From Chloroflexota bacterium (GTDB lineage Bacteria > Chloroflexota > UBA11872): a stretch of DNA of 64,000 nt. The translations under genes and the position numbers were made by a program. Below, piece after piece: positions 1 through 64,000 of this stretch (its first letter is position 1; each line of letters opens with the position of its first letter). Where the stretch lies: assembly GCA_028874175.1 (NCBI GenBank), contig JAPPLN010000008.1, forward strand, positions 1 to 64,000. The letters are read 5' to 3'. The notes beneath the pieces are model-generated. The model had not been told where the DNA came from. It saw only the letters and a list, made by a program, of their open reading frames with translations, and made no database searches.

Positions 1-328
1 CGGCGCCCCGGGCCCCCCCGGCGGCGCCCGCCCCCCCCGCGACCGTTTTAGGCGATTTTTTTGGCGAGGATGCGAATTTTCGGGGTTGGGCGCGGAGCGG
101 AGGCTTTGAGGGAACAGCGAGGCGGGATCCGCGACAGGACGACCGGACAGCGCGACGGGACGGCCGAACAGGTTCACTTCGAGAAACAGGGGCGGAGGGA
201 GCGGTGGGCATACGGTGGACGCGAGGGCTGGGACGATCACCCCTAGTGTACTCTGAACGATAACGAGCGGCAAGGAAGAGCGTGGGAACGACGGGGCCAG
301 CGAGACTCACGACGCGTTATTCAGGCAG

Positions 329-454
329 GTGTTCACCGAAATCTCGGCGATGTGTTCAGTTTTTGCCCGGATGTGTTCACTTTTCGGGCGAATGTGTTCA
401 GTTTCCGGCCCGATGTGTTCACTTTTGAGGGTCATGTGTTCAGTGAGGAAGGGA
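329..454. repeat. Array A: six 21-bp direct repeats, TGTGTTCA type
   Basis: Six units begin at 329, 350, 371, 392, 413 and 434, each exactly 21 bases after the last. The conserved core of a unit is ATGTGTTCAGTTT or ATGTGTTCACTTT followed by a variable C/G-rich half. The first unit is degenerate (GGTGTTCACC). Multiple short repeats of this kind at one end are known for IS21-family insertion sequences, where they are thought to bind transposase. No transposase gene is beside the array, so a remnant end, a non-autonomous element or another protein-binding array are all possible. Confidence 0.85.
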
Positions 455-593
455 AGAGGGCAGAGAGAAGAGTAGTGAGCGAGGAGGGGGAAATGCGCTC
501 GGGGGGCGTGCGTGGACGGGGCGGCAGGTTGCGCTGGGAGTGATCATGGCGCTGGGTCCCGGCCGCGGACGCCGGGATGACGGGGGGACGGGG

Positions 594-763
594 ATGTGTC
601 CACTCTGTGAGGCCGATGTGTCCAGTTTTGGGCCCGATGTGTCAACTTTTCGGCCGAATGTGTCCAGTTTCGGGGGCAATGTGTCCAGTTTCGGGGGCAA
701 TGTGTCCAGTTTCCGGCCCAATGTGTCCACTTGGACCTGGTGACGTGTTCGGGGTTTCCGGCG
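594..763. repeat. Array B: seven to eight 21-22-bp direct repeats, TGTGTCCA type
   Basis: Units begin at 594, 616, 637, 658, 679, 700 and 721, with a weak eighth at 743. Spacing is 21 except for 22 at the first and last steps. The core is ATGTGTCCAGTTT, and two central units (658 and 679) are identical. Orientation is the same as array A, but the core differs at one fixed base (TGTGTCCA against TGTGTTCA). A 139-base non-repeat stretch separates the arrays. The fixed difference suggests two related binding specificities or two related element ends rather than one array interrupted by an insertion. Confidence 0.85.
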
Positions 764-815
764 ACGAAACGCCGTTCGCTCCCCCTGCTCGGGGGCGGGC
801 GATGAGGACGAACGG

Positions 816-2498
816 TCAGTCCCAGGCCCGTGGCGCGATGCCGGCGATGTCGGTTTTGACGTCGATCACGGCGGCCCGGTCGGATGACAGGGCACGGTCC
901 AAGGCCCCTTCCATTTCGGACGGTCGGGTGACGGTGATGCCTTCGCAGCCCATGGTTTCGGCGACGGCGGCGAAGTCGGCGTCGTTGAGCTTCCAGAGCC
1001 GGTCGGAGCCGGGGGTTGCACCGCCGTAGATGCGTTCGTTGAGCGCCTGCTCCTGGTTGAGGGAGGCGTTGTTGTTGACGACGGTGACGGTGCGGATGCC
1101 GTAGCGGGCGGCGGTATCGAGCTCGGTGAGGTGGTACCACATGCCGCCGTCGCCGGTGAAGCAGACGACGGGACGATCAGGCGCGGCGCACCTGGCGCCG
1201 ATGGCGGCGGGCAGGCCCCAGCCCAGGGAGCCGGCGCAGCGGATGAAGCTCTGGCCGGGCGAGGTGAGGTCTATCAGGGTGCCGGTCCAGATGCCGGCGT
1301 GGCCGGTGTCGGATAGCAGGATGGCGTCAGATGGCAACAGGCGGGTGAGCTCGCCGCAGAGACGCTCAGGGCGCATGGGGACCTGGTCGGAGGTTAGAAG
1401 CGGTTCGACCCCTGCTTGCCAGGTACGGACGAGGGACTGGACGCGCTGGATCCAGGATTCGCGTGACGCCGGGGGAGGCGTCGAGTCGGACTCGACCTGA
1501 CCCAGGAGCCTGCGGAGGCCGGCGCGGGCGTCGGCGAGGAGGCCGACGTTGATGGGGAACGAGCGGCCGAGCTCGGCGGCGTTTATGTCAAGTTGGACGA
1601 TACGAGCGCCGGGTCGCGGAAGCTTCCAGATGTTGGTGACCTGTTCGCCCTTGTGACTGCCGATGAAAAAGGCGAGATCTACTTCGGCGAAGACTCGGTT
1701 GGCGCATTCGCGGGAGTAGGTTCCGGAGACGCCGACGGCGAGGGGATGGTCAGCGGGGAAGGTCTCCTTGGCGTTGAGGGAGGTGATGACCGGAATGTTG
1801 AGGGCTTCGGCCAGTTGGACCAGTTCGTCGCGGGCGCCGGAGGCGCGGACGCCGCCGCCGGCGACGATGACGGGGCGGGAGGCCTGCGCCAGCTCGGCCA
1901 GGGCGGCGCGGACGCTGGCCGAGTCGGGCTCGGGGCGGAAGGGGGGCGTGCGGCGGAATGGTTCCTCGACGATGACGTCGAGGTCGTCCTCGGCCGTCAT
2001 GATGTCGCCGCCGGTGATGCCCCAGAGGTCGAGGTGGGCGGGGCCCGGGGTGCCTGAAACGACTTCGCGCAGGGCCTGGCGCAGGAAGATGGGGAACTCT
2101 TCGAGGGAGGTCGCCGGGGTGCTGAACTTGGTGACTGCTTCGAAGGGGGCCGAGTGGTCGACCTCCTGATAGGCGTGGCGGTTCTGCATGATCTGGCGCA
2201 GGCGGCCGGTGAGGGCGATGACGGGCGAGCAGGCCAGGTAGGCATCCTGGAGGCCGGCGGCCAGGTTGAGCGCTCCGACCGACTGGGCGCCGCAGACGCC
2301 TGCACCGCCGCTAATGCGGGCGTAGCCGTCGGCCATGTAGGCCGCGCCCTTCTCGGTGTGGGCCATGACTGGTTCGACGCCGACGCGTTCGAGCTCGGGC
2401 ATGGCCTCGGGCACGCTGACGGGCATGAAGAAGTAGTGGGTGACGCCGTAGCCGTGGAGGGTTTCGGCGAGGAAGCGCGCGCCGCTCATTGTGGGCAT
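816..2498 (-). CDS. Thiamine-diphosphate-dependent enzyme, acetolactate synthase large-subunit type
   Basis: A 560-residue protein with the three-domain layout of the acetolactate synthase, benzoylformate decarboxylase and glyoxylate carboligase superfamily. The N-terminal Pyr domain carries the cofactor-activating glutamate in HTEKGAAYMADGYAR (E49). The C-terminal PP domain has the metal and diphosphate motif GDGG at 449-452 followed 26 residues later by NNN at 475-477. The start ATG is preceded on the minus strand by AAAGGGA at good spacing. No acetolactate synthase small subunit is adjacent, so it need not act in branched-chain amino acid synthesis. A decarboxylase or carboligase of unknown substrate fits equally well. 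The gene stands alone. Confidence 0.85.
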   Translation of the reverse strand: MPTMSGARFLAETLHGYGVTHYFFMPVSVPEAMPELERVGVEPVMAHTEKGAAYMADGYARISGGAGVCGAQSVGALNLAAGLQDAYLACSPVIALTGRLRQIMQNRHAYQEVDHSAPFEAVTKFSTPATSLEEFPIFLRQALREVVSGTPGPAHLDLWGITGGDIMTAEDDLDVIVEEPFRRTPPFRPEPDSASVRAALAELAQASRPVIVAGGGVRASGARDELVQLAEALNIPVITSLNAKETFPADHPLAVGVSGTYSRECANRVFAEVDLAFFIGSHKGEQVTNIWKLPRPGARIVQLDINAAELGRSFPINVGLLADARAGLRRLLGQVESDSTPPPASRESWIQRVQSLVRTWQAGVEPLLTSDQVPMRPERLCGELTRLLPSDAILLSDTGHAGIWTGTLIDLTSPGQSFIRCAGSLGWGLPAAIGARCAAPDRPVVCFTGDGGMWYHLTELDTAARYGIRTVTVVNNNASLNQEQALNERIYGGATPGSDRLWKLNDADFAAVAETMGCEGITVTRPSEMEGALDRALSSDRAAVIDVKTDIAGIAPRAWD

Positions 2499-2841
2499 TG
2501 GGAATCCCTTTCCTGGTCAGCGCTGGCGTTGCGCTTCGGCCGCTCGCGGTACCCGCATCCTGCCACGCGAGACCTCGGCGTAAGCCGGGGGTGGTTACCC
2601 GGACGACGCTCACGCCAACACTCTCCCAGGGAGAAAGGGAGAAAGAGCGGCCGCGCATCTGAGGAGCAGGCGAGATTCGCAGCGGTCTACCAGGAGAGGG
2701 ATTAGAGGCGGCTGCACCGAATATGAGGTGGCCGATTTCAATCAAACACCTGGCGGCGCCTGGGCGTTGTATAGGTGAGAAGCGGGCCACGGCGGAGGGG
2801 ATTGCCTGGATGCCGTGGGGACGCGGGCTGGGTGAGCGGGG
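2499..2841. other. Intergenic region between divergent genes
   Basis: 343 bases separate the divergent thiamine-diphosphate enzyme and sigma factor genes and should hold promoters for both. I see only weak short inverted repeats (for example CTCGGC-GTAA-GCCGGG at 2574-2589) and purine-rich AGGGAGAAAGGGAGAAAG near 2628. No gene, tRNA or clear sigma-70 promoter could be recognised. Confidence 0.5.
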
Positions 2842-3333
2842 ATGCCTGAGCTGGAGCTAGGGGAGCTTTACGAGGAGTTTGAGCAGGACATGTTGCGCTT
2901 TGGGACGAGCATCAGCGGGAGCCGGGACGCGGCCGAGGACCTAGTTCACGAGTCGTTTCTGCGGGCGATGGCGCATCTGCCGCTGCTGGGTCGGCTGACG
3001 CGGTACCAGCGGCGGTCCTGGTTTTTCACGACGCTGAAGCGGATTCACCTGGACGAGGTGGCGGCGCGGCGACGGCGTGAAGCGTTGAGCGATCGGCTTG
3101 GCCGCTGGAACGAGACGGCGGCCGAGGATTCGTACCGGCTGGACGACTTTGCGGTCTTAGACCTGGTGCCGCCGCAGCATCGCGCGTTGGTGGTGCAGCG
3201 CTATGTAGTAGGGATGAGCAGCCAGGAGATTGGCCGTCAGCTTGGGGTGCCGGCGGCGACGGTTCGATCACGGCTGCACCACGCGATGAAGCAGATTCGG
3301 CAACGGGAACGAGACGGCGGCGATGAACTTTGA
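2842..3333 (+). CDS. ECF-type RNA polymerase sigma factor
   Basis: A 163-residue two-domain sigma factor of the extracytoplasmic function class. Region 2 is recognisable in DAAEDLVHESFLRA (about 29-42) and in the basic stretch WFFTTLKRIHLDEVAARRRR (60-79), which in this family opens and reads the -10 element. Region 4, about 110-152, has the helix-turn-helix SSQEIGRQLGVPAATVRSRLHHAM that reads the -35 element. ATG at 2842 follows a purine-rich GGTGAGCGGGG. Its stop lies 65 bases before the next gene's likely ATG on the same strand. ECF factors usually have a dedicated anti-sigma partner. No membrane anti-sigma gene is next to it, only the repeat protein. Confidence 0.9.
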   Translation: MPELELGELYEEFEQDMLRFGTSISGSRDAAEDLVHESFLRAMAHLPLLGRLTRYQRRSWFFTTLKRIHLDEVAARRRREALSDRLGRWNETAAEDSYRLDDFAVLDLVPPQHRALVVQRYVVGMSSQEIGRQLGVPAATVRSRLHHAMKQIRQRERDGGDEL

Positions 3334-3398
3334 AAGCCGAGCACCCAGAAGCACTGCGCGTCGGACGAATGGGAACGACGCGAGAAAGGAGCCGTCAG

Positions 3399-4640
3399 AT
3401 GGCGGGTGAGACAAGCGGCGAGCAACAGCCGCGGACAATCAAGAACGTTGGCGTCCTGGACATGCGAAAGGCGACGACAGAGTCGTTCAGCCGGCCCACC
3501 CACTTCGAAAACGTGGGGATGCTGGTGTATTCGCCAGAGTCGCGACACCTGCTGGCGCAGGCGGCGATGGGGAACGTGGGTGTCACGCTGGAGGCGTCGA
3601 CCGACGCCCAACTCGTCCAGGGTGAGGTGACGATCTCCGCCGTATCGCTGAAAAACCGGACAGCGCCGCTGAGCCTCGTCGTGATGGGTCAGGTCGTCAT
3701 TGCCGAGGACGTGAAGGCCGATGTCCTTGAGGAAGGCTTGGGCGAACTGGCCGCGCTCGGCGTTGTTATCTGCCCGGAACGGCTGGCCGGGACCGTTCAG
3801 TCAAAGCTGACGAGTCAGATGGGCGGCGTGAAGACGTATCGCGGAGGAGATCTCCTGAGCCTGGTCACGGAGAGGCTGGTTCTTGATGACGCGTTTCTGC
3901 GGTCGCTGCCCGATGCAAGTCAGGTCGTTGCGGTGGGTTCGGTCGACGCGTGGGCAATTCTTCCGAACGAACTGATTGCCCGGAAGATCGAGTCGCTGGA
4001 GGTGATGGGCGGGAAGGTGCGCTGTCGCGGCGAGAACGCCGAAGCCATCCATGCGGTTCTCGATCAATCGATGGGCGCGACCGTTCGCGCGGTGCCGGTG
4101 GGATTCACGCCAATGCGACGCCTGCTGCGACTGAATCGCACCACGCTGGGGATGTTGCCGAGCCGAAGGGTGTATTGCCCCGAGACGGTGATCGTGGGTG
4201 ACGACATTGAGGCGGAGGACCTGCAGGGAGCCCTGGAAGCGCTAGTGGCCGAGGATCTGCTGATTTGCCCGGCCCGGTTGCAGGCGGCGATTGGCGCGAT
4301 CTGCAAGCTGGCGGATAGCAAGCCGATCTTCTATGAGGGTGAGTTGTGGCTGATCGGGACCGTGGAGACGCTGCGACCTAGCCGTTTCGACTTCCTAAAG
4401 GGGAAGGCCACCCTGGTGGTCACGGGCGTCCTGCAGATTGATTGCGACGTTGATCCAACGACGCTGTATGAGCGACTGCACGCGGTGCACAACTTCGGTG
4501 TCATTAGCTGCACGCCGGATCAGCAGGCGGCGCTGCGGGCGCGGCTGGAGATTGACGCGGGCGCCTTCTCGGAGACGACTGAGTCTGAGGAGGACGAGGG
4601 CAGTCCGGGGATGCAGAACATTGGGGTGCTGACGCTCTAG
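3399..4640 (+). CDS. Unrecognised protein with internal repeats, downstream of the ECF sigma factor
   Basis: I do not recognise this 413-residue protein. ATG at 3399 is chosen because AGAAAGGAG ends seven bases upstream. A TTG at 3330 overlapping the sigma stop codon would add 23 residues. It is soluble-looking, with no signal peptide or membrane segment. A unit of about 45 residues (beta-strand-like start, acidic helix with spaced leucines, then an I-C-P/T-containing turn) recurs near 93-137, 261-304 and 338-383, with a weaker copy near 175-223. The first and second halves (93-225 and 262-384) look like a duplication. Short NVGVL/NVGML/NIGVL motifs occur at 16, 38, 59 and at the extreme C-terminus, after an acidic stretch (400-410). 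Its position suggests a partner or regulator of the sigma factor. That is inference. Confidence 0.75.
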   Translation: MAGETSGEQQPRTIKNVGVLDMRKATTESFSRPTHFENVGMLVYSPESRHLLAQAAMGNVGVTLEASTDAQLVQGEVTISAVSLKNRTAPLSLVVMGQVVIAEDVKADVLEEGLGELAALGVVICPERLAGTVQSKLTSQMGGVKTYRGGDLLSLVTERLVLDDAFLRSLPDASQVVAVGSVDAWAILPNELIARKIESLEVMGGKVRCRGENAEAIHAVLDQSMGATVRAVPVGFTPMRRLLRLNRTTLGMLPSRRVYCPETVIVGDDIEAEDLQGALEALVAEDLLICPARLQAAIGAICKLADSKPIFYEGELWLIGTVETLRPSRFDFLKGKATLVVTGVLQIDCDVDPTTLYERLHAVHNFGVISCTPDQQAALRARLEIDAGAFSETTESEEDEGSPGMQNIGVLTL

Positions 4641-4735
4641 GCGGGTGGTGGATTGGGGATCAGGGTCGGCAACAGTCGCGTAGAGCCGCGTGTTCCCAAT
4701 AGCCGGGATGGGGCAGCTACCATGGGGGTTCAAGT

Positions 4736-4805
4736 CGTCGGGCCCACCAACGCTGGAAACAGCAGGCCCGACGCGCCGCCGGGGCGAGCGGTCTGGGCCG
4801 CTCGC
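4736..4805 (+). promoter_or_regulatory. Structured leader: two strong hairpins upstream of a solute-binding protein gene
   Basis: Two perfect inverted repeats lie 45-115 bases before the ATG at 4850. The first pairs CGTCGGGCC (4736-4744) with GGCCCGACG (4765-4773), and inside its loop GCTG-GAAA-CAGC (4752-4763) forms a second helix capped by a GNRA-type tetraloop. The second pairs GCGAGCGG (4784-4791) with CCGCTCGC (4798-4805) around a six-base loop. No U-tract follows, so this is not a classical terminator. A cis-acting RNA leader is plausible. It matches no riboswitch class I know. Confidence 0.5.
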
Positions 4806-4849
4806 GGCGTCCCGGCCAGCGTAGCGCCCCTCATCCGAGGAGCGGTTTG

Positions 4850-6364
4850 ATGCGCACGAAATCCAAGCAGAGCGAAGACCCCAATTGCCTGGGCCCGCGC
4901 GCCGCGACAGGCAGCGGGCGACTGATCACCCGACGGGGGCTTCTGGCCGCCGGAAGCGCCGGACTCGCGGGGGCGCTGCTGGCCGCTTGCGGGGAAGAGG
5001 AGTCGGAGCCGGCCACTCGGCTGCCCGCACCGCCAACGGCAAGCCATGAGACCGTGCAAGCGCGGGCGGTTGCGGCGACGGTGACCGAAGCGGCCCCACG
5101 CGACACGCGCGGCATTCCCGAGCCGGGCGCTCAGCGGCCGGTGAGCGTGGTGTTCACCGCGCCGACGTGGAGCGTCTGGGGTTTTGGGATCGAGCCGATG
5201 CTCCTGTCGGCGGGACTGGCGGCGTCGGCGGCGAGCGAGCGCCGGTATCGCTATGAGGGACGCACGATCACCGACCATTTCAAGAGCGATTACAGCCTTT
5301 CAGCGCAGCTGGATTCGCTGCCGGGCGGCGGAGCCGAGCTGGTGATGTTCCATGCCCACGATTTGCCGGATCTGCTGGCGGCCGAGCAGTTGCTGCCGCT
5401 TGACGATCATCTCCAATCCGACGCTGACTTCAATCGCGCGAATTACTGGCCAAGGACGCTGGAGACCGGATTTCACGATGGTGTCCAGTACACCCTGCCG
5501 GTTGCGGTGTCTCCGTGGACCATCGTGTTCAATCGCGATCTCGCCAAGGAGTCCGGGATTGAGGTACCGGAGCGCCTGGGCTTTGACCAAGCCGCGTTTC
5601 TGCAGGCGGGACTGGCGATGCAGGGCGGTCCCTCGATCGAGGGGCGAGAGGAAGGGCTTGGGTTCTTTCTGGATGTTGACCCGCGGCCAGGACCAGGCGG
5701 CGACTACGCAAGCTGGCCGCCCGCTTACGTGTTCATGCAAGCGGCGCTGGGCGATCTGCGCGGCGCGAGCGGGACGTTTGAGGCCCTGCGTAGCGCGGAG
5801 GCGCTGGAGGTCGCGCAGTTCTTCCACGACATGGCGCACGTTTACGGGTTCGCGCCGAAACCCGAGCGGTCGGGCGACCGCGTGTGGATTTCCTATTACG
5901 AGGGAAGCATCGGCATGTTCGGCGGGCTGATCGAAGGCCCAGGCTATGGCTGGCTGCGCACTGACCACTCTCCAAACCAGGTGTTGCTGCCGTTCCCGTC
6001 GTTCGGTCGCCGGGGTAATCCAGCGGATGTCTGGACGATGATCGGCATCTCGGCCAAGACCTCGGAACCTGGGGTGGCGTACGACGCCATGCGCGCCCTT
6101 GAGCGCTCCCTGCGCGATGTTGCGTTCGTGCCGGCCGCCAAGTCCACGCCTGAACAGCTGCGCGCGATTGCGCCGGCGCTGCTGGATGAGGAACTCCAGA
6201 TGCTGGTGGATCTGATGGCTAGCGCCTCGTACGTTCGACTCTCACGGCAGGAGCGCGGGGTGTTGACCAATGCCATTGACGCGGGAATCGTGCTGGAGGG
6301 CATATCGGCGCAAGAGGCCCTGCTGGACGCCGCGACTAATCTGCAGATCCTGGCGGATCGCTAA
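4850..6364 (+). CDS. Tat-exported lipoprotein, extracellular solute-binding protein family 1
   Basis: A 504-residue substrate-binding protein of the sugar-type ABC class. The N-terminus has a twin-arginine motif ITRRGLL (R28-R29), a hydrophobic stretch and a lipobox LLAAC with the lipidated cysteine at 47, followed by an Ala/Pro-rich tether. The body shows the family pattern: acidic loops, a VAVSPWTIVFNRDL segment as in carbohydrate-binding proteins, and a C-terminal helical region. ATG at 4850 follows GAGGAG (4837-4842) at seven bases. No permease or ATPase gene is adjacent, so it is an orphan that may share a transporter encoded elsewhere. The substrate cannot be told from sequence. Confidence 0.8.
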   Translation: MRTKSKQSEDPNCLGPRAATGSGRLITRRGLLAAGSAGLAGALLAACGEEESEPATRLPAPPTASHETVQARAVAATVTEAAPRDTRGIPEPGAQRPVSVVFTAPTWSVWGFGIEPMLLSAGLAASAASERRYRYEGRTITDHFKSDYSLSAQLDSLPGGGAELVMFHAHDLPDLLAAEQLLPLDDHLQSDADFNRANYWPRTLETGFHDGVQYTLPVAVSPWTIVFNRDLAKESGIEVPERLGFDQAAFLQAGLAMQGGPSIEGREEGLGFFLDVDPRPGPGGDYASWPPAYVFMQAALGDLRGASGTFEALRSAEALEVAQFFHDMAHVYGFAPKPERSGDRVWISYYEGSIGMFGGLIEGPGYGWLRTDHSPNQVLLPFPSFGRRGNPADVWTMIGISAKTSEPGVAYDAMRALERSLRDVAFVPAAKSTPEQLRAIAPALLDEELQMLVDLMASASYVRLSRQERGVLTNAIDAGIVLEGISAQEALLDAATNLQILADR

Positions 6365-6710
6365 CGCGCGGCCGGGTTCTTAGCCACCCTTGGCAGTCCA
6401 CGGCAGGGGCGGTTCGCGGACCGCCCCTGCGCGGCGCGACGTCTCTCGTTCATGGTGTGTGGCTTCCCGGCATGCGCGCCCCTGGTGGCGATCTTGACCG
6501 AACTCGACGATGGTTGCCCGGCCCCCACCCCAATCCCGAGCCCAGTCTTGACAGCACGGCGGTTCGTTGCGTATACGTTGGGTAGGCGCTCTAGTGGGAG
6601 CCCCCGAGTCCGCGACAAGGGTTTAACCCGCCCCCGCAACCTCCCAGCTTCTCGGCACGACTCTTTTCGGCCTGATCACGCGGACAGCAGGCCACTTGAA
6701 AGGAGTGCGT
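6365..6710. other. Intergenic region with terminator-like hairpin
   Basis: 346 bases between the solute-binding protein stop and the likely start of the SAICAR synthase. It holds a strong hairpin at 6403-6430 and, at its end, a clear ribosome binding site AAAGGAG (6699-6705) for the ATG at 6711. Short open frames crossing it show no protein-like pattern. Confidence 0.5.
6403..6430 (+). terminator. Perfect 11-bp hairpin after the solute-binding protein gene
   Basis: GCAGGGGCGGT (6403-6413) pairs without mismatch with ACCGCCCCTGC (6420-6430) around a six-base loop, 38 bases after the stop codon. There is no T-tract, so intrinsic termination is uncertain. It may protect the mRNA 3' end or be a dispersed palindromic repeat. 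Confidence 0.5.
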
Positions 6711-7985
6711 ATGTGCCCCCGCAGTCTCCCTCTGCGTCCGAGCCTGGAACACCTTCAGAAACAGGCCAAGGCTCTACTTAAGGCTGTGAATGAGGGCGAT
6801 CGAGACGCCGCGCTGAAATTCCGAGCAGCACGCCCCGCGTTGGCCCAGGCATCCGCCGCCGAATTCGCCACGGCCAAGCTATCCCTGCGCGACGCTCAAG
6901 CCGCAATCGCTCGCGAGTACGGCTTCGAGCGGTGGTCCGACCTCAAGAAGCGCGTTACCGAGCTGTCCCAGCGTGCCCTCGCAGAGGTCGAGACAGTGGC
7001 GAACGCCATTTACACCCCAGAGGGGTACACGGAGCGAATTCGACAAGTGCTCGGCAACTGCCTCATTGAGACAAATCTCGCCCAAGGTGAGAAGTTCGAA
7101 GCCAAAGTACGGGACCGATACGATCTCGGGGACCGGATGGTGCTGATTACCACCGACCGACAGAGCGCCTTCGATCGGGTGCTGGCCGCGATCCCCTTCA
7201 AAGGGCAGGTCCTCAACATGACGAGCGCATGGTGGTTTGAGCGGACCCGCCATATTGTGCCGAATCAGGTCCTATCAGTCCCCGATCCTAACGTCACGAT
7301 TGCCAAGAGATGCACCGTCTTTCCGATCGAGTTTGTGATGCGTGGATATATCACCGGAACCACGAGCACCGCCCTCTGGACGGTCTACCAACGTGGTGAG
7401 CGTCACTACTGTGGCATCGATTTGCCCGACGGGCTGGTGAAGAACCAGAAGCTGCCGACGAACTACCTCACGCCGACCACCAAGGCAGAGGATCACGACC
7501 GTCCGATCAGCCCTGATGAGATCGTGTCCGAAGGTTGGATGACGTCCGATGAATGGGAGCGTTGCAGCCGCATCGCGCAGGAACTTTTTGCTTTCGGTCA
7601 AGCCGAGGCAGCGAAGCGTGGCCTTATTCTCGTCGATACCAAGTATGAGATGGGCCGTGACGAGAACGGTGAGATCCTCCTGATCGACGAGATTCACACC
7701 CCTGACTCCAGTCGCTATTGGATCGCCGACACTTATCAGCAGCGCATGCGGGAGGGACAGGAACCCGACAACGTCGACAAGGAATTCCTGCGGCTCTGGT
7801 TCACGGCGAACTGTGATCCCTACGAGGATGAGGTCCTCCCAGCAGCGCCGGACGACCTTGTCATCGAGCTCTCACGACGCTACATCTACCTCTACGAGAA
7901 GATCACCGGTCGCACTTTCGAGTTTCCAGGGGCGGACCAACCCATAGAGACGCGTTTGGCCAGCAACGTTCAAGGAGTCACATGA
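6711..7985 (+). CDS. purC: SAICAR synthase with an unusual N-terminal helical domain
   Basis: Phosphoribosylaminoimidazole-succinocarboxamide synthase condenses CAIR with aspartate using ATP in purine synthesis. Residues about 95-424 match the longer eukaryote/actinobacteria-like form: DRMVLITTDRQSAFDRVLA near the ATP site, FPIEFVMRGYITGTTSTALW, and LILVDTKYEMG followed by DEIHTPDSSRYW. The first 85 residues form a separate helical module (LEHLQKQAKALLKAV ... LRDAQAAIAREYGFERWSDLKK), which I know as the N-terminal cap of many ankyrin-type bacterial proteins, not of PurC. ATG at 6711 is preceded by AAAGGAG; a TTG at 6696 is possible but lies upstream of that site. Codon use looks less GC-rich than neighbours and no other pur gene is adjacent. 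Confidence 0.85.
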   Translation: MCPRSLPLRPSLEHLQKQAKALLKAVNEGDRDAALKFRAARPALAQASAAEFATAKLSLRDAQAAIAREYGFERWSDLKKRVTELSQRALAEVETVANAIYTPEGYTERIRQVLGNCLIETNLAQGEKFEAKVRDRYDLGDRMVLITTDRQSAFDRVLAAIPFKGQVLNMTSAWWFERTRHIVPNQVLSVPDPNVTIAKRCTVFPIEFVMRGYITGTTSTALWTVYQRGERHYCGIDLPDGLVKNQKLPTNYLTPTTKAEDHDRPISPDEIVSEGWMTSDEWERCSRIAQELFAFGQAEAAKRGLILVDTKYEMGRDENGEILLIDEIHTPDSSRYWIADTYQQRMREGQEPDNVDKEFLRLWFTANCDPYEDEVLPAAPDDLVIELSRRYIYLYEKITGRTFEFPGADQPIETRLASNVQGVT

Positions 7986-8014
7986 GGGCGTACGGAGGGC
8001 AATAAGAACCAACG

Positions 8015-8659
8015 ATGAAGAAATACATCCTCTTTGACCACGATGGGGTCCTGGTGGATACCGAATTCTGGTACTACAAAGCCGGAGAGCGCGCCCTGGC
8101 TGACATCGGATTTACCCTGGATAGAGACCAATACCTCCGAGACATGATCCAGGGAATGGCCACCTGGGCCCAAGCCGTAGCGGCAGGTGTTGACGAACAG
8201 ACCATCAGCAGGCAGCGTGAGGTTCGTAATGTGTACTACCAGGAATACCTTATAACAGAAGACATCGAGATCGATGGTGTCCTGGAAACGCTAGACCTAC
8301 TCGCAGATGAGTACCGGATGGGCATCATTACTACCTCCAAACCAGATGACTTCGCCTTGATACACGAAAATCGATCCATCCTGGACTATATGGAATTCTA
8401 CTTGGCAAGGGATGACTACGCGCGAGCTAAACCACATCCCGAACCCTACCTGAAAGGACTCCAGCGCTTTGGAGCAACTGCCGCTGAATCCGTGGTTGTA
8501 GAAGACTCGGCGAGAGGGTTGACGTCGGCAGTAGCCGCGGGTATCGATTGCATCGTGGTTGCCAACGAGTTCACCGCATCTCACGATTTTTCCAAAGCAA
8601 CTGCCAAGGTCGCTACGTTCAGGGAATTGCCATCTACTATAAAGAGCTTAACAACGTAG
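8015..8659 (+). CDS. HAD-superfamily phosphatase, beta-phosphoglucomutase-like
   Basis: A 214-residue haloacid dehalogenase-type hydrolase. Motif I is DHDGVLVDTE (nucleophile D8 and acid D10), motif II IITTSK, the motif III lysine lies in AKPHPEP, and motif IV is VVVEDSARG. The helical cap between motifs I and II matches the phosphoglucomutase/phosphatase subfamily, which acts on small sugar phosphates. It starts 29 bases after purC and is probably co-transcribed. Base composition differs from the neighbourhood: bases 8221-8280 contain 25 G/C of 60, against 42 of 60 at 15661-15720, which suggests acquisition by transfer. The substrate is unknown. Confidence 0.85.
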   Translation: MKKYILFDHDGVLVDTEFWYYKAGERALADIGFTLDRDQYLRDMIQGMATWAQAVAAGVDEQTISRQREVRNVYYQEYLITEDIEIDGVLETLDLLADEYRMGIITTSKPDDFALIHENRSILDYMEFYLARDDYARAKPHPEPYLKGLQRFGATAAESVVVEDSARGLTSAVAAGIDCIVVANEFTASHDFSKATAKVATFRELPSTIKSLTT

Positions 8660-8696
8660 CCAGGAACCTACGCCGAAGTCCTTGAGAAATACGTCT

Positions 8697-8770
8697 TGCT
8701 CCGCCGGCAGGACTCGAACCGGCGTCCCCCGGTGTGAACCGGATACTCCATCCACCTGAGTTAGGGAGCC
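8697..8770 (-). tRNA. tRNA-Val (CAC)-like sequence, probably degenerate
   Basis: On the minus strand the segment has a D-arm (ACTC/GAGT with AGGTGGATG loop), an anticodon loop TTCACAC with CAC, and a T-arm with GGTTCGAGTCC. Several stems are imperfect. The acceptor pairs over only about five bases (GCTCC with GGAGC), the anticodon stem has a G-G clash unless the loop is six bases, and the T-stem has a C-T mismatch or a small insertion. No CCA is encoded. It is either a pseudogene or a divergent tRNA. It marks the edge of the lower-GC patch 6711-8659. Confidence 0.5.
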
Positions 8771-8832
8771 TGCGATGGCCGGGCTGCGGATAGCCGACTA
8801 CGGCTGACGGCGCATTCCGGGCCCCTGCAGAC

Positions 8833-8853
8833 GACCGCTGCCGGAAAGCGGTC
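8833..8853. other. Perfect 7-bp inverted repeat
   Basis: GACCGCT (8833-8839) and AGCGGTC (8847-8853) form a perfect hairpin with a seven-base loop, between the tRNA-like sequence and the XRE regulator. It may end a transcript from either side or be an operator. It lies 32 bases upstream of the candidate -35 of the regulator gene. Confidence 0.4.
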
Positions 8854-8884
8854 AAATTGAACCACTTGCCCTGGCGGCCTCGAC

Positions 8885-8913
8885 TTGACAGGTGCGGCGC
8901 GAGTGTGTAGTGT
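8885..8913 (+). promoter_or_regulatory. Candidate sigma-70 promoter for the XRE regulator
   Basis: A consensus -35 TTGACA (8885-8890) is followed after 17 bases by a weak -10 TAGTGT (8908-8913). AGGA (8916-8919) then precedes the ATG at 8923. If the -10 is correct the transcript would have almost no leader. The -35 is convincing and the -10 is not. Confidence 0.4.
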
Positions 8914-8922
8914 TTAGGAAAC

Positions 8923-9276
8923 ATGACGCAATTCGGCACGTTCGTACACACGGCGCGGCGAAGCCTCCAGGAGGGCGACCGACGCTATTCGCTGCGGCAG
9001 GTGGCGAAGCGGATTGGGGTCGAGCCGGGGTACCTGAGCAAGATCGAGCGCGGGCAAGTGGCGCCGCCGTCCGAAGCCGCGACCGTGAGGCTTGCCAAGG
9101 AATTGGATCAGGACGTGGACGTGTTGCTGGCGCTGGGCGGCAAGGTCTCCAGCGACCTGCAGGAGGTCATTCGGAAGCGGCCGCGGCTGTTTGCGCAGCT
9201 GATCCGCGAACTGCGGGATGCGCCCGACCACGCCGTGCTGCGCATCGTGCGCGAGGTGCGTGACGGGGACTGGTGA
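8923..9276 (+). CDS. XRE-family helix-turn-helix regulator
   Basis: A 117-residue DNA-binding protein. The lambda-repressor-like helix-turn-helix spans about residues 22-62 (YSLRQVAKRIGVEPGYLSKIERG ... PSEAATVRLAKEL). The C-terminal half (about 75-117) is helical and charged (KRPRLFAQLIRELRDAP), probably for dimerisation. ATG at 8923 has AGGA four bases upstream. The next gene begins 97 bases later on the same strand and could be its target or partner. Autoregulation would be usual for the family but no operator is proven here. Confidence 0.85.
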   Translation: MTQFGTFVHTARRSLQEGDRRYSLRQVAKRIGVEPGYLSKIERGQVAPPSEAATVRLAKELDQDVDVLLALGGKVSSDLQEVIRKRPRLFAQLIRELRDAPDHAVLRIVREVRDGDW

Positions 9277-9373
9277 GGGACGACGACGGTACACGTCGAC
9301 GGACATTGCAAGCGATCTACAGCATTCGACGAAACGTATTCGCGAAGCTGCACCACAAGGAGAGTGGGAAGGA

Positions 9374-10387
9374 ATGATCACGCTCGAACACGACCGCCTG
9401 ATCTTCAGGTTTCCCGAGGTTCACAAGGACGCGCGCTGCGCCATCGAGTTTCAGCGGACGCTGCGGATTCCGGACGACGGGCTGGACTATCCGCTACCGC
9501 CGGGGATGGGCAGATTCCCGCTACGGCACCTGGACGACTACGGCCGACGCGTACCCAGCGAGTGGCTACGACGCGGCGGGGTGCTGATGCCGATGCACCA
9601 GGCCGAGGCGATGTGGATCAACTTTGACTGCGGCGCGTACCCGTTCGCCGTGAAGATCGCGACGGGCAGGACCTGCGCGCTGACGGGCGACGGCTGGATG
9701 AACCACTTGAACACCGACCCGCAGGACTACGCGGTGCTGCCGGAGCAGCCGTGGCTGGACGGGTATTGCGTGGCCAAGGGGATCGTTCGGCAGTTCGTGG
9801 CCATGCCGCTCGGTCAGGGATACACGGTGGAGGAACAGCTGACGGGCGAGGCCGAGCATGGGGGCCTGCAACTGATTGCGTACCCGATGAAGGCCGAGCG
9901 GTACGAGGAGATGATGTCCGAAGTCTCGGCCGGCGCCCCGCCGGACGAATTCGTCGCCTACGGCCCAATCAAGAGCTCCCAAATGGGCCTGGCGCCGGGC
10001 GGACGGATGCGGCAGGAGATCTATGAGGATGAGTACGGGCTGGACGCCTGGGATCAACGGCACGCGAGCCGATGTTTCGTGACGATTGCCAACTCGGTGC
10101 AGTGGATGGCGCTGACCGGGGAACGGCCGCCGACGGAGCCGCCGACGGCGAGCGCCTATACCTCCGCCGGTCTGCCCTGGTTCGACTATTTCGGCGAGGA
10201 TCTCACAGCGCTTGCGGAGACCGAGAAGCTGCGGGAGATCGCCAGCGTGGCCGAGATTGGTGGGGCGAACGGGGAGTCGCCGTTGCCGGAGAACGAGTCT
10301 GTGGATGCCGATCGAGTCATTCCGCTGCGGCGGCGTGGATCGAACCAGGTGCGGGAGATGGCCGCGGAGACAGCTTCGACTCCGTAG
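9374..10387 (+). CDS. Conserved-looking protein of unknown function paired with an XRE regulator
   Basis: A 337-residue protein that I cannot assign to a named family. ATG at 9374 is supported by AAGGAG at 9357-9362; an open frame extends upstream into the XRE gene but lacks a good start. No signal peptide or membrane helix is seen. The composition is that of a globular cytosolic enzyme, with motifs that look conserved: FQRTLRIPDDG, a Trp-rich PMHQAEAMWINFD, QPWLDGYCVAKGIVRQFVAM and VEEQLTGEAEHGGLQLIAY. I recall similar proteins in actinobacteria and other soil bacteria annotated only as hypothetical. The C-terminal 60 residues look disordered. The upstream regulator may control it. Confidence 0.75.
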   Translation: MITLEHDRLIFRFPEVHKDARCAIEFQRTLRIPDDGLDYPLPPGMGRFPLRHLDDYGRRVPSEWLRRGGVLMPMHQAEAMWINFDCGAYPFAVKIATGRTCALTGDGWMNHLNTDPQDYAVLPEQPWLDGYCVAKGIVRQFVAMPLGQGYTVEEQLTGEAEHGGLQLIAYPMKAERYEEMMSEVSAGAPPDEFVAYGPIKSSQMGLAPGGRMRQEIYEDEYGLDAWDQRHASRCFVTIANSVQWMALTGERPPTEPPTASAYTSAGLPWFDYFGEDLTALAETEKLREIASVAEIGGANGESPLPENESVDADRVIPLRRRGSNQVREMAAETASTP

Positions 10388-10500
10388 CCGGCGACGCGTC
10401 TACTCGCAAGGCCGCTGCCCGGGCCGCAGACGCATTGGGGGTGGCCTGGCGGAAGTTGGATGGGCCATTCGACGCTGGTATTCTCGCTTCTGTAACGGTT

Positions 10501-10527
10501 GCGCGTCGTTTCTTGAGTTCGACGCGC
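10501..10527. promoter_or_regulatory. Inverted repeat upstream of the sugar ABC operon
   Basis: GCGCGTCG (10501-10508) and CGACGCGC (10520-10527) form a perfect 8-bp inverted repeat with an 11-base spacer, 62 bases before the ATG of the solute-binding protein gene. The spacing suits either an operator for a dimeric regulator or a hairpin in the 5' leader. Confidence 0.4.
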
Positions 10528-10588
10528 GAATAGTGCGCTTCTCTTCACGTATTTCCGACGTTGTGGAAGCGCAAGGGAGGGGGGGCAA

Positions 10589-12025
10589 ATGCTTCCACGT
10601 TCAGTGAGCCGGCGGCAGTTGCTGCGTGCCGGCGGAGGGGTCGCACTTGGCGCTGCCGGCGTGGCGATCCTGGCCGCCTGTGGCGAGACGCAGGTCGTCG
10701 AGGTCGAGCGGGTCGTTGAGAAAGAAGTTCCGGTCGAGAAGATCATCGAGAAGGAAGTCGCGGTCGAGAAGGTTGTGACCAAGGAAGTCGAACGCATCGT
10801 GACGGTCGTCATCGAGAAGCCGATTGGGAAGCCGCGCGTGCGCTTGCGCGGTACGGGACCGCTTGGAACCGCGGAGACCGGCATTTTCGACAAGCTGCTG
10901 TCCGAGACTCAGATCGAGCTGGACCACGTAGAGCAGCCGTACGCGGCGACCTACCAGAGCCTGCTCATTAACCTGAGCCAGGGCGGATCGGCCTACGACA
11001 TCGCGTCGATGGACGACCCGTGGATGCCGCAGTTCACGGAGTTTCTGGCGGACATCACGCCGCTGTACCAGGGGTTCGGCTGGGTATGGCCCGACCCGGA
11101 CATGATCCCGGCGATCGTGGACCTGGGCGACTGGCCGCCGGGCAAGTACGGCCCGCGCGCGGTGCCGAACATCGGCAACATCCAGAGCTTTGCCTACCGG
11201 ACCGACGTCATGGAGGACTTGGGCGTCCAGCCGCCGAAGACCTGGGATGACGTGGCCGAGTACTCGGCCAAGATCACCGGCGACATGGCGCCCGACCTGT
11301 ACGGGTACACCATTCGCGGGCAGCCGGGGAACCCGGCGATGACCAGCTTCCTGCCGATCATGCGCGGCTTCGGGCGCGACGTGATCGACGGCGACCTGAA
11401 CCCGCAGGTGAACACGGAAGAGGGCCTGGCGGCGCTGGACATGGTGGTGACGCTGAAGAACCTGGCGCCCCCGGGCGTGGAGAACATCGGCCACCACGAG
11501 CTGGGCAAGTTGATTTACACCGGCCTGGCAGCCATGTCAGGCGACGTCTGGCCCGACCAGCTGCTGAAGATGTACACGCCGGACCTGTCCAAGGTCGTCG
11601 GCAAGATCGATGTGCTGCCTGAGCCGGCTCAGCCGGGCGCGGACCACGCCAACATGACCGGCGTGTGGCTGTTTGGGGTTCCCCAGGGCAGCGAGAACCA
11701 CGAAGCGGCGGCGGAAGCGATCCACTGGCTCACCCAGGCGGAGAACCAGAAGGAGAACATGTACGCCAACAACTGGCCGCCGGTTAGGTTCAGCCTGATG
11801 GACGACCCCGGACTGCTGGCGGACTTCCCGTTCCTGGCAGGCATCAAGAACGCGGCCTCGGTGGCCGTGCCGCGCCCGCGGACGGAGCACTACTCCATCG
11901 TCGAGGAGATCGTTGGCCGGCACGTGTCCGCCGTGATCGCCGAGCAGGAGTCGGTGGGCGACGCCGCACGGCTGGCGGACGAAGAGGTTCGCGTGGCGCT
12001 CGAAGAAAAGGGCGCGTACTCATAG
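10589..12025 (+). CDS. Tat lipoprotein sugar-type ABC substrate-binding protein
   Basis: A 478-residue family 1 solute-binding protein that captures the substrate outside the membrane for the permeases encoded downstream. The twin-arginine motif SRRQLL (R8-R9) and lipobox LAAC (C31) mark a lipoprotein. Residues 36-77 are a striking V/E/K repeat tether (VEVERVVEKEVPVEKIIEKE and so on). The globular part shows typical motifs such as SGDVW in the second lobe and a C-terminal helix with QEN-like residues. The start has a strong AAGGGAGGGGGG site. The gene is first in a plus-strand operon with two permeases and an ATPase. Neighbouring IolD hints at a cyclitol substrate. Confidence 0.9.
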   Translation: MLPRSVSRRQLLRAGGGVALGAAGVAILAACGETQVVEVERVVEKEVPVEKIIEKEVAVEKVVTKEVERIVTVVIEKPIGKPRVRLRGTGPLGTAETGIFDKLLSETQIELDHVEQPYAATYQSLLINLSQGGSAYDIASMDDPWMPQFTEFLADITPLYQGFGWVWPDPDMIPAIVDLGDWPPGKYGPRAVPNIGNIQSFAYRTDVMEDLGVQPPKTWDDVAEYSAKITGDMAPDLYGYTIRGQPGNPAMTSFLPIMRGFGRDVIDGDLNPQVNTEEGLAALDMVVTLKNLAPPGVENIGHHELGKLIYTGLAAMSGDVWPDQLLKMYTPDLSKVVGKIDVLPEPAQPGADHANMTGVWLFGVPQGSENHEAAAEAIHWLTQAENQKENMYANNWPPVRFSLMDDPGLLADFPFLAGIKNAASVAVPRPRTEHYSIVEEIVGRHVSAVIAEQESVGDAARLADEEVRVALEEKGAYS

Positions 12026-12111
12026 GGACCCTGAACACCACGATCACAGGGATCGCGTCGGCCTAGCGCTGCCTGATCGCCACGTAGTCGTGGAACTGGT
12101 TACGCGACCAG

Positions 12112-12160
12112 GCACAGGCCTGGCGGAGTTCACGCAGGTGAGCTCCGCCAGGCCTTGTGC
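12112..12160 (+). promoter_or_regulatory. Long intercistronic hairpin between binding protein and permease genes
   Basis: GCACAGGCCTGGCGGAG (12112-12128) pairs with CTCCGCCAGGCC and TTGTGC (12143-12160) with a single bulged T, giving a stem of about 17 bp with a 14-base loop. No T-tract follows. It lies 87 bases after the binding-protein stop and ends 41 bases before the likely permease start. In sugar ABC operons such elements commonly stabilise or partly terminate the upstream message so that binding protein exceeds permease. That role is inferred. Confidence 0.65.
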
Positions 12161-12201
12161 GTTCTACCCGACCATGCAGCCAGCATTTGGCCGAGGCACC
12201 C

Positions 12202-13125
12202 GTGCTTAACGTTCTGCGCCGGCGGAGCGGTGGCGACGTGCGAGCCATTGCCAAGACTCCCTGGTGGGAGACGCACCTCAGGTTCTTCTTCATAGCGCCG
12301 TCAATGGTCTTGCTGGCTGTGCTGGCGGTTTTCCCGGCCATCATGAGCTGGCGCATGGCCTTTTCGCGGGTGACCTTCAAGCTTGGCGAGCTCGCGATCG
12401 AGCCGATCGGCTTCTCCAATTTCACAAAGGCTTTCAGCGACAACCTGATCATCGGTTCCACGGTGCGAACGGCCGTCTGGGTGCTGGTTGTCGTCTCCGT
12501 CGAAATCGTCGTCGGCCTCTTCATCGCGTTCCTGATGAGCAAGCTGCATTCGCGAGCGCGGATGGTCTTCACCGCAGCGTTGATTATTCCGCTGGTCCTG
12601 CCACCGGTGAGCGTGGGCGCGGGCTGGCTGGTGATGATGGATGTGAACTTCGGCGTGCTGAATTACCTGCTGAGCCTGGTGGGGATCGAGCCGCAGTTGT
12701 GGCTGGCCGACGACCGGACAGCGCTGCCATCAATCATGCTGATCGACATCTGGCAGTCGAGCATGTTCGTGTTCATTCTGATGTATGCGGGGATTCTGTC
12801 GCTGCCCCAGGATCCGTATGAAGCCGCCGCGATCGACGGCGCATCGCCGTGGCAGATTTTCAGGGACGTCACAATCCCGTTGCTTCGGCCCACATTCGTG
12901 GTGGTGTTGCTGCTGCGAACGCTGGATGCGGCCCGGATCGCCGACCGGATGCTGGCCATGACGCGGGGCGGCCCCGGATCGTCGACCGAAACCGTGACGC
13001 TGTCGATCTACAAATATGCCTTCATCCACTTCAATTTCGGTTATGCCTCCGCCTTGTCTGTCATGTTTCAAGTCGTCCTGATCATTCTGGCCACTTTCTA
13101 CATCCGCCGGATCCTGCGGACCTAG
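12202..13125 (+). CDS. Sugar ABC transporter permease, MalF/UgpA type
   Basis: An inner-membrane permease of about 307 residues with six predicted membrane segments, the first near FFFIAPSMVLLAVLAVFPAI. The EAA loop that contacts the ATPase is visible as DPYEAAAIDGASPWQIFRDV followed by TIPLLRP. GTG at 12202 is preferred because GAGG lies seven bases upstream and the alternative GTG at 12157 falls inside the hairpin at 12112-12160. It forms a heterodimer with the next gene product, whose ATG begins 13 bases after this stop. Confidence 0.88.
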   Translation: MLNVLRRRSGGDVRAIAKTPWWETHLRFFFIAPSMVLLAVLAVFPAIMSWRMAFSRVTFKLGELAIEPIGFSNFTKAFSDNLIIGSTVRTAVWVLVVVSVEIVVGLFIAFLMSKLHSRARMVFTAALIIPLVLPPVSVGAGWLVMMDVNFGVLNYLLSLVGIEPQLWLADDRTALPSIMLIDIWQSSMFVFILMYAGILSLPQDPYEAAAIDGASPWQIFRDVTIPLLRPTFVVVLLLRTLDAARIADRMLAMTRGGPGSSTETVTLSIYKYAFIHFNFGYASALSVMFQVVLIILATFYIRRILRT

Positions 13126-13138
13126 GGATGAGCTAACT

Positions 13139-13981
13139 ATGGTTGGTGAACGCAGCGCCCCACTTGTCCTCAGCCGCCACGTACTGATGCTTGGCGTGGT
13201 CTTGATCGTGCTGGCGCCGGTCTACTGGATGCTGATGATCGGTTTGAAGACCGAGTCGGAGTTTTCGCAGATTCCACCGACGATCTGGCCGCAGGAGTTC
13301 ACGCTGGAGTGGTTTGAGGCGGTGGTCGGCAAGCGCGGGTTCGGCGAACAGATCATGAACAGCATCATCATCGCGGCGATCGCCACGTCGATCGCGATCA
13401 CGGTGGGCAGCCTGGCGGCTTATGGGCTTTCGCGGTTTCAGCTGCCGTGGGGCCTGAACTACCACATCCTGTTTTTCATCCTGACAGTTCGCATGTTTCC
13501 GCAGACCGTGACGGTGGTTCCGCTGTTCATATTTTTTACCCAGATCGGCCTGATCGACACCCACCTCGGCATGGGGTTGGTGCATTCGATGCTTGAGTTG
13601 CCGCTGGCGGTGTGGATGATGCTGGGATTCTTCCGCGACATTCCACGCGATCTTGAGGAAGCGGCGATGGTGGACGGCGATCACTGGCTTGGGGCGTTCC
13701 GGAAAGTGATCATTCCGCTGGTCCGGCCGGGTCTGGCCGCGACTTCGATCTTGATCCTGATTGCGTCGTGGAATGAGTTCCTGTTCGCACTGATCCTGAC
13801 GCGAACCGAAGCGCAGACGCTGCCGATCGCGGTGGCGAACCAGATCACCCAGTTCGACATTCTCTACGGGCGCATGATGGCGGCCTCGGCCATTTCGATC
13901 GTCCCGGTCCTGATCTTCACGCTGCTGGTCCAGCGCAACCTGATCCGGGGCCTGACCCTCGGTGGAGTTTCCGGAGCATGA
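13139..13981 (+). CDS. Sugar ABC transporter permease, MalG/UgpE type
   Basis: A 280-residue membrane protein with six predicted transmembrane segments and a short cytosolic N-terminus. The EAA motif is clear: DLEEAAMVDGDHWLGAFRK then VIIPLVRPGL. The ATG is chosen because it follows the previous gene by 13 bases with GGGATGAG upstream. The stop overlaps the start of the ATPase gene by four bases (ATGA), which implies translational coupling. It partners the preceding permease in the pore. Confidence 0.9.
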   Translation: MVGERSAPLVLSRHVLMLGVVLIVLAPVYWMLMIGLKTESEFSQIPPTIWPQEFTLEWFEAVVGKRGFGEQIMNSIIIAAIATSIAITVGSLAAYGLSRFQLPWGLNYHILFFILTVRMFPQTVTVVPLFIFFTQIGLIDTHLGMGLVHSMLELPLAVWMMLGFFRDIPRDLEEAAMVDGDHWLGAFRKVIIPLVRPGLAATSILILIASWNEFLFALILTRTEAQTLPIAVANQITQFDILYGRMMAASAISIVPVLIFTLLVQRNLIRGLTLGGVSGA

Positions 13982-15102
13982 GCGACTCAACAACTCGGAC
14001 GCGTTCGCTGCCTGTCACATTCGAAGGGGTGTCGAAGCACTTCGGAAGCGTGATCGCCGTCGACGAGGTGGATCTGCACGTGCAGGAAGGCGAGTTCATG
14101 GTCCTGCTGGGGCCATCGGGCTGCGGCAAGACCACGTCGCTGCGGATGATTGCCGGATTGGAGATGGCGACGGCGGGGACGATCAAGATCGGCGACACGA
14201 TCATCAACAAAGTTCCGCCACGAGCGCGGAACGTGGCGATGGTGTTCCAGAGCTACGCGCTATACCCGCACATGAAGGTGGCGGACAACATTGGCTACCC
14301 GCTGAAGATCCGCAAGACGCCCAAGGCCCGGATTGGGGAGCGGGTGAAGGAAGTCGCGGAGTTGCTGCGGATTCCGGAACTGATGGATCGAAAGCCGCGC
14401 GAACTGAGCGGCGGTCAGCGGCAGCGCGTGGCCCTGGCTCGGGCCATCATCCGTGAGCCGAACGTCTTCCTGTTCGACGAGCCGCTGTCCAACCTGGATG
14501 CCGAGTTGCGGCTGGAAATGCGCGGTGAGTTGAAGTACTTGCAGCGCCAATTGGGAACCACGGCCATTTACGTGACCCACGACCAGGCCGAAGCATTAGC
14601 GATGGCCGATCGGATCACGGTCATGCGAGACGCCAAGGTGCTCCAAGTGGGTTCGCCTATGGACATTTACGACCGGCCGGCCAATGCGTTCGTCGCGCAT
14701 TTCGTGGGGAGCCCCGGCATGAGCCTGGTTTCCGGAACGCTGACAAGCGCCAACGGGTGGGTCCGCCTGAATGGCAACGGCTTCTCGTGGGCAGTGGCGG
14801 GCGACGCGGCCACGGCGATTTTGCGCCGGCCCCGGGTCGACCGGGCAGCGATCGTAGGCGCGCGCCCCGAGGCGATGGAACTCTCATTCACCGAGCAAAC
14901 GGACTTCGCCAAGTCCGAGATCTTTGCGGTTGAACCGCTGGGCAGCGAAGTGCTGGTTGACGTGCTGCTGGACGAGGACACGCGGATCAAGGCGCGGGCG
15001 GAGACGACCTTTGCCGGCGAACCCGGCGATGTGATCTGGATACGCCCGAAGCCCGACCGAATCCGGTTGTTCGACGGCGAAAGCCAGGAGGCCATCGGAT
15101 AG
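13978..15102 (+). CDS. Sugar ABC transporter ATPase, MalK/UgpC type
   Basis: A 374-residue ATPase that powers import through the two permeases. Walker A is GPSGCGKTT (about 45-53), the Q-loop lies in VFQSYALYPHM, the signature is LSGGQRQRVALARA, Walker B is VFLFDEPLSNLDAE and the H-loop is YVTHDQAEA. The C-terminal region (about 240-374) is the OB-fold/TOBE regulatory domain of this subclass. The ATG overlaps the upstream stop. A complete ATPase beside the permeases makes this importer self-contained. Confidence 0.93.
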   Translation: MSDSTTRTRSLPVTFEGVSKHFGSVIAVDEVDLHVQEGEFMVLLGPSGCGKTTSLRMIAGLEMATAGTIKIGDTIINKVPPRARNVAMVFQSYALYPHMKVADNIGYPLKIRKTPKARIGERVKEVAELLRIPELMDRKPRELSGGQRQRVALARAIIREPNVFLFDEPLSNLDAELRLEMRGELKYLQRQLGTTAIYVTHDQAEALAMADRITVMRDAKVLQVGSPMDIYDRPANAFVAHFVGSPGMSLVSGTLTSANGWVRLNGNGFSWAVAGDAATAILRRPRVDRAAIVGARPEAMELSFTEQTDFAKSEIFAVEPLGSEVLVDVLLDEDTRIKARAETTFAGEPGDVIWIRPKPDRIRLFDGESQEAIG

Positions 15103-15148
15103 GAAGGCGGGCGCGACACATGGGGCGCTCGCAACGAAGGCGGCAGCA

Positions 15149-16312
15149 ATGACGACACTCCGCGCCGGCCTGATTGGCTGCGGCAGCATGGGCGGCGGGG
15201 TTCACGCGCCGGGGCTGGCGAGTCATCCGCAGATCGAGCTGAGCGCGATCGCGGACGTGACACCGCCGAACCTCGAGCGGATTGGCGCGGCGCAGGGCAT
15301 TCCAGCCGAGCGTCGATTTGCCGATGCCGAGGACCTGGTAGCGCTGGCGGATCTCGATCTCGTCGTGGTGGCCACGCCGCCGTGGCTGCGCAAGGCCCCG
15401 GTCCTGGCAGCCCTGGGCGCGGGGAAGCACGTGCTGGCCGAAAAGCCGCTGGCCTCCGTTCCGAGCGACGCATGGGAGATGGTGCGGGCCGCAGAGCGCG
15501 TCGACCGCGTGCTGGCCATGATGCACAACTACCTGTTCTTTCCCGAGTTCGAAGCGGCCAAGGCGGCAATTGACAAGGGCGTGATCGGCGAGGTTCAGAC
15601 GATCAGCGCCAACCTCCTGTGCGTTCCCGACAACCCCGGCGCGGCTACCTTCCAGCCCGGCTGGCGACGCGACCTGGGACGCGCGGGCGGCGGAATCCTG
15701 ATGGACATGCTGCATCCGCTGTACGTGATGAGCTGGCTGGCAAAGGCGCCGGTGAGCGAAGTCTCGGCGATGATCCGTCGAACCGGTGAAGGCCCACTGC
15801 CGGTGGACGACCTGGCGATGTGCCATCTCCGACTGGGCGACGTGTACGCCAGCCTGAACCTGGGCTGGGGACTGGGGCCCGGTGGGATCGGCGTGGGCGG
15901 TACCGAGGGACGACTGTGGCTCCGCTACGTGAACAATGGGACCACGCCTTTTGACCGATTCCACTCGGCGTTTACCTCCGACGGAATGACGACGCAACCG
16001 CTGGAGGTGGAGGGCGTCGTCGCTAAGGCCGATTCGGCGCACGCGAGCGAGGACGAGCGGCTGGCCTGGGCGTTTGACGGGTACAACATGCAGAACTCGT
16101 ACCTGGAGCTGGTCAGCGACATCGTCGAGGCGGTGGACTCGGGTAGTCAGCCGCGGAGTAACGGCGAAGACGGCGCCCGATCCGTGGACACGGTGCTGGC
16201 GTGCTATGCCTCGGCGGCGCGGCGCTGCCCGGTTGCCTTGCCGCTAGACCGGGGCGATCCGGTGTACCGCGAGGGCGTGACGGCCCTCGCCGCGGAGGCT
16301 GAAGCCGACTAG
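15149..16312 (+). CDS. Gfo/Idh/MocA-family NAD(P)-dependent dehydrogenase
   Basis: A 387-residue oxidoreductase. The N-terminal Rossmann fold begins with RAGLIGCGSMGGGVHAPGL, and the family EKP motif is present as LAEKPLASVP with the lysine expected to be catalytic. The C-terminal part has the beta-sheet substrate domain and a GGILMDMLHPLYVMSWL segment with a conserved-type histidine. The gene is 46 bases after the ATPase gene. With IolD nearby, an inositol- or cyclitol-2-dehydrogenase role is a reasonable guess, but the family oxidises many sugars. Its stop codon shares CTAG with the converging minus-strand gene. Confidence 0.87.
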   Translation: MTTLRAGLIGCGSMGGGVHAPGLASHPQIELSAIADVTPPNLERIGAAQGIPAERRFADAEDLVALADLDLVVVATPPWLRKAPVLAALGAGKHVLAEKPLASVPSDAWEMVRAAERVDRVLAMMHNYLFFPEFEAAKAAIDKGVIGEVQTISANLLCVPDNPGAATFQPGWRRDLGRAGGGILMDMLHPLYVMSWLAKAPVSEVSAMIRRTGEGPLPVDDLAMCHLRLGDVYASLNLGWGLGPGGIGVGGTEGRLWLRYVNNGTTPFDRFHSAFTSDGMTTQPLEVEGVVAKADSAHASEDERLAWAFDGYNMQNSYLELVSDIVEAVDSGSQPRSNGEDGARSVDTVLACYASAARRCPVALPLDRGDPVYREGVTALAAEAEAD

Positions 16313-17274
16313 GCGCGCGGAGCGATTACGTCCCGCTGGTCCTGGAGAAGCAGGGGCCGCAAGAAGTCGACGCTCTTTTCGAGCCCTTCAAGGCGGCCCA
16401 TCCAGCGGTCTTCGTGCTCCATGCTCACGACACCGTCGAAGCCGGTCTTGCGGAGGGCGCTGAAGAACTGGCGCCACCAGAGTTCATCATGACCGTAGCC
16501 GACGGTGCGGAAAGCCCAGGAGCGTTCGAAGGACTGGTCCCAGGGGCGAATCTCGAGCAGGCCGTTGAGGGCAGCTTCGTTGGGGTCGATGCCGGTGTCC
16601 TTGGCGTGGACGTGCCAGATGCAGCCGGCGAGACCCTGGACGACGACGGTGGGTTCCATGCCCTGCGGCCACAGATGGCTGGGGTCCAGGTTGGCGCCGA
16701 GCAAGTCGCCGGCGATCTCGCGTAGCTGCAACAGCGACCGCGGGTTGTAGGCGACCATGCCGTGGTGCATTTCGATGGCGATCTTCATGTCGTGGTCGGC
16801 GGCGAAGCGGCCGGCTTCGGTCCAGAACGGGGTGACTTCCTCGGCCCACTGCCGAAGGCCGCATTCCACGTACTCAGCGGGCCAGGTGGCCGTGACCCAG
16901 TTGGGATAGGTCCCACCATCAGGCGCGCCGGGACAGCCGCTCTGGGTGATGACGATGTCCAGCCCAAGCTCTCGCGCAACTCGGACAGTGTCGTAGTAAA
17001 CCTGCTGACAGCGCTGGCGGCGCTCGGGGTGCGGGTCGAGCAGGTTGCCGGAGCAATTGAGCGCCGAGAGCGTTAGTCCGCGCTCGGTGATTGCGCCGAG
17101 GAACTCGTCGCGGGCCGCCTGGCTCTTGACCAGTTCGTCGAGTTCACAGTGCGGAGCCGCCGAGAAGTTGCCGGTGCCGACTTCAACGGCGTCAAGTCCG
17201 AGTCCAGCCGCGTAGTCCAGAGCCTCGGTGAAGGACTTGTCGTTGAGGATGTCCATGTAGAGGCCGAGTTTCAT
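16309..17274 (-). CDS. Sugar phosphate isomerase/epimerase, IolE-like TIM barrel
   Basis: A 321-residue TIM-barrel protein of the xylose-isomerase-like superfamily. Likely metal ligands are seen in order: IAIEMHHGM (Glu), ANLDPSHLW (Asp, His), WHVHAKD (His) and VVSMEHED (Glu). In the inositol pathway IolE of this fold dehydrates 2-keto-myo-inositol to the diketone that IolD cleaves. Placement 74 bases downstream of iolD on the same strand supports a related role, but epimerases of other sugars look alike. The stop overlaps the converging dehydrogenase gene (CTAG). Confidence 0.85.
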   Translation of the reverse strand: MKLGLYMDILNDKSFTEALDYAAGLGLDAVEVGTGNFSAAPHCELDELVKSQAARDEFLGAITERGLTLSALNCSGNLLDPHPERRQRCQQVYYDTVRVARELGLDIVITQSGCPGAPDGGTYPNWVTATWPAEYVECGLRQWAEEVTPFWTEAGRFAADHDMKIAIEMHHGMVAYNPRSLLQLREIAGDLLGANLDPSHLWPQGMEPTVVVQGLAGCIWHVHAKDTGIDPNEAALNGLLEIRPWDQSFERSWAFRTVGYGHDELWWRQFFSALRKTGFDGVVSMEHEDRWMGRLEGLEKSVDFLRPLLLQDQRDVIAPRA

Positions 17275-17348
17275 GGCGTAGCTCCCCCGTCAGACGGATG
17301 GCGCGGTGGCGACGTTTCGGCGTCGTGGTAGAGCGAGTGCATCGACGG

Positions 17349-19202
17349 TCAGATCAGCGGGCGCTCGTTCTTGACCATTTCGGCGTAGCGCTCGCGCGAG
17401 GCCTTGACGCCCTCGAGGGTTGACACCTCGGAAACGGGTACATCCCACCAGGACTCGTAGGTGGGCACGCCATCGTCGGCGCTGACATCAACGGCGATGA
17501 GCGTGGACCGGTCCGAGTCGCGCGCATCCTCCAGGGCCTCCTGCAGGTCGTCCGCGGTGTCGGCGCGGATGACGTTCATACCCAGGCCCTCGGCGTTGGC
17601 GGCCAGGTCAAGCGGAATGGTGTCGCCGTCGAGTTGGCCCGACGATCCGTTCCGGTAGCGGTATTGGGTCCCCCAGCCATCAGCGCCGACGTCGGTGGAG
17701 AGCGCCCGGATGCTGCCCCAGCCATGGTTGTCGAGGAGGACGACGTTGATCTTGATGCCTTCCTGGAGGGCGGTGACGAGCTCCTGCGCCATCATCAGGT
17801 AGGAACCGTCGCCGACCATGACGTAGACCTCGCGCTCGGGCGCCGCCAGCTTGGCGCCGATGCCGCCTGCGATTTCGTAGCCCATGCAGGAGTAGCCGTA
17901 CTCCAGGTGGAAGCCGCCAGGCTGCGCGGTGCGCCAGAGCTTGTGCAGGTCACCGGGCAGGCTGCCGGCAGCGCAGACGACGACGTCCTCGGGCCGGGTG
18001 AATTCGTTCACGACGCCGATCACGTGGCCCTGGCGGAGCGGGATTGCGTCGGTGGCGGAGGTCTGACGGTCGGTCTCGGCGATCCATTCAGCGCGCCAGG
18101 CGTTCACTTGCTGGCTAAAGGCCGACGGCACGCGATAGCCGGCCGTGGCCGCGGCCAGTTCCTCGAGCACCACCCTGGCGTCGCCCTGCAGCGGCAGGGC
18201 GGCGTGCTTGTAGGCGTCGAGTTCGGCCACGTTGATGTTGACGAAGCGGACATCGGGGTTCTGAAACTGCGTCTTGGAGGCGGTGGTGAAGTCGGTGTAG
18301 CGGGTGCCGATGCCGATGATCAGGTCGGCGTCGTTGGCCACCAGGTTGGCGGCCGTGCCGCCGGAGAACCCGACGGCGCCCAGGACCTGGGGATGGTCAT
18401 GCGGTAGCGCGCCCTTGCCGGCCTTGGTCTCGGAGACCGGGATTCCGGTGGCTTCAACGAAGGCCTGGAGGGTGGCCGACGCTTCGCTGTAGAGGACGCC
18501 GCCGCCGGCGATGATCAGCGGGCGCTGGCTGGCCCGGATCCAGGCGGCCGCTCGCTGCAACAGCTCGGCGTCGGGACGGGCACGGGGGACATCCCAAACA
18601 CGGGGCTCAAGCAAGTCGTCGGGATAGTCGTAGGCCTCGGTCTGGACGTCCTGAGGCAGGCAGAGCGTCACTGCGCCGGTGGAGGCGGGCGAGGTGAGGA
18701 CGCGCATCGTCTCCATGAGCGCGGGTACCAGCTGGTCGGGCCGATTGATGCGGTCCCAGTAGGTCGACACCGGGCGGAAGCAGTCGTTGACCGAGACGTC
18801 GTGGGACCAGGGGGCTTCAAGCTGCTGCAGGACCGGCGCAACTTTGCGGTTGGAAAAGATGTCGCCGGGCAGCAGCAGGACGGGCAGGCGATTGATGGTG
18901 GCGGTAGCGGCGCCGGTGACCATGTTGGTCGCGCCGGGGCCAATGGACGAGGTGCAGGCCAGGGTGCCCAGGCGGTTTTTCATCTTGGCGTAGCCGATGG
19001 CGCTGTGGACCATCGACTGCTCGTTGCGCGCCTGGTAGTAACGAAAGTCGGGGTTCTCCTGCAGCGCCTCGCCAACACCGGCCACATTGCCGTGGCCGAA
19101 GATGCCAAAACAGCCGGCGAAGAAGGGCTGCTGCCGACCGTCTCGCGCCACGTGCTGAACCTTGAGGAACTCGACGAGCGCCTGCGCCATCGTCTTCTTC
19201 AT
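17349..19202 (-). CDS. iolD: 3D-(3,5/4)-trihydroxycyclohexane-1,2-dione hydrolase (IolD)
   Basis: A 617-residue thiamine-diphosphate enzyme that opens the ring of the inositol-derived diketone to 5-deoxy-glucuronate. The length and N-terminus are those of IolD rather than acetolactate synthase: GCFGIFGHGNVAGVGEAL, then the cofactor glutamate in ARNEQSMVHSAIGYAK (E61) and TSSIGPGATNMVTGAA. The C-terminal cofactor motif is VGDGSYLMM with the following DNHGWGSIRAL. ATG at 19202 has AAAGGGG upstream on the minus strand. It is probably co-transcribed with the IolE-like gene. iolB, iolC and iolJ are not in the window. Confidence 0.92.
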   Translation of the reverse strand: MKKTMAQALVEFLKVQHVARDGRQQPFFAGCFGIFGHGNVAGVGEALQENPDFRYYQARNEQSMVHSAIGYAKMKNRLGTLACTSSIGPGATNMVTGAATATINRLPVLLLPGDIFSNRKVAPVLQQLEAPWSHDVSVNDCFRPVSTYWDRINRPDQLVPALMETMRVLTSPASTGAVTLCLPQDVQTEAYDYPDDLLEPRVWDVPRARPDAELLQRAAAWIRASQRPLIIAGGGVLYSEASATLQAFVEATGIPVSETKAGKGALPHDHPQVLGAVGFSGGTAANLVANDADLIIGIGTRYTDFTTASKTQFQNPDVRFVNINVAELDAYKHAALPLQGDARVVLEELAAATAGYRVPSAFSQQVNAWRAEWIAETDRQTSATDAIPLRQGHVIGVVNEFTRPEDVVVCAAGSLPGDLHKLWRTAQPGGFHLEYGYSCMGYEIAGGIGAKLAAPEREVYVMVGDGSYLMMAQELVTALQEGIKINVVLLDNHGWGSIRALSTDVGADGWGTQYRYRNGSSGQLDGDTIPLDLAANAEGLGMNVIRADTADDLQEALEDARDSDRSTLIAVDVSADDGVPTYESWWDVPVSEVSTLEGVKASRERYAEMVKNERPLI

Positions 19203-19366
19203 CGGGAATGCCCCTTTGCTAACGTCGGCAGTCGATTCGGACAGTTTCGACGCGTCCGGTCTTCAGTCACCAGATGGCGGAACGAGTCGCAGGCAACTGT
19301 TCTCAAGGCCGCAGCAAATCATACGAGAATGACGTGAATGGAACGTTCGACCCGAGGAGCGCCGAG

Positions 19367-20248
19367 ATGCCCGTCGTGCCGCGTGCCAACGAATTGTTGG
19401 GATATCCCGCCGACGCCCGGCTGCTGATCGTCAACGCCGACGATTTCGGCATGTGTCACGGGCAGAATCTGGGCGCCATCCGTTCGATGACCGAGGGACT
19501 GGTCAGTTCGTGCTCGCTGATGGCGCCGACGCCGTGGTGTTTGCATGCGGCCGACTTTCTGGGCCGGCATCCAGAGGTGTCGTTCGCCGTGCACTTGACC
19601 ATTGTTTCGGAGTACCGGCATTACCGCTGGGGTCCGTTGGCGGCGCCAGCGAGCGTCCCATCACTGCTCGATGAGTCTGGGTACTTCTTCGGGGACGATC
19701 GCTTCGATCACATGCTGGATACGGCCGACATCGGTGAACTGGAGACTGAGTTTCGGGCGCAAATCGAGGCAATCAAGGCACTGGGTCTGGAGCCTTCCCA
19801 CCTGGACACTCACTACGGTCCGCACGAGTTTCGCCAGGACATCTTCGACCTGGTCGTTCAGTTGGCGCGCGAATACGGGCTGGCCATGCGCGCAGGCTCG
19901 CTACACCTGGTCGAGCGCTTGCTGGCGCAAGGGCTGCCGGCCACCGAGCACGGTGTGCTGGACTCGGGCCGTATCCCGCCGGAGCAAAAGGCTGAAGTGC
20001 TGGCCGCCAGACTGCGGGAGCTGCCGGCGGGCCTTAGCGAGTGGGCATTGCATCCCGGCATCGCGACCGACGAGTTGCGGGCGATCATGGCCGATCCACG
20101 TGTTCCGGGCGTAACCGGCACGCCGGAAGGTCGTCAGTCGGACTTCGACGTGGCGGTATCAGAGGAAGCCGCTCGGATCGTTGACGAGGAAGGCATTCAG
20201 ATCATCGGATACCGCGAGGTGCAGCGCGCCTGGCAGGCCGTGAGCTAG
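19367..20248 (+). CDS. YdjC/ChbG-family carbohydrate deacetylase
   Basis: A 293-residue protein of the YdjC family, metal-dependent enzymes that remove N-acetyl groups from sugars such as diacetylchitobiose. The metal site begins with IVNADDFGMCHG (D25, D26), and histidines lie in FAVHLTI and SHLDTHYGPH. ATG at 19367 is preferred over an upstream frame because GAGGAG (19354-19359) lies seven bases before it. It is divergent from iolD across 164 bases that must hold both promoters. The natural substrate is not evident. Confidence 0.88.
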   Translation: MPVVPRANELLGYPADARLLIVNADDFGMCHGQNLGAIRSMTEGLVSSCSLMAPTPWCLHAADFLGRHPEVSFAVHLTIVSEYRHYRWGPLAAPASVPSLLDESGYFFGDDRFDHMLDTADIGELETEFRAQIEAIKALGLEPSHLDTHYGPHEFRQDIFDLVVQLAREYGLAMRAGSLHLVERLLAQGLPATEHGVLDSGRIPPEQKAEVLAARLRELPAGLSEWALHPGIATDELRAIMADPRVPGVTGTPEGRQSDFDVAVSEEAARIVDEEGIQIIGYREVQRAWQAVS

Positions 20249-20345
20249 CTACCGCACGGTTTTCGACGCGTCGGTCAGCGGATCAACGTCCGGCGCAGGG
20301 GCTTGCGAGAGCGACCGGACCGGCACGCAGACACTGCGCCGAAGC

Positions 20346-21803
20346 CTAGTCGCCGCCTTCTGGAACCCGCCGGACATTCGGGCGGCGGTTGGCGGTGACT
20401 TCGTCGAGGCGGCGGACGGGGGCGTTGACGGGGGCGTCGTGGAGCTTGTCGGGATCGGATTCGGCTTCGCGGGCGATGCGTCGCATGACGTCGATGAAGT
20501 TGTCGAGCGACTCACGGGATTCAGTCTCGGTCGGCTCGATCATCAAGGCCTCATCCACGATGATTGGGAAGTAGATGGTGGGCGGATGGATGCCGTAGTC
20601 GATGAGCCTCTTGGCAATATCGAGGGTGCGCACGCCCAGGCGCCGCTGGCGAGTGCCGGCCAGGACGACCTCGTGCATGCAGATGCGGTCGTAGGGCAGG
20701 TCGTAGTCGTCGGATAGCGAGGCGCGCAGGTAGTTGGCGTTGAGCACGGCGTCGTCGGCGGCCTCGCGCAGCCCTTCGGCACCGAGCGAGCGAATGTAGG
20801 TGTAGGCGCGCACCAGATTGCCGAAGTTACCGAGATGGCTGTGCACGCGCCCGATGCTGGTGGGTGGAGGATCAGCCAGCTCGAATACCTCGCCGTTCCG
20901 AACCACACGCGGTCCGGGCAGGAACGGCTCGAGGTGCGCCTGGACGGCGAGCGCGCCAGCGCCGGGACCGCCGCCACCGTGGGGCGTGCTGAAGGTTTTA
21001 TGTAAATTCAGATGCATCACGTCGATGCCCAGGTCCGCCGGTCTGACGCGGCCGAGCATGGCGTTCATGTTGGCGCCGTCGCAGTAGACCTGCGCGCCGG
21101 CGGCGTGGACGAGCTCAACGACCTCAAGGATGCGGCGCTCGAAGAGCCCGAGGGTGCTGGGCAGGGTGAGCATGATGGCCGCCGCGCCGGGACCCAGGCG
21201 CTCCTTGAGGTTCTGCAGATCGATGCCGCCGTCGTCGGCGGTGGGCAGGCTAATGACCTCAAGGCCACTCATTGTTCCCGTGGCGGGATTGGTGCCATGC
21301 GCGGAGTCAGGTACCAAGACCTGGGTTCGGGCTTCCCCACGCGACTGGTGCCAGGCCAGGATGCTCAGGAGGCCGCAAAGTTCGCCCTGCGAGCCAGCGG
21401 CGGGCTGAGTGGAGACGGCGGGGAAACCGGTGATCGAGGCCAGCAAGGCTTCGAGTTCGTAGATCAACTCCAGGGCACCCTGGGCCGTTGCGGGCGGCTG
21501 GCAAGGGTGGATATCGGCCAGGCCCGGGGTGCGGGCTGTGACCTCGTTGACCTTGGGGTTGTACTTCATGGTGCAGGAACCCAGCGGATACATGGCGGTG
21601 TCCACGCTGTGGTTCTTGTGCGAGAGGCGGAGAAAGTGGCGCATGACGTCGATTTCGGAGGCCTCGGGCAGCGGCAGGTCGGTCCGGAGTTCCGACGTTG
21701 GCAAGGCCTCGGTCGGATCGACGGGCTCGAATTGCGGCAAGGGGGCACGTACGCCGCGGCGACCGGGGCTGGAGAGGTCGTAAATCAGGGGTTCGTCGGT
21801 CAT
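20346..21803 (-). CDS. gcvPB: Glycine decarboxylase (P-protein) subunit 2
   Basis: A 485-residue pyridoxal-phosphate enzyme subunit of the glycine cleavage system, which decarboxylates glycine and passes the aminomethyl group to GcvH. The cofactor lysine is K269 in HLNLHKTFSTPHGGGGPGAG. SCTMKYNPKVNE near residue 76 is characteristic of the two-subunit P-protein. The ATG overlaps the gcvPA stop by four bases. Order gcvH-gcvPA-gcvPB on the minus strand; gcvT is not in the window. Confidence 0.95.
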   Translation of the reverse strand: MTDEPLIYDLSSPGRRGVRAPLPQFEPVDPTEALPTSELRTDLPLPEASEIDVMRHFLRLSHKNHSVDTAMYPLGSCTMKYNPKVNEVTARTPGLADIHPCQPPATAQGALELIYELEALLASITGFPAVSTQPAAGSQGELCGLLSILAWHQSRGEARTQVLVPDSAHGTNPATGTMSGLEVISLPTADDGGIDLQNLKERLGPGAAAIMLTLPSTLGLFERRILEVVELVHAAGAQVYCDGANMNAMLGRVRPADLGIDVMHLNLHKTFSTPHGGGGPGAGALAVQAHLEPFLPGPRVVRNGEVFELADPPPTSIGRVHSHLGNFGNLVRAYTYIRSLGAEGLREAADDAVLNANYLRASLSDDYDLPYDRICMHEVVLAGTRQRRLGVRTLDIAKRLIDYGIHPPTIYFPIIVDEALMIEPTETESRESLDNFIDVMRRIAREAESDPDKLHDAPVNAPVRRLDEVTANRRPNVRRVPEGGD

Positions 21804-23155
21804 TGGGTCTGCGCCCAGGCGGATGCCAGCGCTTCGACGTCGTCGGCCGTGGTCAGCTCTGTTGCGGCCACCAGAATCAAGTCGTCAAACGTTGGCGACA
21901 CGCAGCCAAGGTCGATTCCCGCAAGAACGTTGCCCTCCTTGCGCAGGCGTTCCAACCGAGCGGCCGCGCCCCCCGGCGCATGGACCGCGAATTCATTGAC
22001 GTACGGGGCATCGGAGGCAATCACGGCTCCGGCGCCGGCCAGAGCCTCGGCCGCGCGATGAGCCGCGGTCAGGGATTGCTCCGCGATTTCGCGGAGACCA
22101 CGACGGCCCAGCGCGCAGAGCGAGATTGTGGCGCCCAGCGTCACCAGCGCCTGGTTGGTCGTGATATTGGACGTGGCGCGTTCGCGTCGAATGTGCTGTT
22201 CGCGCGTCTGCAAGGTCAGGACGAAGGCGTTCTTGCCGTCCAGGTCCATCGTCCGACCGGCGATTCGACCCGGAACGCGGCGAATCAACTCTGACCGGAC
22301 GGCGAACATGCCGGCGCCAGGCCCACCGTAGGCTGGAGGACCGGCCAGCGAGCGCAGTTCGCCGACCACGATGTCGGCGCCGAGATCGCCGAGCGGAACC
22401 AGCAGACCCAACGAAACCGGATCGCCGACAACGACCACGACGCGGGCGCCATGTTCGCGCGCGGCCTGTATGACCGGGTCAGGGTCAACCACCATGCCCA
22501 GGAAGTCCGGGCGCTGGATTACCACGCAACTCGTCTGGTCGTCGATGGCGTTGACGAGCGGCTGAAGATCTGGCCGAACGCTTGTTGCATCACGGCAGGC
22601 AGCCGAAACGACATGGAGGTCGACGTCGAGCGCACTGACATATGTCGCGGCTACGTCTCGATAGGCCGGATGCACGGTGTCCGCGATGACGACACGCGGG
22701 CGGCGGGTGAGGCCCCGACACAGCAGCACGGCCTCGGCCAGCGCCGAGGCGCCGTCATACAACGAGGCATTCGACACATCCATGCCCGTGAGGTCACAGA
22801 CCAGCGACTGAAACTCGTACATGGCCTGCAACGTGCCCTGAGCCATTTCCGGCTGGTACGGCGTATAGGCCGTGTACCACTCCGATCGAAGTAGCTGCTG
22901 GTCGACCAGCGCCGGCACGAAATGACGGTAGAAACCGGCACCGAGAAACGAAGGAAGATCACTGGACGTTGCGTTGCGCGCGCCAAGCTCCGCGAGATGG
23001 CGAATGACATCGGTTTCCGGGAGCGCCGGGGGCAGGTCCAGCGTGGGGTCGCGGTGCTGGACCGGAATGTCTACGAAAAGGTCATCGATGGATTCGACAC
23101 CAACCGTCCGCAGCATCGCGGCCCGATCGGCGTCGGTATTAGGCGCGTAGCTCAT
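21800..23155 (-). CDS. gcvPA: Glycine decarboxylase (P-protein) subunit 1
   Basis: A 451-residue partner of GcvPB. Diagnostic segments are FLGAGFYRHFVPALVD, YTAYTPYQPEMAQGTLQAMYEFQ and MDVSNASLYDGASALAEA, all typical of the N-terminal half of P-protein. The start ATG at 23155 lies inside the end of gcvH (17-base overlap) and the stop overlaps gcvPB, so all three are translated as a coupled set. Confidence 0.95.
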   Translation of the reverse strand: MSYAPNTDADRAAMLRTVGVESIDDLFVDIPVQHRDPTLDLPPALPETDVIRHLAELGARNATSSDLPSFLGAGFYRHFVPALVDQQLLRSEWYTAYTPYQPEMAQGTLQAMYEFQSLVCDLTGMDVSNASLYDGASALAEAVLLCRGLTRRPRVVIADTVHPAYRDVAATYVSALDVDLHVVSAACRDATSVRPDLQPLVNAIDDQTSCVVIQRPDFLGMVVDPDPVIQAAREHGARVVVVVGDPVSLGLLVPLGDLGADIVVGELRSLAGPPAYGGPGAGMFAVRSELIRRVPGRIAGRTMDLDGKNAFVLTLQTREQHIRRERATSNITTNQALVTLGATISLCALGRRGLREIAEQSLTAAHRAAEALAGAGAVIASDAPYVNEFAVHAPGGAAARLERLRKEGNVLAGIDLGCVSPTFDDLILVAATELTTADDVEALASAWAQTQ

Positions 23156-23525
23156 TCACTAGCTGTTCGTATGCCTGGGCGTCGAGCAGCGTGTCACGCT
23201 CGCTCGGGTCGCTGGCGGCCAACCGGATCATCCAGCCAGCGGCGTACGGATCTTCGTTAATCAGTTCGGGCTGCGCCTCAAGCTCCTCGTTGACATCGAG
23301 GATTTCGCCAGACATCGGGACATAGAGGGGCGAAACGGCCTTGACCGACTCGACGGTTCCAAACTCGTCTCCCGCAGCGAAACTCTCGCCCGGCGTCGGC
23401 AACTCGACATACACGACATCCCCGAGCTCTTCCTGCGCATAGGCCGTAATGCCAACGAGCAAGTGGTCGCCTTCGTCGCGAACCCACTCGTGTTCGCGCG
23501 TGTAGCCAAGGTCGTCTGGGTACAT
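23139..23525 (-). CDS. gcvH: Glycine cleavage system H protein
   Basis: A 128-residue lipoyl carrier. The N-terminus MYPDDLGYTREHEWV is standard, and the lipoylated lysine is K62 in VESVKAVSPL. The ATG at 23525 is preferred to a TTG seven codons upstream because the family begins here and GGTGAG precedes it. Only about 50 bases separate it from the divergent MazG gene, leaving no room for a glycine riboswitch. Confidence 0.93.
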   Translation of the reverse strand: MYPDDLGYTREHEWVRDEGDHLLVGITAYAQEELGDVVYVELPTPGESFAAGDEFGTVESVKAVSPLYVPMSGEILDVNEELEAQPELINEDPYAAGWMIRLAASDPSERDTLLDAQAYEQLVNELRA

Positions 23526-23576
23526 GAACTCACCGGGGACAAGCAAACAGGACTAAGGTCTAGAATATCGCAGCGC

Positions 23577-24827
23577 ATGGCGGCCACAGACCAATTCCAT
23601 CTCTCATCGGTGAATGTCCATGTGCATGTGGCATTCATACGTGAGGGTGACCGCAGATCCGTTGATTCCGCCGTTCCGACATTCACCGATCCGATAGTTT
23701 CCTGGGCGTCCATTGCCGCCGCCCAAGTGGCTGGTCAGTTGCCATGGCCGCCGGAGGCCGAAACCTGGAGACGTGCTCTCGAGGGGCTCGGAAGCACTCG
23801 CGCGGTCTACCTGGCACCCGGATATGGACCGGACGACGACCCGGGTGTTGCGGTTCTCCAGGATTTGGCGAGACGTGGAATCGTCAGCCTGACGCTTGGT
23901 CCAGAATCCTCGCCCGCCGTCGACGGCCCGACCGTCATGGGTGCGGCCGGCGGGGACTGGCGGCCCGCGCCCGGGATGCAGACCGTGGTGCGGGGCGTTG
24001 CCGACGATCGCGAATTGAATGCCTGGCAGAGCCGGCTGCGGGCGGCGTACGGATCTGACGCGATTATTGAAGTCAAGCCCTGGTCCTGCTTGAGCTGGCA
24101 GAGCGACAGCCCGGTCAACACCACGCCGTTTCCGATGTCGCTGCGCGCTTTACCCACCGAGAAGTCGAGACTTCGCGACACCGATACGCTGCTCGATATC
24201 TTTCGCCAGCTCCGCGGGCCGGACGGCTGCCCGTGGGACAAGCAGCAGACTCACCGAACGCTGCGTCCCTACCTCGCGGAGGAAGCGCACGAGGCCCTGG
24301 CCGCGATCGAACGAGACGACGACGTGGCGATGGCGGACGAGTTCGGCGATGTGCTGGCGAACCTGGTCCTGCACGCGGAGATTGCCCGGCAGCGCGGCGG
24401 GTTTGACTGGCCGGATGTGGTAGCGGCGATCAGCGCCAAGATGATTCGACGCCATCCCCACGTGTTCGGCGACGCACAGTTCGAAGCCCTGGAAGACCTA
24501 CACTTGTCATGGGCCCAGATCAAGGCGGCCGAACGCGTCGGCGATCAGGGTCCGTTCGATGGCCTACCGGACTCGATGCCCAGCCTGACGTTTGCGAGAT
24601 CGGCCGTGCGCGCGCTGCGCCGGGCCGGGCAGCCGCTGGACATGCCGAGTCTCAAAACAGCGACCCTTGCGGCGCTTGCGGCCGGGAGTGACGCAGAACG
24701 ATTGGGCGACGCTCTCCTGTGGGTGGCCGCGCGCGCCGACGCGGCGGACGTTGATCCGGACATGGCGCTGCGAGACGCGAACGCTCGATTGCGAAAGCGG
24801 CTCGAGGACGATGAAGGTCGCAGCTAG
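23577..24827 (+). CDS. mazG: MazG-family nucleotide pyrophosphohydrolase with unusual N-terminal half
   Basis: About 416 residues. Residues about 203-300 are a MazG domain: LLDIFRQLRGPDGCPWDKQQTH, then the metal-binding EEAHE (235-239) and DEFGD (254-258). A second, weaker MazG-like repeat follows (MPSLTFARSAVRALRRAG). MazG proteins hydrolyse NTPs to NMP and pyrophosphate as house-cleaning enzymes. The first 200 residues are poorly conserved to my eye. In relatives such as YabN this place holds a tetrapyrrole-methylase domain, and VVRGVADDRELNAWQSRLRAAYG may be its eroded end. The start is uncertain: ATG at 23577 has only a weak site (AAGGTC). Confidence 0.85.
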   Translation: MAATDQFHLSSVNVHVHVAFIREGDRRSVDSAVPTFTDPIVSWASIAAAQVAGQLPWPPEAETWRRALEGLGSTRAVYLAPGYGPDDDPGVAVLQDLARRGIVSLTLGPESSPAVDGPTVMGAAGGDWRPAPGMQTVVRGVADDRELNAWQSRLRAAYGSDAIIEVKPWSCLSWQSDSPVNTTPFPMSLRALPTEKSRLRDTDTLLDIFRQLRGPDGCPWDKQQTHRTLRPYLAEEAHEALAAIERDDDVAMADEFGDVLANLVLHAEIARQRGGFDWPDVVAAISAKMIRRHPHVFGDAQFEALEDLHLSWAQIKAAERVGDQGPFDGLPDSMPSLTFARSAVRALRRAGQPLDMPSLKTATLAALAAGSDAERLGDALLWVAARADAADVDPDMALRDANARLRKRLEDDEGRS

Positions 24828-24884
24828 ACCATGCACCGCAACCCGGGACGTCAGGACTGGTCTCGATTTGCTGGGTCGCGAGGG

Positions 24885-26162
24885 CTAATTCGTTGCGGTC
24901 GAGTCGAGTCCGTCGAGAACTTCGAGTGCGGCCGCAGCGACATGGAACGCGGACAGCAGGTGGTCCGCCGAAATCTCGCCGGGACCGGCCCGGGTGAGGA
25001 AGACGTATGGCACTCCCCGGGCGGCGAATACGTCGTGGTCGCCGCGCCCCACGCCAAAGTCGCGCGTGACGCGAAGATCCGTCCCGTCAGCCTCGAGTCG
25101 CTGATCGATCAGGGGCGCCACATCGTCGGAGGCGCCAAGCTGCAAGGGGCGGGAGCGCCCAGGGCGATCGAATGTAAGCACGGCGTCGATTGACGCGCGC
25201 TCGTCGTCTGAAAGGTGTGCCAGGTACCAGCGGCTGCCGACGTAGCCGCGATAGGTGGCGTCAAATGCGACAAAGGTGATCGAGTGCCTGGCGCTGACTT
25301 GATCGGCATGGCGCGCCAAGGCAAGCAGTAGCGCAAGTCCGTCGGCGTTGCCGCCATCGGAGTAGTCGCCCAACGGAGTGTCGGCCGGCGTGGCGAGGAC
25401 GATCTGACGCCGCAGCGGTCCGGCCCGATGCCCGATCACATTGGCGCCCTCGAAGGACCGTGGCGGCGGCGAGACGTCCACCACGGCTTGCGGCTCGCCG
25501 CGCTCCAGGCGCTCGACCAGGTCCTCGCCCGCCTCCTCCGTCACGGAGACCACAGGGATACCGGAGGGTTGACTGAGCGTGCCGTAGAGCCATCCCGGCC
25601 TGTTGTTGTAGACGATGACAGCCGTCGCGCCGGCGTCTTCCAGTAGCCGGCCGATGACACGAAAGGGCGTGACACCCCGAGCGATTAGCACCACGGCTCC
25701 GTCGTAGCCCGAGCCGCGCAGCACGCCCTCGTCGTCGACGTCCGCCTGTCGGAGCGGGCCCTCGACCACGCCGACGGCCGAGTAGATCATGCCCGCGGCG
25801 AGCACAAAGTCGCCGTCCACCCGCAGGCTCACGGAGGGCAGACCGCGACCGAGGGCCAGGAATTCTCGACGTTCGACGTCGAGTCCGAGCGCATCGATAG
25901 ACCGAGCGAGGGCGTTTCCAAGTGCCGACGTTCGCAGCGACGCGGTTGCATCCAGTCGCGCCAGCCTTTCCGTGTCGGCCATCAGGCTCACGCGCAGCTG
26001 TCGGTCGTCGACTAACGCCTCCGACAGGTCGACCTGGGGTTCATCGCCGGCCGCAACGACCATCGCCTGGGGCAGTTCGCTTGATTGAACCGCAGCGCCG
26101 CACGCGACGGTAGCCATTGCTGCCGCTGCAATGAACGTACGCCGGGTCAGACGTCGCACCAT
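24885..26162 (-). CDS. Tat lipoprotein resembling M28 peptidase with PA domain, active site eroded
   Basis: About 425 residues. The ATG at 26162 begins VRRLTRRTFIAAAAM with a twin-arginine motif and lipobox TVAC; a TTG at 26201 would add 13 residues. The middle has a protease-associated (PA) insert (GYDGAVVLIARG ... ATAVIVYNN). The C-terminal half follows the M28 aminopeptidase fold (GGNADGLALLLALARHA, then HSITFVAFDATYRGYVGSRWYL and DHDVFAARGVPYVFL). Usual M28 features are missing: the HxD histidine is replaced near LATPADT, and the catalytic EE pair reads AT in FDATYRG. It may bind rather than cleave peptides. It stands alone between converging and diverging genes. Confidence 0.75.
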   Translation of the reverse strand: MVRRLTRRTFIAAAAMATVACGAAVQSSELPQAMVVAAGDEPQVDLSEALVDDRQLRVSLMADTERLARLDATASLRTSALGNALARSIDALGLDVERREFLALGRGLPSVSLRVDGDFVLAAGMIYSAVGVVEGPLRQADVDDEGVLRGSGYDGAVVLIARGVTPFRVIGRLLEDAGATAVIVYNNRPGWLYGTLSQPSGIPVVSVTEEAGEDLVERLERGEPQAVVDVSPPPRSFEGANVIGHRAGPLRRQIVLATPADTPLGDYSDGGNADGLALLLALARHADQVSARHSITFVAFDATYRGYVGSRWYLAHLSDDERASIDAVLTFDRPGRSRPLQLGASDDVAPLIDQRLEADGTDLRVTRDFGVGRGDHDVFAARGVPYVFLTRAGPGEISADHLLSAFHVAAAALEVLDGLDSTATN

Positions 26163-26231
26163 GAGCGATTCTATTCGGGCGCGACCATGGGTCTGTGACA
26201 ATCAGACCAAACGACGCCCCCGGGACCGTGT

Positions 26232-27137
26232 GTGGCTAACGCGAATCGGACGCTGACCGCGCTTCCGGGTATTCGCGTGGGTCACTGGACACATGCGGCG
26301 GCCGGAACCGGCTGTACCGTGGTGCTGTTCGACCGGGCGGTGCCGGCTGCCGTGGATGTTCGCGGATCGGCCCCCGGGACCCGCGAGACGGACGCGCTGC
26401 ATCCGGGCGGGCTGGTTGGGCAGGCCGACGCTATTCTCTTGACCGGCGGCAGCGCGTATGGATTGGCTGCGGCCGACGGAGTGATGCGCTACCTGGAAGC
26501 TAGAGGTCGCGGGTTCGCCACGAGCGCCGGGCCTGTGCCGATCGTGCCAGGGGCCGTGATTTACGACTTGTCGGTCGGCGATCCGTCGGTCCGCCCGGAC
26601 GCCGCCGCGGGCGAGGCAGCCGCCGATGCGGCATCCACAAACCCTGTTTCGCAAGGGAACGTGGGCGCGGGAACCGGGGCCACCATTGGTTTCGGCGATG
26701 GCTGTCTGAAGGGCGGCCTTGGCAGCGCGCTGTTGCGCGACGTCGATGTCCTGGCGGGCGCCCTGGCGGTTGTGAACCCGGCAGGCGCCGTCCATGATCC
26801 GAACACCGGGCGCCAACTGGCCGCGGCTTCGAGCACAACCCGTTCGGGATTCGGACAGAACACGACGATCGGCGTTGTGGCCGTGAACGCCGCGTTGGAG
26901 CGCTGGCAGCTTCGGAAAATTGCCGAAATGTCGCACGACGGCCTGGCGCGGGCCGTGCGCCCGGCCCACGGTATGTCCGACGGCGACACAATCTTCGCGG
27001 TATCGGTAGGCGCCAGAGCGGAGAACGTCGATCTCACTACCGTGGGTCACGCTGCCGCCGAGGCGTTCTCGGCCGCTGTCGTGCAAGGCGCGCTACGGGC
27101 GCGGCCTGCGTATGGACTGCCGGCGGCCCAGGCATGA
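26232..27137 (+). CDS. P1/S58-family peptidase (DmpA-like)
   Basis: A 301-residue N-terminal-nucleophile hydrolase of the DmpA/aminopeptidase S58 family, made as one chain that cuts itself into two subunits. The self-cleavage region is GFGQNTTIGVVAVNA, with N210 followed by the candidate nucleophile threonines 211-212. The N-terminal ITGIRVGHWT-like opening (LPGIRVGHWTH) and ILLTGGSAYGLAAADG are typical. GTG at 26232 is the only sensible start. The stop overlaps the next gene by four bases (ATGA). Confidence 0.9.
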   Translation: MANANRTLTALPGIRVGHWTHAAAGTGCTVVLFDRAVPAAVDVRGSAPGTRETDALHPGGLVGQADAILLTGGSAYGLAAADGVMRYLEARGRGFATSAGPVPIVPGAVIYDLSVGDPSVRPDAAAGEAAADAASTNPVSQGNVGAGTGATIGFGDGCLKGGLGSALLRDVDVLAGALAVVNPAGAVHDPNTGRQLAAASSTTRSGFGQNTTIGVVAVNAALERWQLRKIAEMSHDGLARAVRPAHGMSDGDTIFAVSVGARAENVDLTTVGHAAAEAFSAAVVQGALRARPAYGLPAAQA

Positions 27138-27895
27138 GCCGCCTGGTCGCATTGCTAACCGACTTTGGGACAGACGACCCGTATGCCGGGCAAGTGGCCG
27201 CGGTTCTCGCTGCAAATTCGGACGCACAGATTGTGAGCCTGACGCACGGCGTGCCTGCGCATCACGTACATCTCGGCGCGTCCATCGTCGACGCCTCGCT
27301 TGAGCTTCTACCGACCGGAGGCGTGCTGCTGGCGGTGGTCGATCCAGGCGTGGGAACGGAGCGGCGCGGACTGATCGTGCGACGCGACGATCGCTGGCTG
27401 GTCGGACCCGACAATGGCTTGCTGACGCCTACTCGGGGTGACATTCAGTGCTGGTCCATCGACCGACCGGAGGCCTGGCGGGATACGGTGGCACCGACGT
27501 TTCACGCCCGCGACATCTTTGCGCCCATAGCCGCGCGCCTGGCGAATTACGAACGCCCCGACTGGCTCGGCTCGACAGTCCAGGATCCGGTACGAGTCAA
27601 CCGGCCATCCGCGTGCTCTGATGGACCGAACATCAGAGGCGAGGTTATTCACGTTGACGCTTTTGGCAACCTAATCACAAACATACCGGCCGCGTTGGTG
27701 CAGACTGCCCACATGCTCGAAACTCAAGTCAGCGACGCGCGCATCCGGGGCTTGGCCGCGACATACGGAACCGGTCACGAGCCCGTCGCCCTGATTGGAA
27801 GCTGGAACCTGCTGGAGATCGCGGTGCCGGGCGGATCGGCCGCCCAGAGGCTTGGCTGTCGCATCGGTGACGTCGTGACGGTCAAGCGCCAATGA
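27134..27895 (+). CDS. SAM hydroxide adenosyltransferase (DUF62, chlorinase/fluorinase family)
   Basis: A 253-residue protein of the family that splits S-adenosylmethionine to adenosine and methionine; halogenating relatives are rare. Diagnostic elements are LTDFGTDDPYAGQ at the N-terminus, VVDPGVGTERRGL, VGPDNGLL and TFHARDIFAP. The residues forming the water-activating triad would be D70, R77 or R78, and H124, which suggests the hydrolase rather than a halogenase. It is translationally coupled to the S58 peptidase gene. Confidence 0.92.
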   Translation: MSRLVALLTDFGTDDPYAGQVAAVLAANSDAQIVSLTHGVPAHHVHLGASIVDASLELLPTGGVLLAVVDPGVGTERRGLIVRRDDRWLVGPDNGLLTPTRGDIQCWSIDRPEAWRDTVAPTFHARDIFAPIAARLANYERPDWLGSTVQDPVRVNRPSACSDGPNIRGEVIHVDAFGNLITNIPAALVQTAHMLETQVSDARIRGLAATYGTGHEPVALIGSWNLLEIAVPGGSAAQRLGCRIGDVVTVKRQ

Positions 27896-28011
27896 TTAAG
27901 TCGCACCGACTGATGCCTGCGGCAGGGTGGCGCACTTGCGCGATGCCGGCAGTAGTACCCGTTCCGGCACCACGCCGCGCATTCGCCGGCTAGGGGGATT
28001 GGAGCGACCGC

Positions 28012-28641
28012 ATGCTGCTTCGTCTGGCCCAGGATCCACAGCTCTTTCTCATCGTTGCCATCGCATTCGTCATCGCGATCACCCTGCACGAAGCCAGCCA
28101 CGCGCTGGTGGCGACCTGGCTGGGGGACGACCTGCCGCGCCTTCAAGGGCGGGTGACGTTGAACCCGCTACGGCACCTTGACTTCCTCGGCACGGTCATG
28201 ATCCTGATCGCCTCGTTCGGCTGGGGACGTCCGGTACTGGTCAATCCCTACCGTCTGCGGTTTGGCTCGCATCGCGGCATGGCTTTGGTCGCCGCCGCCG
28301 GACCGGCATCGAATGTGGCGCTGGCACTCGTGCTCGCGCCAGTCGCCCGGGAGCTTGCGTCCGGTTCAGGGACGGATCTCATCACTGTCGCCGTGGTGCT
28401 GATCATCCAGTTGAACCTTTTCCTCGCCGTGTTCAACCTCATTCCGCTGCCTCCACTCGATGGGTTCAGCGTGCTGATCGGCCTGGTCCCGCGTGAAACG
28501 GCCAATCGGTTGGACGGATTACGGAGGTATGGACCCGGACTCCTGATTGGACTCTTTCTGCTGATCGCCTTCGTGCCGGGAGCCACCGGTATTATCAGCG
28601 GCCCGGTGCTTGGGGCCACGAGGCTGCTCCTTGGGGGTTAG
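28012..28641 (+). CDS. Site-2-protease-family membrane metalloprotease (M50)
   Basis: A 209-residue integral membrane protease of the short M50 type. The zinc motif HEASH lies at 26-30 inside the first membrane segment, and the third ligand is D150 in FNLIPLPPLDGF. About five hydrophobic segments are visible and there is no PDZ or CBS domain. ATG at 28012 is about 116 bases after the SAM hydrolase gene. It is followed closely by the HD protein, ScpA and ScpB, an order I recognise from other bacteria. The substrate is unknown. Confidence 0.9.
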   Translation: MLLRLAQDPQLFLIVAIAFVIAITLHEASHALVATWLGDDLPRLQGRVTLNPLRHLDFLGTVMILIASFGWGRPVLVNPYRLRFGSHRGMALVAAAGPASNVALALVLAPVARELASGSGTDLITVAVVLIIQLNLFLAVFNLIPLPPLDGFSVLIGLVPRETANRLDGLRRYGPGLLIGLFLLIAFVPGATGIISGPVLGATRLLLGG

Positions 28642-29119
28642 CTACCGGCTACGGCAGGCGCTGGCGTTCTTCGATCCGCGCGTTCCGGCGAGTTCACGCG
28701 ATGAGGCCATGCAGCGGCTGAACGAGGATGAGCGGACGCTGTTTCAGCGCCTCAACTCGGCCGATCAACGCCATGCGCTGGCCGTGTATGAAGCGGCTCG
28801 GAACGTCCGGCCTGAGGACGAGGTGCTGCACATAGCCGCGCTGCTCCACGACGTCGGAAAGGGTCGGCCAGGATTGGCGGATCGCACGGGTCTCGCGCTC
28901 ATTAAAGCCTTGGCACCATGGCTGCTGCTGCGCTGGCAACTCTGTTCGCCCACGTCGCGACGGGGACGAATCGCCCGCCTCGTTGGCGATACCGAAGCCA
29001 GCGCGCGCCTTGCCGAACTGGCCGGATCTCGAGCGGATGTGGTGGAGACGCTGCGCTGCTACGGCTTTCGCGAACACGAACGCGGACGACGGTTGGCTGA
29101 ACTGGACGCCGGGCTGTGA
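28631..29119 (+). CDS. HD-domain protein
   Basis: About 162 residues with a compact HD phosphohydrolase core: RHALAVYEAARNV, then the metal-binding IAALLHDVGKGRPG (H73, D74). The start is uncertain. A TTG at 28631 overlaps the protease gene end and has CGAGG seven bases upstream; an ATG at 28709 would cut the domain. The protein is short for the family and no second catalytic domain is present. The GTGA overlap with scpA suggests co-translation. Confidence 0.78.
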   Translation: MGVSYRLRQALAFFDPRVPASSRDEAMQRLNEDERTLFQRLNSADQRHALAVYEAARNVRPEDEVLHIAALLHDVGKGRPGLADRTGLALIKALAPWLLLRWQLCSPTSRRGRIARLVGDTEASARLAELAGSRADVVETLRCYGFREHERGRRLAELDAGL

Positions 29120-29871
29120 CCGCGACCTGGGGACCTGTCGGGCAGGCCAGCGCGCTGGGCGGCTTCGAGATTGATATCGACGACTTCGAGGGGCCGCTCG
29201 ATCTCCTTGTTCAATTGATTGAGAAGCAAGGTCTTGACATCACGGGAGTCTCGGTGCTTGCCGTCACGGACCAGTTCGTTTCCTACGCTCACCAGCTGCA
29301 CGAGCAGTTTGCTGAGGCGGCCTCCGAGTTTCTTCTCGTCGCGTCGCGTCTGGCGCTGCTGAAGTCACGAGCGCTGCTTCCGCAAGTCGAGCCCGAGGAT
29401 GAGGACGAGTCGGTCGACGACCTCGCGGAGCGCCTTCGGGTGTACGCGGCCTTTAAGGCAGTGGCCATGGACCTCGACGCACGCCTGCGCGCCGGCGAGT
29501 CGTCGTTCATTCGGGTTGCACAGCCGAGCCTTCCCCAGCCGTCCCCCGAACCGGGCACCGGTGACCTGATGCGGCTGCTCACGGCGCTGGAGCGATTGAC
29601 CCAAGTCGATACGCCCGTCGAGTCGCTCATCGAAGCGCCAACACGGCGATTTCGTGTGGCAGATAAGGTGCAGGATCTGCAAGCCAGGTTGAGATTGGAC
29701 GGAACGCTGGCCTTCGACACGATCGCGGCCGCCTGCGCCGACCGCGCCGAACTCATCGCCACGTTTGTCGCCGTGCTTCACCTAGTCAAACAGCGTGCGG
29801 CAACCGTCGAGCAGTCGGGAACCTTTGGATCCATCGTACTCAGATCCACTCGCGGGCATGGCGACGGATAG
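29116..29871 (+). CDS. scpA: Segregation and condensation protein A
   Basis: A 251-residue kleisin of the SMC-ScpAB complex that compacts and separates chromosomes. The N-terminus DFEGPLDLLVQLIEKQGLDIT is diagnostic, and EFLLVASRLALLKSRALLP and the winged-helix end (about 200-245) match the family. GTG at 29116 overlaps the upstream stop (GTGA). Together with scpB it forms the non-SMC part of the complex; smc is not in the window. Confidence 0.94.
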   Translation: MTATWGPVGQASALGGFEIDIDDFEGPLDLLVQLIEKQGLDITGVSVLAVTDQFVSYAHQLHEQFAEAASEFLLVASRLALLKSRALLPQVEPEDEDESVDDLAERLRVYAAFKAVAMDLDARLRAGESSFIRVAQPSLPQPSPEPGTGDLMRLLTALERLTQVDTPVESLIEAPTRRFRVADKVQDLQARLRLDGTLAFDTIAAACADRAELIATFVAVLHLVKQRAATVEQSGTFGSIVLRSTRGHGDG

Positions 29872-30463
29872 CGACGCCCGAACCGAGCCCGATCAGGATG
29901 CCGTGGCCGACGGCCTGCAAGGCGACTTTGGACTGGCGCGCACGATCGAAGGGTTGCTGTTCGTGGCGGACCGTGCCCTCTCGGCCGCCGAACTTGGCGG
30001 CGTCACCGGCGCGTCGGAAGTCGAGGTTCGAGAAGCGCTGAACGAACTGATCGAGCACTACCGCACGCGCGGCATCATCCTGCTCGAGCACCGCAACACC
30101 TTCCGGTTGGTCTCCGCCCCAGACCTTGCGGACCACTGCCGCCGGCTTCTGGGTCTGGACCAACGCCGGCAGCCTTCACGCGCAGCTTTGGAGACGCTGG
30201 GAATCGTGGCCTATCGCGGACCGGCAACGCGTGCGGAAATTGAGCGCGTGCGCGGCGTCGACTCCGACAGCGCGCTAGCTTCGCTGCTCGCGCGAAACTT
30301 GATTCGCGAAGCCGGACGGCTTGATGCCCCGGGCCGGCCGGCGGTGTTCACCACGACCGATACGTTTCTGGCCTACTTCGGTCTCACGTCGCTGGACGAG
30401 CTTCCGGAACTCGACCTGGAGTTCGGCTCGGACGAGCTGGAAAGACCTTCGCCCGACGTCTAG
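29858..30463 (+). CDS. scpB: Segregation and condensation protein B
   Basis: About 201 residues with two winged-helix domains: IEGLLFVADRALSAAELGG in the first and RAALETLGIVAYRGPATRAEIERVRG in the second. ATG at 29858 is favoured; it overlaps the end of scpA by 14 bases, although the ribosome binding site is weak. ScpB dimers bind ScpA. The stop codon shares the four bases CTAG (30460-30463) with the converging rpsI stop, so there is no intergenic space for a terminator. Confidence 0.92.
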   Translation: MATDSDARTEPDQDAVADGLQGDFGLARTIEGLLFVADRALSAAELGGVTGASEVEVREALNELIEHYRTRGIILLEHRNTFRLVSAPDLADHCRRLLGLDQRRQPSRAALETLGIVAYRGPATRAEIERVRGVDSDSALASLLARNLIREAGRLDAPGRPAVFTTTDTFLAYFGLTSLDELPELDLEFGSDELERPSPDV

Positions 30464-30855
30464 CGCTTGGTGAACTGCTTGGCCTTGCGCGCCCGAACCA
30501 GGCCGGGCTTCTTTCGCTCCTTGGCCCGCGGATCGCGAGTCAACATGCCGGCCTGCTTGAGCTTCGGTCGATTCTCAGCGTCCATGGCGACCAGCGCACG
30601 GGCCAGCCCAAGCCGAATAGCCCCCGCCTGGCCGCGCGTGCCACCGCCTGTCACTCGCGCCGAGATGCCGACCGACATCTCCTCGAGCATTCGCAACGGC
30701 TCCAGCGCGTGAAACCGATGATCGGGGACAGACAGGAATTCCTCGATCGGACGTCCATTGACAACAAACGGCCCCTGCCCGGGGTAGAGGCGGACCTGTG
30801 CGACAGCAGCCTTGCGGCGTCCCAGCCCGTAGTAGTAGTGGCCTTCCAGGGTCAT
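30460..30855 (-). CDS. rpsI: 30S ribosomal protein S9
   Basis: A 131-residue small-subunit protein whose C-terminal tail reaches the P-site tRNA. GRRKAAVAQVRLYPG near the start and the ending KPGLVRARKAKQFTKR, with the final Lys-Arg, are typical. It overlaps rplM by four bases and is the last gene of the minus-strand supercluster. Its TAG shares CTAG with scpB. Confidence 0.97.
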   Translation of the reverse strand: MTLEGHYYYGLGRRKAAVAQVRLYPGQGPFVVNGRPIEEFLSVPDHRFHALEPLRMLEEMSVGISARVTGGGTRGQAGAIRLGLARALVAMDAENRPKLKQAGMLTRDPRAKERKKPGLVRARKAKQFTKR

Positions 30856-31268
30856 ACGCCTACCTCGAGAATCTGGGGCCGCTGGGCCTCGTGCCGGTGT
30901 TCAGGACCGTCGTAGACGCGAAGGCGCTTCAACGCGCGGCGGCCGAGCGTGTTCTTGGGCAACATCCCCTTAACGGCAAGTCGAATCACCCGGTCGGGCC
31001 GTCGGGTAAGCATCTCGTCCAGTCGCGTCATCCGAATGCCGCCGGGGTAGCCGCTGTGCCGAGCGTAGAACTTCTGCTCGAGCTTGCGTCCGGTTACGCG
31101 AACGCGCGCGGCGTTGATCACGATCACTCCAGCCCCGTCGTCAACATTAGGAGAGAACGTCGGCTGGTCCTTCCCGCGCAATACATGCGCAATGCGCGTG
31201 GCCAGCCGCCCCAGCGTTTGTCCGGAGGCGTCAACCACCACCCATCGCCGCCCGCTTTGATCGCTCAC
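30852..31268 (-). CDS. rplM: 50S ribosomal protein L13
   Basis: A 138-residue early-assembly protein of the large subunit. WVVVDASGQTLGRLAT, GDGAGVIVINAARVRVTG-like sequence and MLPKNTLGRRALKRLRVY identify it. It is coupled by four-base overlaps to truA upstream and rpsI downstream, the common L13-S9 pair placed at the end of the alpha operon. Confidence 0.97.
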   Translation of the reverse strand: MSDQSGRRWVVVDASGQTLGRLATRIAHVLRGKDQPTFSPNVDDGAGVIVINAARVRVTGRKLEQKFYARHSGYPGGIRMTRLDEMLTRRPDRVIRLAVKGMLPKNTLGRRALKRLRVYDGPEHRHEAQRPQILEVGV

Positions 31269-32056
31269 GACGTCACCGCCTGTGTCATGCGTTGCCGATT
31301 GTATCGAGATTCAACGTTGGGATACTCCACCCGCAGCAAGGTAAGTCCGTGCGCGGGAGCCGTGCCGCGAACCTGCGATCTGGCTGCGGGTTTCAGGAGT
31401 GCCGCGATTTCCGCCGCGTCGATCTCGCGCCGGCCGGCGCGAACAAGGGTTGCGACGATTCGCCGCACCATGCGGTACAGAAACGCATTGGCTGCGATGC
31501 GTATGAGGATGGTGCTCGCTTCCCGCCACACCTCCAGCGCTAACACTTCGCGCTTCGTACTCGCCTGGATTCCTGCGGTAAAGGCGTCGAAGTCGTGGCT
31601 CCCGACCATTTCGGCAGCCGCCGACCGCATGCGTGCCAAGTCAAGCGTCTGCCCAACGTGCCATGCGCGCGCCCTGTCCAGAACGGGCCGCACCGGTCGC
31701 TGCTCAACGCGGTACTCGTAAACTCGTGCGGTGGCGTCCCGACGTGGATCAAACCCGGGCGCCGCAGTTGCAAGTTCTCGGATCGCAACGTCTGCCGGCA
31801 AGTGAGCGTTTACCGCCCTGAGCAGAGTTCCATCGTCCAGTCGCGATCGGGTACAGAAAGCGATCACCTGGCCCAGCGCATGAACTCCACTGTCGGTCCG
31901 CCCAGCGCCGGCAACCGTCACGTCGTCGCCAGTGGCGGCTTGCACGGCGGTTTCCAAGATACCCTGCACCGTCCGCGAACTACGCTGCCGCTGGAAACCC
32001 TGGAAACCCGCACCGTCGTATTCCACCGTGGCGCGAACAGTTCGAACTTCAGTCAC
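31265..32056 (-). CDS. truA: tRNA pseudouridine synthase A
   Basis: A 263-residue enzyme that isomerises U38-U40 in tRNA anticodon arms. The catalytic aspartate is D55 in [14 protein letters not shown]. Other family segments are [14 protein letters not shown] at the N-terminus and [16 protein letters not shown]. It overlaps rplQ and rplM by four bases each, the frequent alpha-operon tail arrangement. Confidence 0.96.
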
Positions 32057-32403
32057 ACCAGCTCCATGCGCGCCAGTGGCGCCCCGTCGCCGAGGCGGAC
32101 GCCGAGACGGCGAATTCGCGTATAGCCACCAGGTCGATCGTCGTACTGATCGGCCAGATCTCCAAAGAGTCGCTCGATCGTTTCAGGGTCAGGGATCCGA
32201 GCGATAGCCTGCCGCCGGGCATGTAGGTCACCGCGCTTGGCGAGGGTGATCAAGCGATCGACGTCTCGCCGAATCTCCTTGGCCCGCGCCAGCGTGGTGT
32301 CGATCTGGTTGTGCAGAATCAGCGACCTGACCAGGTTGCGCTTGAGCGCGCGGCGCTGCGAGGGAGTGCGGCCGAGATGGCGTCCGCGTCGGCGATGCCG
32401 CAT
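32053..32403 (-). CDS. rplQ: 50S ribosomal protein L17
   Basis: A 116-residue large-subunit protein. [27 protein letters not shown] and the ending [22 protein letters not shown] are characteristic. It follows rpoA by five bases, as in most bacteria, and overlaps truA. Confidence 0.96.
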
Positions 32404-32408
32404 TGGAA

Positions 32409-33386
32409 CTACTCCTGGCTTTCGTCCGGTGCCGGCGCGTTGTCGGCCAGCGTGAGCCCGCGCATGGCCAAGGCCTCGCGAATCTCGGTGACCAGGCGCT
32501 CACCCATCCCGCGGAGTTCGTAGAGGTCGTTCTCAGACAGACCAACAAGCTCCTGGATTGTCTCAAGTTCGTGCCGTTTGAGACTGTTCAAGGCTCGGTT
32601 CGAGAGCTTGAGGTCTTCCAGCGGGTCGCCTTCGGCTTCCGGCATCGGCGGCATGAACGCGGATGTCACCACATCCATGGTTTCGTCAACGCCAGCGATG
32701 AGTTGAAAGGACTCAATGAGCTGCTGCGCAGCGCCGCGCAGGGAATCCGCCGGGCTGATGACACCGTCGGTCCAGATCTTGAGCACAAGGCGGTCGTACT
32801 CGGACTCGCGCCCGACCCGCGCCGGTTCCACGTGGTATTCGACCTTGGTGACCGGACTAAACACCATGTCCAGAGGAATGACGCCGATTGGCAGATCCCC
32901 GCGCGTCTCGCTGCCGACGTATCCGGCACCGGTCTCGACCGAAAATTCCGCCCGCAGGAATCCAGCCTCCGTGAGAGAAGCCAGATGATGTCCGGGGTTT
33001 ACGATTTCGACCCCGCTCGGGAGCTCAAGGTCGTCAGCGGTGACCTCGACGGGACCTTCAGCCTCCAGATAGAGAACGGCGGAATCGGCGTCGTGCGATC
33101 TGAGCCGAACCCCCTTGACGTTGAGAAGAAACTCGACGAGGTCTTCGCGCATGAAGTCCAGGGTGCTGAACTCGTGCAAGGCGCTGTCCACGCGAGCGGT
33201 GGCGATCGCCGCGCCCGGTAGAGCCGAGAGCAGCACACGGCGCAAGGGATTGCCCAGCGTGTGCGCAAAACCGCGGCGCAGCGGCTCGATCTGAAAATGC
33301 GCGTAGTTATCGCCAACCTCGACCATCTGCACGGTCGGCTGGATATCGGCTTCGGCCTGAGCTGATTCAACGGGTCCAAGAAACAC
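32409..33386 (-). CDS. rpoA: RNA polymerase alpha subunit
   Basis: A 325-residue subunit. The N-terminal domain (about 20-240) assembles beta and beta-prime, with the hallmark [26 protein letters not shown]. The C-terminal domain (about 255-312: [37 protein letters not shown]) contacts upstream promoter DNA and activators. Lengths are normal. It lies 48 bases after rpsD, with rplQ downstream. Confidence 0.97.
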
Positions 33387-33434
33387 CGCTGGTCCTTACC
33401 TTCCTGTCCGGTTACACGGACTGTCGCGCACGGA

Positions 33435-34067
33435 TTAGCGCGAGTAGAACTCCACGATCAATTGCTCGTTGAGTGTCGCGTCGATTTGGTTGCGATCAGG
33501 AATCGCGTTGATGGTGCCCTCGAACGCCTCGGGATCCACTGATAGCCACGCGGGCCGGCCCAGCGCTTCGGCGCGATCCAGTGCATTCTTGATAGCGTCG
33601 ATGTTGCGGCTCCTCTGGCGCAGCCGAACTCTGTCGCCGACGCCCAGAACAGCCGACGGGATATCGTGCTTGCGGTTGTTCAACTCGATGTGGCCGTGCT
33701 GAATGAGTTGACGCGCGTGCGCGCGGCTGAGCCCAAAGCCCATCCGATAAACGACGCTGTCCGCTCGAAGTTCCAGCAACTGAAGCAGACGCTCGCCGCG
33801 GGGGCCGCTCTGCTTGCCTGCCATCCGGTAGTGACGACGGAACTGGCGTTCCAGCACTCCGTAGATCCGGCGAGCCTTCTGCTTTTCGCGCAACTGAATG
33901 GCGTACTCCGTCGGCCGCCTCCGGCTGAAACCGCGGGATCCTGGACCACCACGATCACCGCGGCGCTCGATAGCGCACTTCGGTGTGTGGCAGCGGTCGC
34001 CCTTGAGAAAGAGCTTTTCACCCTCGCGCCGGCAGAGGCGGCAAACAGGTCCTGTGTAGCGGGCCAT
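33435..34067 (-). CDS. rpsD: 30S ribosomal protein S4, zinc-binding form
   Basis: A 210-residue primary rRNA-binding protein that in many bacteria also represses its own operon. Four cysteines near the N-terminus (VCRLCRREG ... DRCHTPKC) indicate the zinc-binding version. The S4 RNA-binding motif spans about 97-160 (RADSVVYRMGFGLSRAHARQLIQHGHIELN). It lies 30 bases after rpsK. Confidence 0.97.
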   Translation of the reverse strand: MARYTGPVCRLCRREGEKLFLKGDRCHTPKCAIERRGDRGGPGSRGFSRRRPTEYAIQLREKQKARRIYGVLERQFRRHYRMAGKQSGPRGERLLQLLELRADSVVYRMGFGLSRAHARQLIQHGHIELNNRKHDIPSAVLGVGDRVRLRQRSRNIDAIKNALDRAEALGRPAWLSVDPEAFEGTINAIPDRNQIDATLNEQLIVEFYSR

Positions 34068-34097
34068 TCGAATCTGTCTCTCTGTTCTGGTTGCGGC

Positions 34098-34487
34098 TTA
34101 TACGCGCCGACGCTTGGGCGGCCGCGGACCGTTATGAGGGATGGGCGTGACATCCGAGATACTTGAGACATTGAGTCCTACGGCCTGTAGCGCACGCACG
34201 GCGGCATCGCGACCTGATCCGGGCCCCTTGACAAACACGTTGATGTCACGCATTCCGGCATCCATGGCGCGCTGAGCGGCCTGCTCAGCGGCCTGTTGCG
34301 CGGCGAAGGGCGTGCTCTTGCGCGATCCACGCGCGCCGATGGTCCCTCCACTCGCCGACGCGACGGTATCGCCCATGGGGTCAGTGATGGTAATGATGGT
34401 GTTGTTAAACGAGGCGTGGATGTGCGCGGCGCCTCTTGGCACGGGTGCCCGACTGCGACGCCGGGACCGACTTGAACGTTCGGCCAT
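34098..34487 (-). CDS. rpsK: 30S ribosomal protein S11
   Basis: A 129-residue platform protein. [21 protein letters not shown] and [19 protein letters not shown] are diagnostic, and the basic ending [10 protein letters not shown] is standard. The gene is four bases downstream of rpsM and upstream of rpsD in the alpha operon. Confidence 0.97.
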
Positions 34488-34491
34488 TCGT

Positions 34492-34872
34492 TTAGCCTCG
34501 CTTGATTACGCGCTTACGAATGCCGACGGTCCGACGCGGGCCTTTGCGCGTGCGGGCGTTGGTTCGCGTGCGCTGTCCGCGTGTTGGGAGCCCAATTCGA
34601 TGTCGTAATCCCCGATAGGAACCTATTTCACGCAAGCGAGCAATGCTGGTCTGCACAACGCGGCGTAAATCCCCTTCAACCCGCTCGCGACCGATCAAGG
34701 CCCGGACCCGCCCTAGCTCGGCCTCGGTCAGATCACTGACGCGAGCCTGCGGATTGACGTCGGCCTGTCGGACAATCTCAGCACTGGTGGTGCGTCCGAT
34801 GCCATAGATGTGGGTCAGCGCAATGACCACCGGCTTGTGGCGTGGAATGTCAACGCCGGCAATACGAGCCAT
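34492..34872 (-). CDS. rpsM: 30S ribosomal protein S13
   Basis: A 126-residue protein at the subunit interface that contacts P-site t[28 protein letters not shown] at the N-terminus and [25 protein letters not shown] at the C-terminus are typical. It follows rpmJ by 12 bases. Confidence 0.97.
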
Positions 34873-34884
34873 GTATCCCCGTCC

Positions 34885-34998
34885 TTAGCCTTGCCGCTGC
34901 TTGTGTTTCGGGTTTGAGCAAATGACCATGACGCGCCCATGTCGGCGGATAACGCGGCAGCGGTCACACCGCGGTTTGACGGAAGCCGAGACTCGCAT
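34885..34998 (-). CDS. rpmJ: 50S ribosomal protein L36
   Basis: A 37-residue protein found by translating the gap between infA and rpsM. It reads [20 protein letters not shown] at the start and ends KHKQRQG. The zinc ligands C11, C14, C27 and H32 are all present, so this is the zinc-binding form. The start ATG is five bases after the infA stop. Confidence 0.95.
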
Positions 34999-35003
34999 GA
35001 TCG

Positions 35004-35351
35004 CTATCGCTCCACTCGCTGATCGGCGCGCAACCGCCAGGTGATTCGCCCGCGCGAAAGGTCGTAGGGCGAGAGTTGCATCCGTACGCGGTCGCCGACG
35101 CCTACGCGAATAAAGCGTAGCCGCATCTTACCGGCCAAGTGGGCGAGGATGGCCTGAGGCTCGTCATCGTCGCCGTCCCCCGTCTGAATACGTAGCGGCT
35201 GACCATTCGGCCCAATTGGCTTGACGAGGAACATCGTGTTCGGCAGTGAATCGACGACTTCGCCTTCAATTTCAATGACGGGGGTCTTGCTTGACGACTC
35301 TTCGGGCGGGGCCGGTGCTTCGTTTTTTTGGTTTCTGGGTGGCGGCACCAC
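35004..35351 (-). CDS. infA: Translation initiation factor IF-1, with N-terminal extension and internal insertion
   Basis: A 115-residue version of a factor that is normally about 72 residues. The OB-fold core is intact: [41 protein letters not shown] and [14 protein letters not shown]. Two additions are seen: about 25 residues at the N-terminus, rich in Pro, Glu and Ser, and about 20 residues between strands 2 and 3 ([20 protein letters not shown]). GTG at 35351 is forced, since no ATG, GTG or TTG lies between it (or the next codon, also GTG) and the core. It begins five bases after the map stop. Confidence 0.92.
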
Positions 35352-35356
35352 GAACC

Positions 35357-36139
35357 TCAGACAGCTTCCGTAAGGACGCGCGGTCCTGCGTGGGTGATCG
35401 CCACGGTGTGTTCGAAGTGGGCGGACAGGGAGCCATCGTCCGTGCGCGCCGTCCAGCCGTCGGTATCGAAGACCACGCCGGCAGACCCGATGTTGACCAT
35501 CGGCTCAATAGCAAGGGTCGTTCCCGGCACCAACTCGGGCCCACCGCCAGGACGCCCGAAGTTGGGCACCTGGGGCGACTCGTGCATGGTGCGCCCGATT
35601 CCGTGTCCGACGAATCGTCTCACGATGGTTAGTCCGGCCTCCTCGACCAGCTTCTGCACGGCTGCTCCAATATCTCCGATGTGGCCACCCGCGACGGAGG
35701 CACGGATAGCTTCAGCGAGTGCGGCGCGAGTTACATCAAGCAGGCGGCTCGCGTCAGGGTCAATCTCGCCAACCGCGAGCGTACGCGCTGAGTCGGAGTG
35801 CCAGCCGTCAAGAATCACTCCACAGTCCAGACTAATGATATCGCCTTCGCGCAACACCGCGCTACCCGGAATTCCATGCACGATTGCGTCGTTGATAGAC
35901 GCGCAGATTGCTCCGGGAAAGGGCTCGACGCCTGGGTCAGCCGCCGGCACGCCGAGAAATGACGGAATGCCACTGTGGTCGCGGATGAAGGACTCGGCGA
36001 TGGCGTCAAGTTCACCGGTGGTTACGCCGGGACAAACCTCAGCCTCGATCTCGTCGAGCGCGCCAGCCAAGACGCGGCCTGAGGCGGCCATTGCTTCGAC
36101 CTGCTCAGGCGTCTTGGGTTTGATCGAACCCGACATCAT
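35357..36139 (-). CDS. map: Methionine aminopeptidase, type I
   Basis: A 260-residue metalloenzyme that removes the initiator methionine. The five metal ligands appear in order: two aspartates in SLDCGVILDGWHSDSA, the histidine in FVGHGIGRTMHESP, and glutamates in LAIEPM and HFEHTVAIT. No N-terminal zinc finger is present. It overlaps adk by four bases, the usual adk-map-infA order. Confidence 0.96.
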   Translation of the reverse strand: MMSGSIKPKTPEQVEAMAASGRVLAGALDEIEAEVCPGVTTGELDAIAESFIRDHSGIPSFLGVPAADPGVEPFPGAICASINDAIVHGIPGSAVLREGDIISLDCGVILDGWHSDSARTLAVGEIDPDASRLLDVTRAALAEAIRASVAGGHIGDIGAAVQKLVEEAGLTIVRRFVGHGIGRTMHESPQVPNFGRPGGGPELVPGTTLAIEPMVNIGSAGVVFDTDGWTARTDDGSLSAHFEHTVAITHAGPRVLTEAV

Positions 36140-36708
36140 CTGATTACGGCCTTCAGCGTGGTCCAGACGCGGCGCGCGACGGATTCAACGCCGCCGATGC
36201 CGTCCACCTCAATCAGGACGCCGGCCTTACGGTAGTAGTCGATGAGCGGCTCAGTGTCCTGGTGGTAGACCTGCAATCGGTGGCGGGCCGTTTCTTCGGT
36301 ATCGTCCGCCCGACCGCGGCCGAGCAGACGCCGTAGCGCTATGTGGTCGGGCACGTCGATGTAGACCGCGGCGGTTACCGAAAGGTTGAACTGCCTGAGT
36401 AGGTCGTCCAGCTTTTCAGCCTGATTACGCGTACGCGGAAAGCCGTCAAAGCAGATATCACGTCTCCGAGCGTCGCCCATGTACTCCTCAATGACCTGGA
36501 GCACGACTTGATCGGGTACAAGTTGGCCGCTGAGCAGATAGGACTCGGCGCGGAGCCCAGCCGGCGATCCGGCGGTGACCGCATCGCGGAACAGATCGCC
36601 GGTGGACACGTGATCGAGCGCCATACGGCAGGCCAGCCGCTCACCCTGGGTGCCCTTGCCTGCGCCGGGCGGGCCAAGCAGGACCACGATCACTGGACGC
36701 TCGCCCAT
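36136..36708 (-). CDS. adk: Adenylate kinase
   Basis: A 190-residue kinase that balances AMP, ADP and ATP. The P-loop is GPPGAGKGTQ (12-21), and DGFPRTRNQAEKLD and RADDTEETARHRL form the other substrate contacts. It is the short form: the LID is only a brief loop without zinc cysteines. It is four bases downstream of secY. Confidence 0.96.
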   Translation of the reverse strand: MGERPVIVVLLGPPGAGKGTQGERLACRMALDHVSTGDLFRDAVTAGSPAGLRAESYLLSGQLVPDQVVLQVIEEYMGDARRRDICFDGFPRTRNQAEKLDDLLRQFNLSVTAAVYIDVPDHIALRRLLGRGRADDTEETARHRLQVYHQDTEPLIDYYRKAGVLIEVDGIGGVESVARRVWTTLKAVIR

Positions 36709-36712
36709 GCGC

Positions 36713-37993
36713 CTACCGAATGAACCCTTCGTAGTTGCGCATCATCAACTGCGATTCAAGCTGACGCATGGTGTCCAGCACCACGCCCACGACGATCAGC
36801 ATCCCCGTGCTGCTGATGGCCACCGCGTCAGCGCCGGTTACGGTCTGAGCGACGAAGGGCACGACGGCGATGATTCCCAGAAACACCGCGCCCGCCAGCG
36901 TAATGCGGTTGACGACGCCTGTCAGGTACTGGTGCGTGGGACGACCGGGACGGATACCGGGGATGAAGCCGCCATTTTTTTGCAGGTTCTCGGCTAGGTT
37001 CTGCTGCTGAAAAACGACCAACGTGTATACGTACGTAAAGATGATCACGAGCAGAAAGGTAAAGACCCAGTAGATGGCGTTACTGGGGCTGAGGGTGAGT
37101 GCGATTGCGCCGGCCGCATTGGCCAGCCACGATATTTCGGATGTCTCGAAGTAGCTGGCAACCGTAGCTGGCAGCAGCATCAGCGAAAAGGCAAAGATCA
37201 GGGGAATCATGCCCGCCGAGTTGACCTTGAGCGGGATGTGCGTGCTCTGGCCGCCGTACATGCGGGTTCCCCGGATGCGCTTGGCGTAATGGACGGGGAT
37301 TCGACGCTGGGCTTCCTGCACGAAAACTATGGCAGCGATCATGATGAGGCCAATGATCACGACGGCAATGAATCCACCGATGTTTTCGCCGGCGAATAGC
37401 GACTGACCCAAGGCGGCGGGAGCACCGGCCACGATGCCGGCAAAGATGATGATCGAGACGCCGTTACCAATGCCGTTCTCGGTAATCAATTCGCCAATCC
37501 AAAGCAGAAACATCGTTCCCGCCGTCATCACGATCAACATCACGAAGATGTCGAACGGGCCCAGCGTTGGAGACAACAGACCTTGTTGGGCTGAGCGCAG
37601 GATCTGAATCTGGCCAAACCCCTGCAGCATGGCGAATGGAATCGTGGCCAAGCGAGTCCACTGCGCGATCTTGCGACGACCGGACTCACCTTCCCGGGAG
37701 AGTTCCTGCAACGGTGGGATCAACGGAACCAGGACCGTCGAAGCGATGTTGGCGGTTACGTAGGGGTACACACCCAATGCGACAACCGAAAAGTTTTCCA
37801 GTGCCCCGCCAGACAGGAGGTTCATGAACCCCAGCAACTGGTTGCCGGCGAAGAAGTCGGCCAGCAGCTCCGTGTTAACACCGGGCAGGGGGATGTGCGC
37901 AACCGCCCGGAATACGATCAGGAGGCCGATTGTGAAGAGAATCTTGCGACGAACGTCGGGAAGCTGGAAGGCCGCGACGGCCGTCTCGATCAC
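36713..37993 (-). CDS. secY: Protein translocase subunit SecY
   Basis: A 426-residue membrane channel with ten predicted membrane segments. Typical features are FRAVAHIPLPGVN in the first helix region, QRRIPVHYAKR in a cytosolic loop that contacts the ribosome, and NGGFIPGIRPGRPTHQYL. It overlaps rplO by four bases and sits before adk as in most spc operons. Confidence 0.97.
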   Translation of the reverse strand: MIETAVAAFQLPDVRRKILFTIGLLIVFRAVAHIPLPGVNTELLADFFAGNQLLGFMNLLSGGALENFSVVALGVYPYVTANIASTVLVPLIPPLQELSREGESGRRKIAQWTRLATIPFAMLQGFGQIQILRSAQQGLLSPTLGPFDIFVMLIVMTAGTMFLLWIGELITENGIGNGVSIIIFAGIVAGAPAALGQSLFAGENIGGFIAVVIIGLIMIAAIVFVQEAQRRIPVHYAKRIRGTRMYGGQSTHIPLKVNSAGMIPLIFAFSLMLLPATVASYFETSEISWLANAAGAIALTLSPSNAIYWVFTFLLVIIFTYVYTLVVFQQQNLAENLQKNGGFIPGIRPGRPTHQYLTGVVNRITLAGAVFLGIIAVVPFVAQTVTGADAVAISSTGMLIVVGVVLDTMRQLESQLMMRNYEGFIR

Positions 37994-38436
37994 TCGCTCA
38001 GCTCCTCAACGGAACCACCGGCGCTTTCGATCTTCGCCTTGGCCGCCGCCGAGAATCTCGGTGCGCGCACTGTCAATGCGTGGTCCAGGTCACCGCCGGC
38101 AAGGATCTTGAACAGGCCGGGCTCAATGAGGCCCTTGCCCTTGAGTTCCTCAGGCCCTATTACCGATCCCTCAGGAAAGACATTCAGCGCGCTTACGTTG
38201 ACCGGTTGGTAGTCGCGCCTAAATCGGTGATTGGTGAAACCTCGACGACTGGGGAAGCGCATGAGCAGGCGCGTCTGCCCACCTTCGAATCCAGGATAGG
38301 CGTTGCCGCCGCTTCGAGCGCCCTGTCCCAGGGTGCCGCGGCCGGTCGTCTTGCCCTTCCCGGATCCCTCGCCACGGCCGACGCGACGGCGTCGCTTTCG
38401 CGCTGGCGCGACTGCCGTGATTTGATGCGGTTTCAT
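37990..38436 (-). CDS. rplO: 50S ribosomal protein L15
   Basis: A 148-residue large-subunit protein. KRRRRVGRGEGSGKGKTTGRG-like N-terminal glycine/basic sequence and a globular C-terminal half (GVSFTHALTVRAPRFSAAAKAKIE-like; seen as DHALTVRAPRFSAAAKAKIE) identify it. It overlaps rpmD upstream and secY downstream by four bases. Confidence 0.95.
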   Translation of the reverse strand: MKPHQITAVAPARKRRRRVGRGEGSGKGKTTGRGTLGQGARSGGNAYPGFEGGQTRLLMRFPSRRGFTNHRFRRDYQPVNVSALNVFPEGSVIGPEELKGKGLIEPGLFKILAGGDLDHALTVRAPRFSAAAKAKIESAGGSVEELSE

Positions 38437-38633
38437 GCCTGATCGCTGTTCGGCACGTCGGACTCAACCTCGACAAGGTGTTCCACGACCTTAACCATGG
38501 CCCGAACGTCCGCCGTGTCGGGCCGAGACGACCGACGGCCAATCGCACCCAGACCCAAGGCCCTGAGGGTGTCGCGCTGCGAGTCCCGGGATCCGATGGA
38601 GCTACGCACCTGACGCAGGCGCAGTTCAGTCAT
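38433..38633 (-). CDS. rpmD: 50S ribosomal protein L30
   Basis: A 66-residue protein of the bacterial short L30 type. [20 protein letters not shown] and [16 protein letters not shown] correspond to the conserved core; [12 protein letters not shown] ends the fold. It overlaps rpsE by eight bases and rplO by four. Confidence 0.93.
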
Positions 38634-39171
38634 CGGTTGACGCCTCCACGGCCTGCTTGCGGCGGGCTACGGTTTCTTCAGGAATCTGAAGGCTCGCCAA
38701 GCCATTCACCGTGGCACGGACCACGTTAACCGCATTGGTGGAGCCGATGATCTTGGTGAGGAGATTGCGAACGCCAGCAAGCTCAAGCACAGCCCGTACC
38801 GCGCCGCCAGCAATTACCCCGGTCCCGGGCCTGGCGGGACGAAGCACAACCTTGGAAGCCCGATAGCTCTCTTCAACATAGTGCGGGATTGAGCCATCTT
38901 CGGTCAGGGGAATCTCGACCAGGGACCGCCGGGCACGCTCCTGACCCTTGCGAATGGCCGCTACGACCTCGTTAGCCCGACCGATACCCACACCCACATG
39001 CCCGCGACGGTCGCCAACAACAACAATGGCATTGAAGCCGAATCGACGCCCGCCCTTCACGACTTTCGCCACGCGCTTGATTCGCACGACGCGGTCGTCC
39101 AGGCGATGAAGGTCACCTGGTTCACGGGCCGCGTCGTGGCCGCCTGGGGCAAGCCGAGTCTCGATCGTCAT
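38626..39171 (-). CDS. rpsE: 30S ribosomal protein S5
   Basis: A 181-residue protein involved in decoding accuracy and mRNA unwinding. The double-stranded-RNA-binding-like domain has [19 protein letters not shown], and the second domain [25 protein letters not shown]. It overlaps rplR by four bases. Confidence 0.97.
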
Positions 39172-39521
39172 AGTGCGATGCCCCCGGCACGGAGGGCGTC
39201 GGCCAACGCCTTGACGCGTCCGTGGTAGCGGTGGCCGCCGCGGTCGAATACGACGGCGGAAATGTGAAGCTCCTCCGCGCGCTTCGCCAGACGAGCCCCA
39301 ACGTCCGCCGCGCGCTCGAGCTTGCTGGCGCCCTCTGTTGTGGATTCACGCGACGAGGCGGCGGCCAGCGTATGGCCGGCCATGTCGTCAATTACCTGGG
39401 CATAGGTGTGTTTGAGGCTACGAAACACCGCGAGCCGCGGGCGCCCGGGGCGGCCGACGACCCGTCGGCGAATTCGGCGGTGCCTGCGCTTGCGTGCCGC
39501 TCGTCGAGTCTCAGTTGCCAT
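39168..39521 (-). CDS. rplR: 50S ribosomal protein L18
   Basis: A 117-residue 5S-rRNA-binding protein. [24 protein letters not shown] and [27 protein letters not shown] are diagnostic. It lies 12 bases after rplF. Confidence 0.97.
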
Positions 39522-39533
39522 TCGTCAATCCAC

Positions 39534-40085
39534 CTATGCGACTGTCGTTGCAGCGGTCTTGCCGGGCTTTCGCCGAACGACTTCGCCCTGGTAGCGGAGC
39601 CCATGACCTTTGTAGGGGTCGGCGGGCCGAATTGCTCGAAGCTCCGCTGCAATCTGGCCAACCGCCTGTTTGTCGATGCCGCGGATGACGATATGGGTCG
39701 GGTCGGGCACTTCGAACTCGATGCCAACAGGCGCCTGGCGTCGTTGTGGATGGGTGAATCCCAACTGCAGGTCGAGCGTGGTGCCCTGGAGCTGGACCCG
39801 GTAACCGGTGCCCTGAATCTCGAGTCGCTTTTCGTAACCCTGGGTGACGCCGAGGATCATGTTGGCCACCAGTTGGCGAGCCAGCCCATGCATGGCGCGG
39901 ATCCGGTGCTCGTCGTTGGGACGGCTGGCCACCATACGCCCGTTGTCACGCGTGAATCTGATCATCGGCGGAAGGGCCTGCACTAACTCGCCCTTGGGCC
40001 CCTTCACCGTGACGACGTTTTCCGCGTCAAAGCTGACGGTCACTCCGTCAGGGACATCAATGGGAGTCAAACCAATGCGAGACAT
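39534..40085 (-). CDS. rplF: 50S ribosomal protein L6
   Basis: A 183-residue protein near the factor-binding site. ATG at 40085 gives the standard N-terminus MSRIGLTPIDVPDGV, four bases after the rpsH stop; an open frame continues upstream but belongs to the rpsH region. The second domain has KRLEIQGTGYRVQLQG, and the ending PADPYKGHGLRYQGEVVRRKPGK is typical. Confidence 0.97.
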   Translation of the reverse strand: MSRIGLTPIDVPDGVTVSFDAENVVTVKGPKGELVQALPPMIRFTRDNGRMVASRPNDEHRIRAMHGLARQLVANMILGVTQGYEKRLEIQGTGYRVQLQGTTLDLQLGFTHPQRRQAPVGIEFEVPDPTHIVIRGIDKQAVGQIAAELRAIRPADPYKGHGLRYQGEVVRRKPGKTAATTVA

Positions 40086-40089
40086 AGGC

Positions 40090-40479
40090 CTACCAGACGA
40101 AACAGATGACTTCGCCGCCGAGGCGACGCTTGGCAGCTTCACGGCCGGACATAATGCCTTGTGAGGTAGAGACAACGGCCGTACCGATTCCGCCCATCAC
40201 CCGCGGAATCTCGCGCGACCGTGTATGAATACGCAGACCGGGACGGCTAACGCGCTTGGCACCGCCAAACGCGGGCTTGCCGTTTTGGTATCGCAGTGTC
40301 ACTTCCAACCAGGCGCGATGTCCCTCGTGGAAAGTCTCAATGGACCCGATAAAGCCCTCGTCAGCAAGGAGTGCCGCGATTCGGGCTTTGGTCTTTGAAT
40401 GCGGGATGCGGACCTTGGTGTGACGAGCCGTGACAGCATTCCGCAGCCGCGTCAGCATGTCGGCAATCGGGTCGGTCAT
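40090..40479 (-). CDS. rpsH: 30S ribosomal protein S8
   Basis: A 129-residue primary rRNA-binding protein that represses the spc operon in some bacteria. MTDPIADMLTRLRNAVTARH and the ending GTAVVSTSQGIMSGREAAKRRLGGEVICFVW are characteristic. It lies seven bases after rpsN. Confidence 0.97.
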   Translation of the reverse strand: MTDPIADMLTRLRNAVTARHTKVRIPHSKTKARIAALLADEGFIGSIETFHEGHRAWLEVTLRYQNGKPAFGGAKRVSRPGLRIHTRSREIPRVMGGIGTAVVSTSQGIMSGREAAKRRLGGEVICFVW

Positions 40480-40486
40480 CGTCGGC

Positions 40487-40726
40487 TCACCAGCTTGCTT
40501 TCGTCACGCCCGGGATATGCCCCTTCACGGCGAGCTCCCGGAAGCAGATTCGGCAGATACCGAATCGTCGTATGTGCGCACGCGGACGCCCACAGAGTCG
40601 GCACCGGTTGCGATAGCGCACTTTGAAGCGCAGTTTGCGGCCGCGAATGGACTTGGACTCAAACTCAGGGTCCAGCCACGCTTCGCGCTCGCGCTTCCAC
40701 TTTTCGATTTTTGCCTTTCTCGCCAT
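40487..40726 (-). CDS. rpsN: 30S ribosomal protein S14, zinc-binding type with N-terminal extension
   Basis: A 79-residue protein; the zinc form is usually about 61. The zinc knuckles CRLCGRP and CRICFREL are intact, and the ending [12 protein letters not shown] is standard. About 18 extra residues ([17 protein letters not shown] region) lie between a normal-looking basic N-terminus and the core. It is nine bases after rplE. Confidence 0.95.
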
Positions 40727-40735
40727 GTCCGAACC

Positions 40736-41293
40736 TCAGGCCGCCTCTTCCAGGCGTTGGAACGGCATGCCGAGGAGTTCCAGCAGCCGTAAAGATTCAA
40801 CGTCGGTTCGCGCGGTCGTCACGATGACGATCTGCAAACCGCGAATCCGATCGATCTGGTCGTAGTCAATTTCCGGAAAGATGAGTTGCTCGGTCAGTCC
40901 CAGCGCGTAGTTACCGCGTCCATCAAAAGAGGTCCGCCGAACACCGCGAAAGTCACGCATTCGCGGTAGCGCAACGGTAACGAGCCGGTCCATGAACTCG
41001 TACATGCGGGCGCCGCGCAGCGTGCCCTTCACGCCCACGCGCTGCCCGGCCCGCAGCTTGAACGCAGCCACGCTCTTGCGAGCCCGAGTCACAACCGGAC
41101 GCTGGCCGGTGATCGTCGCAATATCCCGGACGGCATGGTCCACGGCCCCATCGTTTTCGAGCGCTTCGCCAAGCCCGATATTCACGATAATTCGGTCCAA
41201 CTGCGGAACGGCCAACGGGTTGCCGTACCCGAACTCACGCATCAATTGCGGTCGGATCTCTTCCCGAAAGCGTGTACGTAGGCGTGCCATCAC
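40736..41293 (-). CDS. rplE: 50S ribosomal protein L5
   Basis: A 185-residue 5S-rRNA-binding protein of the central protuberance. [37 protein letters not shown] and [21 protein letters not shown] are diagnostic. It overlaps rplX by four bases. Confidence 0.97.
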
Positions 41294-41619
41294 TCGTCAA
41301 TCTGTTCGTTGCATCGGCGGCAGCGCCGCCGCTTCCCACCATCGTCGCCCTGCGTGTAGCCAACGCGCGCCGGCTGGTCGCAGACGGGGCACACCAACAT
41401 GACGTTTGACACGTCAAACGGGGCGTTGAAGTCAATGATACCCGCTGGCTGTCCGATGGCCCTCGGTCTCGCGTGACGCTTTCGAACGTTCACGCCTTCC
41501 ACAACCACTCGTCCCGTGGCCGGAACCACGCGTTCCACGACGCCTCGCCGTCCGACGTCACGGCCCTGGAGCACCTGGACCGTATCGCCCTTACGAATTC
41601 GAAATCGTCGCACCGACAC
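41290..41619 (-). CDS. rplX: 50S ribosomal protein L24, zinc-ribbon form
   Basis: A 109-residue assembly initiator of the large subunit. The KOW motif is [21 protein letters not shown], and the C-terminus carries four cysteines (CPVC and CRRC) of the zinc-ribbon version. The gene starts three bases after rplN. Confidence 0.96.
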
Positions 41620-41621
41620 AG

Positions 41622-41987
41622 CTATAAGACCTCCGGCGCCAGCGAGACGATGCGCATGAACCGGCGGTCTCGCAGTTCGCGCCCAACGGGTCCAAAGATG
41701 CGCGTGCCACGCGGAACTTCGCCCTCAAGCAATACGGCGGCGTTATCGTCAAAGCGGATGCGCGAGCCGTCGGGCCTCCGGTACTCCTTGTTCACACGCA
41801 CGACCACAGCGCGCACGACGGACCCTCGCGGAACAGCGCTGTTAGGCGCCGCTTGTTTAACGCTTCCCACAATGATGTCGCCCACGCGCGCGTACTTTCG
41901 CGACGATCCGCCGAGCACGCGGATGCACATAATCTCGCGCGCACCGCTGTTGTCGGCCACTCTGAGCCGGCTCTGTTGCTGAATCAT
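41622..41987 (-). CDS. rplN: 50S ribosomal protein L14
   Basis: A 121-residue interface protein. [20 protein letters not shown] and [27 protein letters not shown] are diagnostic. It lies six bases after rpsQ. Confidence 0.97.
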
Positions 41988-41992
41988 GTGGG

Positions 41993-42331
41993 TTACGCGT
42001 TCTGTGAGTCCTCGGAATTGCCGTCCGACTGTTCCTCGGCCACACCGGCACCTAAAGCCGCCTGGCGTTCTTCATCCGTCAGCCGGGTTCTCTCAATGAC
42101 TTCGATCAATCGCCAGCGCTTCCGCCGGCTCATTGGCCGCGACTCCTCGATCTGCACCACGTCGCCAATGCGGCATGTATTGTCAGGGTCGTGGGCCATG
42201 AACTTCCGCCGAATGCGCACCGGCTTCTTATACAGCCGATGGCGGCGGATCGACTCCACCTCAACGATAATAGTCTTGTCGGCTCGATCACTCGCTACGC
42301 GACCGATCCGCCGAGCACGAACCCCTGGCAC
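41993..42331 (-). CDS. rpsQ: 30S ribosomal protein S17 with acidic C-terminal extension
   Basis: A 112-residue protein; S17 usually has about 85. The OB-fold core is clear ([46 protein letters not shown]-type sequence). After it come about 25 residues rich in Glu, Ala, Ser and Gln ([14 protein letters not shown] at the end) that should be disordered. It follows rpmC by three bases. Confidence 0.95.
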
Positions 42332-42334
42332 GGG

Positions 42335-42550
42335 TTAGCCTTCTTCCGTCTGAAGAGGCGCGAACGTGCGTTCGCGCTGAACGGTCAGCATGCGCGCGAT
42401 ATCGCGCCGCACGTGGCGTAGCTGCGATGTATCCGCCAACTGCAGCGTCGCGTGCTGGACACGCAGCCGGAAGAGTTCTTCCTTGGTTTCCGCAATCCGG
42501 GTCTCCAACTCCTCATCGCTCAGATCCCGGAACTGGTCAGCCTTAGCCAA
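42335..42550 (-). CDS. rpmC: 50S ribosomal protein L29
   Basis: A 71-residue helical hairpin protein beside the exit tunnel. The TTG at 42550 is the chosen start because the family begins with the sequence that follows ([18 protein letters not shown]), and it overlaps the last eight bases of rplP; the longer open frame upstream encodes no L29-like residues. [28 protein letters not shown] covers the second helix. Confidence 0.9.
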
Positions 42551-42968
42551 CGGCGACCTCCGCGGAACGCGACACCACACGAGTCTGAACCGAGAGCTTG
42601 TGTGACGCCAGGCGCATGGCTTCACGGGCCATTGCTTCTTCAACGCCGGCCAGTTCGAAAAGAATGCGCCCAGGCTTGATCACGGCAACCCAACTCTCGA
42701 CATTGCCTTTCCCACTGCCCATGCGGACCTCGGCCGGTTTCTGGGTAATGGGTTTGTCTGGAAAGACGCGAATCCAAAGCTGGCCGGTACGCCGAACCGA
42801 ATGGGTAATCGCGCGGCGGGCTGCCTCAATCTCGCGACTGTCGACCCATCCCACGGTGGTCGCCTGTAGCCCGAAGTCACCAGAGACGAGCGAGTCGCCA
42901 CGTGCGGCCCGACCTCGGCGGCGTCCCCGGTGCATCTTGCGGAACTTGGTTCGCTTTGGCATCAGCAT
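42543..42968 (-). CDS. rplP: 50S ribosomal protein L16
   Basis: A 141-residue protein near the A site. The start at 42968 ([15 protein letters not shown]) has GAGG six bases upstream; a second ATG two codons later is possible, and the longer open frame runs through rps[26 protein letters not shown] and [22 protein letters not shown] are diagnostic. Confidence 0.96.
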
Positions 42969-42970
42969 GG

Positions 42971-43720
42971 CTAACCTCGCGGTGGCCGCCGCCGACGGCC
43001 CGCGCCTGGTCGCGATACCGTCTCCGACAACAATTCGGCTGCATCTCGCGCAGCCCCACGGTGGACCCACCCCTTTACGCCGATCCGGCCAGCGGTTGTT
43101 CGCGCCTCGGTGAAGCCATAGTCGATATCGGCGTCGAGTGTCTGGAGCGGAACAGTGCCAAGGAGTTCGAACTCACTGCGTGACATTTCGCGGCCCCCCA
43201 GACGCCCGCTAACCATGATCTTCACGCCCTGCGCGCCCGCGCGCATGGTTCGCTCGGCTGTCATCTTGATTGCCCGCCGGAAGGAAACCCGGCGCTCCAG
43301 TTGATCGGCAACATTACGAACGACGAGAAACGCGTCGAGTTCGGGCTGGCTGATCTCTTCTACATCCACAACGACGCGCTTGCCGGTGTGCTGTTCAATC
43401 CGATTCTGGATTTCCTCGCGGTTACTCCCACCTCGCCCGATCACAATGCCTGGCCGCGCCGTATGGATAACCACTCGAACCTGGCTGACCTGACGCTCGA
43501 TCTCGATCTTCGATACCCCAGCCCCGTAGCTGCCACGCCTGCGACCACCGCGGCGAGCCGCATTGCGCCCGTTGGGCGCTTCAAGGTAGCGACGTACCAG
43601 ATCGCGGATTGCCAAATCCTCCAGCAATAGTTCCGTGTAGTCGCGATCGGCGTACCAGGTACTTTCCCAACGCGTGGTATAGCCCAGGCGGTAGCCGATG
43701 GGATGAACTTTGCGACCCAT
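42971..43720 (-). CDS. rpsC: 30S ribosomal protein S3
   Basis: A 249-residue protein at the mRNA entry channel. [23 protein letters not shown], the KH domain with [22 protein letters not shown], and [24 protein letters not shown] are diagnostic. The basic C-terminal tail (GRRRRPPRG) is slightly long. It lies two bases after rplV. Confidence 0.97.
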
Positions 43721-43722
43721 GC

Positions 43723-44061
43723 CTACGCCATTCCGTCTTCCACGGTCACCGTAATGTGACCGGAGCGCTTGAGATACATTCCGACCCGACCACGTGATTT
43801 GGGTCGAAAGCGCCGAAGCGCGGGACCGTCGTTGACGACAACCGACTGGATTCGCAACACATCGCGGTCCAGGGCGTAGTTGTGCTCGGCGTTGGCCGCC
43901 GCGGACTTGACCACCTTGGCAATCTCAGCAGCGGCTCGATTGGGCATGAACGCCAGCGTGGCCATGGCCTGGGAGATCTCAAGACCGGACAACTCACGTG
44001 CAATAGCCCGCCCGCGCTGGGGCGACATACGCACGTATTTGGCGGTTGCGGAGACTTCCAT
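43723..44061 (-). CDS. rplV: 50S ribosomal protein L22
   Basis: A 112-residue protein whose loop lines the exit tunnel. AKYVRMSPQRGRAIARELSG and the ending RRFRPKSRGRVGMYLKRSGHITVTVED are diagnostic. It follows rpsS by three bases. Confidence 0.97.
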   Translation of the reverse strand: MEVSATAKYVRMSPQRGRAIARELSGLEISQAMATLAFMPNRAAAEIAKVVKSAAANAEHNYALDRDVLRIQSVVVNDGPALRRFRPKSRGRVGMYLKRSGHITVTVEDGMA

Positions 44062-44064
44062 GTA

Positions 44065-44349
44065 TCAGTGTCCCATCGGCGAAGTCGAACGTCCGCGCGC
44101 ATGGCTACGAAAGGTGCGCGTCGGGGCGAATTCGCCAAGCCGATGCCCGACCATGTTCTCAGAGATATACACCGGAACGTGCCGCCGCCCGTCGTGGACG
44201 GCGATGGTGAGCCCGACCATTTCAGGATGAACCACGCTGGCCCGACTCCAGGTGCGAACAACCTGCTTCCGGCGACTGCGCGAGGCTTCCGCAACGCGCC
44301 TTTCGAGCTTTGGATGTATGTACCAACCTTTTTTCGTGCTGCGCGACAT
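44065..44349 (-). CDS. rpsS: 30S ribosomal protein S19
   Basis: A 94-residue head protein. [41 protein letters not shown] and [23 protein letters not shown] are diagnostic. It lies six bases after rplB. Confidence 0.97.
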
Positions 44350-44355
44350 ACCGTC

Positions 44356-45186
44356 CTACCTGTTCCGCCGGCGCAAAATAAACTTGTCGCTGCGACGGCT
44401 CCCGATCCGGGTTCTACGGCCCTGGGTGGGCTTGCCCCACGGCGTCTTGGGTCCTGGCATGCCGACCGGCGCCTTTCCTTCACCGCCACCGTGTGGATGG
44501 TCCGTGGGGTTCATGGCTGCGCCGCGCACCTGCGGGCGACGGCGACGCCAGCGTATCCGGCCAGCCTTCCCGGCCGACTGGTTGCTGTGATCCGCGTTTC
44601 CCACGCGCCCCACGGTCGCCATACAGGCATCGGATACTTGCCGCATCTCGCCTGACGGCAATCGAAGCGTCGCAAGGCCGCGGTCCTTGGCCATGAGCTG
44701 GCACACCATGCCGGCCGAACGCACGAGTTGGGCCCCGCGTCCGGGGGTCATTTCAACGGCATGCACTTCCGTTCCCGCCGGGATGCGAGCCAGTTGCATA
44801 GCGTTACCCGCGCGCGGTTCAACGCCTGGGCCAGAGAGGAGCTCGCTGCCCACGCCGATTCCGACGGGTGCCAGGATGTACCGCTTCTCACCGTCGCGAT
44901 AGTGCAGGAGAGCAATGTGGGCCGACCGGTTGGGATCGTATTCGACGCTAGCCACCACGGCGGGCACCCCGGACTTATCGCGGTGCCAGTCGATTACACG
45001 GTAGCGCCGCTTCGCGCCACCACCGCGATGTCGCACGGTGACCCGTCCGCTGTTGTTGCGACCGGCGCGCTTCGTCAGCGGTCGCAGCAGCTTTTTCAGG
45101 GGCCGGTCGCCCGACAGTTCCTCGTTGTCGACGGCAACATAGCCACGCCGGCCTGGCGACGTCGGATTGAAGTTACGTAGTCCCAT
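44356..45186 (-). CDS. rplB: 50S ribosomal protein L2
   Basis: A 276-residue protein needed for subunit joining and peptidyl transfer. [20 protein letters not shown], the SH3-like RNA-binding core, and [18 protein letters not shown] with the conserved histidine are diagnostic. It follows rplW by three bases. Confidence 0.98.
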
Positions 45187-45189
45187 CGG

Positions 45190-45474
45190 CTAGACCCCTG
45201 GTACCACTTCAATGCTGTGGCCCTCGCGTAGGGTCACCACGGCCTTTCGCCAGCTGGACCGATGGCCTTCAAAGCGTCCCATGCGGCGCGGCTTTCCTTG
45301 CACGTTCATCACGTTGACCGACGAAACTTCCACGTGAAACATGGTTTCGACGGCGCGCTTGACAGCGTGCTTGGACGCCCCGCGGCGAACCTGGAACACG
45401 TACTTCCCGAGTTCACCGAGCGCGGTGGACTTCTCGGTCACGATTGGCCGTGTGATCACGTCGGCGGGGTTCAT
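45190..45474 (-). CDS. rplW: 50S ribosomal protein L23
   Basis: A 94-residue exit-site protein that docks trigger factor and SRP. DVITRPIVTEKSTALGELGKYVF and VEVSSVNVMNVQGKPRRMGRFEG are diagnostic. It overlaps rplD by four bases. Confidence 0.96.
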   Translation of the reverse strand: MNPADVITRPIVTEKSTALGELGKYVFQVRRGASKHAVKRAVETMFHVEVSSVNVMNVQGKPRRMGRFEGHRSSWRKAVVTLREGHSIEVVPGV

Positions 45475-46082
45475 GCGCCAACTCGCTGTTGCAGCGCATC
45501 CAGCGCCGCCTGGCTGGCCACGATGTGGTCGGCGACGGCAATTTCGTAGAAATTCAGCGTGTCGGCCCGCTCAACGTCGACGTTAGGAATATTCCGCGCC
45601 GAGCGTCGCAGTTCCTCCGAGGGGTCAACGTCCACCAGCAGCACGCGACCTGACAGACCGGCGGCGCTCAACCATGCAGCGCGGTCACGAGTCTTGGGTG
45701 AGTCGCCCCATGATGCAGCCACACTGATGGACTCATCGGCGGCCTTGGCCGCCAGCAGCGCGCGTACAGCTTGACGGCGCTCTCGCTTGTTCACGTGAGG
45801 GCGCGTTCGGCGCGGCTTGGGACCAAACGCGACGCCGCCCCCTCGTCGGATAGGCGAACCGGCGCTCCCGGCGCGGGCCCGGCCGGTGGACTTCTGCCGG
45901 TAGAGTTTGGCCGTACTGGCCGAGACCTCGCCGCGGCTTTTTGTGTTGGCCGTGCCTTGGCGCTGTCTGGCAGCATGCGCGGTCAGCATGCGTTGCAACA
46001 GCTCGCCGGACGCGTCCGAGGCGCCAAAGCAGTCGCCGGCAACGGGAGAGAGTTGGGCAGACGCCGGCGATTCGGCGACCAT
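45471..46082 (-). CDS. rplD: 50S ribosomal protein L4
   Basis: A 203-residue tunnel protein that in several bacteria also represses the S10 operon. The extended loop is seen in TANTKSRGEVSASTAKLYRQKSTGRARAGS, and PRRTRPHVNKRERRQAVRALLA is conserved. The N-terminal 25 residues (PASAQLSPVAGDCFGASDA region) are less typical, but the TGATG junction with rplC fixes the start. Confidence 0.95.
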   Translation of the reverse strand: MVAESPASAQLSPVAGDCFGASDASGELLQRMLTAHAARQRQGTANTKSRGEVSASTAKLYRQKSTGRARAGSAGSPIRRGGGVAFGPKPRRTRPHVNKRERRQAVRALLAAKAADESISVAASWGDSPKTRDRAAWLSAAGLSGRVLLVDVDPSEELRRSARNIPNVDVERADTLNFYEIAVADHIVASQAALDALQQRVGA

Positions 46083-46723
46083 CAGTCCATCCCCCGAATC
46101 GCCTTGCGAACCGGCCGGATCGCGACAACCGTGTCGCGCGGCCCGGGCACGGCCCCAACCAGTAGAACGAGTCCACGTTCGACGTCAATCTTCGCCACGG
46201 ACAGGTTGCGGGATGTAGCCCGGCCCCCGCCCATACGCCCAGCCATACGAGTTCCTTTGAAAACGCGGCTGGGTGATGTCCCGGCGCCAACCGATCCAGG
46301 GGCGCGTTCACGGTCAGATTGCCCATGAGTTCGCTTGCCGCCTCTGAAACCATGTCGCTTCATGACACCCGCGAAGCCCTTGCCTTTTGAAACGCTGACC
46401 ACGTCGACTCGCTGGCCAAGGTCCACGTTGGCGACCGTCAACTCGTCCCCCACGGAGACCTCCGCGCCCTCGTCGGTGCGGAATTCGCGGAGCACTCGGT
46501 ACGGCGGTAGGCGGCCTAGATGACCACGCTCGGCTCGGGTCAGTCGGCGCTCGGGCACGGGGTCGAAGCCGAGTTGCACGGCGGAATAGCCGTCGGTCGC
46601 CTCGGTGCGCACCTGAGTGACGTGACAAGGACCAGCCTGGATGACCGAAACTCCCAGCGCGCGACCTTGCTCGTCGAATATCTGCGTCATGCCCAATTTG
46701 CGGCCGATCAGTCCCACGGACAT
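46082..46723 (-). CDS. rplC: 50S ribosomal protein L3
   Basis: A 213-residue protein near the peptidyl-transferase centre. LIGRKLGMTQIFDEQGRALGV, the loop GKGFAGVMKRHGFRGGKRTHGQSD and GSVGAGTSPSRVFKGTRMAGRMG are diagnostic. The stop overlaps the rplD start by one base, and the ATG is three bases after the rpsJ stop. Confidence 0.97.
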   Translation of the reverse strand: MSVGLIGRKLGMTQIFDEQGRALGVSVIQAGPCHVTQVRTEATDGYSAVQLGFDPVPERRLTRAERGHLGRLPPYRVLREFRTDEGAEVSVGDELTVANVDLGQRVDVVSVSKGKGFAGVMKRHGFRGGKRTHGQSDRERAPGSVGAGTSPSRVFKGTRMAGRMGGGRATSRNLSVAKIDVERGLVLLVGAVPGPRDTVVAIRPVRKAIRGMD

Positions 46724-46725
46724 GG

Positions 46726-47118
46726 CTATGACTTCAACTCAATGTCAACGCCCGCCGCTAACTGCAGCCGAAGGAGTTCGTCCATCGTTTGAGGCGTGGG
46801 ATCGATGACGTCAATCAGGCGCTTGTGCGTTCGCATTTCAAACTGCTCGCGCGAGTCCTTGTCAATGAACGGCGAGCGAATCACCGTCCAAGTCTTGCGC
46901 TCGGTAGGCAGAGGAATCGGGCCGCGCACGTCGGCACCCGTACGCCCGGCGGTGTCAATGATTCGGCGGGCCGCGTCGTCCAGCACCCGGTGGTCATACG
47001 CCTTCAGGCGAATCCTGATCCGCTGCGTGGGCGACTGCCGTCGCGGCCGCGCGGGTGCACGCCGTGACGAGGCTTCCAACGAAGCCTGGCGGGGCGGTCG
47101 CGTGCGCGCTTGTGCCAT
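46726..47118 (-). CDS. rpsJ: 30S ribosomal protein S10 with basic N-terminal extension
   Basis: A 130-residue protein; S10 normally has about 100. The standard core begins [17 protein letters not shown], includes [35 protein letters not shown], and ends VDIELKS. About 30 extra residues rich in Arg, Pro, Ser and Ala precede it. The ATG lies four bases after the tuf stop and there is no other start before the core. Confidence 0.95.
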
Positions 47119-47121
47119 CGG

Positions 47122-48324
47122 CTACTTGACGATGCTCGTCACAACGCCCGCGCCGACGGTCACGCCGCCTTCGCGAATGGCGAAGTTGACCCCGTCTTCC
47201 AGCGCGATCGGCTGGTGCAGGCGAACAGTCATTTCCACATTGTCGCCGGGCACCACCATTTCGGTCCCTGCCGGCAACTCGATCTCGCCGGTCACGTCCG
47301 TCGTCCGGATGTAGAACTGCGGACGATAGCCGCTGAAGAACGGCGTGTGGCGTCCGCCCTCGTCACGGGTGAGTACGTAGACCTGCGCGTTGAATTCAGT
47401 GTGCGGGGTGATCGAGCCGGTCTTGGCCAGCACCATGCCGCGCTCAACGTCGTCGCGCTCGATACCGCGGAGCAGGCATCCCACGTTGTCGCCGGCGACG
47501 CCTTCATCGAGCGTCTTGCGGAACATCTCAACACCGGTGACGACGCGCTGATCAATCTCGGAGCGCATGCCAACGATATCGATTTGCTCGCCGACTTGAA
47601 CCTTGCCGCGTTCGACGCGGCCCGTGACCACGGTGCCTCGCCCCTTGATTCCGAAGACGTCCTCAACCGGCATCAGGAACGGCTGATCGACCGGGCGCTC
47701 CGGCTGGGGGATGTAGGTGTCCACGGCCTCCATGAGTTCAAGAATCGGCTGGTACTCGGGCGCGTCCAGGTCGGTGCTCTCGGATTCCAGCGCGAGCAGC
47801 GCGCTGCCGGGAATAATCGGCGCGTTATCGCCGTCGAAGTCGTACTTGTTCAGCAAGTCCCGAAGCTCCAGTTCCACGAGCTCCAGCAGCTCCTCGTCCT
47901 CGACGATGTCCGCCTTGTTGAGGAAAACCACGATCGCCGGCACATCCACCTGGCGGGCCAGCAGCACGTGTTCGTACGTCTGCGGCATCGGGCCGTCGTC
48001 CGCGCCCACGACCACGATCGCGCCGTCCATCTGAGCGGCACCTGTGATCATGTTCTTGATGTAGTCCCGGTGGCCGGGCGCGTCGATGTGCGCGTAATGC
48101 CGGCTCTCGGTTTCGTATTCCGCGTGCGTGATGGAAATCGTGATCCCGCGCTCCTTTTCCTCGGGCGCGCGGTCGATCTCATCAAAGGCCATGAATTCGG
48201 CCAACTGCTTGTACGACAAGACTTTGGTAATCGCGGCCGTCAGGGTCGTCTTGCCGTGGTCGACATGGCCGATCGTGCCGACGTTGACGTGCGGCTTGGT
48301 TCGTTCAAAGTGTTGGCGTGCCAT
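47122..48324 (-). CDS. tuf: Translation elongation factor Tu
   Basis: A 400-residue GTPase that delivers aminoacyl-tRNA. The G1 loop GHVDHGKT (19-26), switch regions and NKAD motif (FLNKADIV) are normal. The G3 region reads [17 protein letters not shown], where most bacterial EF-Tu have DCPGHADY. The A and R substitutions make it resemble archaeal and eukaryotic EF-1A at this spot, although the rest is bacterial. The catalytic-type histidine is H85. It lies between fusA and rpsJ. Confidence 0.97.
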
Positions 48325-48353
48325 TCGCTCCTGTGCTCCTGCGCAGTACGCGG

Positions 48354-50435
48354 TTACGAAACCGGCGTCAGAAGTCCGTCCGCGGCACCTGCTCGTTGGG
48401 TAACCGCGTAGTGGGAAAATTCCATCGAGAACGTTCCGCGACCCTGCGTCGCCGAACGCAACTCGTTAGCGTACCCGAACATCGTCGCCAGCGGTACCTC
48501 TGCCGCGATAATGTGCGACCCGCCACGCATGTCAGCGCCGTGGATGGTGCCCCGCTTCGCAGCCAGGCCAGCCAGCGTGTCACCCACATAGTCCTCGGGT
48601 ACGACGACCTGAACACCCATCACCGGCTCCATCACATCCGTTCGCGCCCGGTTCAGCGCGTCTTCCACCGCCATGGCGCCAGCAATCTCGAAGGCCAGCT
48701 CCGACGAGTCGACGTCGTGATATGAGCCATCCACGAGCGTAATGCGAACGTCGGTGACTTCCATGCCCTGCGGCCCGCTGGTCAATCGACGCGCCGCGCC
48801 GCGCTCGGCGGCGGGAATGAACTGGACGGGAATCGCCCCGCCAACGATTCGACGTTCAATTTGAACACCCGTGCCCAATGGCAGCGGCTCAAGCTCAACC
48901 GTCACGTCCCCGTACTGACCGCGTCCGCCGGTCTGTCGCACGAAGCGCCCACGCCCCGTGGCCTCGGTGCGCGGTCGCTCCCGGTACGACACCTGCGGTC
49001 GACCAACGTTGGCTCCTACGCGGTACTCGCGCAGCAGCCGGTCCACGATGACCTCCAGATGCAACTCGCCCATGCCGGCGATGAGGGTCTGCCCCGTCTC
49101 TTCGTTGCCGCTGATGCGAAAGGTGGGATCTTCCTCACCGAGCCGCCGCAGCGCGTCGATGATCTTGTCCTGGTCGCCGCGGCTCTTCGGTTCGATGGCG
49201 ATGGTTACCACCGGCTCGGGGAAGGTGATGGACTCCAGTTGCAACGGGTACTTGGGATCCGTCAGGGTGTCTCCGGTATTGGTCGCGCGGACTCCCACAG
49301 CGGCCAGGATGTCACCGTGGCGAATAGATTCGGTGACTTCTTCGCGCTTGTCGGCATGCATCCGCAGCACGCGGGACAGGCGCTCGCGCTTTCCGGCGGC
49401 CGTGTTCAGCACGGTGGCCCCTGGCTCGATCGACCCCGAGTACACGCGGAAGTAGGCCAGCTTGCCGGCGTGCGGGTCTGCCACGATCTTGAACGCGATC
49501 GCGGTGAACGGATCGTCCTCCGCGGGCCGCCGCTGCTCTTCCGCGCCGGTCTTGGGGTTGATTCCAGTCACCGGCGGGACGTCCAGCGGCGAGGGGAGAT
49601 AGTCCGTAATCGCGTTCAGCAACGGCTCGATGCCCTTGTTACGCAAGGCGGAACCCATCAGCACCGGGACCCCCTGGGCCGCGACGGTCATCCGCCGTAG
49701 GGCGTCTATCAACTCGGCCGTCGACAGGTCTTCGCCATCCAGGTACTTGGTAGCAATGTCGTCATCGAACTCGGCCAGAGCCTCAATCATCCGCTCGCGC
49801 TCGTCGAGCGCGGACGCTTCCAGGTCCGCCGGAATCGGGCCTCGCTCAGGGGCCACAAGGCCATCCGCCGGCCAGCGGATGGCTTGCATGGTCACCAGAT
49901 CAACGACGCCTTCGAAGTCGGCTTCGAAGCCTATTGGAACCTGGATAGGCACCGGATTGGCGCCGAGCCGGTCACGGATCGACCCGATCGTGGCGTCAAA
50001 GTCCGCCCCCCGTCGGTCCATCTTGTTAATGAATGCGATCCGCGGGACGCTGTAGCGGTCGGCCTGTCGCCAGACGGTTTCGGACTGCGGTTCCACGCCA
50101 TTGACCGCGTCAAAGACGACCACCCCGCCATCGAGGACCCGCAACGAACGCTCGACCTCAGCAGTGAAGTCAACGTGGCCTGGCGTGTCGATAATGTTGA
50201 TCCGATGGTCGTTCCAGGAGGCCGTGGTGGCGGCGGCCACGATCGTGATTCCGCGCTCACGTTCCTGCGCCATCCAATCCATCTGGGCGTTGCCGTCGTG
50301 CACCTCGCCAACACGGTGAATCCGGCCGCAATAGAACAGAATTCGCTCGGTGGTGGTGGTTTTGCCCGCATCGATGTGGGCAATGATTCCAATGTTGCGC
50401 GTACGCGAAATATCCAGGGTGTTCATGGGCCTCAT
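48354..50435 (-). CDS. fusA: Translation elongation factor G
   Basis: A 693-residue translocase GTPase. The P-loop [15 protein letters not shown]2 [13 protein letters not shown]3 DTPGHVDF and G4 NKMD are intact, and domains II to V follow at normal length. An ATG three codons later (50426) is an alternative start. It lies 24 bases after rpsG and 29 before tuf, as in the str operon. Confidence 0.97.
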
Positions 50436-50459
50436 GTCTCGGGATTCCGGAAAGTGGAG

Positions 50460-50930
50460 CTAATACGCGTAGATCGCGAACGCGCGGTTCGCTTCCGCCA
50501 TTCGATGCATCTCGTCGCGCCGGCGAACCGCTCCGCCTTGTCCGTCGGCGGCCTCCATCAACTCCGCCGCCAAACGCTCAGGCATGGAGCGGCCGCCACG
50601 ATTTCGCGAGGCGTCGATCAGCCAGCGGACGGCCAATGAGTAGCGACGGTCCCCGCGAATCTCGACGGGAACCTGGTAGTTCGCGCCCCCCACGCGTCGC
50701 GGCTTTACTTCAATCTGCGGCATCGCGTTGCGCACGGCAGCTTCAAAGACGTCAATCGCTGGCGCACCGGTGCGGCCTTCAATGATGTCGAAGGCGCGAT
50801 ACACGATCCGCTGCGAAAGCGACTTCTTGCCGTTCAGCATGACCTTGTTGATAAAGCGCTGGACCGTCCGGTTATTGAAGCGCGGGTCCGGTGGAATCAC
50901 GCGACGCTCTGGCCGCTTGCGACGAGGCAT
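50460..50930 (-). CDS. rpsG: 30S ribosomal protein S7
   Basis: A 156-residue primary assembly protein of the small-subunit head. MPRRKRPERRVIPPDPRFNN, RFINKVMLNGKKSLSQRIVY and RRVGGANYQVPVEIRGDRRYSLAVRWLI-type sequence are diagnostic. It is followed by fusA and preceded by rpsL across 71 bases. Confidence 0.97.
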   Translation of the reverse strand: MPRRKRPERRVIPPDPRFNNRTVQRFINKVMLNGKKSLSQRIVYRAFDIIEGRTGAPAIDVFEAAVRNAMPQIEVKPRRVGGANYQVPVEIRGDRRYSLAVRWLIDASRNRGGRSMPERLAAELMEAADGQGGAVRRRDEMHRMAEANRAFAIYAY

Positions 50931-51001
50931 CAGGCGGGATTTGGCCGCTGAGCAGCGGTACTGGCGGTAAACATCATCGGATCCGGGGCCGCACCTTGCC
51001 T

Positions 51002-51415
51002 CTAACTACCGCGCTTCGTACCGTATTTAGACCGGCTGCGACGGCGGCCTTCAACGCCATCCGCGTCCAAGGTCCCGCGCACGATGTGATATCGAACACC
51101 TGGCAGATCGCGAACTCGGCCGCCACGGATTAACACCACCGAGTGTTCCTGAAGTCGATGGCCCTCGCCCGGTATATAGGCGGTAACTTCAATACCATTC
51201 GATAGGCGTACCCGCGCCACCTTACGTAGAGCCGAGTTTGGCTTTTTAGGCGTTACCGTGCGAACCAAGGTGCAAACACCGCGCTTCTGCGGGGAACCCT
51301 CACCACGCTGCATGCGTCGCCGCAATCCGTTGTAGGAGTAATGCAAGGCCGGCGCCTTCAACTTGCTCCGGCGCTTTTTTCGTCCCTTGCGAACGAGTTG
51401 ATTAATCGTCGGCAC
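51002..51415 (-). CDS. rpsL: 30S ribosomal protein S12
   Basis: A 137-residue decoding-centre protein. GTG at 51415 gives the standard start [19 protein letters not shown] lies about eight bases upstream. The decoding loop [20 protein letters not shown] and [31 protein letters not shown] are intact. The lysine in PKKPNSA, where streptomycin resistance mutations occur, is wild type. It follows rpoC by 72 bases. Confidence 0.96.
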
Positions 51416-51487
51416 GGTGCGACCTACGGATCCCTTACGTAGAAAAGGCGCGGCGGCAACGTGCCGCACGCGGCGTTAGCGAGCCTA

Positions 51488-54400
51488 TCACCGACTCCCG
51501 CCATCGTCAACGCCTTCGCCGTCCGCCGCTGGGTCCGAACGCACGGCTGACGATTCGTCGATGCCGAAGTCCTCCGAGGGGCGCAAGAAATCGGCAAATT
51601 CGTCGCTGGCGCCGCTTGGTGATGTCTCGATACCGGCCAACAGGTCGCTCTCGGCGGCATCCATTGGTGGCACACCGGCGGCCACTACACCCGCCTGGGC
51701 ACCGTTGTCCAGGTCGGGAGTCGCGTCGGCGCCATTGTCCGGATCACGCAGATCGTCAAGCGTCACTCCCTCGGCCATGTGCATGGCCTCGGTGTCAATC
51801 AGGACGTCCGACTGGCCCGGGGCTTCGAGCGCTGGACCGTGGTAGCGATCCCATCCGGTGCCGGCCGGAATGAGCTTGCCGATGATCACGTTCTCCTTCA
51901 GCCCATGCAGGTGATCGGTCTTGCCTTCCACCACAGCTTCCGTGAGCACGCGCGTAGTGTCCTGGAACGACGCCGCGGCCAGAAAGCTCTCGTTGTTCAA
52001 CGAGGCCTTGGTCACACCGAGCAACACTTCGTGCGAGTCCGCAACCTGACCGCCAGTTTCCGCGACTTGCACGTTGGTCTGCGTAAGCGTGGACCGGTCA
52101 ACCAGCGTCCCCGGCAAGAGCGAAGTTTCGCCAGGCGTGTCGACGGCGTTGTGACGCAGCATCTGACGGATGATGATCTCGATGTGCTTGTCGTTCACCG
52201 CCACGCCGACCATGCGGTAGACACGTTGGACTTCACTGACGATGTACTGCTGCAACTGGGCACGGCCGCGCAACCGCAGGATGTCATGCGGGTTTAGCGG
52301 CCCCTCGGTGAGCTGATCGCCCTCGCGGACAAATTCGCCACTCTGCACGCGCAGTTCAGCGGCCAGCGAGACCGGGTACTCACTGACATCCTCTTCCTCG
52401 GCGCGCACGACGATCCGCCCCTCATGGATCTCCACGACGCCGTCCGCCTCGGCCGTGACGCCAATGCCGGCGACTTTGGCCAGCGCGCGCTTGCTGATCG
52501 TGTTGGACTTGCTCTTGGCCTTGCGAGCCAGGAGGTCGTCCGCCTGGACCTTCGGCACGGCCAGAACCCCGTTCCTGGCAATGTCGGCGCCGTCCTCGAC
52601 AATCGGGACCATGCCCGGGTCAAGCGGGTACTCGTACTCGTGCACGTGGGCTGAAACCACCCGTACACGCCGCTGCTCGTCCTCTTCAATGACTTCGACA
52701 GTACCGTCAATGTCGCTCATGACGGCGACACCTTTGGGGATCCGCGCCTCGAAGAGTTCCTGCACTCGCGGCAAGCCCTGCTCCTTATCCACGATGTCGG
52801 CGCCCACCGTCGCGATGCCACCCAGATGGAAGGTCCGCATGGTGAGCTGAGTCGCAGGTTCGCCCATGGACTGGGCGGCGATGATGCCAACGGCGGCGCC
52901 CTCCGCCACTAATTCGTGGCGTGCCAAGTCCATGCCGTAGCACATCTGGCACAGGCCGCGAGCGTTTGCGCAGGTCATGGGCGATCGGACCGTGACCGAT
53001 TGCACACCGGCGTCATCAACCAGCTTGACCAAGTCGTGGTCAATCAGAGTGCCCAAGGGCACGATGATCTCGCCAGTCGCCGGATGCACGATCGGTCGTG
53101 CCGGAAAGCGGCCGAAGCAGCGGACGCCCACGGAATCCAGCACCTCGTCCAAGGTCCCGACTTCCACGGGTATTCCGTCCAAGGTGCCGCAGTCGTCGCC
53201 CATGACGATCACGTCCTGGGCTACGTCCACCAGGCGGCGGGTGAGATAGCCGCTGTCGGCGGTGCGGAGAGCGGTGTCGGCCAGCCCCTTGCGGCCACCG
53301 TGCGTGGAGATGAAGTACTCGTGGGCGGACATGCCTTCACGGAAGTTCGCACGAACGGGCATCTCGATAATCCGGCCGGCAGGATTGGACATCAGTCCAC
53401 GCATCCCCGAGATCTGGCGGATCTGGTCGAAGTTGCCCTTGGCTGCGCCTGAGTTACCCATCATAAAGACGGGGCTCATCGGGTCCAGGCTCGTCTCCAC
53501 GGAACTGGAAACGGTGGCCATGGCATCGGTCCAGGCCTTGACGGTCAGCCGGTAACGCTCGTTGTCAGTGATCAGACCGTCGTCAAAGCTGGCCCTGATG
53601 GCGCTGACACGGGCATCGGTCTCCTGCTCCACCTGGCGCTTGACTTCAGGGATTTCGAGGTCCGTAATCCCCATCGTCACCCCTGAGCGCGTGGCCCACT
53701 GCATGCCCAGGTTCTTGAGCTGGTTGGCGACGTCGCCAGTAACGTCCATGTTGGTGTTGAAGAAGACCATCTCGATCACACGACGCAGTCCGCCCTTATC
53801 CAACTGTTCGTTGACGAACCGCAACTCCCGAGGGATGGCCTGGTTGAGCATGATGCGCCCGACGGTCGTCGTGATGAATGCTGGACCGTCCTGGGCGACC
53901 ACCTCGTCAGGGAAATCTTCAGGCGTAACTCGCAGGCGGATCCGCTCCTGCAGATCCACCGCGTTGTGATCGAAGGCCAGCATGGCGTCGGTGAAATTAG
54001 CAAAGGCTTGGAGGTCGTCTTCGTCTCGGGTATCGGGCTTGCTCTGGGTCAGGTAATAGGCGCCAAGCACCATGTCCTTGGTCGGGCTGACGATGGGAGT
54101 CCCATCCGCCGGAGACAGGATGTTGTGGGTGCTCTTCATGATGTGGCGGGCCTCGTCCTGCGCCGCTCGGCTCAGCGGCACGTGGACTGCCATTTGGTCT
54201 CCATCGAAGTCGGCGTTAAACGCCGTGCAGACCAGCGGATGAATCTGGATGGCACTGCCGCGTACCAGCACGATGTCGAACGCCTGAATCCCCAGCCGGT
54301 GCAACGTCGGCGCACGGTTGAGCAGCACGGGATGGTCGCGCGTGACCTCCTCCAACGCATCCCACACCAGCGGCTCGGGATGCTCGACCATTCGCTTGGC

Positions 54401-56089
54401 GCTCTTGATGTTGCTGGCATGCCCGTCGTCCACCAGCTTGCGCATGACGAAAGGCTTGAAGAGTTCCAGGGCCATCTTGGTCGGTAGGCCGCACTGGTTG
54501 AGATTGAGATGCGGTCCCACCACGATCACTGAGCGGCCGGAGTAGTCCACCCGCTTGCCCAGGAGGTTCTGACGGAATCGGCCCTGCTTGCCGCGCAGCA
54601 AATCGCTGAGCGACTTGTAGGGATGGTTCGACGACCCAGTCACGGCACGACCGCGTCGCCCATTGTCAATCAGTGCGTCTACGGCCTCCTGCAGCATGCG
54701 CTTCTCGTTGCGCACGATGATTTCGGGCGCCCCCAGTTCGACCAACCGCTTGAGCCGATTGTTGCGGTTGATTACCCGGCGGTAGAGATCATTCAAGTCG
54801 CTGGTGGCGAAGCGTCCACCGTCCAACTGAACCATGGGTCGCAATTCCGGTGGCAGCACCGGCAACACGTTCAGGATCATCCATTCCGGTCGGTTGCCCG
54901 AGCGGCGGAACGCCTCCACGACCTTCAGCCGCTTGGCGGCCTTCTTTTGCCGCTGCTTCGAAGTCGCATTCAACTCCTCACGCAACTCAGCCGCCAGTTC
55001 ATCCAGATTGACATCGGCGATGAGGTCGAGGATGGCTTCCGCGCCAATGCCGGCCTCAAAGATGTCACCGCAGGTGTGCGTGAGCTGCTGATAGCGAGGT
55101 TCCGAGAGCAATTGGTGCAGTTCCAGGGTGCTCAGGTCCTTACGACGCTGCTCGTAGAAGTCGCGGGCGTCGTTGACCTCCAAAACCTTGTCCTCTTCGA
55201 TGCGGGCGACCGCCTGGTCACTCTCGCGTCGCTCGACACCCTTGGTAGCAGTGAAGCGGTCGCGAGCACCGGACTTCTCAGCTTCGAAACGGGCCGTCAC
55301 TTCGGCAATTGCCGCTTCGACCGTCGCATCAAGCTGCGCCAGCGCATCCTGCGGAGGCACGCTGCCCGCGGCAACAAATGGTTCGGTCAGCCAGCTCAGC
55401 GTGGCGTCGTCCTCAAGCTGGCGCTGGCCGATGGCCGCCAGCAGGTTGCGGACAGTGGCAGCTTCCTTGTTGATGGAGTCGAAGCTGGCCTGGGCTTCCA
55501 GGTCCAATCGCTTCAACTCATCCGTGAGCTGCGAGTCGAGTTGCGCTGTCTGTTCCTCCAGACGCCGGTGCTCGTCCGCCAGGCGCATGGCCGCCGAGTC
55601 GTCGATCTCCTCAATCCGGTCGGCCAGATCCCGATCGACTCGACCCAGCGCCTCGTCACGGGCCTCTTGGTCCAGCTCGGTAACGATGAAGGATGCGAAG
55701 TAGACGATCTTCTCGAGATCGCGCGGCGTGATGTCCAGCACCTGGCCAATTCGGCTCGGCGTACCTTTGAGGAACCAGATGTGAGTAATCGGAGCCGCAA
55801 GCTCAATGTGCCCCATCCGCTCTCGTCGGACACGCGAGCGAGTAACTTCAACGCCGCACTTGTCGCAGATGATGCCGCGGAAACGCACACGCTTGTACTT
55901 GCCGCAGGCGCATTCCCAGTCCTTGGTTGGGCCGAAGATGCGTTCGCAGAACAGCCCGTCACGCTCAGGCTTCAACGTGCGATAGTTGATCGTCTCCGGC
56001 TTGGCGACCTCGCCGTACGACCAGGACCGAACCTGATCCGGCGAGGCCAGGTGGATCCGAATCGCGCTGAACTTGTTGACTTCAAGCAT
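51488..56089 (-). CDS. rpoC: RNA polymerase beta-prime subunit
   Basis: A 1533-residue catalytic subunit. The N-terminal zinc site uses C60, C62, C75 and C78. The catalytic [12 protein letters not shown] lies near residues 625-636, with the bridge helix and second zinc cluster ([17 protein letters not shown]) further on. Between about 140 and 330 there is a large Glu/Ala/Asp-rich insertion predicted to form coiled coil, absent from E. coli; insertions here occur in some other phyla. The C-terminal 70 residues are acidic and probably disordered. The ATG is 14 bases after rpoB. Confidence 0.97.
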
Positions 56090-56103
56090 TCGTCCGGGTC
56101 CTC

Positions 56104-59100
56104 CTAAAGGCGGTATTCACGCCCCTGGATGTTGATGCCATCCAGGTCGGGCAGCTGGTCGTGCATGTGTTCGCCGGCCAGCGCGATTTCTTCCTCGGCG
56201 TCGTCCAGGATGTCCACGGACACGCCAAGGCTCTGCAGCTCCTTCACGAGCACCCGGAACGACTCCGGGATACCGGGCTCGAGGATGGTTTCGCCTTTGA
56301 CGATGGCTTCGTACGTCTTCACGCGCCCAAGAATGTCGTCGGACTTGACCGTAAGCATTTCCTGTAGCGTGTGGGCGGCGCCATAGGCCTCCAGCGCCCA
56401 GACTTCCATCTCACCGAAGCGCTGGCCGCCCATCTGCGCCTTGCCGCCCAGGGGCTGCTGGGTGATGAGCGAGTACGGCCCAGTCGAGCGGGCGTGGATC
56501 TTGTCGTCCACCATGTGACCAAGCTTCATCATGTAGATGACGCCGACGGTCACGTCCTGGTCGAACGGTTCGCCCGTTCGACCGTCGTACAAGACAGCCT
56601 TGCCGTCGGCCGGCAACTCGGCTTCCTCAAGAGCGGCGGCAATGTCCTCTTCATCCGCACTATCGAACACTGGGCTGATCGCACGAAATCCAAGCTTGTC
56701 GGCCGCCCACCCCAAGTGCGTCTCTAGCGTTTGCCCCACGTTCATGCGGGACGCAACGCCCAGCGGGTTCAAGATGATGTCAACGGGCGTCCCGTCCGCC
56801 AGATAGGGCATGTCTTCTTCGGGCAGGATCATAGAGATCACGCCCTTGTTGCCGTGGCGGCCAGCCATCTTGTCGCCGACCATCAGCTTGCGCTTCGAGG
56901 CAACGCTGACTCGAATCATCTCCGTCACGCCCGCTTGAAGATCGTCGCCGTCCTCGGCTGAGAACCGGCGCACGTCGATCACGCGGCCGTATTCTCCCGC
57001 CGGCACGTGCTTGGAGGTGTCCTTCACTTCCCGCGCGTCGCGCCCAAAGATGGCACGCAGCAGCCGGTCCTCGCCCGAGAGCTCGGTCTCGCCCTTGGGC
57101 GTGATCTTGCCGACGAGCACGTCGTCCGGCCCGACCTCCGCGCCCACGTACACCACGCCGGTGTCGTCCAGGTTGCGGAGGGCCTCCTCATTCTGATTCG
57201 GAATGTCGCGCGTGATCTCCTCGGCGCCGAGCTTCGTGTCCCGCGCCTCCACTTCGTACTTCTCGATGTGGATTGACGTGAACACGTCGTCCTTCAGCAG
57301 GCGCTCGCTGACGACAATGGCGTCCTCGTAATTCCCGCCTTCCCAGAACATGAACGCGACCACGATGTTCTGCCCGAGGGCGATCATGCCGTCGGAGGTC
57401 GCCATGCTCTCGGCGATCGGTTGACCCTCCGTCACCATTTCCCCAGCGGCCACCACTGGCCGTTGGCTGATGCAGGTGGCGGTGTTAGAGCGGTCGAACT
57501 TGCGTAGGCGGTAGGGACGTTTCTTTTCGTCGATCACGATCTTCCGTGTGGTGCCCTGCACAACCAAGCCGGCGTCCTTCGCGTTAACGGTTTGGCCGGC
57601 CTTGCTTTTGGCGATCTCTTGCCCTTTCGCGACCGTGTCGTTGACCGCAACGATTGGGTGCATAGTCTTGTCGCCATTGGCGATGGCGCGGTCGGTCTTG
57701 TGCAGGTCATAGATTCGCTTGTCCGTCCCATGGTCAACCAGGATCTCGTTCGCGGTCACCCGCATAACAGAGCCGGCGTCCACCGCGTGAACCATATGCC
57801 CGGAGTCGCTCGCGCTGGCCCGCTCCATACCGGTGGCCACCAGCGGTGCCTCAGGCGTGATCAGCGGCACGGCCTGTCGCTGCATGTTGGCGCCCATCAG
57901 CGCGCGATTGGCGTCGTCATGCTCGAGGAAGGGAATCATGGCCGTCGCCAGGCTCACGATCTGCTGCGGTGACGAATCCAGGTACTCGACGTCGCTCGCG
58001 TCGGCCTCGAAGAAATTCGGTCCCCGACGTACCGATACCCGATCCAAGACGATTTCGTTCGCATCATTGAGCCTGGTCTTGGCCTCGGCAATCGTGTGGC
58101 GCTCCTCCTCGTCGGCAGCCAGGTACTCGATCTCGTTGGTCACAACCGGGCGTATGCGCACATCGAGCTTGTCGGCACCGTCGATCTGACCAATGGTCTC
58201 GGCTAGGGCCGCGTCGATCACGTCGCCAGCCTGCGCCAGCGGCTCTGCGCCGTCCGCTGCGGTGACCGGCTCGACCAGCGTTCGCCCCACCAGCATCGCG
58301 GCGTCCCGCGCCGGAATGCGCGTGAGAACCCGTCGGTACGGCGTCTCGATGAATCCGTAGGAGTTGACGCGTGCCAGGGTTGCGAGGGTGTTGATCAGAC
58401 CGATGTTCGGCCCTTCAGGCGTCTCGATGGGACAGACCCGGCCATAGTGGCTGTAGTGCACATCGCGCACGTCAAAACCGGCACGCTCGCGCGAGAGGCC
58501 GCCCGGCCCCATGGCGCTGAGCCGACGCTTGTGCGCAAGCTCCGCCATCGGGTTGGCTTGGTCCATGAACTGCGAGAGTTGGCTGCCCCCGAAGAACTCC
58601 TTGACCGCCGCAGTCACCGGCCGCGTGTTGATCAGACCGGACGGCGTGGCTTCAGCGGCGTTCTGGATGCTCATCCGCTCCTTGATCACGCGCTCCATGC
58701 GCAACAGCCCGACGCGGAACTGGTCGGCCAGCAACTCACCCACCGCGCGCACGCGCCGGTTACCCAAGTGGTCGATGTGGTCGGGCACGCCCTGTGTCAC
58801 ATTCAGGTCCACGATTTCGCGCACGATGGCGACGAGGTCGTTCGGCTCGAGTGTGCGAGTGGTTTCTTCGGTCTCTAGCTCAAGGCGCTTGTTGAGCTTG
58901 TAGCGTCCGACGGGCCCCAGGTCGTAGCGACGCTTCTCGAAGAACGTCTGCTCGATCAGGGAGCGAGCGTTGTCAACCGTAGCCGGATCGCCGGGACGCA
59001 GTCGACCGTAGAGGCGGATCAGCGCTTCTTCGGTGTTGACCACTCCGTCGCGACGATCATCTTCGATCGTCGCTTCGATGAACCCGTGCTCGGGGTCGCT

Positions 59101-59757
59101 ATCGACGTCCGCAAACGCCTCAAGCAGCGCCGCATCCTCGCTCAGTTCGGGCTCGATCGCGCGCAGGAACGTAGTGACCGGCAGCTTGCGCTTGCGGTCG
59201 ATCTTGACGTTCACCACGGACTGGTTGCTCGTCTCAAATTCAAGCCACGCGCCGCGCTTGGGAATGAGCTTGGCGCCGAAGCGGCGGCGGCCGGTGGATG
59301 GATCGATCTCGGCGGAAAAGTAGACGCCGGGCGACCGTACGAGCTGGCTCACAACCACACGCTCGGCCCCGTTGTAAATGAACGTGCCCTGGCGCGTCAT
59401 GAGCGGGAAGTCGCCCATGTACACGACCATTTCCTTGATCTCACCGGTCTGCTTGTTGTGCAAGCGAGCCCTTACCCGAAGCGGAACTTGGTAGGTGCGA
59501 TCCTGCTCGCGACACTCCTCCTCGGTGTACTTCGGCTCGTCGAACGCGTCGTCAGGCACTTCGAAGTGCAGTTCCAGATTCTTCCCCGTGAAGTCCTGGA
59601 TGGGCGAGATCTCGGCGAACAGTTCGCGCAAGTATTCGTTCTTGAACCGTTCGAACGATTCGAGCTGCGTCGAGACCAGGTGCGGCATGCCCAGGATGCT
59701 CGGGACACGCCCGTAATGCCGCTCGTCAAAGCCCGAAGTTGTGCCGTTTGAACTCAT
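56104..59757 (-). CDS. rpoB: RNA polymerase beta subunit
   Basis: A 1217-residue catalytic subunit. ATG at 59757 is chosen because GAAGGAG lies 11 bases upstream and the conserved [25 protein letters not shown] follows; an open frame upstream is leader. The rifampicin region reads [61 protein letters not shown]-like, with no obvious resistance change. The E. coli-specific insertions are missing, as expected outside proteobacteria. It heads the supercluster. Confidence 0.97.
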
Positions 59758-59980
59758 GAATCGCCTGCTCCTTCGTTCCTCGACGAACAGAGTCGATTGC
59801 GCCCGCGTACGCCACAGCCGCAGCGCACAGACCGAGCTCCCGTATGCAACCAATCGTGCGGTGGGGCGGAAAACGCAGTGCGTCGACGCACGCAGGCCGC
59901 GGTCGTCAGAGAGCCCTGCGACAAGAACTGCGTCAGCGCGTCACATCCGTTTTCGAACAGGTACCTGTTGGTCGCAAGGC

Positions 59981-60012
59981 ACAGAAACCCAGCCCGCGTA
60001 TGCCGGCTGGGT
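59981..60012 (-). terminator. Attenuator-like hairpin in the rpoB leader
   Basis: On the minus strand ACCCAGCC (60012-60005) pairs with GGCTGGGT (59994-59987) around a ten-base loop, followed by TTCTGT (59986-59981). The stem is strong and the T-tract weak. It lies about 60 bases downstream of the candidate promoter and 230 upstream of rpoB, so partial termination or read-through control is plausible. Confidence 0.5.
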
Positions 60013-60072
60013 CGTGGCTCTTCAGTTGTCTCGCGGCCGTGCGGCTATTCGGACACCCCCCACGTTGGACGC

Positions 60073-60100
60073 ATCCTAGCACACTGCGGCCGACGATCAA
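60073..60100 (-). promoter_or_regulatory. rpoBp: Candidate extended -10 promoter for the rpoB-rpsI supercluster
   Basis: On the minus strand a -35 TTGATC (60100-60095) is followed after 16 bases by -10 TAGGAT (60078-60073). The bases before the -10 read TGC, which makes an extended -10. The transcript would start near 60066 and run through about 310 bases of leader before rpoB. Predicted by eye only. Confidence 0.5.
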
Positions 60101-60212
60101 GGCCGACTTCTGGCTGTCATGCACGATCAGGGCCACTTGTTTTGGACCGGCTCTTGAACTCGGAATACGTCCAAATCGCGCTACCGAGTCGTCCAGGCGC
60201 CTGAAAAGGCTG

Positions 60213-60572
60213 CTAGCCCAGGCGCCCACTCAAGGCACGTCCGCCCAATACGTGCACGTGCAGATGCGGCACGGTCTGTGCACCGTCGCGCCCATGGTTT
60301 GTTGCAAGGCGATAGCCTGACGCGGCTAGGTCTTCCGCCTGGGCCACCGTTACGGCCACCGACATCACCCGTCCCAGCAACTCCCCGTCGTCCTTTAACT
60401 GGTTAACGCTCGCCACGTGCCGCCGCGGCGCTACGAGCACGTGTGAGGGCGCCTGCGGATTGATATCTCGAAACGCAACCACCTGGTCGTCGCTATAGAC
60501 GCTGTCGCTCGGAATGTCACCACGCGCGATGGCGCAGAAAACGCAGTCCTGTTCAGTGGCGTTGGACCTCAT
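60213..60572 (-). CDS. HIT-family protein (HINT-like nucleotide hydrolase)
   Basis: A 119-residue histidine-triad protein that hydrolyses AMP-linked or similar nucleotides. The triad HLHVHVLGG has histidines at 103, 105 and 107, and the N-terminal CVFCAIARGDIPS holds two cysteines of the zinc-binding type. ATG at 60572 has AGGAGGT eight bases upstream, stronger than the TTG two codons earlier. It begins 24 bases after prmA. Confidence 0.92.
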   Translation of the reverse strand: MRSNATEQDCVFCAIARGDIPSDSVYSDDQVVAFRDINPQAPSHVLVAPRRHVASVNQLKDDGELLGRVMSVAVTVAQAEDLAASGYRLATNHGRDGAQTVPHLHVHVLGGRALSGRLG

Positions 60573-60595
60573 CGGCAACGACCTCCTATGCCGTC

Positions 60596-61510
60596 CTAAG
60601 TTTCCACATCTATAAAGGGCGGTGCCCCCTTGGTGAAGTCAAGCAGCCGCCACTCCTCGGCTGCCGCAACCCCTTGCAGGTTGAATAGGAAAGGCCGCGC
60701 TGCCGCGACCACTTCTTCGACGCGAGTGTCAATCACCCCGCTAAGCAATAGCCGCCCTGCGGGCGCTAGCAGCCCGGCGTATTCCGGCATCAGCTTCACG
60801 TGCACCGATGCCACGATGTTTGCCACAACCAACGTGGCGAGCTCGGACGCACCAGGACTCGAGCTCGGAACGGTCAAGTGGATCCGATCGGCTACGCCGT
60901 TTCGCCGGATATTGGCGGCCGCCGCCGGACCTGCCTCGGGATCTCGGTCGAACGCGTGCACACGCGCCGCGCCTAGCTTGGCCGCGGCGATGGCCAGCAC
61001 GCCCGAGCCCGTCCCAACGTCGACGACGACGTCACCCGGATCCACCGAACTTTCCAACGCCGCCAACGCAAGTTGGGTCGTGGGATGACGTCCGGTGCCA
61101 AAGGCCATCGCAGAGTCGAGGAAGATTGGCATCCGATCTGCCTGATCCGGCGGCTGATCCAGCCAAGCAGGAACAATCACCAGGCGGCCAATCGCGATTG
61201 GCGCAAAGAATTCGCGCCATCGCGTGCGGTACCCATCAGCGTCTACAGACGCTTCCGACGCCACGCCAACAACGCCGTCGCCGGCGATGCGCAGCATTTC
61301 GAGCGCCCGCAACAGCTCACGGCGCGCGTGCGCCTGCCCCTTGCCGGGGGCTAGGTACGCGTGGGCGGTCACCGGCCATTCTCCCGCCGCCGCCGACGGG
61401 CGGGTTTCAACGGCGAACGACGTGCCAACCAGTCGATGCAGCGTCATGGACACATCGTCCACGGCCTCCGGTTGCAGGGGGACGCTGATGTCCGTCCACT
61501 GGCTGCTCAC
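60596..61510 (-). CDS. prmA: Ribosomal protein L11 methyltransferase
   Basis: A 304-residue SAM-dependent enzyme that methylates L11. The N-terminal substrate-recognition domain (about 1-110) is poorly conserved. The catalytic part has DSAMAFGTGRHPTTQLAL, the SAM loop VDVGTGSGVLAIAAAKLGA and VVANIVASV. It overlaps dnaJ by four bases and is a usual neighbour of the dnaK/dnaJ genes. Confidence 0.92.
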   Translation of the reverse strand: MSSQWTDISVPLQPEAVDDVSMTLHRLVGTSFAVETRPSAAAGEWPVTAHAYLAPGKGQAHARRELLRALEMLRIAGDGVVGVASEASVDADGYRTRWREFFAPIAIGRLVIVPAWLDQPPDQADRMPIFLDSAMAFGTGRHPTTQLALAALESSVDPGDVVVDVGTGSGVLAIAAAKLGAARVHAFDRDPEAGPAAAANIRRNGVADRIHLTVPSSSPGASELATLVVANIVASVHVKLMPEYAGLLAPAGRLLLSGVIDTRVEEVVAAARPFLFNLQGVAAAEEWRLLDFTKGAPPFIDVET

Positions 61511-62613
61511 CGAAATGCGGCTCGGATTTTCTCAACGAAGCTGCGCCCGCCCGAATCGCTGCCGCCAGGCAAGGTCTCACGCAGGCCTTCAAGCAGTTCG
61601 CGCTGCTTCCGATTCAGCTTGGTCGGGGTGGCCACGTGCACGAAGAGATAGTGGTCGCCTCGTCCCGATCCGCGCGGGCGCGGCGCGCCTTTGCCGCGTA
61701 ACCGGATTGGTGTACCGGCCTGGACGCCGGCCGGAATCTTGACGGAGCTGGGACCGTCGGCCGTTTCCACTTCGAGATTGGCGCCCAGGGCCGCCTCGGC
61801 GACGTTGATCACGACGTTGCTCAGAATATTGTCGCCGTCGCGCTCCAGTACGGGATGTGGCTTGACGTCGATACCGATATAGAGATCGCCTGGCGAGCCG
61901 CCGCGCGGGCCATGATTGCCCTCGCCGGTGAGTCGGAGTTCGGTGCCGGGCTGAAGCCCGGCGGGAACTCTGACCTTGCGCTGCACGGCGACGCGCTCCA
62001 AACCGATCCCGGTGCATGACGGGCACTTACTCTCGACGACCTGTCCGGCACCGCCGCAGGTGTCGCAGATGGTGACGTTGACGAACTGACCGAAGATCGA
62101 ACGCTGGGCACGCTGGACTTGGCCGGTGCCTCGGCAAGCCGCACAGGTGGTGGGCCTGGTGCCGGGCGCAGCGCCGTTGCCGGTACAGGTGCCGCAGGGC
62201 TCAAGACGCCTGTAGCTGACGTCGGTCTCAACCCCAAACACGCTGTCCAGGAATTCCAGTTCCAATTCAACGCGCGCATCGGTTCCTGGCTGCGCCCCTC
62301 CAGGCCTTGGCCGTCGGGCGCCGCCAAAAAATGCGTCAAATACGTCACCAATCCCACCAAAGTCATCAAACCCTGTACCGAAAGATGCCCCTGGACTGTC
62401 ATGGCCAAAGCGGTCGTAGTTCGCCCGCTTCTGCTCATCGCGCAGAACCTCGTAGGCCTCGTTGATCTGTTGAAAGCGAGCGGTGGCGTCGGGTTCGCGG
62501 CTGACATCCGGGTGATGCCGCCGCGCCAGATCGCGATACGCCTTGCGAATCTCGTCTGGCCCGGCCGTACGTTCGACGCCCAAGACGTCGTAGTAGTCGG
62601 GCTTGGCGCTCAC
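61507..62613 (-). CDS. dnaJ: Chaperone DnaJ
   Basis: A 368-residue class I J-protein that stimulates DnaK. The J domain has HPD at 34-36, followed by a Gly/Phe linker (SFGTGFDDFGG). Four zinc-finger repeats read CGTCTGNG, CAACRGTG, CDTCGGAG and CPSCTGIG, then the substrate-binding barrels. The ATG overlaps the grpE stop by four bases. dnaK is not in the window. Confidence 0.96.
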   Translation of the reverse strand: MSAKPDYYDVLGVERTAGPDEIRKAYRDLARRHHPDVSREPDATARFQQINEAYEVLRDEQKRANYDRFGHDSPGASFGTGFDDFGGIGDVFDAFFGGARRPRPGGAQPGTDARVELELEFLDSVFGVETDVSYRRLEPCGTCTGNGAAPGTRPTTCAACRGTGQVQRAQRSIFGQFVNVTICDTCGGAGQVVESKCPSCTGIGLERVAVQRKVRVPAGLQPGTELRLTGEGNHGPRGGSPGDLYIGIDVKPHPVLERDGDNILSNVVINVAEAALGANLEVETADGPSSVKIPAGVQAGTPIRLRGKGAPRPRGSGRGDHYLFVHVATPTKLNRKQRELLEGLRETLPGGSDSGGRSFVEKIRAAFR

Positions 62614-63293
62614 ACGGCCCCGCTGGCGTCGTTCTGCGATTGCTCAATTGGGCGCCCGTCTTCTTCTGGAGACTCGAGCGTCTCAGGCTTCGGACCAGCC
62701 TTGACGAGCGCAGGCCGAATAACTCGGTCGTGCATTCGATAGCCGCGCTGCATTTCAGCGACCACAGCCGTGGCTTCGGCGCCTTCCGTCATGACGACTT
62801 CGTGAACCTCCACGTCAATCGGGTCGCCGGCGCGGCAGTCAATCGGAGTTACGCCGGCGGTCTCCAGCACACGACTGAACTGCGCCTGGATCAGTGCCAT
62901 GCCGTCGATCCAGGTGAGCAGCCGTAGCTCGGACGGGATCGATGCAAACGCGCGCTCCAGTGCGTCCATAACACTGAGCAGCTCAAAGGCAAACGCCTGG
63001 TTCGCGAACTTGGCAATTTCCTGGGCCTCTTCGGTCGTACGCCGCCGGTAGTTCGCGAAGTCGGCTTGCACGCGGGTCAGTCGGTTGAGCAGGTCCTGCC
63101 GGCGTGCGTCGAGCTGAGCGACCTGCGCCTTCAAGTCCCCTAACTCGTCCGTCGGAGCTTCAGCGGCGCCATCGGCGTCCGGGGTCCGGGCCGAATCGTC
63201 ATCGAGGTTGGACGCGGACCGATGGTCCGCGACTTTGACCTCAATCTGCGACTCGTCATCGGCGCCATCAGCGCCGGTCCTATCACTCGCCAT
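62610..63293 (-). CDS. grpE: Nucleotide exchange factor GrpE
   Basis: A 227-residue DnaK cofactor. The long coiled-coil helix covers about 50-115 (LKAQVAQLDARRQDLLNRLTRVQADFANYRRRTTEEAQE), and the C-terminal head has VHEVVMTEGAEA and GYRMHDRVIRPALVKAG. The N-terminal 45 residues are acidic and disordered. A weak -10 TAAAAT lies on the minus strand at 63331-63326. No CIRCE operator (TTAGCACTC inverted repeat) was seen. Confidence 0.93.
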   Translation of the reverse strand: MASDRTGADGADDESQIEVKVADHRSASNLDDDSARTPDADGAAEAPTDELGDLKAQVAQLDARRQDLLNRLTRVQADFANYRRRTTEEAQEIAKFANQAFAFELLSVMDALERAFASIPSELRLLTWIDGMALIQAQFSRVLETAGVTPIDCRAGDPIDVEVHEVVMTEGAEATAVVAEMQRGYRMHDRVIRPALVKAGPKPETLESPEEDGRPIEQSQNDASGAV

Positions 63294-63389
63294 ACAGCAT
63301 TGAGATTCCAGGAGCTTTCAGCGCCATTTTACGGGCGAATTCGGACATAGCCGGCGAGCCCGGAACCCTCGAGTAGCGTGCCGGGCCGG

Positions 63390-64000
63390 CTACGGCGGTG
63401 GCGCAACAACCCGAACCTGGCCAGGCGCCACAACGAAGTCCGCGGAAGCGATGGCCCGGGAGCCAACCATGATCTCGACCCGCCAGGGGCCTGGCGCGGC
63501 CGTGGGTGGTAGTCCAAACCAGAATCCGAATCGCGCTTGGGTGTAGGCCGGCTGCGGATCGGTCAGGAACGTACCCTGCAAGGCATCCCCGGCGAACCAG
63601 CGGATTCCAAGGCGCGAGCCGCGCGCGACGTTCACAAACTCAATCGAGACGTTGACGCGCTCCCCAGGGTGGAACGTCAGTGTCGGCTGAATTGGCTCCT
63701 GTCCAGACCCAAGCTGTAGAGCCAGCACAACACTGTTGGCCTCGGCTGATTCGTTCGCCCCGACGTCCAGCGCCGGGGTGGAGGTTGCGGTCGGCGTCGC
63801 CTGCTGTTCGGTCGAACCCGGCTCGGCACTTGGACCTTCGGAACTGATTCGCCAGATCAATCCGCGTGCCTCAAGCAGGTACGCAGTCCCGTCCGGCCCT
63901 AGCGCGATGTCCACCGACGTGAACAACGGAATGTCACGAGCGAGGTCGCCGGATTGCCCATGGCCGAGCGGGTTGCCGGCAATGACCTGCGCGAATCCGC
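63390..64000 (-). CDS. C-terminal part of a probable beta-propeller protein, cut by the window edge
   Basis: At least 203 residues on the minus strand, open to the end of the window. The first visible part, FAQVIAGNPLGHGQSGDLAR, then VDIALGPDGTAYLLEARGLIWRI, resembles the last blades of NHL or sugar-dehydrogenase beta-propellers. After a Thr/Ser/Glu/Pro-rich linker (EGPSAEPGSTEQQATPTATS) comes a separate all-beta domain of about 110 residues (LTFHPGERVNVSIEFVNVARGSRL ... GPWRVEIMVGSRAIASADFVV) that looks like an extracellular Ig-like domain. The protein is probably secreted, but its N-terminus is outside the window. The function is unknown. Confidence 0.7.
   Translation of the reverse strand, partial: GFAQVIAGNPLGHGQSGDLARDIPLFTSVDIALGPDGTAYLLEARGLIWRISSEGPSAEPGSTEQQATPTATSTPALDVGANESAEANSVVLALQLGSGQEPIQPTLTFHPGERVNVSIEFVNVARGSRLGIRWFAGDALQGTFLTDPQPAYTQARFGFWFGLPPTAAPGPWRVEIMVGSRAIASADFVVAPGQVRVVAPPP

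Follow-up and report, generated by a model that had tools for sequence, protein, structure and literature searches.

Apparent capture of a structured RNA leader and a helical protein module by a SAICAR synthase paralogue in Chloroflexota

The fused purC2 gene and its genomic context

In the window analysed here, a 64,000-nt stretch of a Chloroflexota bacterium (assembly GCA_028874175.1, contig JAPPLN010000008.1), positions 6711-7982 of the forward strand form a single unbroken open reading frame (ORF) of 424 residues that begins with ATG at 6711, ends with a stop codon at 7983-7985, and is preceded by a Shine-Dalgarno sequence (AAAGGAG, 6699-6705) 5 nt 5' of the ATG. We observe directly that this ORF joins, in one reading frame, a helical module of ~85 residues (residues 1-85, 6711-6965) to a SAICAR synthase domain (residues 98-424 with the stop codon, 7002-7985) through a short linker (6966-7001). 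Pfam SAICAR_synt (PF01259) covers residues 130-374 (1e-64, 219 bits against a cut-off of 20), and NF009251 covers residues 119-421 (431 bits against a cut-off of 371), placing the enzyme in the NF009251/PRK12607 type. An AlphaFold2 model of the fused protein, based on 26 sequences, has a mean pLDDT of 86.6, with the catalytic domain predicted well and low values at residues 91-97 of the linker; Foldseek matched the predicted catalytic part to yeast SAICAR synthase 2cnq (E 2e-23, TM 0.83 on the target). The motifs KVRD, RGYITG, TPTTKAE..HD, DTKYEMG, and DE..TPDSSR are kept in alignment with 3r9r and 1obg and are near-invariant across the family. The catalytic part is under stronger purifying selection (dN/dS about 0.12) than the module (~0.45), and the linker is roughly neutral (mean 1.3, median 0.9). 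Given its family, motifs, and selection, the fused enzyme probably still makes SAICAR. Unfused orthologues start at the position equivalent to residue 97 in the fused protein (M-ENAIYTPEGY), and the codon of this old enzyme start is ATG in most fused copies, GTG in the window, and lost in two copies (L039 and L054).

A canonical purC is present elsewhere in the genome, on contig C19, within a complete operon (guaA-purD-purB-purC-purQ-purL-purF-purM-purN-purH) in which the gene names other than purC were assigned by reading translations. Because the canonical gene sits in this operon, the fused gene is an extra purC copy rather than a modified canonical PurC. An earlier note on this DNA had remarked that the gene is separated from other pur genes and had proposed looking for a second, canonical purC; the operon on C19 bears out the first and supplies the second. 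We refer to the fused gene, which stands alone outside any purine operon, as purC2. In Legionella, Marinimicrobia, and Spirochaetes, purC genes of the same type are members of a pur operon (purL-purM-purQ-purC-...-purF-purD-purN), which argues that this is a genuine type of SAICAR synthase. In Dehalococcoidia, purC2, whether fused or unfused, stands by itself with a conserved HAD hydrolase gene downstream; in the window this partner, encoding a HAD-family hydrolase, occupies 8015-8659 on the forward strand, and the two genes are a possible functional pair. Compared with the NF009251/PRK12607 type at large, the fused purC2 has the same score above the curated cut-off, 2cnq fold, and signature motifs, but differs in its N-terminal module and RNA leader, in having a HAD hydrolase gene as its neighbour rather than a place in a pur operon, and in being a second copy in its genome.

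The N-terminal helical module

Residues ~6-85 share homology with the N-terminal ends of ankyrin-repeat proteins, for example those of Ancylobacter (WP_244451017.1), Variovorax, and Methylosinus, in agreement with the earlier note, which had likened the first 85 residues to a module of bacterial ankyrin-repeat proteins. The consensus spans ~85 residues (LPxRPxLExLKKQAKxLLxxxRxGDxxAxxRF...LxDAQLVIAREYGFxSWPxLK), and helices are predicted at residues 12-27, 31-40, 49-53, 59-69, and 75-95. The C-terminal partners of the module are diverse and include ankyrin-repeat, HEAT-repeat, carboxypeptidase-regulatory-like, VOC, DUF1835-like, and purC2 domains, among others; annotated examples are an "ankyrin repeat domain-containing protein" in Ancylobacter and a "VOC family protein" in Phyllobacterium. 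The module belongs to no Pfam or NCBIfam family; the best matches, to short stretches (Glyoxalase_8, 6.5e-4, in 3/14 members; PRK05973, 0.005), stay below the cut-off wherever one was given. A search of IMG/VR gave no sign of a viral origin. No significant PDB match was found by sequence or by structure, and RNA binding is therefore not indicated by the fold. We noticed that, with the first 12 codons set aside, the module region (6711-7001) varies by only ~10-16% at third codon positions between members of the genus, a lower figure than that for synonymous divergence in the catalytic part; this could reflect either recombination or constraint at the nucleotide level.

Distribution and evolution of the fusion

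The fusion occurs in ten of the 13 genus genomes, that of the window included: it is full-length at 82-94% identity in seven others and is truncated where the contig ends in G008 and G010, whereas the remaining three genomes, of which one is a single contig, do not carry it. The ~170 nt 5' of the gene are also conserved across the ten copies, with 96% identity over the last 108 nt; beyond about -170 the upstream DNA does not align. An artefact of assembly or annotation joining two genes might be suspected, since the genomes are draft metagenome assemblies, but the identical join, leader, and Shine-Dalgarno sequence recur in independently assembled genomes, which rules out such an artefact for practical purposes. 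The fusion proposed in the earlier note is thus real, resting on the intact ORF, the Pfam and NF009251 matches, and the same join in relatives; absence from all relatives would have spoken against it, and nine other genus genomes carry it. As a separate observation, metagenome-assembled genome (MAG) G006 holds an unfused purC2 (L048, contig C31) besides a fused purC2 and the canonical purC, which is either a genuine third copy or a contaminant of the MAG.

In a tree of the catalytic parts, three changes between the fused and unfused states are required, and well-supported branches force two of them; the fused group L036-L039 nests with an unfused copy (L050). Leader and module are nonetheless alike in all fused copies despite these separate catalytic lineages. 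Between the two main groups, synonymous divergence in the module (0.17-0.39) is comparable to or lower than in pur operon genes (0.17-0.51), and it is higher in the catalytic part (0.37-0.66). The simplest reading would be that the 5' cassette has recombined with different purC2 copies or that the catalytic part has been replaced. Leader and module together appear to form a 5' cassette that has been captured by a purC paralogue.

A structured RNA leader that pairs with the Shine-Dalgarno sequence

Directly 5' of the fused ORF, positions ~6588-6710 hold a leader with three hairpins (P0, P1, and P3), a helix (P2), and a pseudoknot. It follows a candidate sigma-70-like promoter (TTGACA-N18-TATACG, 6548-6577, forward strand), found by eye and conserved in most of the ten genus copies; a consensus promoter scan did not call these positions because the -10 element lacks its final T. 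The leader begins with P0 (GCTC/GAGC, loop TAGTGG; 6588-6601), and its core, comprising P1, P2, P3, and the pseudoknot, extends over 6603-6710 (103 bits with covariance model R1, described below). The first pseudoknot strand (GTCCGC, 6608-6613) pairs with GCGGAC (6680-6685), which lies within the loop of P3 (GGCCTG/CAGGCC, 6669-6693), while P1 (GGGT/ACCC) lies at 6619-6629. The 5' strand of P2, an anti-Shine-Dalgarno arm (6659-6668), pairs with 6698-6707, such that P2 covers and buries the Shine-Dalgarno sequence directly before the start codon.

This base-pairing can be read directly from the pattern of changes among leaders. In an alignment of 41 leaders (A7), the 26 pairs are 93.7% paired and 24 of them show double changes, counts that lean towards the structure for P1-P3 because A7, like alignment A4, was fitted to these helices. 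All four pairs of P1 (99.4% of cells paired) and all ten pairs of P2 are doubly changed, and P3 likewise covaries. The covariation score of 0.511 compares with 0.202 for shuffled alignments (0/500) and with at most 0.118 when the structure is slid. The distal half of P2 occurs as TTTC/GAAA, GTGC/GCAC, and other complementary pairs, swaps that would be hard to explain other than by selection for pairing. The pseudoknot was not entered as base pairs in the covariance models, and both it and P0 are free of pair-fitting bias. On A7 the pseudoknot is 99.6% paired with four of its six pairs doubly changed, all six positions pair in 43/44 leaders (shuffles: mean 25.6, maximum 32), and some leaders have rewritten it wholly (GGCAGC/GCTGCC, GTTCGC/GCGAAC). 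P0 forms a Watson-Crick hairpin of at least 4 bp in 36/39 non-redundant leaders (shuffles: mean 10.6, maximum 19). Between the first pseudoknot strand and P1 stands an unpaired GG.AA, whose conservation across phyla is 95-100%. Taken alone, the window leader folds no better than its shuffles in a free-energy calculation that is blind to pseudoknots (z -0.24).

A search of Rfam 15 (4227 families) with the window and 20 other loci gave no leader match at E ≤ 1 or 2 (E ≤ 1 for the core in the window). A known riboswitch or leader was considered and set aside, the only Rfam matches being to unrelated group II intron and miRNA models. A text search for an ankyrin-linked structured RNA found none in a body of papers that excludes the report of 224 motifs (10.1093/nar/gkx699). 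Its strong covariation, the lack of an Rfam family, and the absence of any description in the searchable papers suggest that the leader represents a widespread class of cis-regulatory RNA not described before.

Leader and module are linked across phyla

Homologous leaders were seen upstream of other module genes by reading the DNA, and a DNA search placed the 3' part of the window leader before a module gene with a different C-terminus in another genus (G040:C357). We show that the leader directly precedes module genes with other C-termini in Chloroflexota, Verrucomicrobiota, Pseudomonadota, and Gemmatimonadota, a pairing of homologous elements that is observed directly in each of these phyla. 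Two covariance models were built, R1 from 12 aligned leaders and R2 from 35. With R1, 18/18 matches of at least 47 bits in 400 Chloroflexota genomes directly precede module ORFs, one of them (G038:C253) not being among the leaders used for the model. In records never used for building R1, matches likewise stand before module ORFs in Gemmatirosa (61 bits), Opitutaceae (56), Burkholderia (55), Methylosinus (53), Variovorax (44), and Ancylobacter (42, the leader being on plasmids); leaders outside R1 scored 40-63 bits with it. The same holds for all nine matches of at least 40 bits in 289 Verrucomicrobiota genomes and for all 13 R2 matches in 369 Pseudomonadota genomes. Overall, every leader match of at least 39 bits precedes a module ORF.

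Conversely, each of the 13 Verrucomicrobiota modules (E ≤ 1e-8) has a leader, seven recognised by genome scan and six by applying R2 to the loci (24-41 bits); where a locus was known beforehand to contain a module, matches of 24-32 bits were accepted by position. Outside the genus, eight of 13 module places in Chloroflexota have a leader and five have no recognisable one, as is also the case for the VOC protein on a Phyllobacterium plasmid, and the module can therefore exist without a leader. Most leader matches below 34 bits fall inside ORFs of unrelated kinds and were put down to chance; the exceptions are L217, where a module ORF follows, L189, which may be real, and the leader-like L213 described below.

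Several further loci deserve mention. One verrucomicrobial genome (G426) contains eight leader-module genes (L208, L214-L217, L248, L250, and L251), whose C-termini are of several kinds. By eye, the leader and module precede DUF1835-like proteins at L210, L215, L232, L234, and L237; the protein at L210 matched no Pfam family at E ≤ 0.01. At L213, a leader-like RNA (1501-1613, 31 bits, pseudoknot GTCTGC/GCAGAC) has no module behind it and is possibly a remnant or a chance match. In genome G169, module genes (L169/L167 and L168) with a C-terminus that by eye resembles aminoglycoside phosphotransferases are preceded by GACCC..GGGTC, which may be a very divergent leader missed by the models.

Proposed mechanism and alternative explanations

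We consider it likely that purC2 has come under the control of a captured leader-module cassette and that the P2/pseudoknot fold gates translation, with the module as the leading candidate for the ligand. The extra purC2 would have taken over a transferable 5' cassette consisting of the leader RNA and the ~85-residue module. The leader would fold into P0, P1, P2, and P3, with the pseudoknot joining the P3 loop to the 5' strand; in this folded state P2 would pair with the Shine-Dalgarno sequence and keep translation of the fused enzyme off or low, and opening or changing the fold would raise it. The signal presumably acts on the leader RNA, and the module would be an autogenous repressor and its most likely ligand. 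Gating of translation is well supported by the conserved pairing, control by the fold being counted among our inferences. For the ligand, we infer that the module itself is the likeliest candidate, since what the RNA follows from gene to gene is the module, whatever the C-terminal domain does. The earlier note had suspected regulation from the protein fusion, and regulation does find support, by way of an RNA leader that lies upstream of the gene and accompanies the module in several phyla; nothing in our analysis supports the moonlighting role that was also raised.

The main rival to autogenous binding by the module is a small-molecule riboswitch. The leader would then sense a metabolite or ion to which the module and its partners respond, and the linkage would reflect shared physiology. 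A pseudoknot beside a buried Shine-Dalgarno sequence is the usual layout of riboswitches, and GG.AA is conserved to the degree expected for a binding pocket. A riboswitch typically governs several gene families that are unrelated but belong to one pathway, whereas the partners here (ankyrin, HEAT, VOC, DUF1835-like, and purC2) share no common pathway, and no match of at least 39 bits stands before a gene without the module; we regard such a riboswitch as unlikely, while taking it seriously. Less probable still is that leader and module are a recombination-prone 5' end behind which the purC2 coding region came to lie by chance, with the module a passenger of little function in this protein. Its weak constraint, the roughly neutral linker, and the start codon retained at the old enzyme start in most copies would fit such a passenger. 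Against it, leader, Shine-Dalgarno pairing, and module are kept in 10/10 fused copies across separate catalytic lineages, none of these ten copies keeps the module without the leader, the third positions of the module change little, and L039 and L054 no longer have the old start. We therefore favour control of purC2 by the captured cassette.

Like the leaders of autogenous ribosomal-protein operons and of the thrS type, the purC2 leader is structured, hides the Shine-Dalgarno sequence, and is physically linked to the gene that it would control; it occurs only before module ORFs, as judged by the matches of at least 39 bits, a sign of linkage rather than of binding. It differs from them in being tied to a domain with unrelated C-termini and in matching no Rfam family. 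Occlusion of the ribosome-binding site by a pseudoknot and hairpin is shared with the preQ1-class translational riboswitches, from which the leader differs in sequence, in helices, in the absence of an Rfam match, and in the lack of a common pathway among the controlled genes. The terminal reassortment of type III effectors offers a parallel in gene layout, in that a 5' regulatory region is reused, together with an N-terminal part, before unrelated C-termini; the unit here is instead a structured RNA with a helical module and is found in several phyla.

Implications

The fused purC2 is a case in which a regulatory RNA and a protein domain appear to have been acquired jointly by a metabolic enzyme. 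Because the leader goes with a protein domain that has no name, rather than with a pathway, the binding partner of the RNA and the function of the module can be tested together, and the function of the module bears on many proteins annotated as "ankyrin repeat". One tentative possibility, which we rate above the riboswitch and well below the capture itself, is that the module is an RNA-binding domain for its own leader, forming a portable autoregulatory cassette in at least four phyla. If this is true, any protein joined behind the cassette, here a purine enzyme, would come under translational control that senses its own product.
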